Below are positions 1 through 64,000 of a stretch of DNA of 64,000 bases, piece by piece. This stretch comes from an uncultured Selenomonadales bacterium. GTDB lineage: Bacteria; Bacillota; Negativicutes; Selenomonadales; Selenomonadaceae. How positions within the stretch are numbered: the first letter of the stretch is position 1; each line of letters begins with the position of its first letter. Where the stretch lies: assembly GCA_900315155.1 (NCBI GenBank), contig OMYB01000012.1:1-64000 (forward strand), read 5' to 3'. A model generated the notes under the pieces. That model made no database searches. It had not been told where the DNA came from and worked only from the letters and a program-made list of their open reading frames with translations. The translations under genes were made by a program, and so were the position numbers.

Positions 1-8
1 GGGACATG

Positions 9-106
9 ATGAATCTCCTTTCAATTGGTACCTTCAGTATACCACGAGATTCATTATAAAGGCGGCTGGGATATGTCTTAATTCATGGTGCCATTATAGC
101 GGCTGG
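9..106. repeat. Imperfect hairpin and short direct repeat at window edge
   Basis: Arms ATGAATCTC (9-17) and GAGATTCAT (46-54) are perfectly complementary, with GGTA/TACC nested inside (27-30, 40-43). Immediately after, CATTATAaagGCGGCTGG (52-69) is repeated as CATTATAGCGGCTGG (92-106), the second copy covering the stop codon of the minus-strand gene. No gene was recognised in 1-93. It may be the relic of a local duplication or of an element boundary; no function is claimed. Confidence 0.4.
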
Positions 107-465
107 ACACGTTCAGGATAAAAGCGATAGATATCGCCGTTTGCCAGTAAAGTGTCCATGTGGTCAAGGAAACGAATCCGGTTGCGGATATAGCCATACT
201 GGCGTTTATCCATAGCCTTGAGACTTTTCAAGGTGATTTTGCCGTCGTGGATGCGATTATAGCCTTTGAGGCCGAGAAAGGGGCGTTCCCTGGTAATATG
301 CTGGATGCCGATGAGATGGCAAAAGGCTTCGCGGTAGAAATACACTTTGACGGTTTTGTTGTTCGCCAGGTGGTAAGCAAAGTAACGGTCACAGAGTGCC
401 GAGTTGTAGTAATCTTGCAGTTCCTTCAGCGTGAGCATGGGCAGGAAAACCTCGCAATCGTACAA
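94..465 (-). CDS. PBECR4-like (Barnase/EndoU/ColicinE5/RelE-fold) domain protein
   Basis: A 123-residue protein resembling the PBECR4 family (phage Barnase-EndoU-ColicinE5/D-RelE-like putative nucleases). The recognisable core is residues 26-60: a tyrosine-rich strand followed by NNKTVKVYFYREAFCHLIGI, where the His-Leu-Ile/Leu-Gly segment after a charged strand is typical. The Lys/Arg-rich C-terminal half (KSLKAMDKRQYGYIRNRIRF) fits a nucleic-acid binding surface. The start is TTG at 465 with no visible Shine-Dalgarno. The frame stays open upstream through a hairpin, so the true start is uncertain. Such domains are common in phage and mobile contexts as toxin-like RNases, and the type I restriction remnants next door fit an accessory location. 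Family call is from pattern recognition; nuclease activity is inference. No antitoxin gene is visible beside it. Confidence 0.6.
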   Translation of the reverse strand: MYDCEVFLPMLTLKELQDYYNSALCDRYFAYHLANNKTVKVYFYREAFCHLIGIQHITRERPFLGLKGYNRIHDGKITLKSLKAMDKRQYGYIRNRIRFLDHMDTLLANGDIYRFYPERVQPL

Positions 466-470
466 AATGA

Positions 471-498
471 ATAGGGAGACGCGTGCGCGTCTCCCTAT
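471..498. repeat. Near-perfect palindromic hairpin upstream of PBECR4-like gene
   Basis: Arms ATAGGGAGACGCG (471-483) and CGCGTCTCCCTAT (486-498) are separated by TG. On the minus strand the hairpin lies immediately upstream of the TTG start at 465. It is not followed by a T-run in either direction, so a simple terminator is unlikely. It could be an operator or a structure limiting translation of the toxin-like gene. Confidence 0.6.
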
Positions 499-612
499 GA
501 TGAGCAGCGGTGAATACCCCTACCTTCACCGACGGTCGACTCCGTTGGATATTTAACGTCCCCAACGGAAGGGAAGGCTGCAGCTGCTCGTAGCAACCAT
601 ATCTTTACTTGT

Positions 613-641
613 ATTATACTGAATATAAAGACTAAAAGCAA
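613..641 (-). promoter_or_regulatory. Possible sigma-A promoter for PBECR4-like gene
   Basis: On the minus strand, TTGCTT (636-641) and TATAAT (613-618) are 17 bp apart. Transcription would run toward the PBECR4-like gene with a leader of about 140 nt containing the 471-498 hairpin. The -35 is weak. Confidence 0.35.
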
Positions 642-664
642 ATGAATTTTTTTGGTGGTGACAG

Positions 665-811
665 ATGATGAAACGGGAAAAACGCGTGCCGCGGCGGCGG
701 TTCCGGGAGTTCGCGGCGGCTGGGGGATGGACAGAGGCTCTGCTGGGCAGTGAAGTAGATGAGATTATTGCTGGCGGAGATGTTGATAATTCACTTTTGG
801 TGGAGGTAGGC
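665..811 (+). pseudogene. Remnant of type I restriction specificity subunit (HsdS N-terminus)
   Basis: From ATG 665 or 668 (preceded by GGTGGTGA) the frame encodes about 49 residues that look like the start of an HsdS subunit: a basic leader (KREKRVPRRRFREF), a W-T-E segment, then EIIAGGDVDNSLLVEVGK, the beginning of a target-recognition domain. After about position 811 this frame turns into low-complexity Arg/Ser sequence, while HsdR-like sequence starts in another frame. The gene therefore appears cut off about one eighth of the way in. Recognition is by eye and moderate; the alternative is a chance frame. Confidence 0.4.
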
Positions 812-1065
812 AAAAGCACTATGTTGCAGCTATCCATGACTTCGCGAGCGCCTGGGGGATGCCGGCGGACCTCCTTGAAACGGTCATCTCGCTCTACGAC
901 CCGGCTGTGCCCGACACCATTCCACGCCTCGACGACATCCGCGAAACACTCGACTATGATAAGGCGACCGACAAACACGGTCAGGACTTCTTCGACCATA
1001 GCGGCGCCCTGGAGGAGAGCCTCCCTCAGTGGATTCGCGAAACGCAGGCGAAATACCACGACTGA
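790..1065 (+). pseudogene. Remnant of type I restriction subunit (HsdR C-terminus-like)
   Basis: The frame open from 790 to the stop at 1063-1065 encodes a segment with no initiation codon until 859: KHYVAAIHDFASAWGMPADLL, then a LYDPAVPDTIPRLDDI segment, and an end at QWIRETQAKYHD. This organisation resembles the helical C-terminal tail of HsdR subunits. It is in a different frame from the HsdS-like piece just upstream, and the pieces join near 812, as expected from a deletion within an hsdS-hsdR pair. Any product from ATG 859 would be 68 residues and probably non-functional. The family assignment needs an alignment. Confidence 0.4.
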
Positions 1066-1226
1066 AGCACCAGTTGTGAGTCGAAATCGTCGAGATGGGG
1101 CATTGGTATCATGCGTTTTTTGCAGGATTTTGTAAGTGCTTTGTAGAATTGACTAAGGAAACGTTGATTGCTAAGTGAGTCCTGATTGCCTAAAAACGAC
1201 AACGGATAATTACGGAGGGTGTAGTT

Positions 1227-1994
1227 ATGGCAAAGTATGCGTTTATTACGGGGGCTTCGAGTGGGATTGGCCGGGCTACGGCGTTGGCTTTGGCGGCGAA
1301 GGGATATGATCTCGTCATCGCGAGCCGCAATATGAGCAAGCTGCAGGCGGTCAAGACGGATGTCGAGGCAAAGTGCTCGGTGAGCGTGACGCCGGTGGTG
1401 CTGGATGTCACGGATCCGGCGGCGATTCATGAGGTCACGAAAAAGGTGCTCGCTGATTTTGGCGCGCCGGATGTGCTCGTGAATGACGCCGGGCTCGCAC
1501 GCGGACTGGAGTCCTATGAGAAGTCGCAGGAGCAGGATATCCTCGAGATGATCGATACGAACATCAAGGGACTGTTCCTCGTCACGCATGATTTCCTGCC
1601 GGCCATGGTCGAGCGCAATACGGGGCATATCGTGAACCTCGGCTCCACGGCCGGGCTCTATGCCTATGCCGGTGCTGCCGTCTACTGCGCATCGAAGGCC
1701 GCCGTCAAAACGTTCGGCGATGGCGTCCGCATCGATGTCATCGATACGGATATCAAGGTCACGACCATCCAGCCGGGCATCGTCGAGACGCCGTTCTCCA
1801 CGGTGCGTTTCCACGGGGATAAAGAGCGTGCCGCTGGTGTCTATGCCGGCGTCGAGGCGCTGACCCCGGAGGATATCGCCGACGTCATCGCCTATACGGT
1901 CGGTCAGCCCCGCCGCGTGCAGATCAGCGATGTCGTCATCATGGCGAACCAGCAGGCGACGGGCTTTATGGTCAGCAAACATCCGAAAAAATAA
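1227..1994 (+). CDS. SDR-family NAD(P)-dependent oxidoreductase (YdfG-like)
   Basis: A 255-residue classical short-chain dehydrogenase/reductase. The Rossmann nucleotide-binding motif TGASSGIG is at residues 8-15, and the catalytic Ser140, Tyr153 and Lys157 are present (YCASK). The usual NNAG strand reads NDAG (86-89). The overall sequence resembles the YdfG group of NADP-dependent 3-hydroxy acid/serine dehydrogenases, but the substrate cannot be read from sequence. The start is ATG 1227 with CGGAGGG seven bases upstream. It is monocistronic: a strong terminator follows at 2023-2050 and pepT has its own promoter. Confidence 0.9.
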   Translation: MAKYAFITGASSGIGRATALALAAKGYDLVIASRNMSKLQAVKTDVEAKCSVSVTPVVLDVTDPAAIHEVTKKVLADFGAPDVLVNDAGLARGLESYEKSQEQDILEMIDTNIKGLFLVTHDFLPAMVERNTGHIVNLGSTAGLYAYAGAAVYCASKAAVKTFGDGVRIDVIDTDIKVTTIQPGIVETPFSTVRFHGDKERAAGVYAGVEALTPEDIADVIAYTVGQPRRVQISDVVIMANQQATGFMVSKHPKK

Positions 1995-2022
1995 AGTACG
2001 ATGCTATCGTCGATATCGCATG

Positions 2023-2050
2023 CCGCGCGCTGTTTTGGTGCGCGGTTTTT
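2023..2050 (+). terminator. Rho-independent terminator after SDR gene
   Basis: CCGCGC (2023-2028) pairs with GCGCGG (2040-2045), followed by TTTTT. Confidence 0.8.
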
Positions 2051-2068
2051 GCGTTTGTGCCGCGATGG

Positions 2069-2098
2069 TTTACAGGCATGGTATGGATGCGGTATAAT
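2069..2098 (+). promoter_or_regulatory. Sigma-A promoter for pepT operon
   Basis: TTTACA (2069-2074) and TATAAT (2093-2098) with an 18-bp spacer, 36 bp upstream of the pepT start. Confidence 0.75.
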
Positions 2099-2134
2099 AT
2101 AAGGACGTATGAACGATATAGAGGTGTTTGTTTT

Positions 2135-3385
2135 ATGAAGATCGATCAAGATGTATTAGTCAAGCGCTTTCAGGATTATATTTCGTATAACACGCAGTCG
2201 GATGAGGAGAACGACCAGGTATGGCCGTCGACAGACTGCCAGATGGTCCTCGCGAAGCATATCGCGGAGGAACTGCGCGGCATGGGGCTCGAGGATGTCG
2301 AGCTCGACGAGCATGCGTACATCATGGCGACGCTGCCTGCTAACGGCTGCGATGATGCGCCGGTCGTGGGCTTTATCGCGCATCTCGACACGTCGCCGGA
2401 TGCTTCGGGCGAGCATATCCAGGCGCACATCGTCAAGGACTACGACGGCAAGGATATCGTGCTGAATCAGGAGAAAAACATCGTTTTCTCGACGGAGACG
2501 TTCCCGGAAATCCTGCGCTACAAAGGCCAGGACATCATCATGACCGACGGCACGACGCTGCTCGGTGCCGATGATAAGGCCGGCGTCACGAGCATCATCA
2601 GCGCCGTGGAATACCTGCTCCAGCATCCGGAAATCAAGCACGGCGAGATCCGCATCGGCTTTACGCCGGATGAGGAGACGGGCCGCAGTGCTGCGAAATT
2701 TGACGTTGAGAAATTCGGCGCAGACTTTGCCTACACGGTGGATGGCGGCGAGATCGGCGGCCTGGAGTATGAGAACTTCAATGCGGCCAACCCGGTCATC
2801 ACGTTCCACGGTATCAGCACGCATACGGGCTCGGCAAAGGGCAAGATGAAGAACGCCCTGACGCTCGCGTGCGAGTGGCAGCAGATGCTCCCCGCCGGCG
2901 AGAAACCGGAGTACACGGAGGGCTACGAGGGCTTCTTCCATGTCTATAAACTGGAGGGTGGCTGCGAGAAAGCCGTCATGCACATGCTCGTGCGCGATCA
3001 CGACAAGGCGAAGTTCGAAGCGCGCAAGGCCACGCTCGACAAGATGGCTGCCTTCTTCAACGACCGCTACGGTGCAGGTACGGTGGAAATCGAACCGCAT
3101 GATGTCTACTACAACATGCTCGAGAAAATCGAGGATGGCAATATGTACGTCGTTGAGCTCGCGAAGCAGGCGATGGAAAGCCTCGGCATCCAGCCGGATA
3201 TCCAGCCGATCCGCGGCGGTACGGACGGTGCACAGCTTTCGTTCCGCGGCCTGCCGTGCCCGAATATCTTCACGGGCGGTGCAAATTTCCACGGACGGTT
3301 CGAGTATCTGCCGGTGCAGTCCCTGCAGGCCGCCGCGAACACGGTGCTTGCCATCATGGAGCTGGCCGGTAAACGGAAAAAGTAA
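2135..3385 (+). CDS. pepT: Peptidase T (tripeptide aminopeptidase)
   Basis: A cytoplasmic M20-family zinc aminopeptidase that removes the N-terminal residue from tripeptides. With the start at ATG 2135 (GAGG nearby, just after the promoter) it is 416 residues, the normal PepT length. Family signatures include GFIAHLDTSPD with the first metal ligand, the TDGTTLLGADDKAG metal-bridging motif, and PDEETGRS with the catalytic glutamate. The C-terminal IRGGTDGAQLSFRGLPCPN segment is characteristic. An upstream in-frame ATG at 2057 lies before the -35 box and is not used. It heads a run with def and fmt. Confidence 0.95.
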   Translation: MKIDQDVLVKRFQDYISYNTQSDEENDQVWPSTDCQMVLAKHIAEELRGMGLEDVELDEHAYIMATLPANGCDDAPVVGFIAHLDTSPDASGEHIQAHIVKDYDGKDIVLNQEKNIVFSTETFPEILRYKGQDIIMTDGTTLLGADDKAGVTSIISAVEYLLQHPEIKHGEIRIGFTPDEETGRSAAKFDVEKFGADFAYTVDGGEIGGLEYENFNAANPVITFHGISTHTGSAKGKMKNALTLACEWQQMLPAGEKPEYTEGYEGFFHVYKLEGGCEKAVMHMLVRDHDKAKFEARKATLDKMAAFFNDRYGAGTVEIEPHDVYYNMLEKIEDGNMYVVELAKQAMESLGIQPDIQPIRGGTDGAQLSFRGLPCPNIFTGGANFHGRFEYLPVQSLQAAANTVLAIMELAGKRKK

Positions 3386-3401
3386 GGAGAACGGATAACA
3401 T

Positions 3402-3869
3402 ATGGCATTACTGGACGTCCGCAAGGCTGGCGACCCCGTGCTGAAAGAGGTCTGCAAGCCGGTGGAGAAGATCGACAAGAATCTCAAGAAACTGCTCGAC
3501 GATATGGCCGATACGATGTACGAGAACGACGGCGTCGGCATTGCGGCGCCGCAGGTCGGCGTTGACATCCGGGCCATCGTCATAGACTGTCAGGATGATC
3601 ACGGTCTCATCGAGCTTATCAACCCGGTCATCACGTTCCGCGAGGGCAGTGAGGTCGATACCGAGGGGTGTCTCTCTGTGCCGAACATTTTCGGCGAGGT
3701 GGAGCGCGCAGCCCGGGTAAAGGTGGAGTTCCTGAACCGCCGCGGCAAAAAGCAGCACCTCACGGCGACAGGCCTTTTGGCGCGCTGCATCCAGCATGAG
3801 TGCGATCACCTGGAGGGTCAGCTCTTCATCGATATCGCGCAGAGCATCCACAGGGGGAAGGACGATTGA
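3402..3869 (+). CDS. def: Peptide deformylase
   Basis: Removes the N-terminal formyl group from nascent proteins. The 155-residue protein carries the three PDF motifs: GVGIAAPQVG (from residue 44), EGCLSVP with metal ligand Cys90, and QHECDH with His132 and His136 as ligands and Glu133 as catalytic base. The start ATG 3402 has AAGGAG upstream. Its stop codon overlaps the fmt start, a common def-fmt pairing that couples formylation and deformylation of initiator methionine. Confidence 0.97.
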   Translation: MALLDVRKAGDPVLKEVCKPVEKIDKNLKKLLDDMADTMYENDGVGIAAPQVGVDIRAIVIDCQDDHGLIELINPVITFREGSEVDTEGCLSVPNIFGEVERAARVKVEFLNRRGKKQHLTATGLLARCIQHECDHLEGQLFIDIAQSIHRGKDD

Positions 3870-4813
3870 AAAAGTTCCGTGTGATTTTCATGGGGACGCC
3901 GGAGTTCGCTGTTCCGTGCCTTGCGGCGCTGCATGCGTCGTGCGAGGTGCTCGGCGTCGTGACGCAGCCGGATAAGCCGCGCGGCCGTGGCAAGAAGCTC
4001 ATACCGACGCCGGTCAAGGCGTGGGCGGCAGAGCATGGCCTGCCCGTATGGCAGCCGGAAAAGGTCAAGACGGAGACATTCACGTCGTTTCTCGAGGAGC
4101 AGAAGCCCGACCTTATCGTGGTCGTGGCTTTTGGCCAGATCCTCTCACAGCGTATCCTCGATATCCCGCCGTACGGATGCATCAACGTGCATGCATCGCT
4201 GCTGCCGCGCTACCGCGGTGCCGCGCCGATGCAGTGGTGCGTCATCAACGGTGAGAACAAGACCGGCGTTACGACGATGTTCATGGACGCAGGCCTCGAT
4301 ACGGGCGACATGCTGCTGAAAGCAGAGTTTCCGATCGGGGAGGATACGACGCTCGAGGAGGTCCACGACGGCCTCATGGGCATGGGGGCAAAGCTCCTCA
4401 TGGAGACGCTCGAAGCACTCTCCGATGGCACACTCGAGCGTCACCCGCAGGAGGGCGAGTCGAACTATGCCCCGATGCTCACGAAGGAGACGGGGCATAT
4501 CGACTGGAGCAAGCCGGCGGAGGAGATTCACAATCTCGTGCGCGGCCTGAATTCTTGGCCGGGTGCATATACGTACCTCAATGGTCAGAAGTTCAAGATC
4601 TGGCGCACGAAGGTGACGGAGAAAGCGGCGCAGGCTGCCCCGGGTACGATTCTCACGGCGGACAAGGCAGACGGCCTGCGCGTCGCTGCGGGAGACAAGG
4701 TGCTCCAGATTCTCGAGCTGCAGGCTCCGGGCAAGAAGAAGATGGCGGCGGCCGATTATCTGAATGGTCACGGCATCGAGCTTCCGGCGGTTTTTGACGT
4801 GGCAGCGGAGTGA
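3866..4813 (+). CDS. fmt: Methionyl-tRNA formyltransferase
   Basis: Transfers the formyl group from 10-formyl-THF to Met-tRNAfMet. The N-terminal Rossmann domain opens VIFMGTPEFAVPCL. The catalytic region is GCINVHASLLPRYRGAAPMQW, and TGVTTMFMDAGLDTGDML follows. The C-terminal oligonucleotide-binding domain is present, giving 315 residues, the expected length. I chose TTG 3866, which overlaps the def stop (3867-3869) and follows AGGGGGAAGG at the right distance. Longer readings from 3800 are out of context within def. Confidence 0.95.
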   Translation: MKKFRVIFMGTPEFAVPCLAALHASCEVLGVVTQPDKPRGRGKKLIPTPVKAWAAEHGLPVWQPEKVKTETFTSFLEEQKPDLIVVVAFGQILSQRILDIPPYGCINVHASLLPRYRGAAPMQWCVINGENKTGVTTMFMDAGLDTGDMLLKAEFPIGEDTTLEEVHDGLMGMGAKLLMETLEALSDGTLERHPQEGESNYAPMLTKETGHIDWSKPAEEIHNLVRGLNSWPGAYTYLNGQKFKIWRTKVTEKAAQAAPGTILTADKADGLRVAAGDKVLQILELQAPGKKKMAAADYLNGHGIELPAVFDVAAE

Positions 4814-4859
4814 TTTCCAATAGGGTTTCCATCTTTTAGCGGAGGCAATATAAAAACCG

Positions 4860-5711
4860 ATGCAGGAAAAGAAAAAATTCGTAGTACCGGGGCGGCCGAA
4901 AAAGCGGCTGTTCCTCGGTTTGATTTTGGGTACGACGGTCATCTGGGCCGTCGTGCTCTATGCTTTATGGTATATTATGGCACCGGGGCTTGCGGGCATG
5001 GCATCCTGGCTGCCCTCTGTTGTGGGTGGCGTGTTTGCCCTGCTCGTGGCACTGGTGCTGCTCGGTATCCTGAATATCGTGCTGGCCATCAACAACCTGC
5101 CCTTTCTCGGCGTGTTCCAGAAGCAGTCTTACCAGCTCATCAATGCGCTGTTTCCCTGGGCGGTGCGCCTCGGCAAGCCGTTCGGCATCAGCAGGCGCAA
5201 GCTGGAGGGCTCGTTTATCGCCGTGAGCAATGTGCTGTTCAACCGGCGCCATATCCGCGTGCCGGCGGACCGGCTGCTTGTCGTGACGCCGCACTGCCTG
5301 CAGCTCGCTACGTGCCCGCGCAAGATCACGCGCGATCCGCACAACTGTCAGCAGTGCGGCGGCTGCGATATCGGCGCACTCGTGAAGATGGCGGATGAGA
5401 TGGGATTCCATTTCTACGTTGCGACGGGCGGCACGCTCGCGCGGCAGATCGTCTACACGACGAAACCGCAGGCTGTGCTCGCCATCGCCTGTGAGCGCGA
5501 TCTCATGAGCGGCATTCAGGATGTGTATCCGCTGCCGGCCGTGGGCGTCATGAATATCCGCCCGAACGGGCCCTGTTTTAACACGCATGTCGATATCGAG
5601 GCCGTGCGCCGGGAACTGCAGAGCATCATCATCCCGGGCACGGAGCACAATGCCGCAGGGCGTAACGAGGCTATCCTCGGACCGATGAAAGGGAAAGATG
5701 ACGATGATTGA
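4860..5711 (+). CDS. DUF116 domain-containing membrane protein
   Basis: A 283-residue protein of the DUF116 family. It has two N-terminal hydrophobic segments (roughly residues 17-42 and 48-70) and then a cytoplasmic domain with a conserved cysteine cluster in CPRKITRDPHNCQQCGGCDIG (about 158-178), which looks like a metal or Fe-S site. A second block, AIACERDLMSGI, carries another Cys. Function is unknown. The gene lies between fmt and rsmB, overlapping rsmB by 14 nt, so it is probably co-translated with translation and RNA-modification genes. Confidence 0.85.
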   Translation: MQEKKKFVVPGRPKKRLFLGLILGTTVIWAVVLYALWYIMAPGLAGMASWLPSVVGGVFALLVALVLLGILNIVLAINNLPFLGVFQKQSYQLINALFPWAVRLGKPFGISRRKLEGSFIAVSNVLFNRRHIRVPADRLLVVTPHCLQLATCPRKITRDPHNCQQCGGCDIGALVKMADEMGFHFYVATGGTLARQIVYTTKPQAVLAIACERDLMSGIQDVYPLPAVGVMNIRPNGPCFNTHVDIEAVRRELQSIIIPGTEHNAAGRNEAILGPMKGKDDDD

Positions 5712-7047
5712 CCAGGCACGCGAGACAGCGGTGCAAATCCTGTATGAAGTGCATGAGAAGGGCGCCTACGCCAATGTGGCACTCGCGCGTGCGCTGAAAC
5801 AAGGCGATTTCTCTGCGCAGGACCGCCATTTTATCACGGAGCTCGTCTACGGGACGGTCAAGGCGGGGGAGACCATCGACTGGATCCTGCGCCACTATGT
5901 AAACCGGCCAATCCGAAAAATCGAACCGCGCATCCGCGAGATCCTGCGCATGGGGCTGTATCAGATTTTCTATCTCGACAAGGTGCCGGCGTCGGCGGCA
6001 TGCAACACGGCCGTGGATCTCGCGAAGAAAGGCGGGCATCGCGGCGGCTCGGGATTCGTGAACGCCGTGCTGCGCTCCGCCGTGCGCGAGCCAGAAAAGG
6101 CGAAGTTCCCGAATGGCAAAGGTCATGCGACGGAGCATCTGGCACTGGAGAGTTGCCATCCGCAGTGGCTCGTGAAACATTGGGTGAAGTCCCTCGGCTT
6201 CGACGAGGCGGCAAAGCTCTGCGCTTTCGACAACACGGATGCGCCGCTCTGCCTGCGTACGAATACGCTAAAGAATACGCCGGCGGAACTCGCTGCAGCG
6301 CTGAACGATGCGGGCGCATCGTTCGTCCCGTCGAAATGGGTGCCGGAGGGCTTTGTCGTGCAGGAGCACGGCGCCCTCGATGCCCTCGCACCGCTGCAGG
6401 ATGGGCGCTGCCAGGTGCAGGACGAGAGCTCCATGCTCGTCGCGCATGTCGTCGGCCCGCAGCCGGGGGAGACCATCCTCGACTGCTGCGCGGCGCCGGG
6501 CGGCAAGACCACGCATCTCGCGCAGCTCATGGGAAACAAGGGACGCATTGTGGCAGGGGATATCTACGAGCATAAGCTCGACCGCATCCGCGAGAATGCG
6601 GAGCGGCTCGGCATCACGTGCATCGAGCCCGTGATGCTCGATGCGCGCGAAGTCGGGACACGGTACGCAGGACAGATGGACCGCGTGCTCGTCGACGCAC
6701 CGTGCTCAGGGCTCGGCGTCCTGCGCCGCAAGCCGGATGCGCGGTGGAACAAGTCCCTCGATGAGCTGAAGCAGCTGCCGCCGCTGCAGGGGGAGATTCT
6801 CGCCAGTGCGGCAGCTGCCGTAAAGCCGGGCGGCGTACTCGTATACAGCACCTGCACGGTTGAGAAGAGCGAGAATCAGGAGGTCGTCGAGGCCTTCCTC
6901 GCTGCCCATCCGGAATTCACACTCGAAAAAACGGGCTCGTTCCTGCCGATGGCGGGGGCACATGCCGCAGACGCGATGGTGCAGCTCTATCCGCAGCGCG
7001 ATGGTACGGATGGTTTCTTCATCGCGCGCATGAAGCGGAACGTATAA
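5698..7047 (+). CDS. rsmB: 16S rRNA (cytosine-967 C5) methyltransferase
   Basis: SAM-dependent m5C methyltransferase of the NOL1/NOP2/Sun family. The N-terminal NusB-like RNA-binding domain (about residues 1-140, ARETAVQILYEVHEKGAYAN) is followed by the Rossmann catalytic domain with the SAM motif LDCCAAPGGKTTH, then VDAPCSGLGVLRRKPD and YSTCTVEKSEN, which carry the two functional cysteines. At 449 residues it is full length. The start is ATG 5698 or 5704 (ATGACGATG) inside the end of the DUF116 gene. Confidence 0.95.
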   Translation: MTMIDQARETAVQILYEVHEKGAYANVALARALKQGDFSAQDRHFITELVYGTVKAGETIDWILRHYVNRPIRKIEPRIREILRMGLYQIFYLDKVPASAACNTAVDLAKKGGHRGGSGFVNAVLRSAVREPEKAKFPNGKGHATEHLALESCHPQWLVKHWVKSLGFDEAAKLCAFDNTDAPLCLRTNTLKNTPAELAAALNDAGASFVPSKWVPEGFVVQEHGALDALAPLQDGRCQVQDESSMLVAHVVGPQPGETILDCCAAPGGKTTHLAQLMGNKGRIVAGDIYEHKLDRIRENAERLGITCIEPVMLDAREVGTRYAGQMDRVLVDAPCSGLGVLRRKPDARWNKSLDELKQLPPLQGEILASAAAAVKPGGVLVYSTCTVEKSENQEVVEAFLAAHPEFTLEKTGSFLPMAGAHAADAMVQLYPQRDGTDGFFIARMKRNV

Positions 7048-7060
7048 ACAGGAGAACAAT

Positions 7061-8128
7061 ATGGAAAAGTTACCGAATATCTTCGGCTGCACGACAGAAG
7101 AATTACAGGAACTTTTAGTACCCTATAAAGTGCCGAAATACCGCGCCAAGCAGATCGCGGAGTGGATGTACCAGAAAGGGGCGCACGACTTCGGGGCGAT
7201 GACGAATCTGCCGAAGCAGCTGCGTGCGGAACTTTCGGAGCATTTCGCGATTCACCAGCCCGTCTGCCAGGACCGGCTTGACTCGGCGGATGGAAAGACA
7301 TCGAAATTCCTGCTCGCCTTCGCTGATGGCACGGCCGTGGAGTCGGTGCTCATGCGCCAGCCCTATGGCAACAGCATCTGTGTCTCGACGCAGGCGGGAT
7401 GCAATATGGGCTGCGCCTTCTGCGCCTCGACGGTGCATGGCATGGCACGCGACCTCACGAAGGGCGAGATGCTCGCGCAGGCCATCTATATCAACGATAT
7501 GCTGCGCGCGGAGGATGGCGGCAAGGTCGATATGATGGTGCTCATGGGCTCGGGGGAGCCTCTCATGAACTACGATAACGTCATCGCGTTCCTGCATCTC
7601 ATCCACGAGCCTTATGTGCTCGGCATGGGATACCGCAACATCACGCTTTCGACGTCGGGCATCGTGCCGAATATTTACCTGCTCGCCGATGAAGGCATGC
7701 CGATCTCGCTGTCCGTTTCTCTGCATGCACCGAATCCGGAGCTGCGCTCGCAGCTCATGCCGATCAACCGCAAGTATCCCCTCGCGGATGTCGTCGCGGC
7801 CGCGCAGCACTATGCGGAAAAGACGGGACGCCGCGTCACGTATGAGTACATCCTCATCGACCACATGAATGATGGCGAGGAGCAGGCACGCGAGCTCGTG
7901 CAGCTGCTCAAGGGAAGCCTCTGCAGCGTGAACCTGATTCCCATCAACCCCGTCAAGGAGAGGAACCTCCTGCGCCCGAGCAAAGCTCGCATCGACTGGT
8001 TCGAGCATTTCCTCCAGCAGCACCACGTGAACGTCACGGTGCGCCGCGAGATGGGCACGGATATCCAGGCGGCCTGCGGGCAGCTGCGTAACAAGCACTG
8101 GCAGGAGAAAAAGCAGGATAAAGCTTAA
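7061..8128 (+). CDS. rlmN: Dual-specificity 23S rRNA A2503/tRNA A37 C2-methyltransferase
   Basis: A radical-SAM methyltransferase of 355 residues. The Fe-S motif CNMGCAFC (CX3CX2C) is in the centre, preceded by the conserved VCVSTQAG-like strand. GSGEPLMNYDNV and ITLSTSGIVP follow as in RlmN. The C-terminal AACGQL segment carries the methyl-accepting cysteine. It lies 13 bp after rsmB with AGGAG upstream and is the last gene of this run; a new promoter is predicted just after it. Confidence 0.96.
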   Translation: MEKLPNIFGCTTEELQELLVPYKVPKYRAKQIAEWMYQKGAHDFGAMTNLPKQLRAELSEHFAIHQPVCQDRLDSADGKTSKFLLAFADGTAVESVLMRQPYGNSICVSTQAGCNMGCAFCASTVHGMARDLTKGEMLAQAIYINDMLRAEDGGKVDMMVLMGSGEPLMNYDNVIAFLHLIHEPYVLGMGYRNITLSTSGIVPNIYLLADEGMPISLSVSLHAPNPELRSQLMPINRKYPLADVVAAAQHYAEKTGRRVTYEYILIDHMNDGEEQARELVQLLKGSLCSVNLIPINPVKERNLLRPSKARIDWFEHFLQQHHVNVTVRREMGTDIQAACGQLRNKHWQEKKQDKA

Positions 8129-8153
8129 AAAGGCAGGGCCTTTCTGCTATAAT
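8125..8153 (+). promoter_or_regulatory. Candidate promoter for the FHA/PASTA-kinase cluster
   Basis: TTAAAA (8125-8130, weak) and TATAAT (8148-8153) are 17 bp apart, overlapping the rlmN stop region. Confidence 0.45.
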
Positions 8154-8165
8154 CGGGTATAGCAG
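8144..8165. repeat. Inverted repeat over the -10 box upstream of the FHA gene
   Basis: CTGCTATA (8144-8151) and TATAGCAG (8158-8165) are perfect inverted arms with a 6-nt centre. The left arm includes most of the -10 hexamer. It could be a repressor site or an RNA hairpin in the leader; no T-run follows. Confidence 0.5.
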
Positions 8166-8192
8166 GGGAAAGCATCCGAAAGGAGCAAAGCT

Positions 8193-8927
8193 ATGGGACT
8201 TGGCAAGATGGAATCCTTCCTTGCCAATCACATTGAAGGATTTTTTAACCGGAAATTCAGCAGCGACCTCGAGGCCGTGGAACTCATGGACGGTTTGGAG
8301 AAAGAACTGCGAAACCGCTGCAAGGGACGCAGCGGAGCCGTGGCGCCGAATACGTACACGATCGTGCTCGGAACAGAAGACTATCACAGGCTCTGCGCCC
8401 AGCGCGTCATCGATGACCTCACGGCGTACATCGAGAAGCAGGTCATTGTGCAGGACTGCGTCATGGATGGTGGACTGAGCCTCCGCATCGGGCGGAAGGA
8501 ATCCCTGACGAAGGGAACCTATGAGCTCGAGTCCTCCTTCCAGAATGGACCAACGGAGGATGGAGAGCCCAGCACGATCGTGCTCGAGCGCTCGCATCTC
8601 GATCCGAATCGGCCGCTTAACCTGCCGGCAACGCATAAACTCGTTTCGCTCTCTGTCGTGGAGGGCCCTGACCGCGATTCCTATCTCGAGTTCGGGGAAA
8701 AGCAGATTTACATCGGGCGGCGGGATAAGAATGAATTTATCCTCACGGACCGCAATGCATCGCGTCTCCATGCCTGGATCGAGTATGAGCGCCACCGCCA
8801 TGTGCTGCATGATGCACAGAGCACGAACGGGACGTTCCTGAACGGCGAGCGCGTCGAGGCGGCCTGCCTGCAGCCGGGGGATGAAATCCGGATTGGCGAG
8901 TCCGTATTGGTTTACGAGGTGATTTGA
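8193..8927 (+). CDS. FhaA-like protein (DUF3662 + FHA domain)
   Basis: A 244-residue protein with an N-terminal DUF3662 domain (residues about 1-110; GKMESFLANHIEGFFNRKF, then VAPNTYTIVLGTEDY) and a C-terminal forkhead-associated phosphothreonine-binding domain. The FHA core shows IGRRDKNEF, SRLHAWIEY and STNGTFLNGERV. The same architecture occurs in mycobacterial FhaA, which binds phosphorylated cell-wall proteins. Here it heads a run with a second FHA protein, a PP2C phosphatase, FtsW/RodA, a PBP and a PASTA kinase, so it is likely a reader of that kinase's phosphorylations. That role is inferred from context. Confidence 0.9.
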   Translation: MGLGKMESFLANHIEGFFNRKFSSDLEAVELMDGLEKELRNRCKGRSGAVAPNTYTIVLGTEDYHRLCAQRVIDDLTAYIEKQVIVQDCVMDGGLSLRIGRKESLTKGTYELESSFQNGPTEDGEPSTIVLERSHLDPNRPLNLPATHKLVSLSVVEGPDRDSYLEFGEKQIYIGRRDKNEFILTDRNASRLHAWIEYERHRHVLHDAQSTNGTFLNGERVEAACLQPGDEIRIGESVLVYEVI

Positions 8928-9379
8928 TGCCATTTACCGCATATATCCTGAAAGCTGTGCGCGTGGCACTCGAGTATGGCATGCTGCTATGGCTGCTGTG
9001 GTTCGTGGTCAGGCTTTCCCACCGTATCTTCGGCGAGGTGCGCGATCAGTATCGCGAGGCAAGACCGCCGGAAGTCAGCCGCGATGAGGCCGTCCTCTCT
9101 GTTATCGATGCGGAGGAGCCGGAACTCATGGGTCAGCGGTTCGCGTTTTCGGATGAGATTTCCCTGGGGCGCGGCGAGGACAACGATATCGTGATTCCCG
9201 AGTCGTTCGTCTCGCATCATCATGCGGTCCTTTATCCGCACGGCAGCCAGTATGTCGTGGAGGATCTGGGCAGTACAAACCATACCTATTTGAACGACCA
9301 GGTGCTGGAGGGCAAGGCCTATATCAAGGCGGGTGACGTCATCCGCATCGGCATGGTGACGCTCCAGTTCGAGAGGTGA
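8927..9379 (+). CDS. FhaB-like membrane-anchored FHA protein
   Basis: A 150-residue protein with one N-terminal membrane segment (about residues 5-28; YILKAVRVALEYGMLLWLLWFVV) and a cytoplasmic FHA domain. FHA signatures are SLGRGEDNDIVI, SHHHAVLY and the loop STNHTYLN, where the common Gly of STNGT is replaced by His. The start ATG 8927 overlaps the stop of the preceding gene. This corresponds to FhaB (FipA) in the mycobacterial fhaA-fhaB-pstP-rodA-pbpA-pkn cluster. Confidence 0.88.
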   Translation: MPFTAYILKAVRVALEYGMLLWLLWFVVRLSHRIFGEVRDQYREARPPEVSRDEAVLSVIDAEEPELMGQRFAFSDEISLGRGEDNDIVIPESFVSHHHAVLYPHGSQYVVEDLGSTNHTYLNDQVLEGKAYIKAGDVIRIGMVTLQFER

Positions 9380-9384
9380 ATGAA

Positions 9385-10095
9385 GTGATAAAGGTATTCG
9401 AGGCTACGGACATCGGGCGGGTCCGCCCCATCAACGAGGACAGCAAGACCGTGTTCGACCCGGCCGTATACGCCGTTGCCGATGGCATGGGCGGTGAGGC
9501 GGCCGGTGAGGTAGCGAGCCGCATCCTGACCGATACGATCCGCCGGGAACTGGAGGGCAGAGACCGCATCGGCTGGGCAATGCTCGAGCATGCCGTGCAG
9601 GCGGCCAATGACAATATCCTGCAGTACGTGCAGGAGCATCCGTCCTGCCAGGGCATGGGGACGACGGCGACGGTCCTGCATATCGATGCGGATACGAACG
9701 AGGCCATCTGGGCGCATGTCGGCGACAGCCGGCTCTACTGCCTGCATGACGGTGCGTTCCGCCAGGTGACGCGCGATCATTCTTATGTGGCCGATCTCGT
9801 GGAACAAGGAACGATTACGCCGGAGGAAGCGCGCGTCCATCCGAAAAAGAATATGCTGACGCGTGCTGTCGGTGTGGAGCCGAATCTCCGCGTCGATACG
9901 GGAAACTGGATCCTGAGCCAGGGCGATATCCTGCTCTTGGCGACGGACGGTCTCATGAAACAGATCCCGGATGGCGATATCTGTGCAACGCTGCTGACGC
10001 ATCCCGCCGACCCGGCGCGCACGCTCGTGGATATGGCACTGAATGCCGGTGGCACGGATAACGTTACAGCCATCGTGGTGGTGTTTGGCGCATGA
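9385..10095 (+). CDS. prpC: PP2C-family Ser/Thr protein phosphatase (Stp/PrpC)
   Basis: Metal-dependent phosphatase that reverses PASTA-kinase phosphorylation. It is about 236 residues with canonical PPM motifs: GRVRPINEDS, the metal-binding VADGMGGEAAGE, GTTATV, HVGDSRLY, RDHSY and the C-terminal GGTDNVTAIVV. I prefer GTG 9385, with GAGAGG eight bases upstream, over GTG 9376, which overlaps the previous stop and lacks spacing. The stop overlaps the ftsW-like start. It precedes the kinase in the same run, as is usual. Confidence 0.95.
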   Translation: MIKVFEATDIGRVRPINEDSKTVFDPAVYAVADGMGGEAAGEVASRILTDTIRRELEGRDRIGWAMLEHAVQAANDNILQYVQEHPSCQGMGTTATVLHIDADTNEAIWAHVGDSRLYCLHDGAFRQVTRDHSYVADLVEQGTITPEEARVHPKKNMLTRAVGVEPNLRVDTGNWILSQGDILLLATDGLMKQIPDGDICATLLTHPADPARTLVDMALNAGGTDNVTAIVVVFGA

Positions 10096-11366
10096 AAAGC
10101 TGGAAATTGACGATGGCACCGCTCGGCGTTCTTGTGGCGGGCGTGCTGGTACTCATGCTGAAGAAACACGTTCTCGGTATCGGGCAGGCTTCGGACCTCC
10201 TGCAGGGCGTGGATTTTGCGTTCCTTCCATGGCTGGCTGCTGCGGCTGTGCTTGCCGTGTTCACGGAGTTCCTGCTCGTGCGCCGGCAGGAGGACAGCGG
10301 GATTTTCTCGATTGCCCTGATGCTCGCGAGCATCGGGACCGTCGAAATCGCACGGCTGAAAGAGCCCCTCTTTGCCGCTCAGCTGCGCTGGGTGTGCATC
10401 GGGCTCGTCGTTTTCCTGCTCGTGCTCCGCTTCTGGAAGCATCTCGTGCGGCTCTTGGATTATCCGTACCTGCTGGGGCTGGTCTGCATTTTCGTGCTCG
10501 GCCTGCCTATGGTTTTCGGCACGGAGATCGGCGGCAGCAGGAACTGGCTCGTATTCGGGCCAGTGTCGCTCCAGCCGTCGGAGTTCGGCAAGATTCTCAT
10601 CCTGTTCTTCCTGGCGGCGTATCTGTCGGATCATCGCCGCGTGCTTACGGAGTCTGTGCGGCCGTTCCTCATGCTGCGGCTGGCGCCGCTTCGCTTCATC
10701 GCGCCGCTCATCTGTATCTGGGGCATGGCGGTGCTCATGTTCGTCGTCGAGAAAGATCTCGGCTCGGCCTTGCTTTTCTTCGGCATCGCCGTGCTCATGA
10801 CCTATATGGCGACGGGCAGCAAGAGCTATGTGTTCCTTGCCCTGTCGTTCTTCGGGCTCGCGGCCGTCATCAGCTATATGCTGTTCGGGCATGTACGCGT
10901 GCGCGTAGCCATCTGGCTCAACCCGTGGTCTGACCCGAACGGCATGGCGTATCAGGTCGTGCAGTCGCTCTTCGCTTTCGGCACGGGCGGCATCTGGGGT
11001 ACGGGCTTCGGCTTCGGCCATCCGGGCTTCATCCCGGAGGTTCATACCGACTTCATCTATGCCGCCATCGCGGAGGAATGGGGACTCATCGGGGCACTCA
11101 TGGTATTCCTCTGCTATGTCCTGCTCTTCTGGCGCGGCATCCGCATTGCACTCGCCTGCCAGAAAGAGCGCGACGCCCTGCTCGCGGCGGGCTGTGCCTC
11201 GCTGCTGCTCATGCAGGCGTTCATCATCATCGCGGGCGTCACGAAATTCCTGCCTCTCACGGGCATCACGCTGCCGTTCGTGAGCTACGGCGGCAGCTCG
11301 ATGGTGTCCTGCTTTATCCTGCTGGGCATCCTGGCATCGCTTTCAAAAGGGAGGCGGGAGGCATGA
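10092..11366 (+). CDS. FtsW/RodA/SpoVE-family peptidoglycan polymerase
   Basis: SEDS-family glycosyltransferase, 424 residues with about ten to twelve membrane helices. Signatures are the RNWL(V)FGPVSLQPSEFGKI segment and the C-terminal TGITLPFVSYGGSSM. It polymerises lipid II together with a class B PBP, here encoded by the next gene with a 4-nt overlap. RodA-type versus FtsW-type cannot be decided from sequence alone; the position matches RodA in actinobacterial clusters. Confidence 0.93.
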   Translation: MKSWKLTMAPLGVLVAGVLVLMLKKHVLGIGQASDLLQGVDFAFLPWLAAAAVLAVFTEFLLVRRQEDSGIFSIALMLASIGTVEIARLKEPLFAAQLRWVCIGLVVFLLVLRFWKHLVRLLDYPYLLGLVCIFVLGLPMVFGTEIGGSRNWLVFGPVSLQPSEFGKILILFFLAAYLSDHRRVLTESVRPFLMLRLAPLRFIAPLICIWGMAVLMFVVEKDLGSALLFFGIAVLMTYMATGSKSYVFLALSFFGLAAVISYMLFGHVRVRVAIWLNPWSDPNGMAYQVVQSLFAFGTGGIWGTGFGFGHPGFIPEVHTDFIYAAIAEEWGLIGALMVFLCYVLLFWRGIRIALACQKERDALLAAGCASLLLMQAFIIIAGVTKFLPLTGITLPFVSYGGSSMVSCFILLGILASLSKGRREA

Positions 11367-12760
11367 CGGACTGGAAACTGAAACGTCAGATTCTCAAGGC
11401 GGCATCGTTCCTGCTCGTCCTTACGGCGGCTCTTTCTGCCTACGTCGTCTGGCTCATGAGCTGGGATGCCGATGCGCTCGCCGGGAATCCGCTCAACATG
11501 CGGCGCAGTGCGGCCGAGGCCGATATCCTGCGCGGCTCGATCTACGATGCGCAGGGCAGGGCGCTGGCACAGAACCGTCCGGACGGCAGCCGCAGTTATC
11601 CGATGGGCAAGCCTTTCGCTCCCGTGACGGGATATGTGGGCGAGGAAATCGGCAGTGCGGGCATCGAAGCTCATGCGAACCGGGACCTGCTCGGTATCAC
11701 CGAAGACATGAGCCGGCTCGGCCCGGCTGGTCAGCTGTTCCAGTCCGAGCGCGGCGATGATGTCTATACGACGATCGAGAGCGATGCGCAGCAGGCGGCC
11801 TATGACGGGCTCGCCGGACGGCGCGGTGCCGTCGTCGTCATGGATGCCGATACGGGGGCGGTACTTGCGCTCGTGAGCTCGCCGTCCTACGACCCGAACA
11901 ACATCGAGGCGAATTGGAAATCCCTTTCCAAAGAGGAGGGCGGCCCCTTGCTGAACCGAGCCGTCCAGGGTCTTTACCCGCCGGGATCGACGATCAAGCC
12001 GCTCATCGCGGATACGGCGCTGCGCGAAGGCGTCACGGATACGAAGGAGACGTTTGCCTGCACGGGCGTACTCGATGTGGGCGGCGGACAGACCATCCGT
12101 GAGAGCCACGGCGAGGTACATGGCAAGGTGAATCTCGAAAAGGCACTGGCCGAGTCCTGCAACGTCACGTTTGGCACGCTTGCCATGCGGCTGGGTGACA
12201 GCAATTTGAAAAAGGCATTCGAGCGGTATGGTTTCGATCAGGAAATCGGCGGCGAAATACTCATGACGAAATCGCATCTGCCGCCGTTCGGTACGATGGG
12301 GCAGGGCGATCTCGCGCAAACAGGCATCGGGCAGAGCAGCCTGCTCGTGACGCCGATGCATATGGCGCTCCTGGCTGAAGCTTTCGCCAATGGCGGTACG
12401 ATCATGAAGCCGTATCTCGTGCAGAAAGTCGTTACGCCGGGCGGGCTGACTGTCCGCGAGGCGATGCCGGAGAAATGGCTCAAGGGCGTCACGACGGAGG
12501 AGCGTGCATCCCTCATCCAGGCCTATATGGAAGAGGTGGTCAAGAAAGGCACGGGCAAGGCTGCGGATGTCAGCGGCGTCCGTGTGGCGGGCAAGACCGG
12601 TACGGCCGAGAATGCGCAAGGCAAGGACCATGCGTGGTTCATCGGCTCGGCGGAACTCCATAACCGCCGCATCGCCTTTGCCATCATCGTGGAGAACAGC
12701 GGCGGAGGCGGCATCGAGGCTGCGCCAATTGCAAGAAAGATCATTCTCAGCCTGTCCTGA
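11363..12760 (+). CDS. Class B penicillin-binding protein (PbpA-like transpeptidase)
   Basis: A 465-residue membrane-anchored D,D-transpeptidase with an N-terminal membrane segment (about 10-31). The active-site motifs are STIK (Ser209, Lys212), SCN (265-267) and KTG (411-413). The dimerisation domain is short, as in actinobacterial PbpA rather than the larger PBP2/FtsI. The start ATG 11363 overlaps the SEDS gene stop and has GGAGGCGGGAGG upstream. It should work with the upstream SEDS polymerase in cross-linking peptidoglycan. Confidence 0.94.
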   Translation: MTDWKLKRQILKAASFLLVLTAALSAYVVWLMSWDADALAGNPLNMRRSAAEADILRGSIYDAQGRALAQNRPDGSRSYPMGKPFAPVTGYVGEEIGSAGIEAHANRDLLGITEDMSRLGPAGQLFQSERGDDVYTTIESDAQQAAYDGLAGRRGAVVVMDADTGAVLALVSSPSYDPNNIEANWKSLSKEEGGPLLNRAVQGLYPPGSTIKPLIADTALREGVTDTKETFACTGVLDVGGGQTIRESHGEVHGKVNLEKALAESCNVTFGTLAMRLGDSNLKKAFERYGFDQEIGGEILMTKSHLPPFGTMGQGDLAQTGIGQSSLLVTPMHMALLAEAFANGGTIMKPYLVQKVVTPGGLTVREAMPEKWLKGVTTEERASLIQAYMEEVVKKGTGKAADVSGVRVAGKTGTAENAQGKDHAWFIGSAELHNRRIAFAIIVENSGGGGIEAAPIARKIILSLS

Positions 12761-12809
12761 TGGGCGGCTGTATCGATACATGGGATACTAGAAATTAGGA
12801 GGAGAGAAC

Positions 12810-14585
12810 ATGGACCAGCAGGTACTAGACCAGCGGTATGAGCTCCAGGAAAAGATCGGCGGCGGCGGAATGGCCGACGTTTACAAGGCCAAGGACCTCG
12901 TATTGGGGAGGATTGTCGCCGTCAAGATCCTGCATGAGCAGTTCAAGAGCGACCAGGAGTTTATCGGGAAATTCCATCGCGAAGCCCAGGCTGCGGCGCA
13001 GCTGTCTCATCCGAATATCGTGAATATCTACGATGTCGGCGAGTCGGCGGGTGAGCACTACATCGTCATGGAGTATGTGCCCGGCAATACGCTGAAAGAA
13101 AAAATCAAGCAGCAGGGGCATCTCTCCGTGCAGGAATCCCTGCAGGCTGCGCGAGAGATTGCTGGGGCACTCGCCCATGCACATGCCAACAATCTCGTAC
13201 ATTGTGATATCAAACCGCACAACATCCTCATGATGACGGACGGTCATGCGAAAGTGGCGGATTTCGGCATCGCCCGCGCCGTCACGGAGTCCACGATGAC
13301 GTATAGTGGCAATGTCGTCGGCTCCGTCCACTACTTCTCGCCGGAGCAGGCACGCGGCACGATGATCACGCCGAAGTCTGATGTCTATTCCCTCGGCGTC
13401 GTGCTCTATGAGATGCTTACGGGGCAGCTGCCGTTCACAGGGGAGACGCCGGTCAGCATCGCGGTCAAGCATATCCAGGAAGAGCCGGTTCCCGTGCGTC
13501 AGCTGGATCCGTCCATCCCGCCCGTTGTCGAGGCTATCGTGAGCCGTGCGATGAGCAAGGACCCGCAGGAGCGTCCGACAAGTGCCGAACTCGTGCGTGA
13601 TATCGAGCAGGCTGAGCAGATGCTGCGCGGGCAGGGCGGCTATTCGGCCCAGCAGGATCCCTATGCGACGCGCGTCATGCCGGCCGTACAGGCAGAACCG
13701 CAGCCGATGCCGCCGCGCCGCCAGAGCCGCAATACTTATACAGACGAGCCGGAACCGCCGAAAAAGTCGATGTTCAAGTCCAAGAAATTCGTCGTCGGAC
13801 TCGTCATGGTCCTGCTCATGGGCTTCTTTGTCGGCGCTTTCATGAGCTACGGTGCTTTCTGGAGTACGGCAGAGGTCACGGTGCCCGACGTCACGGGCAA
13901 GCAGCTGACCCTCGCACGCCAGCTGCTCGAGGATCAGAAACTCCGCGTGACGGTCGTCGAGGAGTACAGCGCCGATGTCGCTGCAGGCACGGTCATCTCG
14001 CAGGATCCGGCTGCGGGCCAGAAAGTCAAGGAGCAGCGCCTCGTCACACTGAAGGTCAGCAAGGGCGGCCAGCAGGTTGATATGCCGGATCTGAAAGGTA
14101 TGTCGAAAGCCGATGCCATTGCGAAACTGGAGAAGATGGGACTGAAGGTCGGCAGCGTCTACGAAAAGAACTCGGATGAAGAGGCAGGTACCGTCATCCA
14201 GACGGATCCCCGCCCGGGTGCCAAGATCAGCAAGGGCACAACGGTTGAAATCGTTGTCAGCAAGGGCAAGAAAGAAAAGAAGAGTGCTGTTCCGGATGTG
14301 GTCGGCCAGACGAAAAACAATGCAGAATCCATCCTGAAAGCACATGGCTTCAACGTCAGCATCAGCACGCAGAGTGTCTCCGGTGCTGCGGCGGGTACCG
14401 TCGTCAGCCAGACTCCGTCGGCAGGTGCCGAGGCCACGGAGGGCATGACGATTTCCCTGACGGTTGCATCGGGCGCCAAAGAAAAGGATGACAAAAATGT
14501 GAAGGATAACCGCCAGAATGGGAATACCGGAGATACCAATAAAGAAACGCCCGTCCCAAACGGCAACGCTGGCAAGGGTAAATGA
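12810..14585 (+). CDS. prkC: PASTA-domain Ser/Thr protein kinase (PrkC/Stk/PknB type)
   Basis: A 591-residue membrane kinase. The kinase domain (about 10-270) has the GGGGMADVY Gly-loop, catalytic Lys39, catalytic loop HCDIKPHN (131-138) and DFG (151-153). The Arg of the usual HRD is Cys, so it is a non-RD kinase. A Pro-rich linker leads to a membrane helix (about 327-349) and three extracellular PASTA repeats (about 354-417, 421-485, 491-554) that bind muropeptides or lipid II. The tail after 555 is Lys/Asn-rich. RBS AGGAGGAGAG precedes ATG 12810. It is the signalling hub of this cell-wall cluster. Confidence 0.96.
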   Translation: MDQQVLDQRYELQEKIGGGGMADVYKAKDLVLGRIVAVKILHEQFKSDQEFIGKFHREAQAAAQLSHPNIVNIYDVGESAGEHYIVMEYVPGNTLKEKIKQQGHLSVQESLQAAREIAGALAHAHANNLVHCDIKPHNILMMTDGHAKVADFGIARAVTESTMTYSGNVVGSVHYFSPEQARGTMITPKSDVYSLGVVLYEMLTGQLPFTGETPVSIAVKHIQEEPVPVRQLDPSIPPVVEAIVSRAMSKDPQERPTSAELVRDIEQAEQMLRGQGGYSAQQDPYATRVMPAVQAEPQPMPPRRQSRNTYTDEPEPPKKSMFKSKKFVVGLVMVLLMGFFVGAFMSYGAFWSTAEVTVPDVTGKQLTLARQLLEDQKLRVTVVEEYSADVAAGTVISQDPAAGQKVKEQRLVTLKVSKGGQQVDMPDLKGMSKADAIAKLEKMGLKVGSVYEKNSDEEAGTVIQTDPRPGAKISKGTTVEIVVSKGKKEKKSAVPDVVGQTKNNAESILKAHGFNVSISTQSVSGAAAGTVVSQTPSAGAEATEGMTISLTVASGAKEKDDKNVKDNRQNGNTGDTNKETPVPNGNAGKGK

Positions 14586-15469
14586 GCATGGAACAGGGCA
14601 GAGTTATCCAGGCGTATAACAGTTTTTTCTACGTGCAGACGGGGAAAGGGCTCGTCACATGCAAGCTGCGCGGCAAGTTCAAGAAGACGCGCCGCTCGCT
14701 CGGCGTCGTACCGGGCGACCGCGTGGAAATCGACATCCTGCCGGACGGCACGGGCGTCGTCGAAAATCTGCTGCCACGTACGAACCTCATGCGGCGGCCG
14801 GCTGTCGCGAACCTCACACAGGTCATGCTGACGTTCGCGGCGGCTCAGCCGGACCTCCATCCGCTGCTGCTGAATCGCTTTCTCGTGCTCGCCGAGTGGT
14901 CGGGCATCCCGAAAATCACGATCTGCGTGAACAAGATGGACCTGCGCCCCGGGCAGGAGGATTACCTCGCGGCCTATGAGGCTATCGGGTATCCTGTCCT
15001 GCGCATTTCGGCACAGGAACACCGGGGCATCGAGTCACTGCGCGGGCGCCTCGACGGTGAGACGACGGTCTTTGCCGGGCCGTCGGGGGTCGGCAAGTCC
15101 TCGCTCCTCAATGCCGTGGACCCGGAGCTGTCGCTGCAGACGGGGCATGTGAGCGAAAAGATCAAGCGCGGCCGCCATACGACGCGCGCAGCGAAGCTCA
15201 TAGAATGGCACGGCGGCTATATCGTCGATACGCCGGGCTTCTCCTCTATGGAGCTCACGGCCATCGACCCGCTGGAACTGCCGGGGTATTTCCCCGAGTT
15301 CCGGCCGTATCTCGGCACCTGCCGGTTCCAGCCCTGCAGCCATAGCCATGAGCCGGACTGCTCCATCAAGCAGGCCGCCGCAGATGGGAAAATCCAGCAG
15401 GAACGTTACGAGGCGTATCTCAGCATCCTTTCCGAAATTGAAGAAGAACGAAAGAAGGAATATAAATGA
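14582..15469 (+). CDS. rsgA: Ribosome small-subunit maturation GTPase A
   Basis: A circularly permuted GTPase assisting late 30S assembly, 295 residues. The N-terminal OB domain is followed by the G domain in permuted order: NKMD (G4), then GPSGVGKSSLLN (G1) and DTPGFSS (G3). The C-terminal zinc knuckle reads CRFQPCSHSHEPDC. The start ATG 14582 (or ATG 14588) overlaps the kinase stop. The prkC-rsgA-rpe order is widespread in Firmicutes, and RsgA is a known PrkC substrate in Bacillus. Confidence 0.96.
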   Translation: MSMEQGRVIQAYNSFFYVQTGKGLVTCKLRGKFKKTRRSLGVVPGDRVEIDILPDGTGVVENLLPRTNLMRRPAVANLTQVMLTFAAAQPDLHPLLLNRFLVLAEWSGIPKITICVNKMDLRPGQEDYLAAYEAIGYPVLRISAQEHRGIESLRGRLDGETTVFAGPSGVGKSSLLNAVDPELSLQTGHVSEKIKRGRHTTRAAKLIEWHGGYIVDTPGFSSMELTAIDPLELPGYFPEFRPYLGTCRFQPCSHSHEPDCSIKQAAADGKIQQERYEAYLSILSEIEEERKKEYK

Positions 15470-16155
15470 TCAAGATTGCACCATCCATCCTTTCCGCGGA
15501 TTTCGGCCATCTCGCCGATGAGGTGAAGAAAGTTGCCGATGCCGGTGCAGAATATATCCACATCGATGTCATGGACGGCAATTTCGTGCCGAACCTCACC
15601 TTCGGGGCGCCGGTCATCCAGAAGATCCGTCCTGTGACGGGGGCTGTTTTCGATGTGCATCTCATGGTCGAGCATCCGGAGACCTATATCGAGGATATGG
15701 CCAATGCCGGTGCGGATATCATCACGTTCCACGTCGAGGCAACGCCGCATGCTCATCGCGTGATCCAGCAGATCCATGCAGCCGGCTGCAAGGCCGGCAT
15801 CGCGCTCAATCCGGGCACGTCTCTCGCGATGGTCGAGGAGCTCGTCGAGTATGCGGATATGGTGCTCATCATGACGGTCAATCCGGGCTTCGGCGGACAG
15901 GAGTTCATCGGCTCGATGCTCGACAAGATCCATATGCTGAGCCATATCGTTGCGGATCAGGATTTTGACTGCGACATCGAGGTCGATGGCGGCATCAACG
16001 AGGAAACGGCGCATGCGGTGACGGCAGCGGGCGCAAACGTGCTCGTAGCAGGCAGCGCGGTCTACGGCGCAGCGGATGCGGCCAAGGCCATCGCAGCCAT
16101 CCGTGCCGCAGAGGAACCGCATGGCTGCGGGGATGAGGAAGGACACGAGCACTGA
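15466..16155 (+). CDS. rpe: Ribulose-phosphate 3-epimerase
   Basis: A pentose-phosphate pathway TIM-barrel enzyme interconverting ribulose-5-P and xylulose-5-P. Motifs are APSILSADF, HIDVMDG, FDVHLMVEHPE, MTVNPGFGGQ and the C-terminal EVDGGINEETA and AGSAVYGA; metal-binding His and Asp residues are present. It is 229 residues. The last 14 or so residues form a His/Cys/acidic tail (PHGCGDEEGHEH) not needed for the fold. The start overlaps the rsgA stop by 4 nt. Confidence 0.96.
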   Translation: MIKIAPSILSADFGHLADEVKKVADAGAEYIHIDVMDGNFVPNLTFGAPVIQKIRPVTGAVFDVHLMVEHPETYIEDMANAGADIITFHVEATPHAHRVIQQIHAAGCKAGIALNPGTSLAMVEELVEYADMVLIMTVNPGFGGQEFIGSMLDKIHMLSHIVADQDFDCDIEVDGGINEETAHAVTAAGANVLVAGSAVYGAADAAKAIAAIRAAEEPHGCGDEEGHEH

Positions 16156-16189
16156 GGTGCTCTGAGGATATCGATTCGGAGGAATTTTC

Positions 16190-16879
16190 ATGGAACAGGA
16201 AAAAGCAGTCGTATTACTGTCGGGCGGACTCGATTCGTGCACGTGCATGGCCGTGGCCAAGAGCAAGGGCTATGATGTGTACCCCATCAGCTTCAATTAT
16301 CATCAGCGCCATAAGATCGAGCTCGAGGGCGCAAAGAAGATTGCAGACTATTATCAGGTCAAACGCCATCTCGTCATCGAGACGAACATGGAGGCCATTG
16401 GCGGTTCCGCTCTGACGGACAAGAACATCAATGTGCCGGAGGGCGATGTCAACCGCACGACGGTCCCACCGACGTATGTGCCGGCACGCAACCTCATCTT
16501 CCTCTCCTATGCCATGGCATACGCCGAGACCATCGGTGCTTCGCATGTCTACATCGGCGTGAACTCCGTCGATTACTCCGGCTATCCGGACTGCCGCCCG
16601 GAGTTCATCCGGAGGTTCCAGGAGCTCGCGGACTTCGCGACGACGGCAACGGCCGTCGAGGGCAAGAAGATCACGATCGAGACGCCGCTGCAGGACCTCT
16701 CGAAGAAGGACATCGTCCTGCTCGGCTCGAAGCTCGGTGCACCGTACCAGTTCACGCACAGCTGCTATAAAGGCGGTGAGAAGGCCTGCGGCGTCTGCGA
16801 CAGCTGCAAGCTCCGCCTGCGCGGCTTTGCCGAGGCCGGCGTCGAGGATCCGATCGACTACGAGACGAGGGAACTCTGA
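16190..16879 (+). CDS. queC: 7-cyano-7-deazaguanine synthase
   Basis: ATP-dependent conversion of 7-carboxy-7-deazaguanine to preQ0 in queuosine synthesis. The PP-loop VVLLSGGLDSCT is at the N-terminus. The C-terminal zinc site is CYKGGEKACGVCDSC. It is 229 residues with a GGAGG start signal. Its stop overlaps the folE2 start, so the pair is translationally coupled. queD and queE are not in the window. Confidence 0.96.
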   Translation: MEQEKAVVLLSGGLDSCTCMAVAKSKGYDVYPISFNYHQRHKIELEGAKKIADYYQVKRHLVIETNMEAIGGSALTDKNINVPEGDVNRTTVPPTYVPARNLIFLSYAMAYAETIGASHVYIGVNSVDYSGYPDCRPEFIRRFQELADFATTATAVEGKKITIETPLQDLSKKDIVLLGSKLGAPYQFTHSCYKGGEKACGVCDSCKLRLRGFAEAGVEDPIDYETREL

Positions 16880-17676
16880 TGCAGGATATCCAAAGCAGTG
16901 CCGATCAGCGCGGCATCGCCATCCAGCGCGTCGGCATCACGGAGGCGCATCTGCCGTTCCTCATCAAGACGAAGGCCGGCGATTTCCAGCAGGTGCTCGC
17001 ACGCATCCGCTTTACGGTCTCCCTGCCCCAGGAGTACAAGGGGACGCATATGTCCCGCTTCCTCGAAATTCTCATGCCGTGGAGCCAGAAACCGCTCGCG
17101 GAACCGGAGATGGAGCAGATGCTCACGGAGGCACTCGAGCATCTCGACGCGCAGTCGGCAGAGGTCGAGCTTGCGTTCAAGTATTTCATCGACCGTGAGG
17201 CTCCTGTGAGCCGGAAACATTCGGTCCTTGACCTCGACTGCTGCTTTACGGGGCGCAAAGAGCGCGGCAAGGCCATGACGTTCACGCTGGGCGTGGATGT
17301 GCCGTTCACGTCGCTCTGCCCGTGCAGCAAAGCCATATCGGACTACGGTGCGCACAACCAGCGCTCCGTCTGCCATGCGAGAGTCCGTTTCGCGGCGGGC
17401 ACGGAATGCATCTACATCGAGGACCTCGCGGCACTTTTGGAGAAGCAGGGGTCGTCGCCCATCTATCCGCTGCTGAAACGCGAGGATGAGAAGTACGTGA
17501 CCGAGGCCGCCTACGATAACCCGAAGTTTGTCGAGGATATCCTCCGCGACTGCGTGCTCGCCCTGCGAGGGCTCAAGGGGCTTGCATGGTTCTCCGTTGC
17601 CTGCGAGAATCAGGAGTCCATCCACAACCATAACGCATTTGCCAGCCATGAAGAAACTTTGATACCCATAGCATGA
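16879..17676 (+). CDS. folE2: GTP cyclohydrolase IB
   Basis: Converts GTP to 7,8-dihydroneopterin triphosphate, the entry step for folate and queuosine. The FolE2 family is unrelated in primary sequence to FolE but shares the tunnelling fold. The metal-site motif is SLCPCSKAISDYGAHNQRS, with its cysteine, and a Glu-rich NPKFVEDILRD region follows. It is 265 residues. Pairing with queC suggests it feeds queuosine synthesis; folate supply is equally possible. Confidence 0.95.
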   Translation: MQDIQSSADQRGIAIQRVGITEAHLPFLIKTKAGDFQQVLARIRFTVSLPQEYKGTHMSRFLEILMPWSQKPLAEPEMEQMLTEALEHLDAQSAEVELAFKYFIDREAPVSRKHSVLDLDCCFTGRKERGKAMTFTLGVDVPFTSLCPCSKAISDYGAHNQRSVCHARVRFAAGTECIYIEDLAALLEKQGSSPIYPLLKREDEKYVTEAAYDNPKFVEDILRDCVLALRGLKGLAWFSVACENQESIHNHNAFASHEETLIPIA

Positions 17677-17715
17677 TTTCGTATCGGATAATCAGGAGAC
17701 AGGAGGGAGGTCAGC

Positions 17716-18705
17716 ATGAACAAGTTCTATAAGAGACTGTTTTTTCTCATCGTGCTGGTAGTCGCTATCTCCGGATTCGTCATCTATACGACGGTGGATA
17801 TCAATACCTTCCGCAGCATGGACCGGTTCAAGCCGTGGTCTCTTATTATGGCGGTCTTCGCCGTGAGCCTGGGGCTGTTCTTTGATGGCAGCCGTCTCAT
17901 GCATCTCGTGAAGATTTCCCATGAGAGAATCACGCTCTATGAGGCGGTGCAGGTCATTTTCGGCAACTACTTCCTGGCCCTGCTGACGCCGGGCGCCACG
18001 GGCGGCGCCGTCGCGCAGCTCATGTTCCTGCGCCACGCCGGCGTGCCGACGGGAAAAGCAGCCGTGCTCGTTATCGTGCGCACGCTGCTCTCCATCTTCT
18101 TTCTGATTCTCTGCATGCCGTTTATCTTCATGCACGATCAGGGCATCCTGCCGGGGATCTCGAACACGACGCTCATGGGCATCACGATGGCGGCACTCGC
18201 GGGTATCGTCGTCATCGTCGTCGGTTCACGGCATGGATGGCTGGATTTTATCGTCATCCATGCAACGAAACGGTTCGGCAACGATAAGCGGCGCAAGGTC
18301 TTTGCGTTCTACCGCGATACGAAGAGCGCCATAGACCTGCTTTCGCATTCGCCGCATTATATGCTGCTCGTGTTCATCGAGTCGGGCCTCAACCTGCTCT
18401 GCATCTATGCCATCGTACCGTGCCTGCTTCTTGGGCTCGGCGTCACGGATGCGGACTGGTATACGGTCATGGGCCGCATGATCTTCCTGAACATGCTGCT
18501 CTACTTCACGCCGACACCGGGCGGTTCGGGCATCGCAGAGGGCGGTTTCGTGCTGCTCTTCAGCGATACGGTACCAGCCGGCACGGTCGGCATCGTGGCA
18601 GTCTGCTGGCGGCTGATTGCCGAATACCTGCCGTTTATGGTGGGCTTCTACTACACGCTGCGCGTGTTCGGACGGGACTTCCTCAACCGGCAGCTCGATA
18701 AATAA
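17716..18705 (+). CDS. UPF0104/LPG_synthase_TM-family membrane protein
   Basis: A 329-residue protein with about eight predicted membrane helices, resembling the lysylphosphatidylglycerol synthase transmembrane region / YbhN family (flippase-like). Family features include FGNYFLALLTPGATGGAVAQLMFLR near residue 85 and FTPTPGGSGIAEGGF near residue 255. It lacks a cytosolic aminoacyl-transfer domain, so lipid aminoacylation is not implied. It sits between folE2 and cbiD with GGAGGG upstream; no functional link to either is evident. Confidence 0.85.
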   Translation: MNKFYKRLFFLIVLVVAISGFVIYTTVDINTFRSMDRFKPWSLIMAVFAVSLGLFFDGSRLMHLVKISHERITLYEAVQVIFGNYFLALLTPGATGGAVAQLMFLRHAGVPTGKAAVLVIVRTLLSIFFLILCMPFIFMHDQGILPGISNTTLMGITMAALAGIVVIVVGSRHGWLDFIVIHATKRFGNDKRRKVFAFYRDTKSAIDLLSHSPHYMLLVFIESGLNLLCIYAIVPCLLLGLGVTDADWYTVMGRMIFLNMLLYFTPTPGGSGIAEGGFVLLFSDTVPAGTVGIVAVCWRLIAEYLPFMVGFYYTLRVFGRDFLNRQLDK

Positions 18706-18735
18706 AACGGAAGATATCCGAGGGGAGGCGATGGG

Positions 18736-19860
18736 ATGAAACAGCTTCGGACCGGTTATACGACGGGGGCCTGTGCAGCGGCCGGCGTGCGGGCAGCTCT
18801 TGCCTGTTATCGTGGAGAAAAGCCCGATATTGTCTCCTTGCGCGCGCTTGATGGCACGATGCTCCGGATTCCCGTCGTCTCCGTGGTACGGTGCCCGGGA
18901 GGCGGCGTATGCGCTGAGGTCGTGAAGGATGCCGGGGATGACCCGGATATCACGAACGGCGTGTCCGTTTTTACGACGGTGGAACTGCGTCCGGAACCGG
19001 GCATCGTGTTCCGTGCGGGCGAGGGCATCGGTACGGTTACGAAGCCGGGACTGGCCGTTCCGCCCGGGGAGCCTGCCATCAATCCGGGGCCGCGCAAGCT
19101 GATCCAGCGAGTCGTAGACGAGGATTTAGGCGGGATATCTGCGGGCGTCATCATTACGATCGCGATTCCCGCCGGGGTGGAGCTCGCCAAGAAGACGCTC
19201 AATCCCATTCTCGGCATCGAGGGTGGCATTTCCATCATCGGCACCACAGGCGTCGTGCGTCCTATGTCGGAAGAGGGCTTCAAAAACTCGCTGCTGCCGC
19301 AGATCGATGTGGCGCGGGCAGCAGGGTGTGAAACCCTCATTTTTGTACCCGGGAAGATCGGCGAGCGCATCGGCTGTTCGTGGGGCCTGCCGAGAGAAGC
19401 GATGGTCCAGACGAGCAACTTCATCGGCTTCATGCTGGAGGGGGCGGCAGACCGCGGCGTCCGGCAGGTGCTGCTTTTCGGTCATCCGGGCAAGCTGGCG
19501 AAAGTAGCAGCGGGCGTCTTTCATACGCACAACCGTATTGCCGATGCGCGGCTCGAGACCTTTGCGGCCTATGGTGCAGCGGCAGGGCTCGCGCAGGAGC
19601 AGGTCCAGCGCGTCCTCGCCGCCAACACGACGGAGGATGCGATAGCCATCCTTTCGGAAGCCGGTCTTCGCGATACCGTATGCCGGACGATTGCCGGGCG
19701 CGCGAGTGCGCGGGCGGAGCAGTATCTCTTCGGCAGGATGAAAGTCGGCGCTGTGCTCGTGAGCCTGCGCGGAGAACTGCTCGGCATGGACGAGAAAGCA
19801 GAGGAGATAGGGAGGTCTTTTTCATGGCGGATTCCAGCGAATGGGGAGCGGGCGGATTAA
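18736..19860 (+). CDS. cbiD: Cobalt-precorrin-5B C1-methyltransferase
   Basis: First gene of the cobalamin run. CbiD methylates C1 of the corrin ring in the oxygen-independent pathway. Signatures are the N-terminal LRTGYTTGACAAAG and the DDPDITNGV segment, then INPGPRKLI. It is 374 residues. The start ATG 18736 follows GAGGGGAGG. The 30-bp gap upstream is far too short for a cobalamin riboswitch, so transcription probably comes through from upstream genes or a weak local promoter. Confidence 0.96.
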   Translation: MKQLRTGYTTGACAAAGVRAALACYRGEKPDIVSLRALDGTMLRIPVVSVVRCPGGGVCAEVVKDAGDDPDITNGVSVFTTVELRPEPGIVFRAGEGIGTVTKPGLAVPPGEPAINPGPRKLIQRVVDEDLGGISAGVIITIAIPAGVELAKKTLNPILGIEGGISIIGTTGVVRPMSEEGFKNSLLPQIDVARAAGCETLIFVPGKIGERIGCSWGLPREAMVQTSNFIGFMLEGAADRGVRQVLLFGHPGKLAKVAAGVFHTHNRIADARLETFAAYGAAAGLAQEQVQRVLAANTTEDAIAILSEAGLRDTVCRTIAGRASARAEQYLFGRMKVGAVLVSLRGELLGMDEKAEEIGRSFSWRIPANGERAD

Positions 19861-20525
19861 AGAAGAGCCTGTATCAGAGATATGACCATCCCATTATCGT
19901 GGTGGGGGCAGGGCCGGGCAATCCCGACTATATGCTGCCTGCGGCACGTAAAGCAGTCGAGCATACGTCGGTGCTCGTCGCAGGGAAAAGACTGCTGGAC
20001 GCTTATACGCGCGAGGGACAGACGACATTTGCCGTCACGGCAGATATCGACGGCGTCCTCGATTTCATCCGCGCAAAGGTACGGTATCACGATGTCGTCG
20101 TGCTCGTTTCGGGAGATCCGGGGTATTTTTCCCTGCTCGATGCACTGCGGCGTTCGTTCCCACAGGATATGCTGCAGGTCATCCCGGGCATCAGTGCCAT
20201 GCAGTTCGCGTTTGCGCGCCTGGCCTTGCCCTGGCATGAGGCACGGCTCGTGAGCCTGCATGGACGCGAGCCCCGGGAAGAACAGCTGATCTGGAGGCCG
20301 GGCGCTGTTATCGGCATACTCACGGATCGGGAACATACGCCGCAGCGCGTGGCAGCACAGCTTTTCGCAGAGGGATGGCCGCCCACGGCAAGGCTCTATA
20401 TCTGCGAACGGCTGTCGTATGAAGATGAAACGATTACGCAGACGACGCTCGGGCATGTTTCGAAGGCTCCTGCGGCTGTGAGCTGCATCCTCATCGCGGA
20501 GGATACGCAGGAGGATGTCGGCTGA
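19824..20525 (+). CDS. cbiE: Cobalt-precorrin-7 C5-methyltransferase
   Basis: A tetrapyrrole methylase (233 residues) methylating C5. SAM-binding features are VVGAGPGNPDYMLPAA at the N-terminus, LVSGDPGYFSLL, and VIPGISAMQFAFARL. The start ATG 19824 has GGGAGG nine bases upstream and lies within the cbiD 3' end. The longer open frame reaching back to 19380 is a cbiD shadow. Its partner activity CbiT is the next gene; in aerobes both are fused as CobL. Confidence 0.94.
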   Translation: MADSSEWGAGGLKKSLYQRYDHPIIVVGAGPGNPDYMLPAARKAVEHTSVLVAGKRLLDAYTREGQTTFAVTADIDGVLDFIRAKVRYHDVVVLVSGDPGYFSLLDALRRSFPQDMLQVIPGISAMQFAFARLALPWHEARLVSLHGREPREEQLIWRPGAVIGILTDREHTPQRVAAQLFAEGWPPTARLYICERLSYEDETITQTTLGHVSKAPAAVSCILIAEDTQEDVG

Positions 20526-20555
20526 AGAAGGAAAGAGAGTCAAGAGGAAATTCAT

Positions 20556-21140
20556 ATGGAGCAGTATCTTGGCATACCGGATGAGGATTTCATCCGCAGC
20601 AAAGTGCCGATGACGAAGCAGGAAATCCGCATCCTTACGCTCGTCAAGGCGCAGATTCCGGTGGATGGCGTCGTTTGGGATATCGGCGCGGGGACCGGGA
20701 GCCTCTCCATCGAGGCGGCACGGCTCTGTCCGAAGGGGAAGGTCTGGGCTGTCGAGCGCAGCGAGCAGGCGGTCGCGCTTCTCCGCGTCAATATCGCCAA
20801 TCTCGCTGCGCCGAATGTTGGCATCGTGGAGAAAGAAGCACCGGACGGACTCGACATCCTGCCGGATCCGGACCGCGTGCTCATCGGCGGCAGCGGCGGC
20901 CATATCGAGGACATCCTCGATGCCGTTTCGAGGCGGCTGAAGCCGGGCGGCCGCATCCTCATCAACAGCGTGACGGTACAGACCGTCTACCGGGCGGTTG
21001 AATGGCTGCGCGCACACGAAAAGGAATTCCGTTATGAAGGAATCCAGGCACAGATATCGCGGCTCAGCCAAGTGAGAGGTTATGATATGCTGCGGGCGGA
21101 GAATCCCGTCAGCATCCTTATGGCTATCCGGAATCCTTGA
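20556..21140 (+). CDS. cbiT: Cobalt-precorrin-6B C15-methyltransferase (decarboxylating)
   Basis: A Rossmann-type SAM methyltransferase of 194 residues that methylates C15 and decarboxylates the C12 acetate. The SAM motif is VWDIGAGTGSLSIEAA, and the acidic VERSEQAV strand follows. The IPDEDFIRSKVPMTKQEIR start is typical of CbiT. The start ATG 20556 follows GAGG. The gene ends just before cbiF. Confidence 0.95.
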   Translation: MEQYLGIPDEDFIRSKVPMTKQEIRILTLVKAQIPVDGVVWDIGAGTGSLSIEAARLCPKGKVWAVERSEQAVALLRVNIANLAAPNVGIVEKEAPDGLDILPDPDRVLIGGSGGHIEDILDAVSRRLKPGGRILINSVTVQTVYRAVEWLRAHEKEFRYEGIQAQISRLSQVRGYDMLRAENPVSILMAIRNP

Positions 21141-21157
21141 AGCAGGGAGGAATGTTC

Positions 21158-21913
21158 ATGGTTCATTTCATCGGGGCGGGGCCTGGTGATCCCGAACTCA
21201 TTACGGTCAAGGGACAGCGCTGTCTCGAGGCAGCTGATGTCGTCATCTATGCGGGCTCGCTGGTGAATCCAGCCCTGCTCGATGTCTGCCGGGAGGATGC
21301 GGAGATCTATGACTCGGCAGGCCTTACGCTGCCCGAGGTGCTCGGCATCATCCGGAAAGCCGAGGCAGAGGGGAAGATGACCGTGCGCCTGCATACGGGC
21401 GATCCTGCCATTTATGGAGCCATCCAGGAACAGATGGATGCGCTCGAAAAGGAAGGCATATCCTATGATGTCGTGCCGGGCGTGAGTTCGTTCCTTGCGA
21501 CGGCGGCATGCCTGAAACAGGAATACACGCTGCCGGGTGTCACGCAGACGGTCATCGTCACGCGCGGCGCCGGGCGCACGGCTGTGCCGGAGCGGGAAAG
21601 CCTGAAAAGCCTCGCCGCGCATGGTGCGACCATGTGCATCTTCCTCTCGATAAGCTTCCTGGATAAGGTCGTGCAGGATCTCCTCGCGGGCGGCTATGCG
21701 GAAACGACACCTATCGCCATCGTGCAGCGCGCGTCATGGCCGGATGAGAAGATCGTGCGCGGCACGCTCGCGACCATCTGCCACGATATCGAGGGCAAGG
21801 GCATCGACCGGCAGGCCATGATCGTCGTGAGTCCCTGCCTGGGCTCGGACTATGAGCTCTCGCGGCTCTATGCGCCGGAGTTCTCGCATGGCTTCCGAAA
21901 GGCAAAAGCATGA
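21158..21913 (+). CDS. cbiF: Cobalt-precorrin-4 C11-methyltransferase
   Basis: A tetrapyrrole methylase of 251 residues. Motifs are VHFIGAGPGDPELITVKG, YAGSLVNPALL, LHTGDPAIYGAIQEQ and VVPGVSSFLATAA, with VTRGAGRTAVP characteristic of CbiF/CobM. GGGAGG at 21145-21150 places the start at ATG 21158 rather than 21152 or the TTG at 21137. The stop overlaps the cbiG start. Confidence 0.95.
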   Translation: MVHFIGAGPGDPELITVKGQRCLEAADVVIYAGSLVNPALLDVCREDAEIYDSAGLTLPEVLGIIRKAEAEGKMTVRLHTGDPAIYGAIQEQMDALEKEGISYDVVPGVSSFLATAACLKQEYTLPGVTQTVIVTRGAGRTAVPERESLKSLAAHGATMCIFLSISFLDKVVQDLLAGGYAETTPIAIVQRASWPDEKIVRGTLATICHDIEGKGIDRQAMIVVSPCLGSDYELSRLYAPEFSHGFRKAKA

Positions 21914-23007
21914 GGACGGCCATCCTCGCGCTGACGCCGGCAGGTGCCGGGGTGGCGGAGAAAATCCGGCGCGTCCTCGGCGATGAGGCAGAGCTCTGGC
22001 TGTCCCCGCGTGCGGCAGGAAAATGGCAGGGAGGTTCCGCGCAGCGCTTTGACAGGGTAAGCGAAGTGATGCGCGAGGTTTTTCCCGCCTATGATGCCAT
22101 CGTTGCCATTATGGCGGCAGGCATCGTCGTGCGCTCCCTGGCACCGCTGGTGCAGGATAAGCTCCATGACCCTGCCGTCGTCGTGCTCGACGAGCGCGGA
22201 GAGCATGCCATCAGCCTGCTGTCCGGGCATGTGGGAGGTGCGAACGCGCTTGCGCGCAGGATTGCGGCTGGGATTGGGGCAGAACCCGTCATCACGACGG
22301 CGACGGACTGTGAGCATCTCATGGCTCCAGATGCCATCGCTCATGCACTTGCCCTGCGGCCGTGGCCGAAGGAGAACATCCAGCGTTTTAATACGGCACT
22401 CCTGCATGGAGCGTCCCTGCGCTGGCGCATCGCGGAGGATATGCCGCACCGCAGCTTTTACGAGCAGGCACTCACTGCCTATGGCATCCGCTGGCAGGAG
22501 GCCAAAAGCGGCGGAAAAGAGATGGATAGTGGGGCAAAAAACGCATTGTCCGTCATTCTGCAGGAGAAGCAGCCTCCTTTGAAGGGGATAAACGGGAAAA
22601 TGGGGGCGCTTTATCTGCTCCCGCGCGTGCTTTATGCGGGCATTGGCTGCCGGCGTGGCGTGGATGCGGAGACAATTCTAGGCGCCGTGGACGAGGCATG
22701 CCGCCGCATTGGCCGGGACAGGACCTGGCTTGCCGGCATCGGTACGACGGAGCACAAGGCAGACGAACGCGGACTCCATGAGGCTGCCCGGCAGCTGGAT
22801 ATTCCTCTTCGATGGTATTCGGATGCGCAGATGCAGGCCATGATAACGGCGCATTTCCTGCCGGAGTCGCCTTTCGTGAAGAAGACGATCGGCATCGGCA
22901 ATGTCTGCGAGGCAGCAGCTCTCTGCATGGCGGGCGGCCAGGGGCGTTTTGCGCTCACGAAGGCGAAATTTGAGAAAGTGACGGTGGCTTTATTATGGCA
23001 AAACTGA
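21910..23007 (+). CDS. cbiG: Cobalt-precorrin-5A hydrolase
   Basis: Opens the delta-lactone of cobalt-precorrin-5A, releasing acetaldehyde. It is 365 residues with the N-terminal domain (IVAIMAAGIVVRSLAPLVQDKLHDPAVVVLDE, then LLSGHVGGANALARRIA) and the C-terminal CbiG_C domain (YAGIGCRRGVDAETI, TTEHKADERGL). The middle stretch of roughly residues 190-235 is poorly conserved, as usual. It overlaps cbiF by 4 nt and cbiH by 13 nt. Confidence 0.94.
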   Translation: MRTAILALTPAGAGVAEKIRRVLGDEAELWLSPRAAGKWQGGSAQRFDRVSEVMREVFPAYDAIVAIMAAGIVVRSLAPLVQDKLHDPAVVVLDERGEHAISLLSGHVGGANALARRIAAGIGAEPVITTATDCEHLMAPDAIAHALALRPWPKENIQRFNTALLHGASLRWRIAEDMPHRSFYEQALTAYGIRWQEAKSGGKEMDSGAKNALSVILQEKQPPLKGINGKMGALYLLPRVLYAGIGCRRGVDAETILGAVDEACRRIGRDRTWLAGIGTTEHKADERGLHEAARQLDIPLRWYSDAQMQAMITAHFLPESPFVKKTIGIGNVCEAAALCMAGGQGRFALTKAKFEKVTVALLWQN

Positions 23008-23768
23008 CAGTCGTGGGGATCGGTCCGGGAAATCTGCTCGATATGACGCAGCGCGCACGGCAGGCCATCGAGCAGGCGCGGGTTGTCGTCGGCTATCATA
23101 CCTATATCCGCCTTGTCGAGCCGATGCTGGATGGTCTTGGCAAGGAAATCATCGGTACGGGCATGATGCAGGAAATCGACCGCTGCCGCATGGCGGTCGA
23201 AAAGGCGGCGGAAGGCCGCGATACGGTCGTCATCTCGTCGGGTGATGCGGGCATCTACGGCATGGCCGGCCTCGTTCTCGAGCTCGTGCTCGCACGCCCT
23301 GCGGAGAACCGTCCGGAATGGGGCGGCGTCATCGCGGGCGTCTCGGCTGTGCAGGCATCGGCGGCCGTCCTCGGTGCGCCTCTCATGCATGACTTCGCCG
23401 TCATCAGCCTGTCGAACCTGCTCACATCATGGGAGACCATCGAAAAACGCGTCAGGCTGGCTGCCGAGGCGGATTTCGTGCTGGCTCTCTATAATCCGAA
23501 GAGCAAGCGGCGCACGGAGAACATTGCGCGCGTGCAGGAAATCGTGCTGCGTTACCGCGACCTTGCGACACCCGTCGGCATCGTGACGGGGGCGAGCCGG
23601 GAGGGGGAGCAGAAAGTGCTTTCGACCCTCGCGGATTTCACGAAAGAGGAAATCAACATGTTTTCGCTCGTCATCATCGGGAACAGCCAGACCTATGTCA
23701 AGGAAGGCTGGATGCTCACGCCGCGCGGCTACGAGAAGAAGGACAGCGGACTGGGGGCATCGCGATGA
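22995..23768 (+). CDS. cbiH: Cobalt-precorrin-3B C17-methyltransferase
   Basis: Ring-contraction tetrapyrrole methylase, 257 residues. Motifs are VVGIGPGNLLDMT, VVGYHTYIRLV, VISSGDAGIYGMAGL and the GVIAGVSAVQASAAVLGAPLMHDF segment. YNPKSKRRTENI is typical of CbiH/CobJ. It has no fused Fe-S extension. The stop overlaps the cbiJ start. Confidence 0.95.
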   Translation: MAKLTVVGIGPGNLLDMTQRARQAIEQARVVVGYHTYIRLVEPMLDGLGKEIIGTGMMQEIDRCRMAVEKAAEGRDTVVISSGDAGIYGMAGLVLELVLARPAENRPEWGGVIAGVSAVQASAAVLGAPLMHDFAVISLSNLLTSWETIEKRVRLAAEADFVLALYNPKSKRRTENIARVQEIVLRYRDLATPVGIVTGASREGEQKVLSTLADFTKEEINMFSLVIIGNSQTYVKEGWMLTPRGYEKKDSGLGASR

Positions 23769-24565
23769 TGTTTCTCATCGCTGGGACGCAGGATGGGCGC
23801 GAGCTCTGCCAGTTCCTGCTGCAGCGCGGTGTCGATGTCACGGCGTCCGTGACGACGAAATATGGCGAACAGCTTCTCTCCGCGCAGGCGGATGGGGATG
23901 GACGGAACGTGCCGGCGGGCAGGCTGGTCATCCAGGACAGGCCGCTAGATGAGGCTGAGCTTGCGGCGTATTGGCAGGCGCATCGGATAACAGCCGTTGT
24001 CGATGCGAGCCACCCCTATGCCGTGAACGTCTCCGTGCATGCCATGCAGGCGTGTCAGCTGCTTGATATTCCCTATCTCCGCTATGAGCGGGATATCACG
24101 GAGCTTTCCTATCCGAAAATTTTTGTCGTGCACAGTTTTGAAGAAGCGGCGCAAAGGGCGGCGGAGCTCGGTGCGCGTGTCTTTCTCACGACGGGAAGCC
24201 ATACACTGCGGTCCTTTACGGATGCGCCGTGCATGAAGGGGAAAACCATCCTGGCGCGCGTGCTTCCGACGGCAGAGGTGCTGAAGCTCTGCGAGGATGC
24301 CGGCTTGAGACCAAAGCAGATTCTCGCGATGCAGGGGCCGTTTTCCGAGGCGATGAACCGCGTGCAGTTCGCGGACTATCGGGCGGACGTCATCGTCACG
24401 AAGAACAGCGGACAGATTGGCGGTACGGATACGAAACTCGCGGCGGCGGAGGCACTCGGACTGCCCGTCGTGCTCATCGACCGGCCCAAACTGGATTACC
24501 AAGCCGTTGCCCATCGTTATCCGGAAGTCATGGAATGGCTGGGCCAGCAGAATCAGGAGGCATAA
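23765..24565 (+). CDS. cbiJ: Cobalt-precorrin-6A reductase
   Basis: NAD(P)H-dependent reductase of the corrin macrocycle (CbiJ/CobK), 266 residues. Signatures are FLIAGTQDGRELCQFLLQRG, VDASHPYAVNVSVHAMQAC, FLTTGSHTLRSF, AMQGPFSEAMN and VTKNSGQIGGTDTKLAAAEALGLPVVLI. The start is ATG 23765 or 23768 (tandem ATGs), overlapping the cbiH stop. Confidence 0.94.
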   Translation: MMFLIAGTQDGRELCQFLLQRGVDVTASVTTKYGEQLLSAQADGDGRNVPAGRLVIQDRPLDEAELAAYWQAHRITAVVDASHPYAVNVSVHAMQACQLLDIPYLRYERDITELSYPKIFVVHSFEEAAQRAAELGARVFLTTGSHTLRSFTDAPCMKGKTILARVLPTAEVLKLCEDAGLRPKQILAMQGPFSEAMNRVQFADYRADVIVTKNSGQIGGTDTKLAAAEALGLPVVLIDRPKLDYQAVAHRYPEVMEWLGQQNQEA

Positions 24566-24569
24566 TCGT

Positions 24570-25208
24570 ATGCATACGTTTATCCAAAAGCCTATGGCTA
24601 TCGAGAACCGCAGCATGGAGCTCATCGCTCCGGCGCTTGCGCCTTTCCATCTCGACGAGCCGCAGCAAAAGGTCTATTCGCGGCTCATCCATGCATCGGG
24701 CGACACGGGGTATGCGCCGCTCATCCGCCTGCACCCGGATGCCATCGCCGCAGGTATGACCGCATTGCGCGGGGGCTGTGATATCTATACGGATGTCGAG
24801 ATGGTGCGCACGGGCATCAACAAGCGCAAGCTCGCTTCGTTCGGCGGACAGGTGCACTGCCTGATCGCGGATGAAGCCGTAGCCCGCCGCGCCAAAGAGG
24901 AGGGGACAACGCGTTCTCTCATGGCAATGCGTACGTTCGGGCAGAAGCTCAACGGCAGTGTCGTGGCAATCGGCAATGCGCCGACGGCTCTCTATGAAGT
25001 GCTGCGCCTCATGCAGGAGGAAGCGGTGCGCCCGGCTCTCGTCGTCGGCATCCCCGTCGGCTTCGTCGGTGCGGCGGATGCGAAGGCGGCGCTCGCTAAA
25101 GAGAGCCAGGTCCCCTATATCACGGTCGAGGGCACGAAGGGCGGCAGTCCCATCGCGGCTGCGGCCGTAAACGCATTGCTCTATCTCATCGACAACGACC
25201 GTGGCTGA
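24570..25208 (+). CDS. cbiC: Cobalt-precorrin-8 methylmutase
   Basis: Moves the C11 methyl group to C12, giving cobyrinic acid. The protein is 212 residues. Motifs are RLIHASGDTGYAPLIRLHPDAI with the catalytic His, DVEMVRTGINK, AIGNAPTALYEVL, and GVIPVGFVG-like GIPVGFVGAADAK followed by TVEGTKGGSPIAAA. The start ATG 24570 follows AGGAGG (24555-24560). Confidence 0.96.
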   Translation: MHTFIQKPMAIENRSMELIAPALAPFHLDEPQQKVYSRLIHASGDTGYAPLIRLHPDAIAAGMTALRGGCDIYTDVEMVRTGINKRKLASFGGQVHCLIADEAVARRAKEEGTTRSLMAMRTFGQKLNGSVVAIGNAPTALYEVLRLMQEEAVRPALVVGIPVGFVGAADAKAALAKESQVPYITVEGTKGGSPIAAAAVNALLYLIDNDRG

Positions 25209-25232
25209 GCCACAAGAAAGGAGGCATCCTGC

Positions 25233-26642
25233 ATGCAGGGAACCTATCGGATTCCGCGCGTTGTCATCGCGGCGGCGCAGTCTGGTTCCGGCAAGACGAC
25301 GATAGCGACGGGGCTCATGGCGGCCCTGCGGCGGAAAGGCCTCACGGTGCAGGCATTCAAGGTCGGCCCGGACTACATCGATCCCGGCTACCACCGCATT
25401 GCCTGCGGCCGTCCGGGAGAAAACCTCGACAGCTGGCTGGTGCCGGAAAAGGAACTTCCTTCTCTTTTTGCGCGTTTCTGTGAAGGTGCGGATATTGCCG
25501 TCATCGAGGGCGTTATGGGGCTCTATGATGGCGGCAGGAAAGGTGTGAGCTCGACGGCAGCCATCGCCAAGCTCCTGCATGCGCCCGTTCTGCTCGTCAT
25601 CGACGCCCATGCGATGGCAGCCTCGGCGGCGGCTGTTGCGCTCGGCTTCCGTGCCTATGATTCGGAGATAAATCTTGCCGGGGTCATCTTCAATCGGCTG
25701 GGCTCCGATTCCCATGCACAAATGGTGCGGGAGGCCTGCGAGGTAATCGGTATGCCCGTATATGGAACCATACGCAGAAATCCGGACCTCAGTACACCAG
25801 AACGGTATCTCGGCCTGCTCCCCACGCAGGAGAATGATGGCAAAGCCGTTGTGGAACGCTGGGGGACGGCCGTGGCCGATGCCGTCGCTGTCGGCAGGAT
25901 ACAGGAACTGGCATCGTCTGCGCCGCCTCTGCATGGTGTGGCTGACGATGCCACGGCGATGCAGCAATCGGAGGGAGGTGCGCCCCAGGTTCTCGTGCGC
26001 ATCGGCATTGCCCGGGATGAGGCGTTTTCCTTTTATTACGAAGCAGGGCTGCAGGAACTCCGTGTGCAGGGAGCAGAGATTGTCCCGTTCAGCCCCCTGC
26101 ATGATCGTGCGCTTCCCGAAGTGGATGGCTTGCTGATTGGCGGCGGATTCCCCGAACAGTTTGCGGCTAAGCTCGCAGCGAATGCCTCGATGCGCAGGGC
26201 TATCCGCGATCTGGCGGAGGCGGGCATGCCCATCTACGCGGAGTGCGGCGGCTACATGTATCTCATGCAGGATCTTGTCGACCAGGACGGCGCACACTGG
26301 CCGATGGCCGGCGTCTTTTCCGGGGCCGCCGTCATGACAGAGAAGCTTCAGATGGTCGGCTATGTGACGGCTGCTCTGCAGCAGGATACGATTCTCGGCA
26401 AAGCAGGGACAGAGCTGCATGGGCATGAGTTCCATTTTTCGCGCGAAGAGGATACAGAGCCCATAAAGGAGGCGCGCCCGTTCCGCTTCGTGAAATTGCG
26501 CAACGGAGATACCTATCCGGCAGGGCAGCAGGTCCACCATACGCTGGGCAGTTATCTGCATCTGAATTTTGCGGGCTGCCCGGAGGCGGCACGGCACTTC
26601 CTGGAGGAGGCGGCAGCATGGCGGGAAAAATCGTCCTCGTGA
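25233..26642 (+). CDS. cbiA: Cobyrinate a,c-diamide synthase
   Basis: ATP- and glutamine-dependent amidation of the a and c carboxylates. The N-terminal dethiobiotin-synthetase-like domain has the P-loop AAAQSGSGKTTIATGL and KVGPDYIDPGYH. The C-terminal class I glutamine amidotransferase domain has IGGGFPEQF and the nucleophile region YAECGGYMYL. It is 469 residues. It overlaps cobU by 25 nt. Confidence 0.96.
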   Translation: MQGTYRIPRVVIAAAQSGSGKTTIATGLMAALRRKGLTVQAFKVGPDYIDPGYHRIACGRPGENLDSWLVPEKELPSLFARFCEGADIAVIEGVMGLYDGGRKGVSSTAAIAKLLHAPVLLVIDAHAMAASAAAVALGFRAYDSEINLAGVIFNRLGSDSHAQMVREACEVIGMPVYGTIRRNPDLSTPERYLGLLPTQENDGKAVVERWGTAVADAVAVGRIQELASSAPPLHGVADDATAMQQSEGGAPQVLVRIGIARDEAFSFYYEAGLQELRVQGAEIVPFSPLHDRALPEVDGLLIGGGFPEQFAAKLAANASMRRAIRDLAEAGMPIYAECGGYMYLMQDLVDQDGAHWPMAGVFSGAAVMTEKLQMVGYVTAALQQDTILGKAGTELHGHEFHFSREEDTEPIKEARPFRFVKLRNGDTYPAGQQVHHTLGSYLHLNFAGCPEAARHFLEEAAAWREKSSS

Positions 26643-27184
26643 CGGGCGGAGCGCGTAGCGGCAAGTCCTCGTTTGCCGAGCGCTACGTCAAAACATACGG
26701 CAGGCATATCGCCTACATCGCGACGGCTGAGGCATGGGATGACGAGATGCGTTTCCGCATCGCCCGCCACCGCCAGGCGCGCCCAGCGGAGTGGACGACG
26801 TATGAGGCCCCGCATGAGGCAGGGAAGGCCATCCGCGAGGCGGGGCGCGCGCACGATGCGATCCTTTTCGACTGTATCACGATGTATCTGTCGAATCTGC
26901 TCTGCAGCTTATCCGAGTGCGAGCTCCACGACGAAAAGAAGGTCTATGAAGCAGCGGCAGATTGCGTAGCGGAGCTCATCGATGCAGCGAAGGCGTCAGG
27001 CAGTATGGTCGTGTTCGTGACCAATGAGGTCGGCGCGGGCATCGTGCCGGAGAACCCGCTCGCACGGCTTTACCGGGATATCGCAGGGCTCGCGAACCAG
27101 CAGCTCGCGGCAGTCTCGGACGAGGCTTATCTCATCGTTTCCGGTATCGCCGTCGACCTGCATGCGGCAGCGGTGCAGCTTTGA
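26618..27184 (+). CDS. cobU: Adenosylcobinamide kinase/guanylyltransferase
   Basis: Bifunctional nucleotide-loop assembly enzyme: it phosphorylates adenosylcobinamide and attaches GMP. The P-loop is LVTGGARSGKSSFAE. The segment YIATAEAWDDEMRFRIARHRQARP carries the guanylylation histidine, and FVTNEVGAGIVPENPLARLYRDIAGLANQ is a strong signature. It is 188 residues, normal length. Confidence 0.96.
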   Translation: MAGKIVLVTGGARSGKSSFAERYVKTYGRHIAYIATAEAWDDEMRFRIARHRQARPAEWTTYEAPHEAGKAIREAGRAHDAILFDCITMYLSNLLCSLSECELHDEKKVYEAAADCVAELIDAAKASGSMVVFVTNEVGAGIVPENPLARLYRDIAGLANQQLAAVSDEAYLIVSGIAVDLHAAAVQL

Positions 27185-27215
27185 TTTTGATTTCCAGAAT
27201 CTAGGAGGTGATCGG

Positions 27216-28760
27216 ATGGAGCAGAAGAGGAGAACCGGGAGCATCATGCTCATGGGCACGAGTTCGCATGTCGGCAAGAGCATCCTCACGACGGCACTCT
27301 GCCGGATTTTCCGTCAGGATGGGCGCAGCGTTGTGCCGTTCAAGGCGCAGAATATGGCGCTCAACTCCTTCGTGACGCGCGAAGGGCTCGAGATGGGACG
27401 CGCACAGGTCGCTCAGGCTGAGGCGGCAGGGCTGCGTCCGGTCACGGATATGAATCCCGTCCTGCTGAAGCCGACGGGAGAGGCACAGTCACAGGTCATC
27501 CTCGATGGGCGGCCGGTCGGCACGATGTCGGCGCGCGACTATCACCTGCATTATAAAGAGCAGGCTTTTGCCTCCGTCAAGGCGGCGCTCGGGCGGCTGC
27601 AGCGCGACTATGACACGCTGGTCATCGAGGGAGCGGGGAGTCCCGCCGAGGTCAACCTCCGGGATGGGGATATCGTCAACATGCGCGTGGCGCGGTATCT
27701 GCAGGCACCGGTTCTGCTCGTCGCGGATATCGATCGCGGCGGCTGCCTCGCGGCACTCGTCGGGACGCTCGAGCTTCTCGAGCCGGAGGAACGCGCTTTG
27801 GTCAAAGGGCTCGTCATCAACAAGTTCCGCGGGGATGTTTCCCTCTTTACACCGGCCGTGGATTTCTTGGAAAAGAAGACGGGCAAGCCCGTACTCGGCA
27901 TCATCCCGTATATTCCGCAGCTCGGCATCGAGGATGAGGATTCCGTTTCGCTCGAGGAAAAGGATAACCGGGAGGGGAAAGCGGCGGATATCCATATCGC
28001 CGTGATCCAGCTGCCGAAACTCTCGAATTTCACGGATTTCGATGCGCTGGCGGCGGAGCCGGACGTTTCGCTGAACTATGTGCAGACGGCAGAGGAATTG
28101 AGTCAAGGGGCATGGGACCTCATCATCCTGCCAGGCTCCAAGAGTACGAACGAGGATCGGCTCTGGCTGCGGGAACAGGGCATCGAGAAGGCACTGCGCA
28201 TCCGTGTGGATGCGGGAACGCCGCTTATCGGCATCTGCGGCGGCTACCAGATGCTGGGGGAGGAGCTCCGCGATCCGCTGCACATCGAGTCGTCCCATGA
28301 ACGCGTGCAGGGACTTGGCTATCTGCCCATGCGTACCACATTCTCGGCAGAAAAGCTCACAGTACAGGTCAAAGCGGACTGCATCGGGCTGCCTTTCATG
28401 GGGCAGGAACTGCAGGCAAAAGATATGACCGGTTATGAAATCCATGCGGGAGAAACGGTCTTTACGGAGCCTGTCATTCATCCGTTTGCCGTGCTGCAGC
28501 GCGATGGACAGGATACCGCAGATGGTGCCGTGCGTGGGCATGTCTCCGGCACCTATATCCATGGTCTCTTCGACCATGACGGGTTCCGCCGTGACCTGCT
28601 CAATGCCCTGCGCAGGCATCGCGGCCTGCCTGTGCTGCCGCAGCAGCGCAGCCGCCGGCAGGAGAAAGAGCAGGCCTATGACCATCTGGCCGCTGTCGTG
28701 CGGGAGCATCTCGATATGACAAAACTGGCCGCTATCCTGCAGGCAGGAGGTTCATTTTGA
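27216..28760 (+). CDS. cbiP: Cobyric acid synthase
   Basis: Amidates the b, d, e and g carboxylates of adenosylcobyrinate diamide. It is 514 residues with the start ATG 27216 after AGGAGGTGA. The N-terminal P-loop domain reads LMGTSSHVGKSILTTALCRIF and FKAQNMALNSFVT; GSPAEVNLRDGDIVNM follows. The C-terminal glutamine amidotransferase has GICGGYQMLGEEL and SGTYIHGLFD. Longer in-frame sequence upstream is within cobU. Confidence 0.96.
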   Translation: MEQKRRTGSIMLMGTSSHVGKSILTTALCRIFRQDGRSVVPFKAQNMALNSFVTREGLEMGRAQVAQAEAAGLRPVTDMNPVLLKPTGEAQSQVILDGRPVGTMSARDYHLHYKEQAFASVKAALGRLQRDYDTLVIEGAGSPAEVNLRDGDIVNMRVARYLQAPVLLVADIDRGGCLAALVGTLELLEPEERALVKGLVINKFRGDVSLFTPAVDFLEKKTGKPVLGIIPYIPQLGIEDEDSVSLEEKDNREGKAADIHIAVIQLPKLSNFTDFDALAAEPDVSLNYVQTAEELSQGAWDLIILPGSKSTNEDRLWLREQGIEKALRIRVDAGTPLIGICGGYQMLGEELRDPLHIESSHERVQGLGYLPMRTTFSAEKLTVQVKADCIGLPFMGQELQAKDMTGYEIHAGETVFTEPVIHPFAVLQRDGQDTADGAVRGHVSGTYIHGLFDHDGFRRDLLNALRRHRGLPVLPQQRSRRQEKEQAYDHLAAVVREHLDMTKLAAILQAGGSF

Positions 28761-29737
28761 TTACCGCAATCCTTGCATTTTTCTTTGACTGGCTCATCGG
28801 TGATCCGCAGAGCCAGTGGCATCCCGTCGCCGTCATGGGACGGTTCATCGCCTGGCTGGAGCGATTTTTCTACCGTGAGGCGCACGATCCCATGCTGAAG
28901 ATGGTCAGCGGCGCCGTGCTCGTGGCTGTCGTGCTGCTCGTGAGCTATGATGTGGCGGCGGGCATCCTGTATCTTTCCTATTTTATTCCCTATGCCTGGG
29001 GCAGTACGGTCGTGGGAGCCTTGATGCTGAGCTTCATGATCGCGCCAAAGAGCCTCGCGCAGGCAGGACGCCGTATCTACGACCTGCTCGCGGCGGGAAA
29101 ACTCCCCGAGGCGCGCAAGGCGGTCGGCGGTATCGTCGGGCGGGATACGGATAACCTGAACGACGCGGAGGTCACGCGTGCAGCGGTCGAGAGCATTGCG
29201 GAAAACACGAGTGATGGCATCATCGCGCCGCTTTTCTTCTTTGCTATCGGCGGAGTGCCGCTCGCTGTGCTCTACCGTGCGGCGAATACGATGGATTCGA
29301 TGCTCGGCTACAAGAATGAGCGATATCTTTATTTCGGAAAAGCGGCAGCGCGTCTCGATGATGTGCTGAACTTCATTCCCGCGCGCATCACGGGCCTGCT
29401 TTTCGTCATGAGTGCGTTCCTGCTGAGCTATGATGCGCATTTTGCGCTCTATATCATGCGGCGCGATGCATCGAAGCATCCGAGTCCGAATGGGGGCTGG
29501 GCTGAGGCCGCGATGGCCGGGGCACTCCACATCCGCCTCGGCGGGGAGAATTCTTATTTTGGAAAGAAATCGTTCCGCGCCTACATGGGTGAGGTGATGG
29601 AAGGCACGCATCCGCAGCATATCCTCGCGGCTATCCGCATGATGCTCACGGCGGTCATGCTGTTCCTGAGCATCGGCTTTGTCGTGTTCCAGTATCTCGG
29701 CCATTCGGCGTTCCGTCTCGACTGGCTCTTTATTTGA
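28757..29737 (+). CDS. cbiB: Adenosylcobinamide-phosphate synthase
   Basis: Integral membrane enzyme joining aminopropanol phosphate to cobyric acid; 326 residues with four or more helices. Motifs are FDWLIGDPQSQWHPVAVMGRFI, VGRDTDNLNDAEVTRAAVESIAENTSDGIIAPLFF, ANTMDSMLGYKNERY and SPNGGWAEAAMAGAL. The start is TTG 28757, overlapping the cbiP stop and six bases after AGGAGG. Confidence 0.95.
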   Translation: MITAILAFFFDWLIGDPQSQWHPVAVMGRFIAWLERFFYREAHDPMLKMVSGAVLVAVVLLVSYDVAAGILYLSYFIPYAWGSTVVGALMLSFMIAPKSLAQAGRRIYDLLAAGKLPEARKAVGGIVGRDTDNLNDAEVTRAAVESIAENTSDGIIAPLFFFAIGGVPLAVLYRAANTMDSMLGYKNERYLYFGKAAARLDDVLNFIPARITGLLFVMSAFLLSYDAHFALYIMRRDASKHPSPNGGWAEAAMAGALHIRLGGENSYFGKKSFRAYMGEVMEGTHPQHILAAIRMMLTAVMLFLSIGFVVFQYLGHSAFRLDWLFI

Positions 29738-29764
29738 ACCTTTTAATTGGAAAGAAAGGTGCGT

Positions 29765-30532
29765 ATGCGTTCTTTTATCACGGCGCTCCAGTTCCTGACA
29801 CGGCTGCATATCTGCGATCTGCCAGATCTGACGGCGGAAGATTTTGGCCGGAGTACGCGGTATTTTCCGCTCGTGGGGCTGGTGCTCGGCATCCTTCAGT
29901 GCCTCATAGCCTGGCTGCTCATCGCGTTCATGGGCTGGACGCCGTTTACGACGGCCGTGCTCCTGCTGGTGCCGCTCGCCCTGACGGGCGGCCTGCATGC
30001 CGATGGTTTCATGGATACGATGGATGGCCTGCTCTCCTGCCGCGACCGCGCGCGTATGCTCGAGATCATGAAGGACAGCCGCGTGGGCTCGTACGGTGTA
30101 CTTGCACTGATTTCCCTGCTCCTGCTCGAATGGGGTATGCTGCAGACCATGCAGCCGATGACTGCATGGCTGGCCGTGTTTACGATGCCCATCATCGGAC
30201 GTATGGCGATGGTTTTGGCCGTTGGCTGCTTTCCTTACGCGCGTCCTGAGGGCATGGGAAAGATATTCGCGGAAATGGCAGGACGGGACACCATTGCCTT
30301 TGCTTTTTTTTGCACGCTGCTGGTTCTCGTACCCTGCGGGCCAATGGCTTTGCTGGCACTGTCAGCCGGGCTGTGTTTTGCCATGCTCTGGTGCCATCAT
30401 GCGGCGGTAAAGCTCGGCGGTCTCACGGGCGATGTCTACGGTGCGACGGAACTCATGACAGAGGGTGTGGCCCTGTTTGTCCTTATGCTGGTATCTCATG
30501 CAGGATGGTCCCTGCATTTATTATGGAAATAA
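29765..30532 (+). CDS. cobS: Adenosylcobinamide-GDP ribazoletransferase (cobalamin synthase)
   Basis: Membrane enzyme joining adenosylcobinamide-GDP with alpha-ribazole(-5'-P). It is 255 residues with about six helices. The signature is PLALTGGLHADGFMDTMDGLLSCRDRARMLEIMKDSRVGSYG. The start ATG 29765 follows GAAAGG. A competing open frame at 29734-30249 overlaps in another frame and is a shadow. Confidence 0.95.
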   Translation: MRSFITALQFLTRLHICDLPDLTAEDFGRSTRYFPLVGLVLGILQCLIAWLLIAFMGWTPFTTAVLLLVPLALTGGLHADGFMDTMDGLLSCRDRARMLEIMKDSRVGSYGVLALISLLLLEWGMLQTMQPMTAWLAVFTMPIIGRMAMVLAVGCFPYARPEGMGKIFAEMAGRDTIAFAFFCTLLVLVPCGPMALLALSAGLCFAMLWCHHAAVKLGGLTGDVYGATELMTEGVALFVLMLVSHAGWSLHLLWK

Positions 30533-30548
30533 AAGGGGAGGTTGCCTT

Positions 30549-31613
30549 ATGAAGCAGTATGAACATGGAGGAAATGTCTATCAGCCATCGCCGACAGGTG
30601 CATGGCTCGATTTTTCCGCAAATATCAATCCGATGGGACTCATGCCGGAGGTGCGGCAGACACTCGAGGAGCATCTCGTCGATGTCGTGAATTACCCGGA
30701 CCCGGACGCGCATGACCTCAAGGCGGCTATCGCAAAGCATTACGGTATTGGCGAGGAGTATATCCTGCCGGGCAATGGCGCGGCGGAGCTCATCTATCTC
30801 TTTTTCCAGGTGCGCCGTCTGCACCGCGTCCTCGTGCCCGTGCCAGCGTTTTCGGACTACGAGCGCGCGGCCCGTGCGGCGCGCAGTGTCGTGCAGCAGT
30901 TCGTGCTGCTGTCGGAGCATGGATTCCAGCCGGATCTGGTCAAGATGGCACAGACGGCAGCCGTCACGGACTGCTTCGTCTTCGGCAACCCGAACAATCC
31001 GACGGGCACGATCTTCACGCGAAAGGAACTCCTGCCGCTTCTCGAGCAGCTCCGCGGGGGCAGCCAGTGGATGCTCGTCGATGAGTCGTTCATGGATTTC
31101 GCCGAGGAACGGGAGGAGGCCACGCTGCTGCCGCTCGTGAAGGAATTCCCGCATCTCGTCGTCATCCATTCGCTGACGAAATTCTATGCGATGCCGGGCC
31201 TGCGCCTGGGGTTCGCCGCCTGCTCGCCGGAGCTCGTGAAGGAACTCTCTGCGGCAAAAGACGTCTGGAACGTCAACGTGCTCGCCCAGGAGGCTGGTGC
31301 TGTGGCACTTGCGCATCCGGAGTACGATGAGGCAACGCGTAAGCTCGTGCGGGAGGAGCGTGCCTTCATGCAGGGAAGGCTTTCCGCGATGCATGGCATC
31401 CGCGTACTCAATGGCGCCGCGAACTTCCTGCTGCTCGACGTGCACGGCACCGGCCACAGCAGTTCGGCCATCGCCGAGGCCCTGCGCCAGCACGGCATCC
31501 TCGTGCGCGACTGCGCGAACTACGAGAGCCTCGATGCAGGCTGGCTGCGCGTTGCGGTGCGCAAGCATGAGGAGAACGTGAAATTCCTGGAACAGTTGGA
31601 GGCTATCCTATGA
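30549..31613 (+). CDS. cobD: L-threonine-O-3-phosphate decarboxylase
   Basis: PLP-dependent fold-type I enzyme making (R)-1-amino-2-propanol phosphate for CbiB. Signatures are YEHGGNVYQ, LDFSANINPMGL, YPDPDAHDLKAAIAKHYG, NGAAELIY, FGNPNNPTGT, and SLTKFYAMPGLRLGFA with the PLP lysine in SLTKF. It is 354 residues, without the extra C-terminal zinc domain of some homologues. The start ATG 30549 has GGGGAGG upstream. Confidence 0.94.
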   Translation: MKQYEHGGNVYQPSPTGAWLDFSANINPMGLMPEVRQTLEEHLVDVVNYPDPDAHDLKAAIAKHYGIGEEYILPGNGAAELIYLFFQVRRLHRVLVPVPAFSDYERAARAARSVVQQFVLLSEHGFQPDLVKMAQTAAVTDCFVFGNPNNPTGTIFTRKELLPLLEQLRGGSQWMLVDESFMDFAEEREEATLLPLVKEFPHLVVIHSLTKFYAMPGLRLGFAACSPELVKELSAAKDVWNVNVLAQEAGAVALAHPEYDEATRKLVREERAFMQGRLSAMHGIRVLNGAANFLLLDVHGTGHSSSAIAEALRQHGILVRDCANYESLDAGWLRVAVRKHEENVKFLEQLEAIL

Positions 31614-32230
31614 CACACCTTATTCTCGTACGGCATGGACAGACGGAGTGGAACCTGAATGGCAAGTATCAGGGGCAGTCGGACGTGCCGCTCACGGAGC
31701 GTGGCAGGAAACAGGCGCAGCTCCTTGCCGAGCATTTTCCAGTGGATCACGTCGATGCCATCTATTGCAGTACGCTTTGCCGCGCGCGCGTGACGGCGGA
31801 GACGATTGCGGCCCGTTTCGGACTTACGGTAAAGCCGGATCCTGCGTTCCGGGAGCTTTCCTTTGGTGACTGGGAAGGCCTGACGTATCAGCAGATCGTT
31901 GAGGGCTGGCCGGAGGGCATGGCAAATTTCCTCCATCACCCGGATATCCTGCAGATTCCGCATGGAGAAAGTTTTCCGCAGCTGCAGGAACGCGGCATGA
32001 AGCGTCTGAACGAAGTCCTGGCTGAGCACAAAGATCAGACAATCGTCGTCGTCTGCCACGGAGCCATCCTGCGCTCGCTGCTCTGCGCCATCCTCGGTAT
32101 ACCCCTTGCCAATGTCTGGCGCATCCGCCAGTTCAACACGGCTGTGGATATGGTGGATTACGATGCGGATAACTTCCCGACGGTCTCAGTTATCAACAGC
32201 GTATCCCATCTGCCTGTGGATATGCGGTGA
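31610..32230 (+). CDS. cobC: Alpha-ribazole phosphatase (histidine phosphatase family)
   Basis: A 206-residue phosphoglycerate-mutase-like phosphatase. The catalytic LVRHGQTEWNLNGKYQGQSDVPLTE is at the N-terminus, ELSFGDWEGLTY follows, and the second histidine lies in VVCHGAIL. Its place at the end of the cobalamin run and overlap with cobD support the CobC assignment; sequence alone would only give a histidine phosphatase. Confidence 0.88.
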   Translation: MTHLILVRHGQTEWNLNGKYQGQSDVPLTERGRKQAQLLAEHFPVDHVDAIYCSTLCRARVTAETIAARFGLTVKPDPAFRELSFGDWEGLTYQQIVEGWPEGMANFLHHPDILQIPHGESFPQLQERGMKRLNEVLAEHKDQTIVVVCHGAILRSLLCAILGIPLANVWRIRQFNTAVDMVDYDADNFPTVSVINSVSHLPVDMR

Positions 32231-32239
32231 GGTTCAGAC

Positions 32240-32264
32240 TTATCCACAGAAAAGTTGTGGATTT
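32240..32264. repeat. DnaA-box-like inverted repeat upstream of rplM
   Basis: TTATCCACA (32240-32248) matches the DnaA-box consensus exactly. An inverted imperfect copy TGTGGATTT lies at 32256-32264. They flank a 7-nt centre 13 bp before the rplM -35. As RNA it could also fold as a hairpin ending cobC transcription, but no T-run follows. Confidence 0.5.
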
Positions 32265-32277
32265 GATAAAAAAGTTC

Positions 32278-32306
32278 TTGACTTGCCTATCGATTTTGAG
32301 TAGAAT
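32278..32306 (+). promoter_or_regulatory. Sigma-A promoter for rplM-rpsI
   Basis: TTGACT (32278-32283) and TAGAAT (32301-32306) with a 17-bp spacer. Confidence 0.75.
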
Positions 32307-32413
32307 ATTTCTATGTGATGTTACGGACCGTGTTTCCATTAGCCCCGGAGGCCGGCGGGAACGTCATGATGTAAGAATTACAAGACGATCGCTATAAAAG
32401 GGGGAAAAATCGC
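32307..32413 (+). ncRNA. Possible L13 ribosomal-protein leader
   Basis: About 100 nt of untranslated leader with a GC-rich core (CCCCGGAGGCCGGCGGG, around 32343-32359) lies between the promoter and rplM. L13 leaders that bind L13 are known in Firmicutes. I could not confirm a consensus fold by eye, so this is by position only. Confidence 0.3.
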
Positions 32414-32854
32414 ATGAAGACAACGTTTATGGCAAACGCATCCAATATCGAGCGTAAATGGTATGTTGTAGACGCTGAAGGCCAGACTGTCGGTCGCCTC
32501 GCGGCTGAAGTTGCAAAAGTTCTTCGCGGTAAAAATAAGCCGACCTTTACTCCGCATGTTGACACGGGTGATTATGTCATTGTCGTCAATGCAGACAAGG
32601 TTAAGTTCACGGGCAAGAAACTCGTCAAGAAGACGTATTTCCGTCATTCCGGTTATCAGGGTGGCACGACGTTCACGCCGGCTGGCCAGATGCTGGCGCG
32701 TTTCCCGGAGCGCGTTGTGGAGCACGCTGTCAAAGGCATGCTGCCGCACAACCGCCTCGGCGCTCAGATGTTCCGCAAGCTCAGCGTCTATGCTGGTCCG
32801 GAGCATCCGCATGCAGCGCAGAAGCCGGAGAAGCTCGAGCTGAACATCCGTTAA
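32414..32854 (+). CDS. rplM: 50S ribosomal protein L13
   Basis: Large-subunit protein acting early in 50S assembly. It is 146 residues: [29 protein letters not shown] at the N-terminus, [16 protein letters not shown], and the C-terminal [34 protein letters not shown] typical of bacterial L13. It is followed 24 bp later by rpsI, the universal pairing. Confidence 0.98.
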
Positions 32855-32878
32855 TCTGGAAAGGGAGGAACATAACTT

Positions 32879-33271
32879 ATGGCAAATGTAAGCTACTACG
32901 GCACCGGCCGCAGAAAGACCTCGGTTGCCCGTGTTCGTCTGGTTCCAGGCGAGGGCAAGGTTACGATCAATGGCCGCGACATGGAGTCCTACTTCGGCGA
33001 GAAGACGCTGGAGCTCATCGTCCGTCAGCCGCTGAACCTCACGGAGACGAATGATAAATACGACGTTATCGCCAATGTTGCTGGCGGCGGTATTTCCGGT
33101 CAGGCCGGCGCTATCCGCCACGGTATCACGCGTGCCCTCATGGCTATGGATGCAGACCTGCGTCCGGCCCTGAAGAAGGCTGGCTTCGTTACGCGCGACC
33201 CGCGCGAAAAAGAGCGCCGCAAGTACGGTCTCAAGAAAGCCCGCAAGGCAAGCCAGTTCTCCAAGCGTTAA
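32879..33271 (+). CDS. rpsI: 30S ribosomal protein S9
   Basis: A 130-residue small-subunit head protein. [16 protein letters not shown] starts it, [19 protein letters not shown] is central, and the conserved basic tail ending SQFSKR reaches the P-site tRNA. GGGAGG precedes ATG 32879. A GNRA-loop terminator follows. Confidence 0.98.
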
Positions 33272-33291
33272 TCCGCTATTCGAGAAGTTTC

Positions 33292-33320
33292 AATCCGCAG
33301 AGCAATCTGCGGATTTTTGT
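33292..33320 (+). terminator. Terminator of rplM-rpsI
   Basis: ATCCGCAGA (33293-33301) pairs with TCTGCGGAT (33306-33314) around a GCAA tetraloop, followed by TTTTTGTTTT. Confidence 0.85.
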
Positions 33321-33343
33321 TTTGCGGAAAGAACGATATACCG

Positions 33344-33382
33344 AAAAAAGCCCGGCGGAACACGATTCCGTCGGGCTTTTCG
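33344..33382. terminator. Bidirectional terminator between rpsI and small convergent gene
   Basis: AAAAAAGCCCGGCGGAA pairs imperfectly with TTCCGTCGGGCTTTT around a short loop. It has A-run and T-run on opposite sides and so can serve both strands. Confidence 0.8.
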
Positions 33383-33392
33383 CGTGAAAGGC

Positions 33393-33599
33393 TTATTTCT
33401 TGAGAGCCTCTTTGAGGATCTCGGTCGTTGCCTCTTTGACGACGACGAGCACATCCTTTAGGAGTGCATTGTACATATCGCCACCATCGACAACACCACG
33501 GCCATTTTCCGTGATAAAGAACTTATTCGGATGCTCATTGTTTTTGTAAGCCTCCGCCAGTTTCGTCTCCACGAGCTTCTCGATATCCTGATCGGTCAT
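33393..33599 (-). CDS. Small hypothetical protein (68 aa)
   Basis: A 68-residue, mostly helical, slightly acidic protein starting MTDQDIEKLVETKLAEAY and ending in an amphipathic VVVKEATTEILKEALKK helix. I recognise no family. It looks genuine: AGAGGTG lies eight bases before the ATG, a candidate promoter is upstream, and it ends at a strong terminator. It is convergent with rpsI. Confidence 0.7.
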   Translation of the reverse strand: MTDQDIEKLVETKLAEAYKNNEHPNKFFITENGRGVVDGGDMYNALLKDVLVVVKEATTEILKEALKK

Positions 33600-33634
33600 G
33601 AAAAAACACCTCTTTTCCCTAAAACGCTACTGTT

Positions 33635-33663
33635 ATTATACGACATCCGGACCGAAATGTCCT
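33635..33663 (-). promoter_or_regulatory. Candidate promoter of the 68-aa gene
   Basis: On the minus strand AGGACA (33658-33663) and TATAAT (33635-33640) are 17 bp apart. Confidence 0.55.
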
Positions 33664-33865
33664 TCTTTTTATGCAAACTCTTTTTTGCCATGTGAACCGA
33701 CAAACCGGGATAGTTTCTTACGATTCCATCATGGAAAGAAAATTCCTTTATAACGACGGGCTAAAGGGAAACTAAATCAGCGCCCCTATACTGAGACCAT
33801 CAGAAGAATAAAAACTCGTCATTTACAGAAATTTTCATGGACATCACAGAAAGGGTTGTTCAATC

Positions 33866-34597
33866 ATGATGAAATTTTGGAATCGTAAAGTCCTCGCCGG
33901 AATCGCTGTGGGTCTTGCTATTGCCGCAGGTACCGCGGGCATGTATCAGATGGAGACGACAAAACCGGTATCCGCAGCTGCGCAGGAGCAGCGTCAGGCG
34001 CCGCAGTTTGACGTGAATAAGGCGGCTAAGCATATTGCCGATTCGTTCGGCGTCGATGAGAGCCAGGTCCGGGCAGCCATTGAGGATCGCCGTGATTTCC
34101 GCGATATCGGCCGTGCGGCGGCACTTGCGAAGCTCAGCGGGAAATCGTTCCAGGATGTGCTCGCGATGAAGACGGACAGCAATACCTGGAAAGAAGTCCG
34201 CAATGCCCTCGGTGTCACGGAGGAAGCGGAGCGGAACCTGCAGACGGAAAGAATGGCCGAGCATATCTGCCAGGATACCACGATCGATAGGGATGAGGCG
34301 ATCCGTCTGTTGAAAGATGGATATTCTCCACGTGATATCCAGGCAGCAGCCCTCCTTTCCAAAGCATCGGGCAAGGATATCCGCGATGTGCTGGGCATGA
34401 AGAAGATCAACAACTCGTGGCGCGATGTGGCTGCTTCGCTCCAGGTAGATGACTCTGTCCTGCAATCGATGCGCCGCGGCCCGGCAGATCGTCCGATGCG
34501 TGCGCAGGCCAGAGACTGCAATCCCCAGTGTTATGAGGATGCCCCCTGCGGAGATGGCCCGTGCGGTTCACGTGGATATCACCACAACGGAAGATAA
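33866..34597 (+). CDS. Exported tandem-repeat protein with Cys-rich tail
   Basis: A 243-residue protein I cannot assign. It has an N-terminal signal peptide (basic start, hydrophobic 10-25, likely cut near VSAAA, residues 35-39). Two copies of a roughly 60-residue helical repeat follow (56-117 and 133-194). Each has a short helix, then (F/Y)xxRDIxxAAxLxKxSGKxxxDVLxMKxxxxxWxxVxxxLxV. The C-terminal 25 residues carry five cysteines and two histidines (CNPQCYEDAPCGDGPCGSRGYHH) that could bind metal. It stands alone between rpsI and the trp T-box. The start is ATG 33866 or 33869. Confidence 0.85.
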   Translation: MMKFWNRKVLAGIAVGLAIAAGTAGMYQMETTKPVSAAAQEQRQAPQFDVNKAAKHIADSFGVDESQVRAAIEDRRDFRDIGRAAALAKLSGKSFQDVLAMKTDSNTWKEVRNALGVTEEAERNLQTERMAEHICQDTTIDRDEAIRLLKDGYSPRDIQAAALLSKASGKDIRDVLGMKKINNSWRDVAASLQVDDSVLQSMRRGPADRPMRAQARDCNPQCYEDAPCGDGPCGSRGYHHNGR

Positions 34598-34673
34598 AAA
34601 TATTTCATAGATATACAACGTGTTACAAAAGATAGAAATTAAAACAAAAATATCGCGTTGTGTAAATTTTCCC

Positions 34674-34702
34674 TTGACAACACCCTCTGATACGTGTATG
34701 AT
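34674..34702 (+). promoter_or_regulatory. Sigma-A promoter of trp operon
   Basis: TTGACA (34674-34679) and TATGAT (34697-34702) with a 17-bp spacer, just before the T-box leader. Confidence 0.85.
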
Positions 34703-34710
34703 TAGGTACA

Positions 34711-35012
34711 TCACCAAGACAAATCGAAGAGCAAGGAATAGTAACATATCCCGCCCCTGCCCAGCGAGCTCGTGACCGGCACAGCCGGAGGTGGAATGAC
34801 GAGCGAGGGAGAATATGCGAATGGACTTGTGAGAGCCCACAGAAAGGCCGTAGGCTGAGTAGGATGGGACGGCTGCCCCCGTTACAGGGCTGGGATATCG
34901 GAGCTATGTTCCCGTATCCGACGAGTGCACTGCACGATGCAGTGAAGACGGGTGGCAACACGAAGGAGAATCTTCGCCCCGGCAGAGAACTGTTTCTCTG
35001 CCGGGGCTTTTA
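34711..35012 (+). promoter_or_regulatory. T-box riboswitch (tRNA-Trp) upstream of trpF
   Basis: A complete T-box leader. AGTA motif in AATAGTAAC (about 34738), distal stem I loop around CCGGAGGTGGAA (34785-34796), and specifier in GAATGGAC with TGG, the Trp codon, at 34822-34824. The T-box bulge is in GGGTGGCAACACG; TGGC (34953-34956) matches a tRNA with discriminator G, as tRNA-Trp has. A strong terminator (GCCCCGGCAGAGA/TCTCTGCCGGGGC, 34976-35007, then TTTTAT) ends it. Uncharged tRNA-Trp should favour antitermination and trp expression. Confidence 0.92.
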
Positions 35013-35038
35013 TATAGAAAATCATGGAGATGAAGGAA

Positions 35039-35764
35039 ATGAAGGCAAAACTTTGTGGAATGAAGACGCTGGAGGCAGCGCAGGCGGCCGTGGAGGCGGG
35101 CGCCGACTTTGTGGGATTTATCTTTTGCCCGCAGAGCAAGCGCAATATCTCGCCAGGAGCAGCGGCAAAGATTTGCTCGGAGATCGGTTTCCGGGCGCGT
35201 AAGGTCGGCGTTTTTGTTGATGAGGAGCTATATCGCGTGAATGTTATCGCGGAGCTTTGCCACTTGGATTACGTCCAGCTGCATGGGCATGAGGATGCGG
35301 ATTATATCCGGCAGATCAGGAGACCGGTCATCAAGGCCGTTCCCTATGGTCCGGACTTTTCGGCAAGGGAAATCAACCGGCTGCCAGCCGAGCTGATCCT
35401 CGTGGATACGTATTTGCCCGGCATGGCAGGAGGAACCGGCGAGACCTTCGACTGGCGGTCCGCCGCCAAAGAAATCAAGAAAATCAAGCAGTCCGTCCTT
35501 ATCGCCGGCGGTATCAACGTCGATAACGTCAAGGAAGCATGGGATACCTTTCACCCTTATGGCGTGGATGTATCCGGCGGCCTTGAGACCGATGGGGAAA
35601 AGGACATCCAGAAAATCCAGGCTTTCATGCAAAGAGTGAAAGTCATCAATCGGAGGAAAGAAATGCCGAAAGGATTGGTTGTCGATGAAGAACATACTGG
35701 CGGAGATTGTCCAGAAGAAGAAGGAAATTGTAGCGGATGCCAAGCGTCAAATGCCCTTGGCTGA
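35039..35764 (+). CDS. trpF: Phosphoribosylanthranilate isomerase
   Basis: A TIM-barrel isomerase of tryptophan synthesis. KLCGMKTLEAAQAAVEAGADFVGFIF, the catalytic Cys in KLCG, QLHGHED, LVDTYLPGMAGGTGETFDW and GGINVDNV are standard. Starts at 35024, 35030 and 35039 are in frame; GGAG at 35026-35029 best fits ATG 35039. The normal TrpF fold ends around IQAFMQRV. The frame then continues about 40 residues to 35764, running over the trpC start out of frame, with a Cys/Glu-rich tail (GDCPEEEGNCSGC). The tail may be the product of a lost stop. Confidence 0.92.
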   Translation: MKAKLCGMKTLEAAQAAVEAGADFVGFIFCPQSKRNISPGAAAKICSEIGFRARKVGVFVDEELYRVNVIAELCHLDYVQLHGHEDADYIRQIRRPVIKAVPYGPDFSAREINRLPAELILVDTYLPGMAGGTGETFDWRSAAKEIKKIKQSVLIAGGINVDNVKEAWDTFHPYGVDVSGGLETDGEKDIQKIQAFMQRVKVINRRKEMPKGLVVDEEHTGGDCPEEEGNCSGCQASNALG

Positions 35765-36455
35765 GGTGAAAGAACACATCCGGCCGGGAACGTTCCGGAT
35801 GAGCCATCGCTTTGGACGAGGGAAATGGAGCCTGATTGCAGAGTGCAAGCTGCAGTCGCCCGCAAAGGGCCGGCTCACGACGCGCAATACCGTCGAGGAG
35901 CTCGCGAAAATCTACGAGGCGAACGGCGCGAGCATGTTGTCCGTGCATACGGACCCGCATTTCCTCGGCTCGAATGAAGATTTCCGAAAGATCCGGAAGG
36001 CGGTGGATATGCCTCTGCTGCGCAAGGATTTCGTCATCGATGATTATCAGATATACGAGGCGCGCATGCTGGGTGCGGATGCCATCCTGCTCATCGCGCG
36101 GATCCTGAGCCCCGCCAAGCTGAAGGAATATCTCTATACGACGTGGAGCCTCGGCATGGATGCGCTCATCGAGATTCACGACGAGCAGGATCTCCGGGCA
36201 GCGCAGGATACGCCGGCGGAGTTCCTCGGCATCAACAACCGAAACCTCGTGAGCTTCACGACGGATATCCAGAACACGCTTGATCTCCTGCCGCTTTGTG
36301 ACAAGGGGCGGACGCTCATCAGTGAGAGCGGTGTCATGGATACGGATGACGTAAAGACGCTTCACCAGGCGGGATGCAGCGGTATCCTCGTCGGAGAGGG
36401 GCTCGTCCGGGCAGAGGATGTCGCTGCGCAGACGCGGGCATTTGCAGCGGGTTGA
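35685..36455 (+). CDS. trpC: Indole-3-glycerol-phosphate synthase
   Basis: Closes the indole ring from CdRP. 256 residues from ATG 35685, with AAAGGA ten bases upstream; TTG 35679 is an alternative. Motifs are IAECKLQSPAKG (where ExKxxSPSKG is usual, so the catalytic Glu and Lys are kept), SVHTDPHFLGSNEDF, LLRKDFVIDDYQIYEAR, IEIHDEQDL, LGINNRNLVSF and SESGV. It overlaps trpF by 80 nt. The best Shine-Dalgarno (GGAGGAAAG, 35652-35660) instead faces an ATG at 35663 in the trpF frame. Confidence 0.93.
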   Translation: MKNILAEIVQKKKEIVADAKRQMPLAEVKEHIRPGTFRMSHRFGRGKWSLIAECKLQSPAKGRLTTRNTVEELAKIYEANGASMLSVHTDPHFLGSNEDFRKIRKAVDMPLLRKDFVIDDYQIYEARMLGADAILLIARILSPAKLKEYLYTTWSLGMDALIEIHDEQDLRAAQDTPAEFLGINNRNLVSFTTDIQNTLDLLPLCDKGRTLISESGVMDTDDVKTLHQAGCSGILVGEGLVRAEDVAAQTRAFAAG

Positions 36456-36511
36456 TTTCAGGCGCTGCCCTATTTTGTATAAAAAATCCAGACAGGTAAA
36501 GGAGAATGACC

Positions 36512-37699
36512 ATGAATACGAAAGGCAGATTTGGAAAGTTCGGCGGCCAGTACGTGCCGGAAATCGTCATGCCGGCGCTCAATGAGCTCGAGGCAGCCTA
36601 TGCGAAATATAAGGATGATCCCGATTTCATCCAGGAATTCAAGTTTTACCTGCGTGAGTATGCAGGCCGCCCGACGGGGCTCTACTATGCGAAGAAGCTC
36701 ACGGAACATTATGGGAAAGCAAAGATTTTCCTGAAGCGGGAAGACCTGCTCCATACGGGCGCGCACAAGATCAACAATGCGCTCGGACAGGCTCTGCTCG
36801 CAAAGCGTATGGGCAAGAAACGCATCGTCGCGGAGACGGGCGCAGGCCAGCATGGCGTTGCATCGGCGACCGTGGCTGCACTGTTTGGCATGGAGTGCCA
36901 TGTATTCATGGGTGCCGTCGATGTCGAGCGCCAGAAACTCAACGTTTTCCGCATGAAGCTGCTCGGGGCGAAGGTCATCCCCGTCACTTCGGGCACGGGT
37001 ACGCTGAAGGATGCGACGAGTGAGGCTATCCGCTACTGGGCTACGAATATCACGGATACGCATTATATCATCGGCTCGGCCGTCGGCCCGCATCCGTATC
37101 CGACCATCGTGCGCGACTTTCAGAAGGTCATCGGTGAGGAAATCCGCGCGCAGGCCATGGAAAAGATCGGCAAGCTGCCGGACTATGTTGTCGCCTGTGT
37201 CGGCGGCGGCAGCAACGCGATCGGCACATTCTATGATTTCCGCAACGATAAAGACGTCGTGAAGATCGGCGTCGAGGCCGGCGGCCGCGGGGAGAAGACG
37301 GGCGAGAATGCCAAGACGCTCTCGGGCACGGGTGAGCCGGGTATCCTGCACGGTGCTTACAGCTACCTGTTGCAGACGCCGGAGGGCCAGGTTGTCGAGG
37401 CCTACAGCATTTCGGCAGGTCTCGATTACCCGGGCGTTGGGCCGGAGCATTCCTTCTTCAAGGATACGGGCATTGCGAAATACGTCTCGGTCACGGATCA
37501 GGAGGCCCTGGATGCGTTCCAGCGTGTCTCGCAGATCGAGGGCATCATCCCGGCGATGGAGAGCTCGCACGCACTTGCTTATCTCGAGAAGCTCATGCCG
37601 GAGACGACGGAGGATCAGAATGTCGTCGTCACGCTCTCGGGCCGCGGCGATAAGGATGTGCAGATGGTAGCAAAGGCATTAGGGGAGGAAATCGAGTGA
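36512..37699 (+). CDS. trpB: Tryptophan synthase beta chain
   Basis: PLP enzyme condensing indole with serine, 395 residues. [21 protein letters not shown] is at the N-terminus. [17 protein letters not shown] carries the PLP lysine, and [12 protein letters not shown] and [12 protein letters not shown] bind PLP phosphate. It is the TrpB1 type that pairs with TrpA. AAAGGAGA places the start at ATG 36512 (seven bases) rather than 36506. The stop overlaps trpA by 1 nt. Confidence 0.97.
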
Positions 37700-38496
37700 T
37701 GGCAACGCGTTTGGAACAGAAAATGGCCGCGCTGAAAGCGGTTGGCAAAAAAGGTATCTTCATCTATATCACGGTCGGTGCCCCCGATTTCGAGACGAGC
37801 ATCCGCGCCGTGAAAGAGGCGGAAAAACACGGTGCCGATGTCATCGAGGTCGGCCTGCCGTTCTCGGATCCCATGGCCGATGGCCCCGTGATCCAGGGCT
37901 CCTCCGTGCGCGCCCTGAAGAACGGTGTCACGCTCGAGAAAGAGCTCGAGTTCGTGCGCGAGGTGCGGAAGTTCTCCGATATTCCGCTCATCGGCATGGG
38001 CTACATCAACCCCATCTATCATCGCGGCCTGGAGGCGTCCGTCGTCGCATTCAAGGAAGCTGGATTGGACGGCTTTATCATCCCGGATCTGCCGCATGAG
38101 GAGAGTGGCGACATGCGTGCGATCTGCGCGAAGCATGATTTCCACCTCGCCGAGTTCATCACGCCGGGCACGACGCCGGAGCGCATGCAGGAGACGTGCA
38201 AAGGTGCGACGGGCTTTATCTACTGCGTCTCAAACAACGGTGTCACGGGCGTGAAGAAAATCGACTATAGCACCATCGGCAAGGTCTGCGCGCAGGCCCG
38301 GTCCTTCACGGATACGCCGCTGGCTGTCGGTTTCGGCATCGGTTCGCCGGAGGCAGCCGTTGACGCAGCGGCACACGCCGATGCGGTCATCGTCGGCAGT
38401 GCCGTCGTCGGCCGCCTCATGGAGGATCGTTTCGATGATGCGATGCATCTCATTGGCTCCATGCGCGAGGCACTCGATGAGGCATACAGCAAATAA
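37699..38496 (+). CDS. trpA: Tryptophan synthase alpha chain
   Basis: Cleaves indole-3-glycerol phosphate and channels indole to TrpB; 265 residues. FIYITVGAPDFETS, VIEVGLPFSDPMADGPVIQ (catalytic Glu), GFIIPDLPHEE (catalytic Asp) and VGFGIGSPEAA are present. The start ATG 37699 follows AGGGGAGG; the preceding GTG is an alternative. After the stop, GGAGAC/GTCTCC arms may form a weak hairpin without a T-run. Confidence 0.97.
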   Translation: MATRLEQKMAALKAVGKKGIFIYITVGAPDFETSIRAVKEAEKHGADVIEVGLPFSDPMADGPVIQGSSVRALKNGVTLEKELEFVREVRKFSDIPLIGMGYINPIYHRGLEASVVAFKEAGLDGFIIPDLPHEESGDMRAICAKHDFHLAEFITPGTTPERMQETCKGATGFIYCVSNNGVTGVKKIDYSTIGKVCAQARSFTDTPLAVGFGIGSPEAAVDAAAHADAVIVGSAVVGRLMEDRFDDAMHLIGSMREALDEAYSK

Positions 38497-38648
38497 GGAG
38501 ACATAGGCTGGCCGGCGGACGTCTCCCTGTCCGATGCCGGACTATGTTTTCGAAAAATGATAAAACGGCATGCTTTCTTCTGCATAGAAAAGGATTTTCT
38601 GCCTGAGATGGCGAAGTATTCCCTATGTGTCAGTTTGGAGGCGATGCT

Positions 38649-38912
38649 ATGATAGTCTACGATGACAAAAAGAATGCGGCAGAGGAGCTCGTCCGGCGCC
38701 ATCATTATAACCGGCCGGAGGTCATGCGCCACCAGCAGGAGATCCGGGCACGCTACGAAAAGGATATCCGCCAATATCAGGACCTCACGAAGGCGAAGGT
38801 GGAGAATCGGGAACAGCGCCTGATGCTCTATGCAGAGATCAAAGTGCTGGGCTGGTGCCTTGGACGCGATGAGCGCAATGTCCTCAAGGATATCAATACG
38901 CCGCGGGATTAA
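38649..38912 (+). CDS. Hypothetical 87-aa charged protein within the trp cluster
   Basis: An unrecognised 87-residue protein. It is strongly charged and probably all helical (RRHHYNRPEVMRHQQEIRARYEKDI, then AKVENREQRLMLYAEIKVLGWCLGRDER), with no signal peptide or membrane segment. GGAGG lies eight bases before ATG 38649, and a good terminator follows, so it looks real. It sits between trpA and trpE, about 150 bp after trpA. A link to tryptophan metabolism is only positional. Confidence 0.7.
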   Translation: MIVYDDKKNAAEELVRRHHYNRPEVMRHQQEIRARYEKDIRQYQDLTKAKVENREQRLMLYAEIKVLGWCLGRDERNVLKDINTPRD

Positions 38913-38922
38913 GCAGAAAAAG

Positions 38923-38947
38923 AAAGGGAGGCAGAGGCCTCCCTTTT
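38923..38947 (+). terminator. Terminator between 87-aa gene and trpE
   Basis: AAAGGGAGGC (38923-38932) pairs with GCCTCCCTTT (38937-38946). It would separate trpE-trpG from the T-box transcript unless read through. Confidence 0.75.
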
Positions 38948-38971
38948 GTGTTATCGGGAAAGGAAAGTATC

Positions 38972-40471
38972 ATGAAACTCGTACCATCGCTGGAGCGGTT
39001 TCAGGAAATGGCGGAGGAATCCAACCTCATCGCCGTCTCCACCGAGATCGATATGGATCTCGATACACCGGTCTCCATCTACTATAAGCTCGTCGATGAC
39101 AAAGAAGGATTCATGCTCGAATCCGTCGACACGACGCAGCAGGCCTTCGGACGCTATTCCTTTATCGGTGCAGAGCCGTTTGTGCGCTTGCAGGTTTTCA
39201 AGGACAAGCTCATGATCCGCGAGAACGGCCTCATGAAAAGCATAGAAGGTTCGCCGGTCGTAAGCATCAAAGCCTATATGCAGCGGTTCCATCCCGTCGT
39301 GGAGGACCCGGACCTGCCCCTCGCGAACGGCGGTCTCGTCGGTTATTTCAACTACGAGGTCGTGAGCACGTTTGACCGCGTGCGCGGCCTCGAGGTGGGC
39401 GGGGAGGATCTGCTCGGCCAGTTCATGGTCTGCCGGTATCTCGTCGTCATCGATGCGCTGAAGAACACGGCAAAGCTCATTTACCTCGCGACGCCGGCCG
39501 GTAAAGACCCAGCCGTGCACTACGAGGAAATCAGGCACAAGCTCGAGAAGGTGCTCGAGCGCCTGACGGCACCCGTTGCCCCGCATGCAGCACCGAAGCA
39601 CACGCGCAAAGAGTCTCTCGATTTCTTAAAGAAATTCGGAAAGGCGCCGCAAAGCTTCCTCGAGGCCATCCATACGGCAAAGGAATACATCTTTGCGGGG
39701 GATATCTTCCAGGTCGTGCCGTCGCACCAGTTCCGCGCACAGATCACGAAACCATGCTTCCATTTCTACCGCCGCCTGCGCCAGGTCAATCCGTCGCCGT
39801 ATATGTTCTACCTGAATTTCGGTGAGGTCAAGCTCGTCGGTGCCTCGCCAGAGACACTCGTCAAGGTGATCGGTGAGGACGTCTACACCTATCCGATCGC
39901 GGGCACGCGCAAGCGCGGCAGGAACGACGCAGAGGATGCTGTCCTCGCCGCGGGCCTGCAGCAGGATGAAAAGGAGGTCGCGGAGCACTCCATGCTCGTG
40001 GACCTCGCGCGAAACGATATCGGACGCATCTCACGGCCCGGCACCGTGCGCGTCGTGAAGCTCAAGGTCATCGAGAAGTTCAGCCACGTCATGCACATGG
40101 TCTCCAAAGTCACGGGCAAGCTGCTGCCGGGCTACGCGCCCATGGATGTGCTGCAGGCCTCGTTCCCTGCGGGCACGGTCAGCGGTGCGCCAAAGCTCCG
40201 CGCCATGGAAATCATCCACGATCTCGAGCCCGTGAAGCGCGATACCTACTCGGGGACGGTCGGCTACATGGATTTCTGCGGCAACATGGATATGTGCATC
40301 ACGCTGCGCACGATGCGCATCGAAAACGACGATACGGCTGTCATCCAGTCCGGCGCAGGCATCGTCGCGGACTCTGTGCCGGAGCGCGAGTACCAGGAAA
40401 TCCTGCAGAAGAGCAAGGCACTATTCCAGGTCGTCGAGGAGGTCGAAAACGATGTTACTTCTTTTAGATAA
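38972..40471 (+). CDS. trpE: Anthranilate synthase component I
   Basis: Chorismate-utilising subunit, 499 residues. The N-terminal GFMLESV corresponds to the LLES tryptophan feedback site. The catalytic domain has FQVVPSHQF, NPSPYMFYLNFGEVKLVGASPETLV, PIAGTRKRGRN, DLARNDIGRIS, FPAGTVSGAPKLRAMEII and YSGTVGYMDFCGNMD. The start ATG 38972 has AAAGGAAAG upstream. It overlaps trpG by 20 nt. Confidence 0.96.
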   Translation: MKLVPSLERFQEMAEESNLIAVSTEIDMDLDTPVSIYYKLVDDKEGFMLESVDTTQQAFGRYSFIGAEPFVRLQVFKDKLMIRENGLMKSIEGSPVVSIKAYMQRFHPVVEDPDLPLANGGLVGYFNYEVVSTFDRVRGLEVGGEDLLGQFMVCRYLVVIDALKNTAKLIYLATPAGKDPAVHYEEIRHKLEKVLERLTAPVAPHAAPKHTRKESLDFLKKFGKAPQSFLEAIHTAKEYIFAGDIFQVVPSHQFRAQITKPCFHFYRRLRQVNPSPYMFYLNFGEVKLVGASPETLVKVIGEDVYTYPIAGTRKRGRNDAEDAVLAAGLQQDEKEVAEHSMLVDLARNDIGRISRPGTVRVVKLKVIEKFSHVMHMVSKVTGKLLPGYAPMDVLQASFPAGTVSGAPKLRAMEIIHDLEPVKRDTYSGTVGYMDFCGNMDMCITLRTMRIENDDTAVIQSGAGIVADSVPEREYQEILQKSKALFQVVEEVENDVTSFR

Positions 40472-41024
40472 CTACGATTCCTTTACCTACAACGTCTACC
40501 AGCTCCTCTGCCAGCTCGGCGCCGAGGTCGAGGTCATCCGCAACGACAAGACGACGGTAGACGAGATCCGCGCCCAAAAGTATGCAGGCATCGTGCTCTC
40601 CCCGGGACCGGGCATCCCGCAGGATGCCGGCATCACGGAGCAGGTCATCCGCGAGCTCAAAGGAGAAACCCCCATGCTCGGCATCTGCCTCGGCCATCAG
40701 GCCATCGGGGAGGTATTCGGCGCAAAAGTCGTGCGCGCCAAGGAGATCATCCACGGCAAGACATCACCGCTGCGCCATAATGGCAAAGGCCTCTACGAAG
40801 GCGTGCCGCAGGACATCCCCATCGGCCGCTACCACTCCCTCATCCTCGACCGCGAGACTCTGCCGGATTGCCTCGCGATCACAAGCGACCTCGCCGACGG
40901 CACGATCATGGGCGTGCGGCATAAAACCTACCCCATCGAGGGCATCCAGTTCCACCCCGAATCCATCCTCACGCCGGACGGCCCCGCGCTCATGAAAAAT
41001 TTCCTCAGGCAGATCCAGGCGTAA
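40452..41024 (+). CDS. trpG: Anthranilate synthase component II (glutamine amidotransferase)
   Basis: Supplies ammonia to TrpE. It is a class I amidotransferase of 190 residues with LLLDNYDSFTYNV, SPGPGIP, the nucleophile in GICLGHQAIGEVFGA, and the His-Glu pair in GIQFHPESILTPDG. It stands alone, not fused to TrpD, and could also serve p-aminobenzoate synthesis. A terminator follows. Confidence 0.95.
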   Translation: MLLLLDNYDSFTYNVYQLLCQLGAEVEVIRNDKTTVDEIRAQKYAGIVLSPGPGIPQDAGITEQVIRELKGETPMLGICLGHQAIGEVFGAKVVRAKEIIHGKTSPLRHNGKGLYEGVPQDIPIGRYHSLILDRETLPDCLAITSDLADGTIMGVRHKTYPIEGIQFHPESILTPDGPALMKNFLRQIQA

Positions 41025-41055
41025 TGCCAGGGGGCATGGGTGCTCACTGAGAAAT

Positions 41056-41099
41056 AAAAAGGCGGAAACCCTGTTTGGATTCAGGGCTTCCGCCTTTTA
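41056..41099. terminator. Bidirectional terminator between trpG and flagellin
   Basis: AAAAAGGCGGAA...CCCTG pairs with CAGGG...TTCCGCCTTTT, giving a long two-part stem with A- and T-runs at the ends, between convergent genes. Confidence 0.85.
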
Positions 41100-41143
41100 G
41101 TTGTCAAGCAAATTCAGGTGTAAGGATTATCAGGCATCGCACT

Positions 41144-42451
41144 TCAGCGGAGCAACGATAAGAACCACGCAGAGTTCTGGTTGTTCTGTGCGAGCATGGC
41201 CATGGCCGCCTGCATGAGTACGTTTTCTTTCGTGTAAGCCAGCATCTCTTTGGCGAGGTCGGCGTCCATGAGCGTGGACATGGCGCTCGTGAGGTTCGTG
41301 CTTTCCGTCGTGAGGTTCTGACTCGTATACTCCAGGCGCGAGGAGATGGCCCCGATGGTCGTGGACTGGTCGAGTGCGCGGTTTAATGCGTTATCCAGAA
41401 CCTCGATCGCGGCGTTGGCTCCTTCGCGCGTGGTGACGTCCAGGACGTGGCCGTCGCGGCCACGCAGACCGAGTGCCGTCGCGCGCATATCGCCGATACC
41501 GATCTTAATGCCAAAATTGGCGTCGGCACCGGTCTGCGCGTAGAGTGCCGTATCTCCCATCGCGTTTCGCGCCTGGATGGTTTCCGTAAAACTGTTGAGT
41601 ACGTTGTTGGCGCTTTTCTTTGCCTGCCCTTTCAAATTCGTAATGCCGATGGCGAAACCGCCGAGCGCAGCGTCCGTGCCGGTGGCACTCGCCTTGACCG
41701 TAATAGCGTTTTTGTTGTCCACCGTCGTCTTCATCTCGCCGTCAGCGTCCACGCCGATCTTGTCGGTCGAGCTGGAGCCCTTGAGGTCAAACGCATCCCC
41801 GGAGACCTCATTCATCTTCTTGAAGAGATCGCCGAGCGTAGCGTCCTTGGCGGAGAAATGCGCCGTGTAGGTGCGCCCATCCTTGACGTACGAAGCGGTT
41901 ACGGTATCCGTATCCACGATGCCGAGGGAGTCCCCATCGCGCCGCGTGAGATCGGTGAGCTTGGTGTCGAGCGTCACATTTTCTCCGAGGCTCCTGTTCG
42001 TGAAAGCCTGCTGAGTCGCATGTGCTACGCCCGCGTGGGAGCCGTCCAGCAGGGATTTCCCGTTGTAGGTGATGAGGGCGTTATCGTCGATCTGATCGAC
42101 GTACTGGTCGAACAGCTTTTGGATAGTGCGGCGGTCCTGATCCGTCGCGGTATCGTTCGCCGCTTCAATGGCCTTTTCCTTCAGCGTCTTTATCAGGTCA
42201 ATCGTCGAACTGATGCCGCCGTCCGCCACCTGCAGCAGCTTTCCCATTGTCTGCGTGTTGCTGTTCGCCTGATCCAGCGCGCGGATCCGTACATCCATGC
42301 GCTGCCCAATCGCCCATCCTGACGGATCGTCCACTACCGAATTAATACGCCGTCCCGATGCGATTCGCTGCATGTGCTTTGCCATGGCAGCGGAGTGCTG
42401 ATTCATGATGTTCAGGATGTGCGTAGACATGACAAAAGAATTTACGTACAT
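41144..42451 (-). CDS. Divergent flagellin
   Basis: A 435-residue flagellin. The conserved N-terminal D0/D1 helix contains HMQRIASGRRINSVVDDPSGWAIGQRM, and the C-terminal D1/D0 contains ISSRLEYTSQNLTTESTNLTSAMSTLMDADLAKEMLAYTKENVLMQAAMAMLAQNNQN. The central region (about 180-330) is variable. It diverges from typical flagellins at the first 25 residues (MYVNSFVMSTHILNIMNQHSA) and in PSGWAI for AAGLAI. GGAGG lies seven bases before the ATG. No other flagellar gene is in the window, so it is an orphan, probably minor, filament protein. Confidence 0.92.
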   Translation of the reverse strand: MYVNSFVMSTHILNIMNQHSAAMAKHMQRIASGRRINSVVDDPSGWAIGQRMDVRIRALDQANSNTQTMGKLLQVADGGISSTIDLIKTLKEKAIEAANDTATDQDRRTIQKLFDQYVDQIDDNALITYNGKSLLDGSHAGVAHATQQAFTNRSLGENVTLDTKLTDLTRRDGDSLGIVDTDTVTASYVKDGRTYTAHFSAKDATLGDLFKKMNEVSGDAFDLKGSSSTDKIGVDADGEMKTTVDNKNAITVKASATGTDAALGGFAIGITNLKGQAKKSANNVLNSFTETIQARNAMGDTALYAQTGADANFGIKIGIGDMRATALGLRGRDGHVLDVTTREGANAAIEVLDNALNRALDQSTTIGAISSRLEYTSQNLTTESTNLTSAMSTLMDADLAKEMLAYTKENVLMQAAMAMLAQNNQNSAWFLSLLR

Positions 42452-42491
42452 AGAAACGCCTCCTTGGCAAACAAATTCCCTCTCATCCTGT

Positions 42492-42518
42492 ATATCGATG
42501 AACCACTATGAATTCTTA
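42492..42518 (-). promoter_or_regulatory. Sigma-28 (FliA/SigD)-like promoter of flagellin
   Basis: On the minus strand TAAG (42515-42518) and ATCGATAT (42492-42499) are 15 bp apart, close to the TAAA-N15-GCCGATAT consensus, about 40 bp upstream of the start. Confidence 0.55.
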
Positions 42519-42563
42519 ATCTTTGCCTGCGTCTGAAAGGCTCAGGAATAATTTTTATGCCTG

Positions 42564-42607
42564 TTGTATACTTCATCAATTTATACTATAATTGATTATA
42601 GTATAAT
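42564..42607 (+). promoter_or_regulatory. Promoter with perfect 11-bp palindromic operator
   Basis: TTGTAT (42564-42569) and TATAAT (42587-42592) are 17 bp apart; a second TATAAT is at 42602-42607. Perfect inverted arms TATACTATAAT (42582-42592) and ATTATAGTATA (42595-42605) cover both -10 boxes, with TG at the centre. This is a strong candidate operator for the ATPase gene that follows. Confidence 0.7.
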
Positions 42608-42642
42608 GCATTAACCTTTATGTGTCGCGGAGGGGGCATATT

Positions 42643-44022
42643 ATGCAGTTCATAGCGAGGGACGAAGAACTACGGCGGTTGGAGCGCAAGCTGTCTAGTG
42701 ACCGTTCAGAGAATATCCTGATTTACGGCAGACGGCGCGTCGGAAAAAGTGAATTGGTGCGGGAGGCCATTCGTCGAACAGAGTGTGTGACGGTGCAGTA
42801 TGTCGGTATTAAGGCTCCCCTTCAGCAGAATGTGCAGGGGTTATCAACAGCCGTTGCTGAGGCTTTTCAGGAGCCTTGGGTGAGATTCGCCAATTTGCAG
42901 GATGTTCTGCTGTATGTATATCAAAAGGCGCAAAAGCAGAGAGTCATCCTTTTTCTTGACGAGTATCCTTTTTTCCGTAACGATGACGAAGCTGTGGATT
43001 CCGCGTTGCAGGTGGCGATAGACAGCTATCAGCATGATGCCTGCCTCAAACTGATTTTATGCGGTTCCTATATGGATACGATGCAAAAGATCATCGAAGG
43101 TGGGGCACCGCTGTTTGGCCGCTTTGCGGAAATCATGCAGCTGCGCCCGATGGATTATTACGATGCGGCCAAATTTTACCCAAATCGCACGGACGAGGAA
43201 AAGGTGTTTCTATACAGCATCTTTGGCGGTATGCCGTTTTATTTATCTTTGCTGGATGATACGTTGTCCCCGGAAGATAATGTTGCGGAGCTTTTGCTGC
43301 GTGAAGGGTCAATCCTGGAAAATGAAGTACGGCTGCAGGTGACGGCGGAGCTCTCTAAAGAGGAAAACGCGAACGTGGTGCTGGATGCGATCGCTGCGGG
43401 TGCAACGAAATACGCGGACATCAGCCAGCATTTTCCGGGCAAAAATAACTCCAAAATGAATTATGCCCTGAATAAACTCATCGGGATGGGCTTGGTAGCT
43501 AAGGGCTCGCCCATCAACAAGGTAACGGATAACAAGAAACAACGTTATACCATTACCGATAACCTGCTGGATTTTTATTATACCTACCTGTTTCGCGAAG
43601 GAGCAGCCCGTGGTGCATTGACTGCACAACAATTTTACGACCGCATCCGGGAGTTGGTGGAAACGCAGTATGTACCGCGCAAGTTTGAGCAGATTACGCA
43701 AGAGTATCTACTGCGTCAAAACCGTACCAATAAAATCGACCCTCCTTTTTTTGCGATTGGTCGATTCCTTTATCATGATAAGGAAAAACATGCTAATGGC
43801 GAATTTGATGTGGTGACCGCCGATGAACGGGGGTATATTGCTTACGAGTGCAAATATCGTCAGGAACCGGTCAGCATGGCCACAGTCAGACGAGAGGAGT
43901 GGCAGGCCAGGGAACTGGGGTTGAATTTTTATCGCTACGGATTTGTATCGCGCAGCGGTTTTACCGATGATGTCGATCCGGAAAAATATATTTTGCTGAC
44001 CCTGGCTGATCTGTATGCATAA
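42643..44022 (+). CDS. AAA ATPase with C-terminal DUF234/PD-(D/E)XK-like nuclease domain
   Basis: A 459-residue protein of the archaeal-type ATPase/DUF234 group. The P-loop is GRRRVGKS (29-36) and Walker B is VILFLDE (101-107). A winged-helix region lies around 245-300 (KYADISQHF, NYALNKLIGMGLV). The C-terminal domain shows a PD-(D/E)XK-type pattern, Asp389, Glu402 and Lys404 (EFDVV...YECKY). The start ATG 43-base numbering is 42643, after GGAGGGGG; GTG 42622 is less likely. Codon use is more AT-rich than neighbours, suggesting horizontal acquisition. Members are often orphan genes of unknown role. Nuclease activity is inference. Confidence 0.88.
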   Translation: MQFIARDEELRRLERKLSSDRSENILIYGRRRVGKSELVREAIRRTECVTVQYVGIKAPLQQNVQGLSTAVAEAFQEPWVRFANLQDVLLYVYQKAQKQRVILFLDEYPFFRNDDEAVDSALQVAIDSYQHDACLKLILCGSYMDTMQKIIEGGAPLFGRFAEIMQLRPMDYYDAAKFYPNRTDEEKVFLYSIFGGMPFYLSLLDDTLSPEDNVAELLLREGSILENEVRLQVTAELSKEENANVVLDAIAAGATKYADISQHFPGKNNSKMNYALNKLIGMGLVAKGSPINKVTDNKKQRYTITDNLLDFYYTYLFREGAARGALTAQQFYDRIRELVETQYVPRKFEQITQEYLLRQNRTNKIDPPFFAIGRFLYHDKEKHANGEFDVVTADERGYIAYECKYRQEPVSMATVRREEWQARELGLNFYRYGFVSRSGFTDDVDPEKYILLTLADLYA

Positions 44023-44030
44023 AACGCAAG

Positions 44031-45122
44031 TTATGCCTTGATGGCCCAGCGCAGTTTCGTGGAGTGGGCGCGGCTGTTGCGGTAGCATTCTTCTTTGCTC
44101 GGGCGGATGACGTCTTTGGCGATGGCGCGGTAGAGGCCTTGCTGGTGGTAGGCTTTGAAGGCCTGTTTTACGATGCGGTCTTCGCCGGAGTGGAACGTGA
44201 GGATCGCGGCGCGGCCGCCGGGGGCGAGGGCGTACGGCAGTTTTTCCATAAATTCATACAGCACTTCATATTCGTGATTGACATCGATACGCAGGGCCTG
44301 AAAGACGCGGGCGCTGCTTTTTTTGATGAGCTGGGCACGGGCGGCCGCCTGGCGCTTCGTGCTGTAGCCGGCAACAGACTGCATGTCTGGCGGCAGGGGG
44401 ACGTTTTCGAGCGCGCGCGTGACGGCCTCGTGCAGGGCCGTGGTCGTCTCGATGGGCTGGCGGCGCTCCGTGCGCATGATTTCGCGTGCGATCTGCGCGG
44501 CGTAGGGTTCGTCGGCGTTCGTCTGCAGGAGTCCCGTGAGCTCGTCCTTATCGAGCTCGCGCAGGCGTTCGGCGGCAGAGATGCCGGCCTCGGGGTTCAG
44601 GCGCAGGTCGAGCGGGCCGTCTGCCTTGTAGCTGAAACCGCGCGCGGGATTGTCGATCTGCATGGAGGATACGCCGAGGTCGGCGAGGACGAAGTCAAAG
44701 GGTCCCACCTCGGCAGCCAGCTCGTCAATCTGACAGAAATTCATTTGGCGACGTTCCCATAACGCGGGGCCGTATCCTTTCGCGCGGATGCGTTCCTCCG
44801 TCTTGGCGGATTCTATGGGATCGACATCGCCACCGATGAGATGGCCGCGTCCCTGCAGGGCCTCCAGCATTTTGAGCGTATGTCCGCCATAGCCCAGTGT
44901 CGCATCGAATCCCTTTTCGCCGGGCTGGATCTGCAGTACGTTCAGGATTTCGTCGACCATGATGGGGATGTGCATGCCGGCTGGCGTGTTGCCCTTCGCG
45001 AGGACATGCGCGACTTCCTCGCCGTATTTTTCCGGCTGCAGTTCCTTATATTTCTCTTCAAAGCGTTTCGGGTAATGCCCGCTGTAATGTACGCGTCGTT
45101 TGTGTGGCTTCTGTTCGTCCAT
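44031..45122 (-). CDS. rsmH: RsmH/MraW-family rRNA methyltransferase (extended paralog)
   Basis: A SAM-dependent methyltransferase of the 16S rRNA C1402 N4 (RsmH/MraW) family: HIPIMVDEILNVL, DATLGYGGHTLKML, ADLGVSSMQIDNPARGFSYKADGPLDLR, LTFHSGEDRIVKQAF and NSRAHSTKLR. At 363 residues it is about 50 longer than usual, mainly from a basic N-terminal extension (KPHKRRVHYSGHYPKRFEEKYKELQ). It is not in the division-cell-wall cluster but ends a tatA-MFS operon, so it may be a paralog with a different target. AAGGAG precedes the ATG by eight bases. Confidence 0.88.
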   Translation of the reverse strand: MDEQKPHKRRVHYSGHYPKRFEEKYKELQPEKYGEEVAHVLAKGNTPAGMHIPIMVDEILNVLQIQPGEKGFDATLGYGGHTLKMLEALQGRGHLIGGDVDPIESAKTEERIRAKGYGPALWERRQMNFCQIDELAAEVGPFDFVLADLGVSSMQIDNPARGFSYKADGPLDLRLNPEAGISAAERLRELDKDELTGLLQTNADEPYAAQIAREIMRTERRQPIETTTALHEAVTRALENVPLPPDMQSVAGYSTKRQAAARAQLIKKSSARVFQALRIDVNHEYEVLYEFMEKLPYALAPGGRAAILTFHSGEDRIVKQAFKAYHQQGLYRAIAKDVIRPSKEECYRNSRAHSTKLRWAIKA

Positions 45123-45134
45123 CGTGTTACTCCT

Positions 45135-46349
45135 TTATCGTTCGCTTGATTTCCTGCTTTCGTCCCGATACCGCATCCCGATCGCGCCGGCGAGGAGTAT
45201 GAGTGCGGTGCCGGTGATGAGAAAGATGGGGCGGATGCCGAGGGCCGTGCTGAGAATGCCGCCCAGGATCGGGCCGAGCATGGCGCCGGTCTGGTTGGCC
45301 GAGGAGGTCAGGCCGAAGACGCGGCCGTGGAAGTCCGCGGGCGTGACCTTGACCATGACGGCGTTGATGGCGGGCATCGTGCCGGCCATCATGAGGCCGA
45401 AGGCGAACTGCAGCACAGCGAAGGCCGTGAGTTCCGTGGGGAAATACTGCAGGCACAGGCAGATGCCACCGCCAAGGAAGGCGAGGCTCATGGCGCGGAA
45501 GAAGCCGCGTGTCTGACCGAACTTGCCCCAGGCATTGGTCGAGAGGGCACCCGCAATGCCGCCAAGGCTGAACACGATGCCAGAACTCATGACGACATTT
45601 TCCATCGTGCCCTGCAGCTGCGCGACGTAGAGAGAGATGACCGGCTGCAGCACCATGTTCGCCATGTTGACCACGGCGCAGAGGATGAGCATCGAGAGCA
45701 GGACGCGGTTGTGCCAGGCGTAGCGGAAATCCGCCGCGAGGCCGCTCTGCGAGGCATCCGTCACGGTGTCGTGCTTTGGCTCGGGCGGCGCGTCGAGGTA
45801 GCGGAGGACGAGTACCGTGGCGAGGCCGAGAAAGCCCGCTGCGACAAAGAAAGACAGACGCATGCCGACGAGATGTGCGAGCACACCGCCCAGCAGAGGT
45901 CCCATGACGGAGCCCGTGATCTGTCCCGTCTGGATCGTGCCGATGGCGACGCCGAGCTGGTCTTTCGGTGCGATGGCCGCTGTGATGGCGAGCACCGCTG
46001 CGATGAATCCGTTCGCGAATCCCTGTACAACGCGCATGCCGAATAAGCCCTCGGGGCTCGTGACGAGACCGCCGATGGCATACGACAGTGTGAGGCCGAT
46101 ACAGGCGCGCACGGCCATTTTCTTTCGTCCATACCGATCCGCGATGCGCCCCCAGACCGGCGCCATGATGGCCGCGATGAAGAACGTCACGGAGAACACG
46201 GCACTGGACCAGAATGGGACATCGGCCTCGGGCGTGCCGAGATCGAGGAGATAGATGGGCAGAAATGGAATCAGCATGGTGTAGCTCGCTGACGTGCAGA
46301 CGACGCAGAACGCCATGAGATACGTATTGCGTTTCCAGTTCGTATTCAA
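45135..46349 (-). CDS. MFS transporter (multidrug efflux type)
   Basis: A 404-residue major facilitator with about 12 helices. The loop 2-3 motif A reads GRIADRYGRKKMAV, and loop 8-9 has a degenerate copy (WGKFGQTRGFF). TGSVMGPLLGGVLA resembles the antiporter motif C, which favours drug export, as in TetA/NorA-like DHA1 carriers; the substrate is unknown. I place the start at TTG 46349, one base after the tatA stop. The open frame continues to 46490, but that Lys/Arg-rich stretch is tatA read in another frame. Confidence 0.85.
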   Translation of the reverse strand: MNTNWKRNTYLMAFCVVCTSASYTMLIPFLPIYLLDLGTPEADVPFWSSAVFSVTFFIAAIMAPVWGRIADRYGRKKMAVRACIGLTLSYAIGGLVTSPEGLFGMRVVQGFANGFIAAVLAITAAIAPKDQLGVAIGTIQTGQITGSVMGPLLGGVLAHLVGMRLSFFVAAGFLGLATVLVLRYLDAPPEPKHDTVTDASQSGLAADFRYAWHNRVLLSMLILCAVVNMANMVLQPVISLYVAQLQGTMENVVMSSGIVFSLGGIAGALSTNAWGKFGQTRGFFRAMSLAFLGGGICLCLQYFPTELTAFAVLQFAFGLMMAGTMPAINAVMVKVTPADFHGRVFGLTSSANQTGAMLGPILGGILSTALGIRPIFLITGTALILLAGAIGMRYRDESRKSSER

Positions 46350-46350
46350 C

Positions 46351-46563
46351 TCAGGCTTTGTCCTTATCCGCAGGCTTGCTTTCCGCTGCTTCGAGCTTCT
46401 TGGCTTCTTCTTCCTTTTCGTCTTCTTCTTTGATGGCTTCGGCCTCTTCCTTGAAATCGTGGGCGCTCTTACCGAGCGCGCGTGCGACATCCGGCAGTTT
46501 GCCGGCGCCGAAGACGACGAGAGCGATGAGAAGAATCAGACCAATCTGTGGTACACCTAACAT
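46351..46563 (-). CDS. tatA: Sec-independent translocase TatA/E-type subunit
   Basis: A 70-residue pore subunit of twin-arginine translocation. It has an N-terminal membrane helix (PQIGLILLIALVVFGAGKLPDVARALGKS), with the conserved F-G-x-x-K-L-P hinge, then an amphipathic helix and an acidic Lys/Glu tail. AGGT precedes the ATG and TATAAT on the minus strand lies at 46606-46611. tatC is not adjacent, so the rest of the system is elsewhere. Confidence 0.92.
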   Translation of the reverse strand: MLGVPQIGLILLIALVVFGAGKLPDVARALGKSAHDFKEEAEAIKEEDEKEEEAKKLEAAESKPADKDKA

Positions 46564-46666
46564 ATGAATAACCTCATTTCTGTTCGGAATAGTATTTGCT
46601 CTCTTATTATATCATCTTATATGGGTTCGTGCAGAAATCCTTGGGAGAAAAATTTTTTCGACAAAT

Positions 46667-46717
46667 GGTCAAAAAGTCGAAAATAGTATTTGACTTTTTG
46701 ACCTTAAGCGGTATAAT
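46667..46717 (+). promoter_or_regulatory. clpB promoter with 12-bp inverted-repeat operator
   Basis: TTGACT (46690-46695) and TATAAT (46712-46717) with a 16-bp spacer. Perfect inverted arms GGTCAAAAAGTC (46667-46678) and GACTTTTTGACC (46692-46703) are 13 bp apart; the right arm overlaps the -35. The GGTCAAA unit resembles the CtsR heptad, but spacing and orientation differ from the canonical site. Confidence 0.75.
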
Positions 46718-46781
46718 AAGGACAGATAAAGAAATCAGGGAGGCCGGAATGGTCCCTGAATCAGTATGGAGGAAAGGTATC

Positions 46782-49367
46782 ATGGGACAGGAAAAATACA
46801 CTGCGAAAACCTTGGCGGCTTTGCAGTCGGCACAGCAGATTGCCGCAATGAAGTATCATCAGGAAATTACATCAGCGCATGTGCTGATGGCTCTGGCAAA
46901 AGAGCCGGAGGGGCTGCTCGCCACGATTTTTAGCGACTGCCAGACGGATCTGCCGATGCTCAAGGCACGCCTCGAGCAGGTGCTCAATAAGATTCCGTCC
47001 GTCAAGGGGACGGACCGCCTCGGCATGGGCATGGATATGGTCCGCGTGCTCGGCCGTGCGGAGGAGCTCGCAAAATCCATGAAGGACGAGTATGTTTCGA
47101 CAGAGCATCTGCTGCTCGCCATCGTCACGGATGGCAGCGAGGAGGTCCAGGGCATTTGCCGTGAGTTCCACCTCACGAAGTCCAACATCAACGGCTCCAT
47201 CAAGAAGAACCGCAAGCAGAATGTTACGAGCGAGAATCCGGAGGAGGGCTATAAATCCCTCGAGAAGTTTGGCCGTGACCTCACGGCGGCAGCCCGTGCG
47301 AACAAGCTCGATCCCGTCATCGGCCGCGACGATGAGATCCGCCGCACGATCGAGATCCTCTCCCGCCGCACGAAGAACAACCCGGTGCTTATCGGCGAGC
47401 CGGGCGTCGGCAAGACGGCCATCGTCGAGGGGCTGGCGCGCCGCATCGTCGCTGGAGATGTGCCGGAGTCGCTGAAGAACAAGACGCTCTACTCGCTCGA
47501 TATGGGCAGCCTCATCGCCGGCGCGAAGTTCCGCGGCGAGTTTGAGGAGCGCCTGAAGAACGTCCTTAACGAAATCACGAAATCCGATGGGCAGATCCTG
47601 CTCTTCATCGATGAGATCCATACGGTCGTCGGTGCCGGTGCTGCGGAGGGCGCGATGGATGCAGGCAACCTGCTGAAACCGCTGCTCGCGCGCGGGGAGC
47701 TGCGCTGCATCGGCGCGACGACGCTCAATGAGTACCGCAAGTACATTGAGAAAGATGCTGCACTCGAGCGCCGGTTCCAGCCCGTCATGGTGGACCAGCC
47801 GAGCGTGGAGGATACAATCTCCATCCTGCGTGGCCTGAAAGAGCGCTATGAGGTCCATCATGGTGTCCGCATCCGCGATGCCGCTCTCGTGGCTGCCGCG
47901 ACGCTTTCCGACCGCTATATCTCCGACCGGTTCCTGCCGGATAAGGCCATCGACCTCGTCGATGAGGCGGCGGCAAAGCTGCGCACGGAGATCGAGTCCA
48001 TGCCGCAGCCGCTCGATGAGGTGCGCCGCAAGCTCATGCAGCTGACCATCGAGGAACAGGCACTGAAGAAAGAGACCGATAAAGCCTCGGCCGAGCGCCT
48101 TGGGAAGCTGCAGGAGGAGAAGGCGGAACTCCAGCGCCAGGAGGGCGAGCTCAAGGATAAGTGGGAGGCTGAGAAACAGGCTATCCTGCGCGTCCGCGCC
48201 GTCAAGAAGGAAATCGATGACGTCAATGCGCAGATGGCGGAAGCCGAGCGCGCCTACGACCTCAACAAGATGTCGGAGCTCAAATATGGTAAGCTCCCAG
48301 CCCTGCAGAAGCAGCTGCAGGATGAGGAAGCGAAGATCAACGCGAAATCCCAGGATGAGCGCCTGCTCAAAGAGGAGGTCGGCGAGGAGGATATCGCGGA
48401 GGTCGTCTCCCGCTGGACCGGCGTGCCGGTGACGAAGATGCTGCAGGGGGAGCGCGATAAGCTCATGCATCTCGATGGCGTGCTCCACGAGCGCGTCGTC
48501 GGTCAGGATGAGGCCGTGACGGCCGTGAGCGAGGCCATCCTGCGCGCGCGTGCAGGTATCAAGGACCCGAACCGTCCGATTGGTTCGTTCATCTTCCTCG
48601 GCCCCACGGGCGTCGGCAAGACTGAGCTCGCGAAGACGCTGGCGGAGGCGCTCTTTGATGATGAGCGCAGCATGATCCGCATCGATATGTCCGAGTACAT
48701 GGAGAAGCACAGCGTCGCGCGCCTCATCGGAGCGCCTCCGGGATACGTCGGCTACGATGAGGGCGGTCAGCTCACCGAGGCCGTGCGCCGCCGTCCGTAC
48801 AGCGTCATCCTGCTCGATGAGATCGAGAAAGCGCACCGCGACGTGTTCAACGTGCTGCTGCAGATTCTCGACGATGGCCGCCTCACGGATGGCAAGGGCC
48901 GCGTCGTGAATTTCAAGAACACGGTCATCATCATGACGTCGAATCTCGGCTCGCACGAGATCCTCAACAAGGATTACGACGAGGCAAAGGCATCGGTCAA
49001 GGAAATCCTTAAGGACTACTTCCGTCCGGAGTTCCTGAACCGCGTCGATGATATCATCGTGTTCAAGGGCTTGCAGAGGGAGCAGGTGAAACAGATTGCC
49101 GACATCCTCCTGCATCGCCTCGGCGAACGCCTCGAGCATCAGGTGAAAATCCATCTGACCTGGAGCGATGCCGCGCTTGAGCGCCTCGCCGATCAGGGCT
49201 TTGACCCGAATTTCGGCGCGCGCCCGCTCAAACGGCTCCTCGTACACACGGTCGAGACCGCGCTCTCGAAGAAGATCATCAGCGGCCAGGTCAGGGAAGG
49301 CGATACCGTATGCATCGATGTCGATGGCTCGGGTGAATATTCCTTCAACACGGTCTCCACGATGTAA
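46782..49367 (+). CDS. clpB: ATP-dependent disaggregase ClpB
   Basis: Hsp100 disaggregase, 861 residues, acting with DnaK. The Clp N-domain (about 1-145), AAA1 with P-loop GEPGVGKTA and Walker B LLFIDEIH, the long coiled-coil middle domain (about 400-525; [19 protein letters not shown] onward) that separates ClpB from ClpA/ClpX, and AAA2 with [16 protein letters not shown] and LLDEIEKAH are all present. No ClpP-binding loop is evident. The start ATG 46782 follows GGAGG; upstream in-frame codons belong to the promoter region. Confidence 0.96.
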
Positions 49368-49383
49368 CAGGGTAACAGACGAT

Positions 49384-49422
49384 AAAAAGGCGCCTGCCGA
49401 CAAGATCGGCAGGCGCCTTTGT
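49384..49422. terminator. Bidirectional terminator between clpB and deacetylase
   Basis: AAAAAGGCGCCTGCCGA pairs with TCGGCAGGCGCCTTT around CAAGA; a very stable stem between convergent genes. Confidence 0.88.
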
Positions 49423-49432
49423 GTGGTCAAAA

Positions 49433-50332
49433 TCAGGGGGAGACGATGAAGCGTGCGAAGAAGGAGTAGTCGCTTTGCGTGACCGTCTTCTTGAGGTCAT
49501 CGTACGGGACCCAGGCCGGTGCAAACTTCATGCGGTATTTGAACCGCTCAAACGTATGCGTGTTGTCGCCGAAGATGGGGACGCGGTCGAGTTTGTAGCG
49601 CGGTGCATCTTTTTCGGCATAACCGAGGTGGACCGTGAAGGCAGCGCGGTAGCCGGCATCCTTTGCGGCATTCTGAACGCGCTGCGTGTAGTCGCCGCAG
49701 GGATACGCGAGGAACGAGACCTTTTTCTGCAGGCGGTATTCGATAGCAGCCTTGGAGTCCTCGAGCTGATGTTTGAGATCCTCATCGCTGAGCTTGCTGA
49801 GCTCCGGATGAGAGAGCGTGTGGCCTTCAAAATCGATGAGCCCGCTCTGCTGCATCTCGAGGGCTTCATCCCAGGTCATGTAGTTCGGATACGTGCCGAT
49901 GAAATCGGAGATGAGGAAAATCGTTGCCTTCAGGTTGTACTTCTGGAGAATCGGGTAAGCGTTCTTGTAGTTGTCGATGTAGCCGTCGTCGAATGTGATG
50001 ATGACGGGTTTGTCCGGCAGCTCCGTGCCGTTCTCCCAGGCATCAACGAGGTCCTCGGGCGTAATCGCATGGTAGCCGTTGTCGGCGAGATATTTCATCT
50101 GTGCCTCGAACTGGTCGGTACGGACGGTCAGCGAATTGACATCCTGGTTGTTGATCTGATGGTAGTTGAGCACCGGGATGCCGTCGGCGGCGCGATGTAC
50201 GCGCACTGCCGCATCGGCAGCGAGGATGAGGAGGACGGATACGAGAACCAGACCGATGGTCCGGAGAATCTTTTGCCAGCGCGGCCTATCCTGCGGCTGA
50301 CCAACCCTTAATTTCATGGCCAAAGAGGACAC
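49433..50332 (-). CDS. Membrane-anchored polysaccharide deacetylase
   Basis: A carbohydrate esterase family 4 (NodB-homology) enzyme, 299 residues, with an N-terminal membrane anchor (about 23-45). Catalytic motifs are VIITFDDGYIDNY (Asp-Asp metal/base pair), FEGHTLSHPELS (metal histidines) and LAYPCGDYTQRV. Substrate could be peptidoglycan or another N-acetylated glycan outside the membrane. GTG 50332 is the likeliest start (AAAGG nearby); ATG 50317 is an alternative. Confidence 0.9.
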   Translation of the reverse strand: MSSLAMKLRVGQPQDRPRWQKILRTIGLVLVSVLLILAADAAVRVHRAADGIPVLNYHQINNQDVNSLTVRTDQFEAQMKYLADNGYHAITPEDLVDAWENGTELPDKPVIITFDDGYIDNYKNAYPILQKYNLKATIFLISDFIGTYPNYMTWDEALEMQQSGLIDFEGHTLSHPELSKLSDEDLKHQLEDSKAAIEYRLQKKVSFLAYPCGDYTQRVQNAAKDAGYRAAFTVHLGYAEKDAPRYKLDRVPIFGDNTHTFERFKYRMKFAPAWVPYDDLKKTVTQSDYSFFARFIVSP

Positions 50333-50505
50333 AACCTTTCTTCTATTCTTTCATAGCGTTCTTGAAATCAAATACACCGTATCATACTATCCTAAAGGAG
50401 AGAAAGTGTCAAGGCGTAGACGCGCGCGCGTTTTCGTCATATAATAATAGAAGCTGTGTATCTCTTTTTTGGATGAGCACACTACAGATAAAGGAGAACA
50501 AGATT

Positions 50506-51381
50506 TTGCAGAGAAATGAATTATGCTGGTGTGGCAGCGGCAAAAAATACAAGAAATGCCACGCAGACTACGATGAACGCATCAGTGAGATGAAGTTTGA
50601 TTTCTTCAAGGGGCAGGTCCGTCCGCCCCGCAAGGTGATCAATAATGCGCAGGATATCGCCGGCATCCGCGCGGCGGGCATCATCAATGATGGCGCCCTC
50701 GACCTCATGGACGAGATGGTGAAGCCGGGCATTACGACGGCCGAGCTCGATCAGGCCGTCTATGACTATATCATCGGTCACGGAGCCATTCCGGGCGACC
50801 TCAACTACGAGGGTTTCCCGAACAGCTGCTGCACGTCGATCAACGATATCGTCTGCCACGGCATTCCCTCGAAGAAAGTGAAGCTGCAGGAAGGCGATAT
50901 CATCAACGTCGATGTCACGACGGTGCTCAACGGGTACTATGCCGATGCTTCGCGCATGTATATGGTAGGAAAGGTATCCCCGGCAGCCGAGCGCCTCGTG
51001 CGCGTGACGAAGGAATGCATGGAGGCGGGCGTCGCAGCGGCGCGTGCCTGGCATTTTGTCGGCGATATCGGCGCGGCCTGCGCAAAGGTCGCGCATGAGA
51101 ACGGCTACGGCGTCGTCACGGACCTCGGCGGGCACGGTGTCGGCAAGGGATACCATATCGACCCGTTTGTCTCGCATAATGCGAAGCCGGAGACCGGCAT
51201 GCTGCTCGTGCCGGGCATGACGCTGACGGTCGAGCCGATGATCAATGAGGGTACGTTCAAGGTTTTTACGGATAAAACGGGCGACGGCTGGACGGTCCGC
51301 ACGAAAGACCACAAGCTCTCCGCGCAGTGGGAAAATACGATCCTGATTACGGAGACGGGCATCGAAGTCCTCGCGCACTGA
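50506..51381 (+). CDS. map: Type I methionine aminopeptidase with SEC-C zinc motif
   Basis: Removes initiator Met from nascent proteins, 291 residues. An N-terminal SEC-C motif (NELCWCGSGKKYKKCH, residues 3-18) binds zinc and may mediate ribosome contact. The catalytic domain has the metal ligands in VDVTTVLNGYYADASRM, GHGVGKGYHIDP, LTVEPMIN and WENTILITETG. The SEC-C start requires TTG 50506, nine bases after AAGGAG; upstream in-frame sequence has no good start. TATAAT at 50440-50445 may be its -10. Confidence 0.93.
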   Translation: MQRNELCWCGSGKKYKKCHADYDERISEMKFDFFKGQVRPPRKVINNAQDIAGIRAAGIINDGALDLMDEMVKPGITTAELDQAVYDYIIGHGAIPGDLNYEGFPNSCCTSINDIVCHGIPSKKVKLQEGDIINVDVTTVLNGYYADASRMYMVGKVSPAAERLVRVTKECMEAGVAAARAWHFVGDIGAACAKVAHENGYGVVTDLGGHGVGKGYHIDPFVSHNAKPETGMLLVPGMTLTVEPMINEGTFKVFTDKTGDGWTVRTKDHKLSAQWENTILITETGIEVLAH

Positions 51382-51408
51382 TTTTGTAACAAAAGAGAAA
51401 GGAACATT

Positions 51409-52734
51409 ATGGCAAATTTCACAGAACTCGGCATTGCCCCGCAGGTCTGCGAGACGCTGCGCTATAAGGGCATCAAGGAAGCTACGCCGGTACAGGAACA
51501 GGCAATCCCCGTCGTGCGCGCCGGGCGCGATTGCATCGTGCAGGCACAGACGGGGACGGGTAAGACGCTGGCATTCCTGCTGCCGATTCTCGAGAAAATC
51601 AAGAAGAATGCCGCTGTGGCGCAGGCCCTCGTCGTGACGCCGACGCGCGAGCTCGCCATCCAGATCGCCCGCGTCGCGAAGATTGTGGGCGAGCCAGAGG
51701 GCGCGAGCTCTCTCGTCATCTTCGGCGGGCAGGACATCGAGCGGCAGAAACAGAAGCTCCGCCGCCATCCGCAGATTATCATCGGCACGCCGGGCCGCCT
51801 GCTGGACCATCTGCGCCGCGGTACGATCGATCTCTCGCAGGTTAACAAGGTCGTGCTCGATGAGGCGGATGAGATGCTGCGCCTCGGCTTCATCGAGGAC
51901 GTGGAGGTACTGCTCAAGGCAGCGGCTGCCGACCGCCAGCTCATGCTGTTTTCGGCGACGATGCCGGACCGCATCAAGGCACTCGCAGCGCAGTTCATGA
52001 AAAGCCCGGAGAATATCCAGGTCCGGAGCGAGCACGTGACGCTCGATGCCATCGAGCAGGTCATCGTCGATACGACAGAGGAAACGAAGCTCGACAAGCT
52101 CTGTGCGCTCATCAATCAGGACAACCCGTATCTCATGATGGTGTTCTGCCATACGAAGCAGCGCGCGCATCAGGTCACGATGGCACTGGCGGGACGCGGC
52201 TATGCGGTCGATGAGCTGCACGGCGATCTTTCCCAGACGCAGCGCGCCCTCGTGCTGCGCCGTTTCCGCGAAGCGCAGCTGCAGATCCTCTGCGCGACGG
52301 ATATCGCGGCGCGCGGCCTCGATATCGAGGGCGTCACGCATGTCGTGAACTACGATATCCCGCATGATGCGGAGAGCTACATCCATCGTATCGGCCGCAC
52401 GGGCCGGGCAGGGGATACGGGCAAGGCAGTCACGTTCGTCAACGCACGCCAGTATGACCTCCTTCGCCGCATCGAGATGGGCATCAAGAGCCGCATCCGC
52501 AAGGCGCATTCCGAACGGCATAAGCGCCATGAGGAGAAACAGCAGAAAATCCTGAAGGAAATCCGCGAGAAGCGTGATGAGCACAAGAAGCAGGCAAAAC
52601 CCCTCTCGAAATATGCGAACCGCAAGGGCGCGGGGCACAAAGGCCGCAATGGCCGAAGCCGCCGACAGGGGCCGGCGAAAGCAAAGAAATCCCGCACGAA
52701 CCTCGGCCACCGCAGCAAGCTCGGCCGTCACTAA
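51409..52734 (+). CDS. DEAD-box RNA helicase
   Basis: A 441-residue DEAD-box protein. Q motif (FTELGIAPQVCETLRYKGIKEATPVQEQAI), AQTGTGKT (motif I), PTRELAIQ, TPGRLLDHL, VLDEADEML (motif II, DEAD), FSATMP, and the second RecA domain with ATDIAARGLDIEGVTHVVNYDIP and HRIGRTGRAG. The C-terminal tail (about 365-441) is strongly basic and rich in Lys/Arg/His, probably binding RNA. It is closest in outline to CshA/DeaD-type helicases; the exact ortholog is not decidable here. Confidence 0.93.
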   Translation: MANFTELGIAPQVCETLRYKGIKEATPVQEQAIPVVRAGRDCIVQAQTGTGKTLAFLLPILEKIKKNAAVAQALVVTPTRELAIQIARVAKIVGEPEGASSLVIFGGQDIERQKQKLRRHPQIIIGTPGRLLDHLRRGTIDLSQVNKVVLDEADEMLRLGFIEDVEVLLKAAAADRQLMLFSATMPDRIKALAAQFMKSPENIQVRSEHVTLDAIEQVIVDTTEETKLDKLCALINQDNPYLMMVFCHTKQRAHQVTMALAGRGYAVDELHGDLSQTQRALVLRRFREAQLQILCATDIAARGLDIEGVTHVVNYDIPHDAESYIHRIGRTGRAGDTGKAVTFVNARQYDLLRRIEMGIKSRIRKAHSERHKRHEEKQQKILKEIREKRDEHKKQAKPLSKYANRKGAGHKGRNGRSRRQGPAKAKKSRTNLGHRSKLGRH

Positions 52735-52780
52735 GCCACGGATGCAAGCTGTTCTTACCAACCCATAGGACGAGAAACAG

Positions 52781-52833
52781 ACAAGTCACTTCCCGATAGT
52801 TGCAAAATTTTCGGGAAATGACTTGTTTTTTCT
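52781..52833 (+). terminator. Terminator after DEAD-box helicase
   Basis: ACAAGTCACTTCCCGA (52781-52796) pairs with TCGGGAAATGACTTGT (52811-52826), with one internal mismatch, then TTTTT. Confidence 0.88.
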
Positions 52834-52908
52834 CTTTTCAAGAAGGATTTTCGCCAAAACAAGAGAAGTAATACTGTGTCAAAAGGGAAATTAAGAGGAG
52901 GTATTCTC

Positions 52909-54195
52909 ATGATCGGTATCAGAAATGTCATTGCTATTGTCTGCGGCGGCGGCCCTGCTCCGGGCATCAACAGCGTTATCTCGGGCGTTACGAACGAGGC
53001 TTCGCGCTATGGCTGGGATGTCATCGGTATCTACGATGGTTTCTCCCGCCTCGCACGCGGCGAGAAGAACTACGTCCGCCTCGAGCCGAAGAACATCAGC
53101 CACATCCACATGACGGGCGGCTGCATCCTGAAGATGTCCCGGTATAACCCGACGAAGAAGGAGTCGGATATGCGCACCGTCGTGGAGACGCTGACGGAGC
53201 TCGGCGTCACGCATCTCGTGACGATCGGCGGCGATGACACGGCGTACAGCTCGGCGGCCGTAGCGGAATACGCCCGCAAGACGGGACGCACGATCAATGT
53301 TGTCCACGTGCCGAAGACCATCGACAATGACCTGCCGCTGCCGGAAGGGGTGCCGACCTTCGGTTTCGAGACGGCACGCGCTTTTGCAACGACGGAAATC
53401 GAGAACCTCATGGAGGATGCCCGCACGTCGAACAACCGCTGGTACTTCACGATTGCCATGGGCCGCACGGCCGGCCATCTGGCACTCGGCATGGGCCGCA
53501 GCGCCGGTGCTGCGCTCACGATCATCCCGGAGGAGCTGCCGGAGCAGGTTCCGCTGCAGCACATCGTCGATATCATCACGGGCTCCATCGTGAAGCGTTA
53601 CCTCACGGGCAAGAACTACGGTGTTGCTGTCATCGCCGAAGGCATTATCGAAAAGATCACGCCGGCGGACTTCGAGAAGCTCGGTACGGTCGTCAAAGAT
53701 GAGCACGGCCACATCCGCTACAGCGAGCTCGACTTCGGTGAAATCCTGAAGCAGGCCGTCCTCAAGGAAGTCAAGAAGCTCGACATCAAGCTGTCCATCA
53801 TCGATAAGGAGATCGGCTACGAGCTGCGCTGCACGGCGCCGATTGCTTACGATATCGACTATGCACGCTCCCTCGGCTATGAAGCTGTCCAGTTCCTCAT
53901 GAACGGCGGCTCGGGCGCCCTCATCACGATCCAGGACAGCCAGGCTGTACCGATGACGTTCGATGAGATCAAGGACCCGGCTACGGGCAAGACGAAGGTC
54001 CGCAAGGTCAACATCGATTCCGTCACTTATAAGATTGCACGCGCTTCGATGATGCGTCTCGAGAAAGAAGACCTCGATGATCCGGGCCTTGCCAATGCGT
54101 ATCATTTGTCCCCGGAGGATTTCAAGAAACGCTACGCGTACCTCTTTGATACGGAGAAGAAGGCAGCAAAGCCGGCGGAACCGGAAAAGAAATAA
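52909..54195 (+). CDS. 6-phosphofructokinase, PPi-dependent type predicted
   Basis: Phosphofructokinase family protein, 428 residues, starting at ATG 52909 after AGGAGG. In ATP-dependent enzymes the phosphoryl-donor loop is GGDG and the substrate loop P(G/A)TIDND. Here the residues are GGDD (107-110) and PKTIDND (135-141). This Asp and Lys pair is the established signature of pyrophosphate-dependent enzymes, where Asp blocks the ATP alpha-phosphate and Lys stabilises PPi. The enzyme would then be reversible, acting in glycolysis and gluconeogenesis. The assignment rests on these residues; the ordinary annotation would be pfkA. Confidence 0.9.
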   Translation: MIGIRNVIAIVCGGGPAPGINSVISGVTNEASRYGWDVIGIYDGFSRLARGEKNYVRLEPKNISHIHMTGGCILKMSRYNPTKKESDMRTVVETLTELGVTHLVTIGGDDTAYSSAAVAEYARKTGRTINVVHVPKTIDNDLPLPEGVPTFGFETARAFATTEIENLMEDARTSNNRWYFTIAMGRTAGHLALGMGRSAGAALTIIPEELPEQVPLQHIVDIITGSIVKRYLTGKNYGVAVIAEGIIEKITPADFEKLGTVVKDEHGHIRYSELDFGEILKQAVLKEVKKLDIKLSIIDKEIGYELRCTAPIAYDIDYARSLGYEAVQFLMNGGSGALITIQDSQAVPMTFDEIKDPATGKTKVRKVNIDSVTYKIARASMMRLEKEDLDDPGLANAYHLSPEDFKKRYAYLFDTEKKAAKPAEPEKK

Positions 54196-54216
54196 CGCGA
54201 TTTTTTCGCAAAAGCA

Positions 54217-54257
54217 GAGAAAGCTTTCCCCAATCTGGGGAGGGCTTTCTTTTTTTT
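54217..54257 (+). terminator. Terminator after phosphofructokinase
   Basis: GAGAAAGCTTTCCCC pairs imperfectly with GGGGAGGGCTTTCT around a short loop, followed by eight T. Confidence 0.85.
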
Positions 54258-54278
54258 GAACAATTTTATAAAAAGGTG

Positions 54279-54307
54279 TTGACATCTACGATGGGGTGTC
54301 CTATAAT
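54279..54307 (+). promoter_or_regulatory. Strong sigma-A promoter of tRNA cluster
   Basis: Consensus TTGACA (54279-54284) and TATAAT (54302-54307) with a 17-bp spacer. Confidence 0.92.
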
Positions 54308-54357
54308 AATTACTTGTCAGCCGATGGTTCATAGTTCAGAACCGCGCGCGAGAACAT

Positions 54358-54433
<76 letters not shown>

Positions 54434-54462
54434 ATTGCATATTCTTTCCTAAATATAGATAT

Positions 54463-54548
54463 GGGTAGGTGCCCGAGTGGTTAAAGGGAACAGACTGTAA
54501 ATCTGTCATCTTCGGATTACGATGGTTCGAATCCATCCCTGCCCACCA
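54463..54548 (+). tRNA. tRNA-Tyr (GTA)
   Basis: 86 nt, class II with a long variable arm (CATCTTCGGATTACGATG region) and encoded CCA. Acceptor GGGTAGG/CCTGCCC. Anticodon GTA in GACTGTAAATC. Confidence 0.96.
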
Positions 54549-54556
54549 CTTTCTAT

Positions 54557-54632
<76 letters not shown>

Positions 54633-54642
54633 AGAAAGGATT

Positions 54643-54718
54643 GCTGATATAGCTCAGTCGGTAGAGCGTATCCTTGGTAAGGATAAGGTCACCAGTTCAA
54701 TCCTGGTTATCAGCTCCA
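54643..54718 (+). tRNA. tRNA-Thr (GGT)
   Basis: 76 nt with encoded CCA. Acceptor GCTGATA/TATCAGC. Anticodon loop TTGGTAA gives GGT, reading ACC and ACU. Confidence 0.95.
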
Positions 54719-54725
54719 TATATAC

Positions 54726-54802
54726 GGCGGCATAGCTCAGTTGGCTAGAGCATGCGGTTCATACCCGCAGTGTCCGGAGTTCGAATCTCTGTGCCGCCAC
54801 CA
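54726..54802 (+). tRNA. tRNA-Met (CAT), elongator type
   Basis: 77 nt with encoded CCA. Acceptor GGCGGCA/TGCCGCC is fully paired, unlike the two initiator copies. Anticodon CAT. A tRNA-Ile2 with lysidine-modified CAT cannot be fully excluded by eye. Confidence 0.9.
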
Positions 54803-54815
54803 ATCTTGAAATCAA

Positions 54816-54838
54816 GCCCCTGGTACAGGGGTTTTCTT
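54816..54838 (+). terminator. Terminator of tRNA cluster
   Basis: CCCCTG (54817-54822) and CAGGGG (54826-54831) around GTA, then TTTTCTTT. Confidence 0.8.
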
Positions 54839-54886
54839 TATGTCACGGAGTATAAAAAAGTTTCTAACCCTGCCAAGGTTTTTCTG

Positions 54887-54915
54887 TTGACAGACCTTGA
54901 CAAGTGTGCTAAATT
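54887..54915 (+). promoter_or_regulatory. Promoter of rpmG-secE-nusG
   Basis: TTGACA (54887-54892) with TAAATT (54910-54915) at 17 bp. A second TTGACA at 54897-54902 has only weak -10 candidates. Confidence 0.65.
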
Positions 54916-54978
54916 GTATTAGTGACATTTTTGAGGAATCAGCGTCATAAGACACAGCATGAAGGGGTGTGAAAAGAG

Positions 54979-55128
54979 ATGCGCAACAATATCACGTTGG
55001 AGTGCACGGAGTGCCATAGCCGCAACTACCGTACCAACAAGAACAAGAAGAACAACCCGGATCGCCTGGAGTTCAACAAGTACTGCAAGTTCTGCAAGAA
55101 GCACACGGTACATAAGGAAACGAAGTAA
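54979..55128 (+). CDS. rpmG: 50S ribosomal protein L33
   Basis: A 49-residue ribosomal protein with two zinc CxxC pairs: CTEC near residue 9 and CKFC near residue 36. [22 protein letters not shown] is the usual L33 core. The start ATG 54979 follows AGGGGTG. rpmG-secE-nusG is the standard order. The C+ (four-cysteine) form is present here. Confidence 0.96.
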
Positions 55129-55161
55129 GCTCCAATCAGGCAGTGAGGATGTGAACGTATT

Positions 55162-55335
55162 GTGAAGAAGTTTCTGACCGAAGTGGTCGCTGAGATGAAA
55201 AAGGTATCCTGGTGCAACCAGAAAGAGCTCGTTACCTATACGATCGTCGTCGGTATTGCCGTTGCTATCGTATGCGCGCTGATCTGGTTCTGCGATACCA
55301 TCTTCGCAAGACTGTTCCACATCATTTTAAAGTAA
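55162..55335 (+). CDS. secE: Preprotein translocase subunit SecE
   Basis: A 57-residue single-helix SecE that clamps SecY. FLTEVVAEMKKVSWCNQKELVTYTIVV contains the conserved amphipathic helix and the KKVxWP-like turn (here with Cys for Pro), followed by one membrane helix (about 26-46). The start is GTG 55162; GAGGATG lies about ten bases upstream. Confidence 0.94.
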   Translation: MKKFLTEVVAEMKKVSWCNQKELVTYTIVVGIAVAIVCALIWFCDTIFARLFHIILK

Positions 55336-55353
55336 GCAGGGTGAGAGGCAAGC

Positions 55354-55905
55354 ATGGCAGAGAAAGAAGAAATGGATCTGCGTCAGGATAATCCTGGCCG
55401 GGCCTGGTATGTCATCCATACCTATTCGGGCTATGAGAACAAAGTCAAGGCCAATCTCGAGCGCCTCATTCACACGGCAGGCATGGAGGGTATGATTTTC
55501 AATATCGTCGTGCCGGTCGAGGAAGAAGTCGAGATCACGGACGGCAAGAAGAAAGTCGTCCCGCATAAGATCTTCCCGGGTTATGTTCTCGTCGATATGA
55601 TCGTCGATGAGCATTCCTGGTACGTCGTGCGCAACACGACGGGCGTCACGGGCTTCGTCGGTTCGGAGAAACATCCGATTCCGCTGACAGAGGCTGAGGC
55701 AAGCCGCATCCTGAATGCTACGGGCGAGAAAACGTATCAGCCGGACCTCAAGTTCGAGGTCGGCGACGTGGTTCGCATCAAATCGGGTGTCTTCGAGAAC
55801 TACACGGGTGTAGTCAAAGAGCTTGATGCGGAAAAGAAGCGTGTCAAGGTTGATGTTGAGGATACGCCGATTGACTTGGATTTCGACGAAATCGAAACGA
55901 TTTAA
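55354..55905 (+). CDS. nusG: Transcription termination/antitermination factor NusG
   Basis: A 183-residue NusG with NGN domain (WYVIHTYSGYENKVKANLERLI, then FPGYVLVDMIVDEHSWYVVRNTTGVTGFVG) and C-terminal KOW domain (FEVGDVVRIKSGVFENYTGVVKELDAEKKRVKVDVE). It binds RNA polymerase and modulates pausing and Rho. It directly precedes rplK as in most bacteria. Confidence 0.97.
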   Translation: MAEKEEMDLRQDNPGRAWYVIHTYSGYENKVKANLERLIHTAGMEGMIFNIVVPVEEEVEITDGKKKVVPHKIFPGYVLVDMIVDEHSWYVVRNTTGVTGFVGSEKHPIPLTEAEASRILNATGEKTYQPDLKFEVGDVVRIKSGVFENYTGVVKELDAEKKRVKVDVEDTPIDLDFDEIETI

Positions 55906-55944
55906 TCGATACAGGTTATCCCTTTTTAGGAGGTGAAAATTACA

Positions 55945-56370
55945 ATGGCAAAGAAAGTTTCTAAGGTTGTAAAGCTCCAGGTTATGGCTGGTAAAGCAAA
56001 TCCGGCTCCTCCGGTAGGTCCTGCACTGGGCCAGGCTGGTGTCAATATCATGGGCTTCTGCAAGGAATTCAACGAGAGAACCAAGGCTCAGGCTGGTCTC
56101 ATGATCCCTGTCGTCATCACGGTTTTCGAGGATCGTTCCTTCACGTTCATCACGAAGACTCCTCCGGCTGCTGTCCTTCTGAAGAAGGCCGCTGGTCTGG
56201 ACAAGGCTTCTGGTGAGCCGAACAAGGTCAAGGTTGCTAAACTGCCGCGTGCCAAGGCACAGGAAATCGCAGAGAGCAAGATGAAAGACCTGAACGCTGC
56301 TGATGTCGAGGCTGCCACCCGCATGATCGAGGGCACGGCCCGCAGCATGGGTATCGAGATCGTCGACTAA
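55945..56370 (+). CDS. rplK: 50S ribosomal protein L11
   Basis: A 141-residue stalk-base protein. [36 protein letters not shown] at the N-terminus, [20 protein letters not shown] in the middle, and [10 protein letters not shown] at the end are canonical. AGGAGGTG places the start at ATG 55945. Confidence 0.98.
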
Positions 56371-56435
56371 TCCATCGATGGTTTCATCCCGTGGGAGGCA
56401 TCTACCGTTATGACCACGAGAGGAGAAACACTACA

Positions 56436-57119
56436 ATGGCAAAAACTGGTAAGAAATATCAGGAAGCTTGCAAGCTTGTAGAAGCTGGTAAGCAGTATAC
56501 GCCTGCTGAAGCAATGGAACTCGTCAAGAAGACGGCTACGAAGAAGTTCGATGAGACCATCGAGCTGCATGTCCGTCTCGGCGTTGATCCGAAATACGCT
56601 GACCAGCAGGTCCGCGGCGCACTGGTCCTGCCAAACGGCACGGGTAAATCCAAGCGCGTCCTCGTCTTTGCAAAAGGCGAAAAAGTAAAGGAAGCCGAGG
56701 CTGCAGGCGCAGACTTCGTCGGCTCCGATGAAATCGTCCAGAAGATCCAGGGTGGCTGGCTCGACTTCGATGTCGCTGTCGCTACGCCGGACATGATGGG
56801 CACTGTCGGTCGTCTTGGTAAGATCCTCGGCCCGCGCGGCCTCATGCCGAACCCGAAACTGGGTACGGTTACGATGGATCTCACGAAGGCCATCTCCGAG
56901 ATTAAAGCAGGTAAAGTCGAGTACCGTACCGATAAGGCCGGTAACGTGCATTGCCCGATTGGCAAGGCATCCTTCGACGCTGAGAAGCTTCAGCAGAACT
57001 TCCAGACCCTGATGGATACACTGATTCGTGTAAAACCGGCTGCTGCTAAGGGTCAGTACATCAAGTCCGTTACCGTCGCTTCCACGATGGGCCCGGGCAT
57101 TGCGATCCAGCACATCTGA
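56436..57119 (+). CDS. rplA: 50S ribosomal protein L1
   Basis: A 227-residue L1-stalk protein with [47 protein letters not shown] and [13 protein letters not shown]. The start ATG 56436 follows AGGAGAA. L1 commonly represses this operon by binding its leader; no clear L1 site was noted. Confidence 0.98.
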
Positions 57120-57130
57120 TTTTCATGATC

Positions 57131-57280
57131 AGGCGAGACTCCGGTCTCCACAATTGTATATCGAAGGCTGTAGACAGCAGGTTTGATTTCATCATCTAAC
57201 GACGCATGTGTCGCCTGCCGAGGCCGGAGTCATTGAACTTGAAAATGATGACCTCCGGCGGACAGCCGGAGGTTTTATTA
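57131..57280 (+). ncRNA. L10 ribosomal-protein leader
   Basis: Structured leader before rplJ. GACTCCGG (57137-57144) pairs with CCGGAGTC (57224-57231), and AGGCGA (57131-57136) can pair with TCGCCT (57211-57216). A terminator hairpin ACCTCCGGC/GCCGGAGGT (57251-57273) followed by TTTT lies before rplJ. It fits L10(L12)4-mediated autoregulation known for rplJL. Confidence 0.8.
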
Positions 57281-57323
57281 CGTTGCTTTAAAATATCATA
57301 CGAATGGAGGTGCAACCACAAGA

Positions 57324-57869
57324 ATGAGTGATTTAACTGCAAAGAAAGCTGTTGTCGCCGAGCTGAAAGATCAGATCACGAGCGCAAAAGCCGCTGTCCT
57401 GACGAGCTATAAAGGCCTGACGGTTGAGCAGGATACGGAGCTCCGCCACGAACTGCGCGAGGCAGGCGTTTCCTACCACGTCGTCAAGAACACGATGCTC
57501 CGCATCGCTGCTCAGGATGCTGGCATCGAAGGCCTCGATGAGCATCTGTCCGGCACGACGGCCCTTGCATTCTCCACGGAGGATGCGGTAGCTCCGGCTA
57601 AAGTCATCAACGACTTCATCAAGAAGAACAAGCTTGAGGACACGGAAGTGCTCCAGATCAAAGCTGGTATGCTCGATGGCAAAGTCATCGCTCTCGAGAA
57701 GGTCAAGGAACTCGCTTCCCTGCCGTCCCGCGAGGAACTGCTTGCCAAGCTGCTTGGCAGCATGAATGCCCCGATCAGCAACACGGTCAACGTGCTGCAG
57801 GGTGTCATCCGCAACTGCGTATATGCCCTCAACGCTGTACGCGAGAAGAAAGAGCAGGAGACGGCCTGA
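57324..57869 (+). CDS. rplJ: 50S ribosomal protein L10
   Basis: A 181-residue stalk-base protein. KKAVVAELKDQITSAKAAVLTSYKGLTVEQDTELRHELREAGVSYHVVKNTMLRIA and the C-terminal helix that binds L7/L12 dimers are present. It is co-transcribed with rplL. Confidence 0.97.
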   Translation: MSDLTAKKAVVAELKDQITSAKAAVLTSYKGLTVEQDTELRHELREAGVSYHVVKNTMLRIAAQDAGIEGLDEHLSGTTALAFSTEDAVAPAKVINDFIKKNKLEDTEVLQIKAGMLDGKVIALEKVKELASLPSREELLAKLLGSMNAPISNTVNVLQGVIRNCVYALNAVREKKEQETA

Positions 57870-57937
57870 TCTGTGCCTGACTGCTTAGCTTACTATTTCA
57901 GAGAAGAAATAAATTCAAATTATTGGAGGAAATAAAA

Positions 57938-58306
57938 ATGACGAAAGAAGAAATCCTTGAAGCCATTGAGAACATGAGCGTTCTCGAGCTGTCCGAGCTC
58001 GTTAAAGATATGGAGGAGAAGTTCGGCGTTAGCGCTGCTGCTCCGGTTGCTGTTGCTGCTGCAGGTGCTGCTGGCGGCGCTGCTGCTGAGGAGAAGACGG
58101 AGTTCACGGTTGTCCTGAAGGACGCTGGTGCTCAGAAGATCAAAGTCATCAAGGCTGTCCGTGAAGCTACGGGTCTCGGCCTGAAAGAGGCTAAGGCTCT
58201 CGTTGATGGCGCTCCGGCTAACGTCAAGGAGAACATCTCCAAGGACGATGCTGAGGCTCTGAAGGCTAAGCTCGAAGAGGCTGGCGCTGGCGTTGAGCTG
58301 AAGTAA
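57938..58306 (+). CDS. rplL: 50S ribosomal protein L7/L12
   Basis: A 122-residue stalk protein. N-terminal dimerisation domain ([28 protein letters not shown]), Ala-rich hinge, and C-terminal factor-binding domain ([41 protein letters not shown]). GGAGGAA precedes ATG 57938. Confidence 0.98.
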
Positions 58307-58330
58307 TTTCTTTCTCTAAAGAAATTTTCG

Positions 58331-58358
58331 GACCACCCCATAGGGGTGGTCTTTTTTA
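58331..58358 (+). terminator. Terminator after rplL
   Basis: GACCACCCC and GGGGTGGTC around ATA, then TTTTTT. Confidence 0.9.
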
Positions 58359-58371
58359 TTTTGTAAGTTGC

Positions 58372-58400
58372 TTGACATAAAATTTATTTTGTGCTAGAGT
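58372..58400 (+). promoter_or_regulatory. Promoter of rpoB-rpoC
   Basis: TTGACA (58372-58377) and TAGAGT (58395-58400) with a 17-bp spacer. The 140-nt leader contains complementary segments CGCAAAT (58437-58443) and ATTTGCG (58470-58476) followed by a T-rich stretch. Confidence 0.65.
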
Positions 58401-58540
58401 TATAAACTACAGGAAATTGAATAGGGGATAAGTGCGCGCAAATGGAAACATGGGTATTTGCCCGCGTCTATTTGCGTGCTTTTATGTTCTATCTTTCAAG
58501 AAATGATCATTTACAATCAGGCTAAGGGGTGAAGGATTTC

Positions 58541-62263
<3,723 letters not shown>

Positions 62264-62281
62264 GAAGGGAGTGTCATCTCT

Positions 62282-64000
62282 TTGCTGGATGTAAATAAAT
62301 TCGATTCGATGCGAATCGGGCTGGCCTCTCCGGAGAAAATCCGCGAATGGTCCTACGGCGAAGTCAAGAAACCAGAGACGATCAACTACCGCACTCTCAA
62401 GCCGGAGCGCGATGGCCTGTTCTGCGAGCGCATCTTTGGACCAACCCGCGACTGGGAATGCCACTGCGGCAAGTACAAGCGCATCCGCTATAAGGGCATC
62501 ATCTGCGATCGCTGCGGCGTCGAAGTTACCCGCGCCAAGGTCCGCCGTGAGCGCATGGGCCACATCGAGCTGGCAGCCCCGGTCTCCCATATCTGGTATT
62601 TCAAAGGCATTCCGAGCCGCATGGGCCTGATTCTCGATATCTCGCCGCGTGCCCTCGAGAAAGTCCTCTATTTCGCTTACTACATCGTGCTCGATCCGGG
62701 CGAGAACACGGAGCTCACGAAGAAGAGCCTGCTCTCCGAGAAAGAGTATCACGATGCCCTCGATAAATACGGCAACACGTTCCGCGTCGGCATGGGTGCC
62801 GAGGCAATCAAGGAACTCCTCGATGAGCTGGATCTCGAGAAGATGAGCGAGGAACTGCGCAAGGAAGTCCGCACGGCTTCCGGTCAGAAGAAGATCCGCG
62901 CGATCCGCCGTCTCGAGGTGGTCGAGGCTTTCCGCAAATCCGGCAATAAGCCGTCCTGGATGATCATGGATGTGATCCCGGTCATCCCGCCGGAGCTGCG
63001 CCCGATGGTGCAGCTCGATGGCGGCCGTTTTGCGACGTCCGACCTCAACGATCTCTATCGCCGCGTCATCAACCGTAACAACCGCCTGAAGCGCCTGCTC
63101 GACCTCGGTGCACCGGACATCATCGTCCGCAACGAGAAACGCATGCTGCAGGAGGCAGTCGATGCCCTCATCGATAACGGTCGCCGCGGCCGTCCAGTCA
63201 CGGGCCCGGGCAACCGCCCGCTGAAGTCCCTGTCGGATATGCTGAAAGGCAAGCAGGGCCGTTTCCGTCAGAATCTGCTCGGCAAACGCGTCGACTACTC
63301 CGGCCGTTCCGTTATCGTTGTCGGCCCGGAGATGAAACTGCATCAGTGCGGTCTCCCGAAAGAGATGGCGCTGGAACTGTTCAAGCCGTTCGTCATGAAG
63401 AAACTCGTTTCTTCGGGTACGGCGCATAACATCAAATCCGCAAAGCGCATGGTTGAGCGTGCCAAACCGGAAGTATGGGATGTTCTCGAGGATGTCATCA
63501 AAGAGCATCCGGTTTTGCTGAACCGTGCCCCGACGCTGCATCGACTCGGTATTCAGGCTTTTGAGCCGGTCCTGACTGAGGGCCGCGCCCTGAAGCTGCA
63601 CCCGCTGGCCTGCACGGCATACAACGCCGACTTCGATGGCGACCAGATGGCTATTCATCTGCCGCTGTCCGCCGAGGCGCAGGCTGAGGCCCGCGTGCTC
63701 ATGCTCGCAGCAAACCACATCCTGGCGCCGAAAGACGGCAAACCGATCATCGTTCCGACGCAGGATATGGTTCTCGGTTCCTACTACCTGACGAAACTGC
63801 ATCCGGGCCAGAAGGGTGAGGGCATGATCTTCACGGGTATTGCCGAAGCCCTGCTCGCTTATCAGCAGCATGACCTCACGATCGAGGCTCCGATTCAGGT
63901 CCGCATCGATGGCTACGGCCTCGTCAAGACGTCCCTCGGCCGCATGATCTTCAACGAGATCCTGCCTCCGGAGCTCCGTTACTTCTACAAGGAAGACGGC
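62282..64000 (+). CDS. rpoC: DNA-directed RNA polymerase subunit beta' (3' end outside window)
   Basis: The first 573 codons of beta', cut by the window end. The N-terminal zinc site is [20 protein letters not shown]. The catalytic Mg-binding loop NADFDGDQM is complete, as are the clamp and lid regions ([52 protein letters not shown]). The start is TTG 62282 ([20 protein letters not shown]), about eleven bases after AAGGGAG. It follows rpoB by 18 nt. Confidence 0.96.

Follow-up and report, generated by a model that had tools for sequence, protein, structure and literature searches.

Operator-like promoter arrays of PDC-S27 ATPase-nuclease genes and their covariation with the winged helix of the encoded proteins

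Described relatives of the window protein

The closest described relatives of the gene studied here are the PDC-S27 ATPases. In the available text of PMC12988326, 3503 PDC-S27 were counted in archaea and 4562 in bacteria, and the family has its status as a candidate defence system from guilt-by-embedding; the available text contains no mention of a winged helix, promoter, operator, autoregulation or repression. We found no description of 15-bp promoter arrays or of autoregulation in PDC-S27 in the open PMC literature, a body of text that has preprints and most subscription papers outside it, and nothing there on function under COG1672 or the Pfam accessions. Nor did we find a trigger, substrate or ligand described for these ATPases. 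The window, by which we mean the whole 64-kb stretch of DNA that was analysed, carries a full-length gene of this family with a product of 459 aa. Its features are as follows.

42643..44022, plus strand: PDC-S27 ATPase-nuclease gene (Pfam ATPase_2 and DUF234; PADLOC PDC-S27)
42643..43257, plus strand: nucleotide-binding AAA/STAND-type ATPase domain, residues 1-205 (Pfam, AlphaFold model, fold search)
42727-42750, plus strand: Walker A GRRRVGKS, residues 29-36 (sequence)
43360..43554, plus strand: winged helix, residues 240-304 (AlphaFold model)
43447..43485, plus strand: recognition helix, residues 269-281, NSKMNYALNKLIG (AlphaFold model; helix similarity tracks operator sequence)
43753..44019, plus strand: PD-(D/E)XK (DUF234) nuclease domain, residues 371-459 (Pfam, alignments, alpha/beta in the AlphaFold model)
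43807-43809, 43846-43848 and 43852-43854, plus strand: nuclease motif codons D389, E402 and K404 (sequence)

The ATPase_2 (PF01637) and DUF234 (PF03008) domains score 62.1 and 45.9 bits in Pfam against cut-offs of 33.2 and 22.5, and the PADLOC profile PDLC04984 (PDC-S27) matches at E 3.4e-45, with residues 2-422 of the protein aligned to profile positions 3-429 of 474. The window protein shares with PDC-S27 the full-length profile match, the two domains encoded by a single gene, and the patchy occurrence in bacteria and archaea. PDC-S27 already stands among the candidate antiviral families, so the protein itself is not new but another member. What differs is the 15-bp array and its connection with the winged helix, neither of which is mentioned in the available text of PMC12988326.

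The AlphaFold model (mean pLDDT 95.8, pTM 0.92, 78 sequences) contains a long helical segment at residues 320-361, and the sequence of the ATPase domain includes a DE106-107 motif. In the nuclease domain, D389 is invariant and E402 and K404 are at least 90% conserved in the homologue alignments (A1 and A2). The D and the E-x-K lie on adjacent strands of the model (384-394 and 397-404), the arrangement of the PD-(D/E)XK superfamily. The sequence supports a reading of the protein as an ATPase fused to a predicted PD-(D/E)XK nuclease with its catalytic motifs intact. A preliminary description of this locus had correctly read the P-loop ATPase, the winged helix and the Asp389-Glu402-Lys404 constellation, and had called the gene AT-richer, which agrees with a GC content of 48.6% in the gene and 36.6% in the intergenic region, against 57.9% in the whole window.

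Since a phmmer comparison with PDB sequences gave weak matches only (best 2qen, E 0.008), relatives had to be sought by fold. Two archaeal Walker-type ATPases rank first, 2qen (PABY2304) with Z 23.5 over 294 residues and 2fna (SSO1545) with Z 23.0 over 291, but the match stops near residue 315 and leaves the nuclease uncovered. All fold matches, including those to NLR and Orc1/Cdc6 proteins, span residue 1 to about 320 and are of little help for the nuclease. The fold search finds the NBD-helical-winged-helix fold of STAND NTPases, in the layout seen in the NLR-type proteins plant RPP1 (Z 17.4) and CED-4 (Z 15.7). The corresponding winged helix of NLR-type STAND proteins serves as an internal switch, so the one here may not be free for DNA binding in every state. 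What sets the window protein apart from the STAND/NLR proteins is its predicted nuclease effector and a winged helix that would recognise a specific operator. Archaeal Orc1/Cdc6, which recognises arrayed DNA sites, has the same AAA and winged helix fold (Z 15.9 for 1w5t and 15.8 for DNA-bound 2qby_A), whereas the window protein has an extra nuclease and the arrays lie in the promoter. Membership among the Orc1/Cdc6 initiators was rejected, with NCBIfam TIGR02928 at 13.6 bits against a cut-off of 181.3. According to the available text of PMC4599002, the NB-ARC domain of potato Rx1 binds and bends DNA.

Regulation of their own locus is described, in the parts of the literature available, for BrxR, for AbiEi (via inverted repeats) and for RepA of repABC. 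A separate regulator or antitoxin is responsible there, whereas here reader and nuclease would be one polypeptide. The sister ATPase-PD-(D/E)XK family PDC-S01 (AAA_14 and DUF4143) also has promoters with repeats.

Arrays at the promoter of the window gene and across the family

The following elements precede the gene.

42564..42569, plus strand: -35 element TTGTAT (TTG invariant in six aligned orthologous upstreams)
42587..42592, plus strand: -10 element TATAAT, 17 nt after the -35 element (TA..AT invariant in six aligned orthologous upstreams)
42579..42608, no strand: putative operator array of four alternating half-sites, holding the palindrome 42581-42606 and a 15-bp direct repeat (array score)
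42629..42637, plus strand: ribosome-binding site GGAGGGGGC before ATG 42643 (sequence)

The palindrome consists of TTATACTATAAT at 42581-42592 and ATTATAGTATAA at 42595-42606, separated by a spacer of 2 nt. The inverted repeat in the preliminary description is therefore real and perfect, but its arms measure 12 nt instead of 11. Perfect inverted repeats with arms of at least 11 and spacers of at most 6 occur at four places in the window, against 0-2 in each of 20 dinucleotide shuffles of the window (16 with none), and 2000 shuffles of the 191-nt intergenic region produced a single one with such a repeat. The other three places (471-498, 34976-35007 and 49386-49420) are probably terminators. 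The same description had placed two -10 boxes in the palindrome: TATAAT at 42587-42592 is conserved in the aligned upstreams, which comprise the window and five of its seven closest orthologues (L007 and L035 left out), but the second box, 42602-42607, copies a half-site. From dyads at 42586 and 42601, the half-sites read TATAAAT, TATAATT, TATAATC and TATAATG in the outward direction. The array scores 12.8 against a control 99th percentile of 11.2, and a 24-base pattern of it has no second occurrence in the 2.49-Mb genome, which speaks against a wide regulon. We prefer ATG 42643, behind GGAGGGGG, as the start; the listed GTG 42622 is less likely. The gene does not lie between convergent blocks as had been proposed: with flagellin (41144-42451) and rsmH (44031-45122) both encoded on the minus strand, it diverges from the former and converges with the latter.

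Across the family, we took the 100 nt before 173 homologues, dropping upstreams that were shorter or contained N before counting; 154 were left after filtering out those with shared 8-mers, or 153 if counted by locus, since L063 holds two genes. The controls were 301 upstreams of neighbour genes, with a GC content of 0.44 against 0.32 for the homologue upstreams, and array scoring uses the base frequencies of each sequence itself. The median of the best inverted-repeat score is 10 for the 173 homologues, against 5 far upstream of these genes and 5 in the controls. Direct repeats, defined by 9 of 10 positions matching at a given lag, are found at lag 15 in 68/154 homologue upstreams (44%) and in 1% of the controls. 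Lags 14 and 16 are represented by 1/154 each, and a second peak stands at lag 30 (10/154). By place, the lag-15 repeat occurs in 68/153 upstreams and 1/152 far-upstream sequences, and is absent from downstream sequence (0/152) and from coding sequence (0/153) of the homologues. Spacings between dyad centres peak at 7.5, 15 and 22.5 bp. The arrays are thus described by half-sites of about 7 bp that follow each other every 7.5 bp in alternating orientation, which gives rise to the 15-bp direct repeat; up to 6 half-sites per array were observed.

The lattice array score exceeds the control 95th percentile in 104/153 homologues and the 99th in 84/153. The respective proportions are 57/76 and 47/76 in the family and class of the window, and 47/77 and 37/77 on GTDB contigs of many phyla, a part of the set that consists of the best 80 loci among the matches listed by a scan with one motif pattern. 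The median array lies at -56 to -22 relative to the start codon. The position of TATAAT-like boxes and the aligned orthologous upstreams place these operator-like arrays over their own promoter: such a box is found inside the array or at most 12 nt 5' of it in 87 of the 104, with a peak at the left end. Array scores fall below the control 95th percentile in 49/153 homologues. Only three of the seven closest orthologues pass (L033, L034 and L037), and the own-genome paralogue L002 fails, although dyads are visible by eye among these failing sequences; the case for the array rests on the family and not on the seven closest orthologues. No array was found by score at L113 (Sutterella), L028 and L098, and the divergent viral-contig relatives L234-L242 have other arrays or none. 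A 56%-identical copy in a genus mate (L024, G002:C13) is broken, with residues ~132-263 missing between its two pieces, and keeps a clear dyad array upstream.

The sequence of the half-site varies by locus (for example ATAATCG, ATACTCG, ATAGTCG, TAAATCA, TGAATCA and TCGGTTT), even among paralogues of one genome (L001, L003 and L004). The preliminary description would have been contradicted by a palindrome not conserved with homologues; spacing and place are conserved, but sequence is not.

A held-out set was built from 70 further loci among the phylum matches listed, which yielded 69 genes, 64 of them absent from the first set and 43 with nonredundant upstreams. Direct repeats occur at lag 15 in 17 of these 43, at lag 14 in one and at lag 16 in none, and array scores exceed the 95th percentile in 26/43 and the 99th in 19/43. 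A plasmid sample comprised 12 members out of 30 listed matches (of 153 plasmid records in total), nine of them haloarchaeal. With thresholds set on upstreams of other genomes, the haloarchaeal upstreams pass the 95th percentile in 9/9 and the 99th in 7/9 cases. One of the haloarchaeal members, on Natronococcus occultus plasmid 2 (L250), has lag-15 and lag-30 repeats upstream and lies between two orc1/cdc6 genes.

The DUF4143 family (PDC-S01) is a negative control where the 15-bp lag is concerned, though its promoters do have repeats with different spacing. We scored 28 of 30 loci (L184-L213), with start codons guessed from the distance to Walker A, some of which may be wrong. The 15-bp lag appears in one true case of the 28 full N-free upstreams, and some have direct repeats at lags 32-33 instead; inverted-repeat scores of at least 9 are reached in 10/28 upstreams against 12/150 controls. 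An example of a PDC-S01 promoter repeat is TTTCGGCTATAAT...GCCGAAA. As PDC-S01 promoters have repeats of their own, self-addressed promoters may extend beyond PDC-S27 among such ATPases.

Covariation of the recognition helix with the half-sites

Covariation was analysed in 103 proteins with arrays above the 95th percentile, giving 5219 pairs below 75% identity; L029, which contains a masked stretch (X), was left out. Among the top 100 by column-wise mutual information, 35 lie in the winged helix, where 16.5 were expected; but this measure was noisy, giving high ranks to conserved columns (E9 and L247, for example), and a window scan took its place. The scan relates operator similarity to similarity in each 11-aa window, given the similarity of the remaining protein (partial correlation). 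This differs from a phylogenetic model: related proteins share history, and phylogeny is only partly controlled.

The windows of the whole protein that best track the operator are 271-281 and 268-278 (partial r 0.30), against a mean of 0.015 and an sd of 0.094 for all 11-aa windows. The best segment, 268-281, coincides with the recognition helix 269-281 of the AlphaFold model, and the tracking by 269-281 was reached in 0/200 label permutations. The whole ATPase has a partial r of 0.02 and the nuclease of -0.14. The recognition-helix signal persists below 40% identity and without the TCGG group; in pairs below 32% identity it is equalled by the ATPase window 162-172. The held-out set again puts 268-278 first, with r 0.33 below 75% identity, against 0.28 for the highest window outside the winged helix, and 0.31 below 40%. 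Held-out pairs below 32% identity give close values for windows 243-253 (0.33) and 268-278 (0.32).

Single residues follow the half-site to different degrees. Tyr275 is present in 63 of the 103 proteins, and half-site position 5 is T in 56 of those; the combination is found in 24/25 held-out cases, and the haloarchaeal plasmid members have Tyr275 in 9/9 and T5 in 8/9. His274 goes with A at position 4 in 10/10 cases, and Lys274 with C at this position in only 19/30, or 10/15 in the held-out set; a Rhodothermus member (L246) has Lys274 and C4 together. The covariation is strong, with phylogeny only partly controlled, and the sequence of the operator may be determined by the gene's own protein. 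An earlier guess, that the winged helix binds its own operator, receives strong computational support from the family-wide arrays and from the helix covariation in two sets.

Probable self-recognition, rival explanations and possible use

We consider it probable that the single-gene PDC-S27 ATPase-nuclease recognises its own operator array and represses its own gene. The array, its spacing, its position at the promoter, the covariation of helix and operator and the intact ATPase and nuclease motifs are computed; from them we infer physical binding, repression (not activation), cooperativity and a biological use. Half-sites of ~7 bp recur every 7.5 bp (a 15-bp repeat, ~1.4 helical turns) over the -10 and start region; subunits of the protein would occupy them through their winged helices, probably cooperatively and in a row, and would block RNA polymerase once bound. 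The tight repression of the preliminary description would likewise be read from the position of the operator. Half-site sequences would be lineage-specific and depend on residues of the recognition helix, 274 and 275 among them, so that paralogues in one cell need not cross-regulate. A self-endangering nuclease would be held low until a trigger, possibly phage, which would change the state of the ATPase, free the operator and release the nuclease.

The protein could also bind its array as an activator, assembly or cleavage site, like the origin boxes of Orc1/Cdc6. The fold close to DNA-bound Orc1/Cdc6 (2qby_A, Z 15.8), the arrays of up to 6 half-sites, the haloarchaeal member between two orc1/cdc6 genes and the predicted nuclease would all fit. 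We nevertheless regard this as unlikely: TATAAT-like boxes peak at the left end of the array, so that the bound protein would cover the promoter, and arrays are absent downstream and in coding sequence. Far less probable still is that the dyads are RNA hairpins in the leader, acting in attenuation or mRNA control. Repeats of exactly 15 bp and dyad steps of 7.5 bp, with no drift to 14 or 16, behave as a DNA-helix ruler, because the spacing in an RNA loop would not stay fixed; many arrays extend over the -10 element and hence over untranscribed DNA; and the half-sites covary with a DNA-recognition helix. These points stand against two that favour hairpins: the transcript would begin close to the inverted repeats, and in orthologues part of the array lies downstream of the probable start site. 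We give just as little credence to a separate host regulator as the reader of the arrays. Dedicated regulators are common at defence loci in the available literature (BrxR, AbiEi), but the half-site differs between loci and between the paralogues L001, L003 and L004, it tracks the helix of the PDC-S27 protein itself, and the annotated neighbours of 12 plasmid loci vary from locus to locus.

Another alternative concerns the use of the system and not its operator. The case for a candidate role in defence is built on the published status of PDC-S27 and its patchy distribution: matches occur in 55/189 genomes of the window's taxonomic family and in 92/398 genomes of an even phylum sample, several of them weak or partial, and members are found on 153 plasmid records, 7 phage records and at 17 viral-contig loci. 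In a genus mate (G002, L221:1-990), fragments of a PDC-S01 gene and a type I hsdS (specificity subunit) gene lie beside rsmH, and two other genus mates have different genes there. The site thus differs in each genus mate examined and is variable, possibly a defence hotspot adjoining rsmH (44031-45122 in the window). Nevertheless the patchiness, the plasmid and phage records, the candidate status by guilt-by-embedding and the pieces at rsmH would fit a selfish element almost as well, and an antiviral test of PDC-S27 was not found in the published text as available. That the gene is a selfish or house-keeping regulator, with the nuclease acting elsewhere, is accordingly a serious possibility, if not the one we favour.

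The genome of the window contains five DUF234 genes; the fifth (G000:C25:70954-71850; L005, L102) matches only from query residue 134 on and is probably N-terminally truncated. A PDC-S27 member on Selenomonas ruminantium plasmid pSRC2 (L251, 29338-30729) carries the annotation ATP--cob(I)alamin adenosyltransferase, apparently in error.

Returning to self-recognition with autorepression, we add a tentative extension that we would not expect to hold in full. The winged helix known as the NLR switch would be the address reader of its own promoter, and operator release and nuclease activation would be one conformational event, in a STAND/Orc-like family that crosses domains. One polypeptide would therefore combine sensing, gene control and effector, and the operator could be predicted from the protein by a residue-to-base code at helix positions 274 and 275.

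With the protein already known as a member of a candidate antiviral family, the promoter array is the surprise. PDC-S27 ATPases are abundant and each member now has a predicted DNA ligand, which makes the family directly testable from sequence alone; promoter-reporters could reveal what activates the PDC-S27 system. If true, self-recognition would provide a prokaryotic STAND-type winged helix that reads a specific DNA site, with relevance to DNA binding by the plant NLR Rx1.
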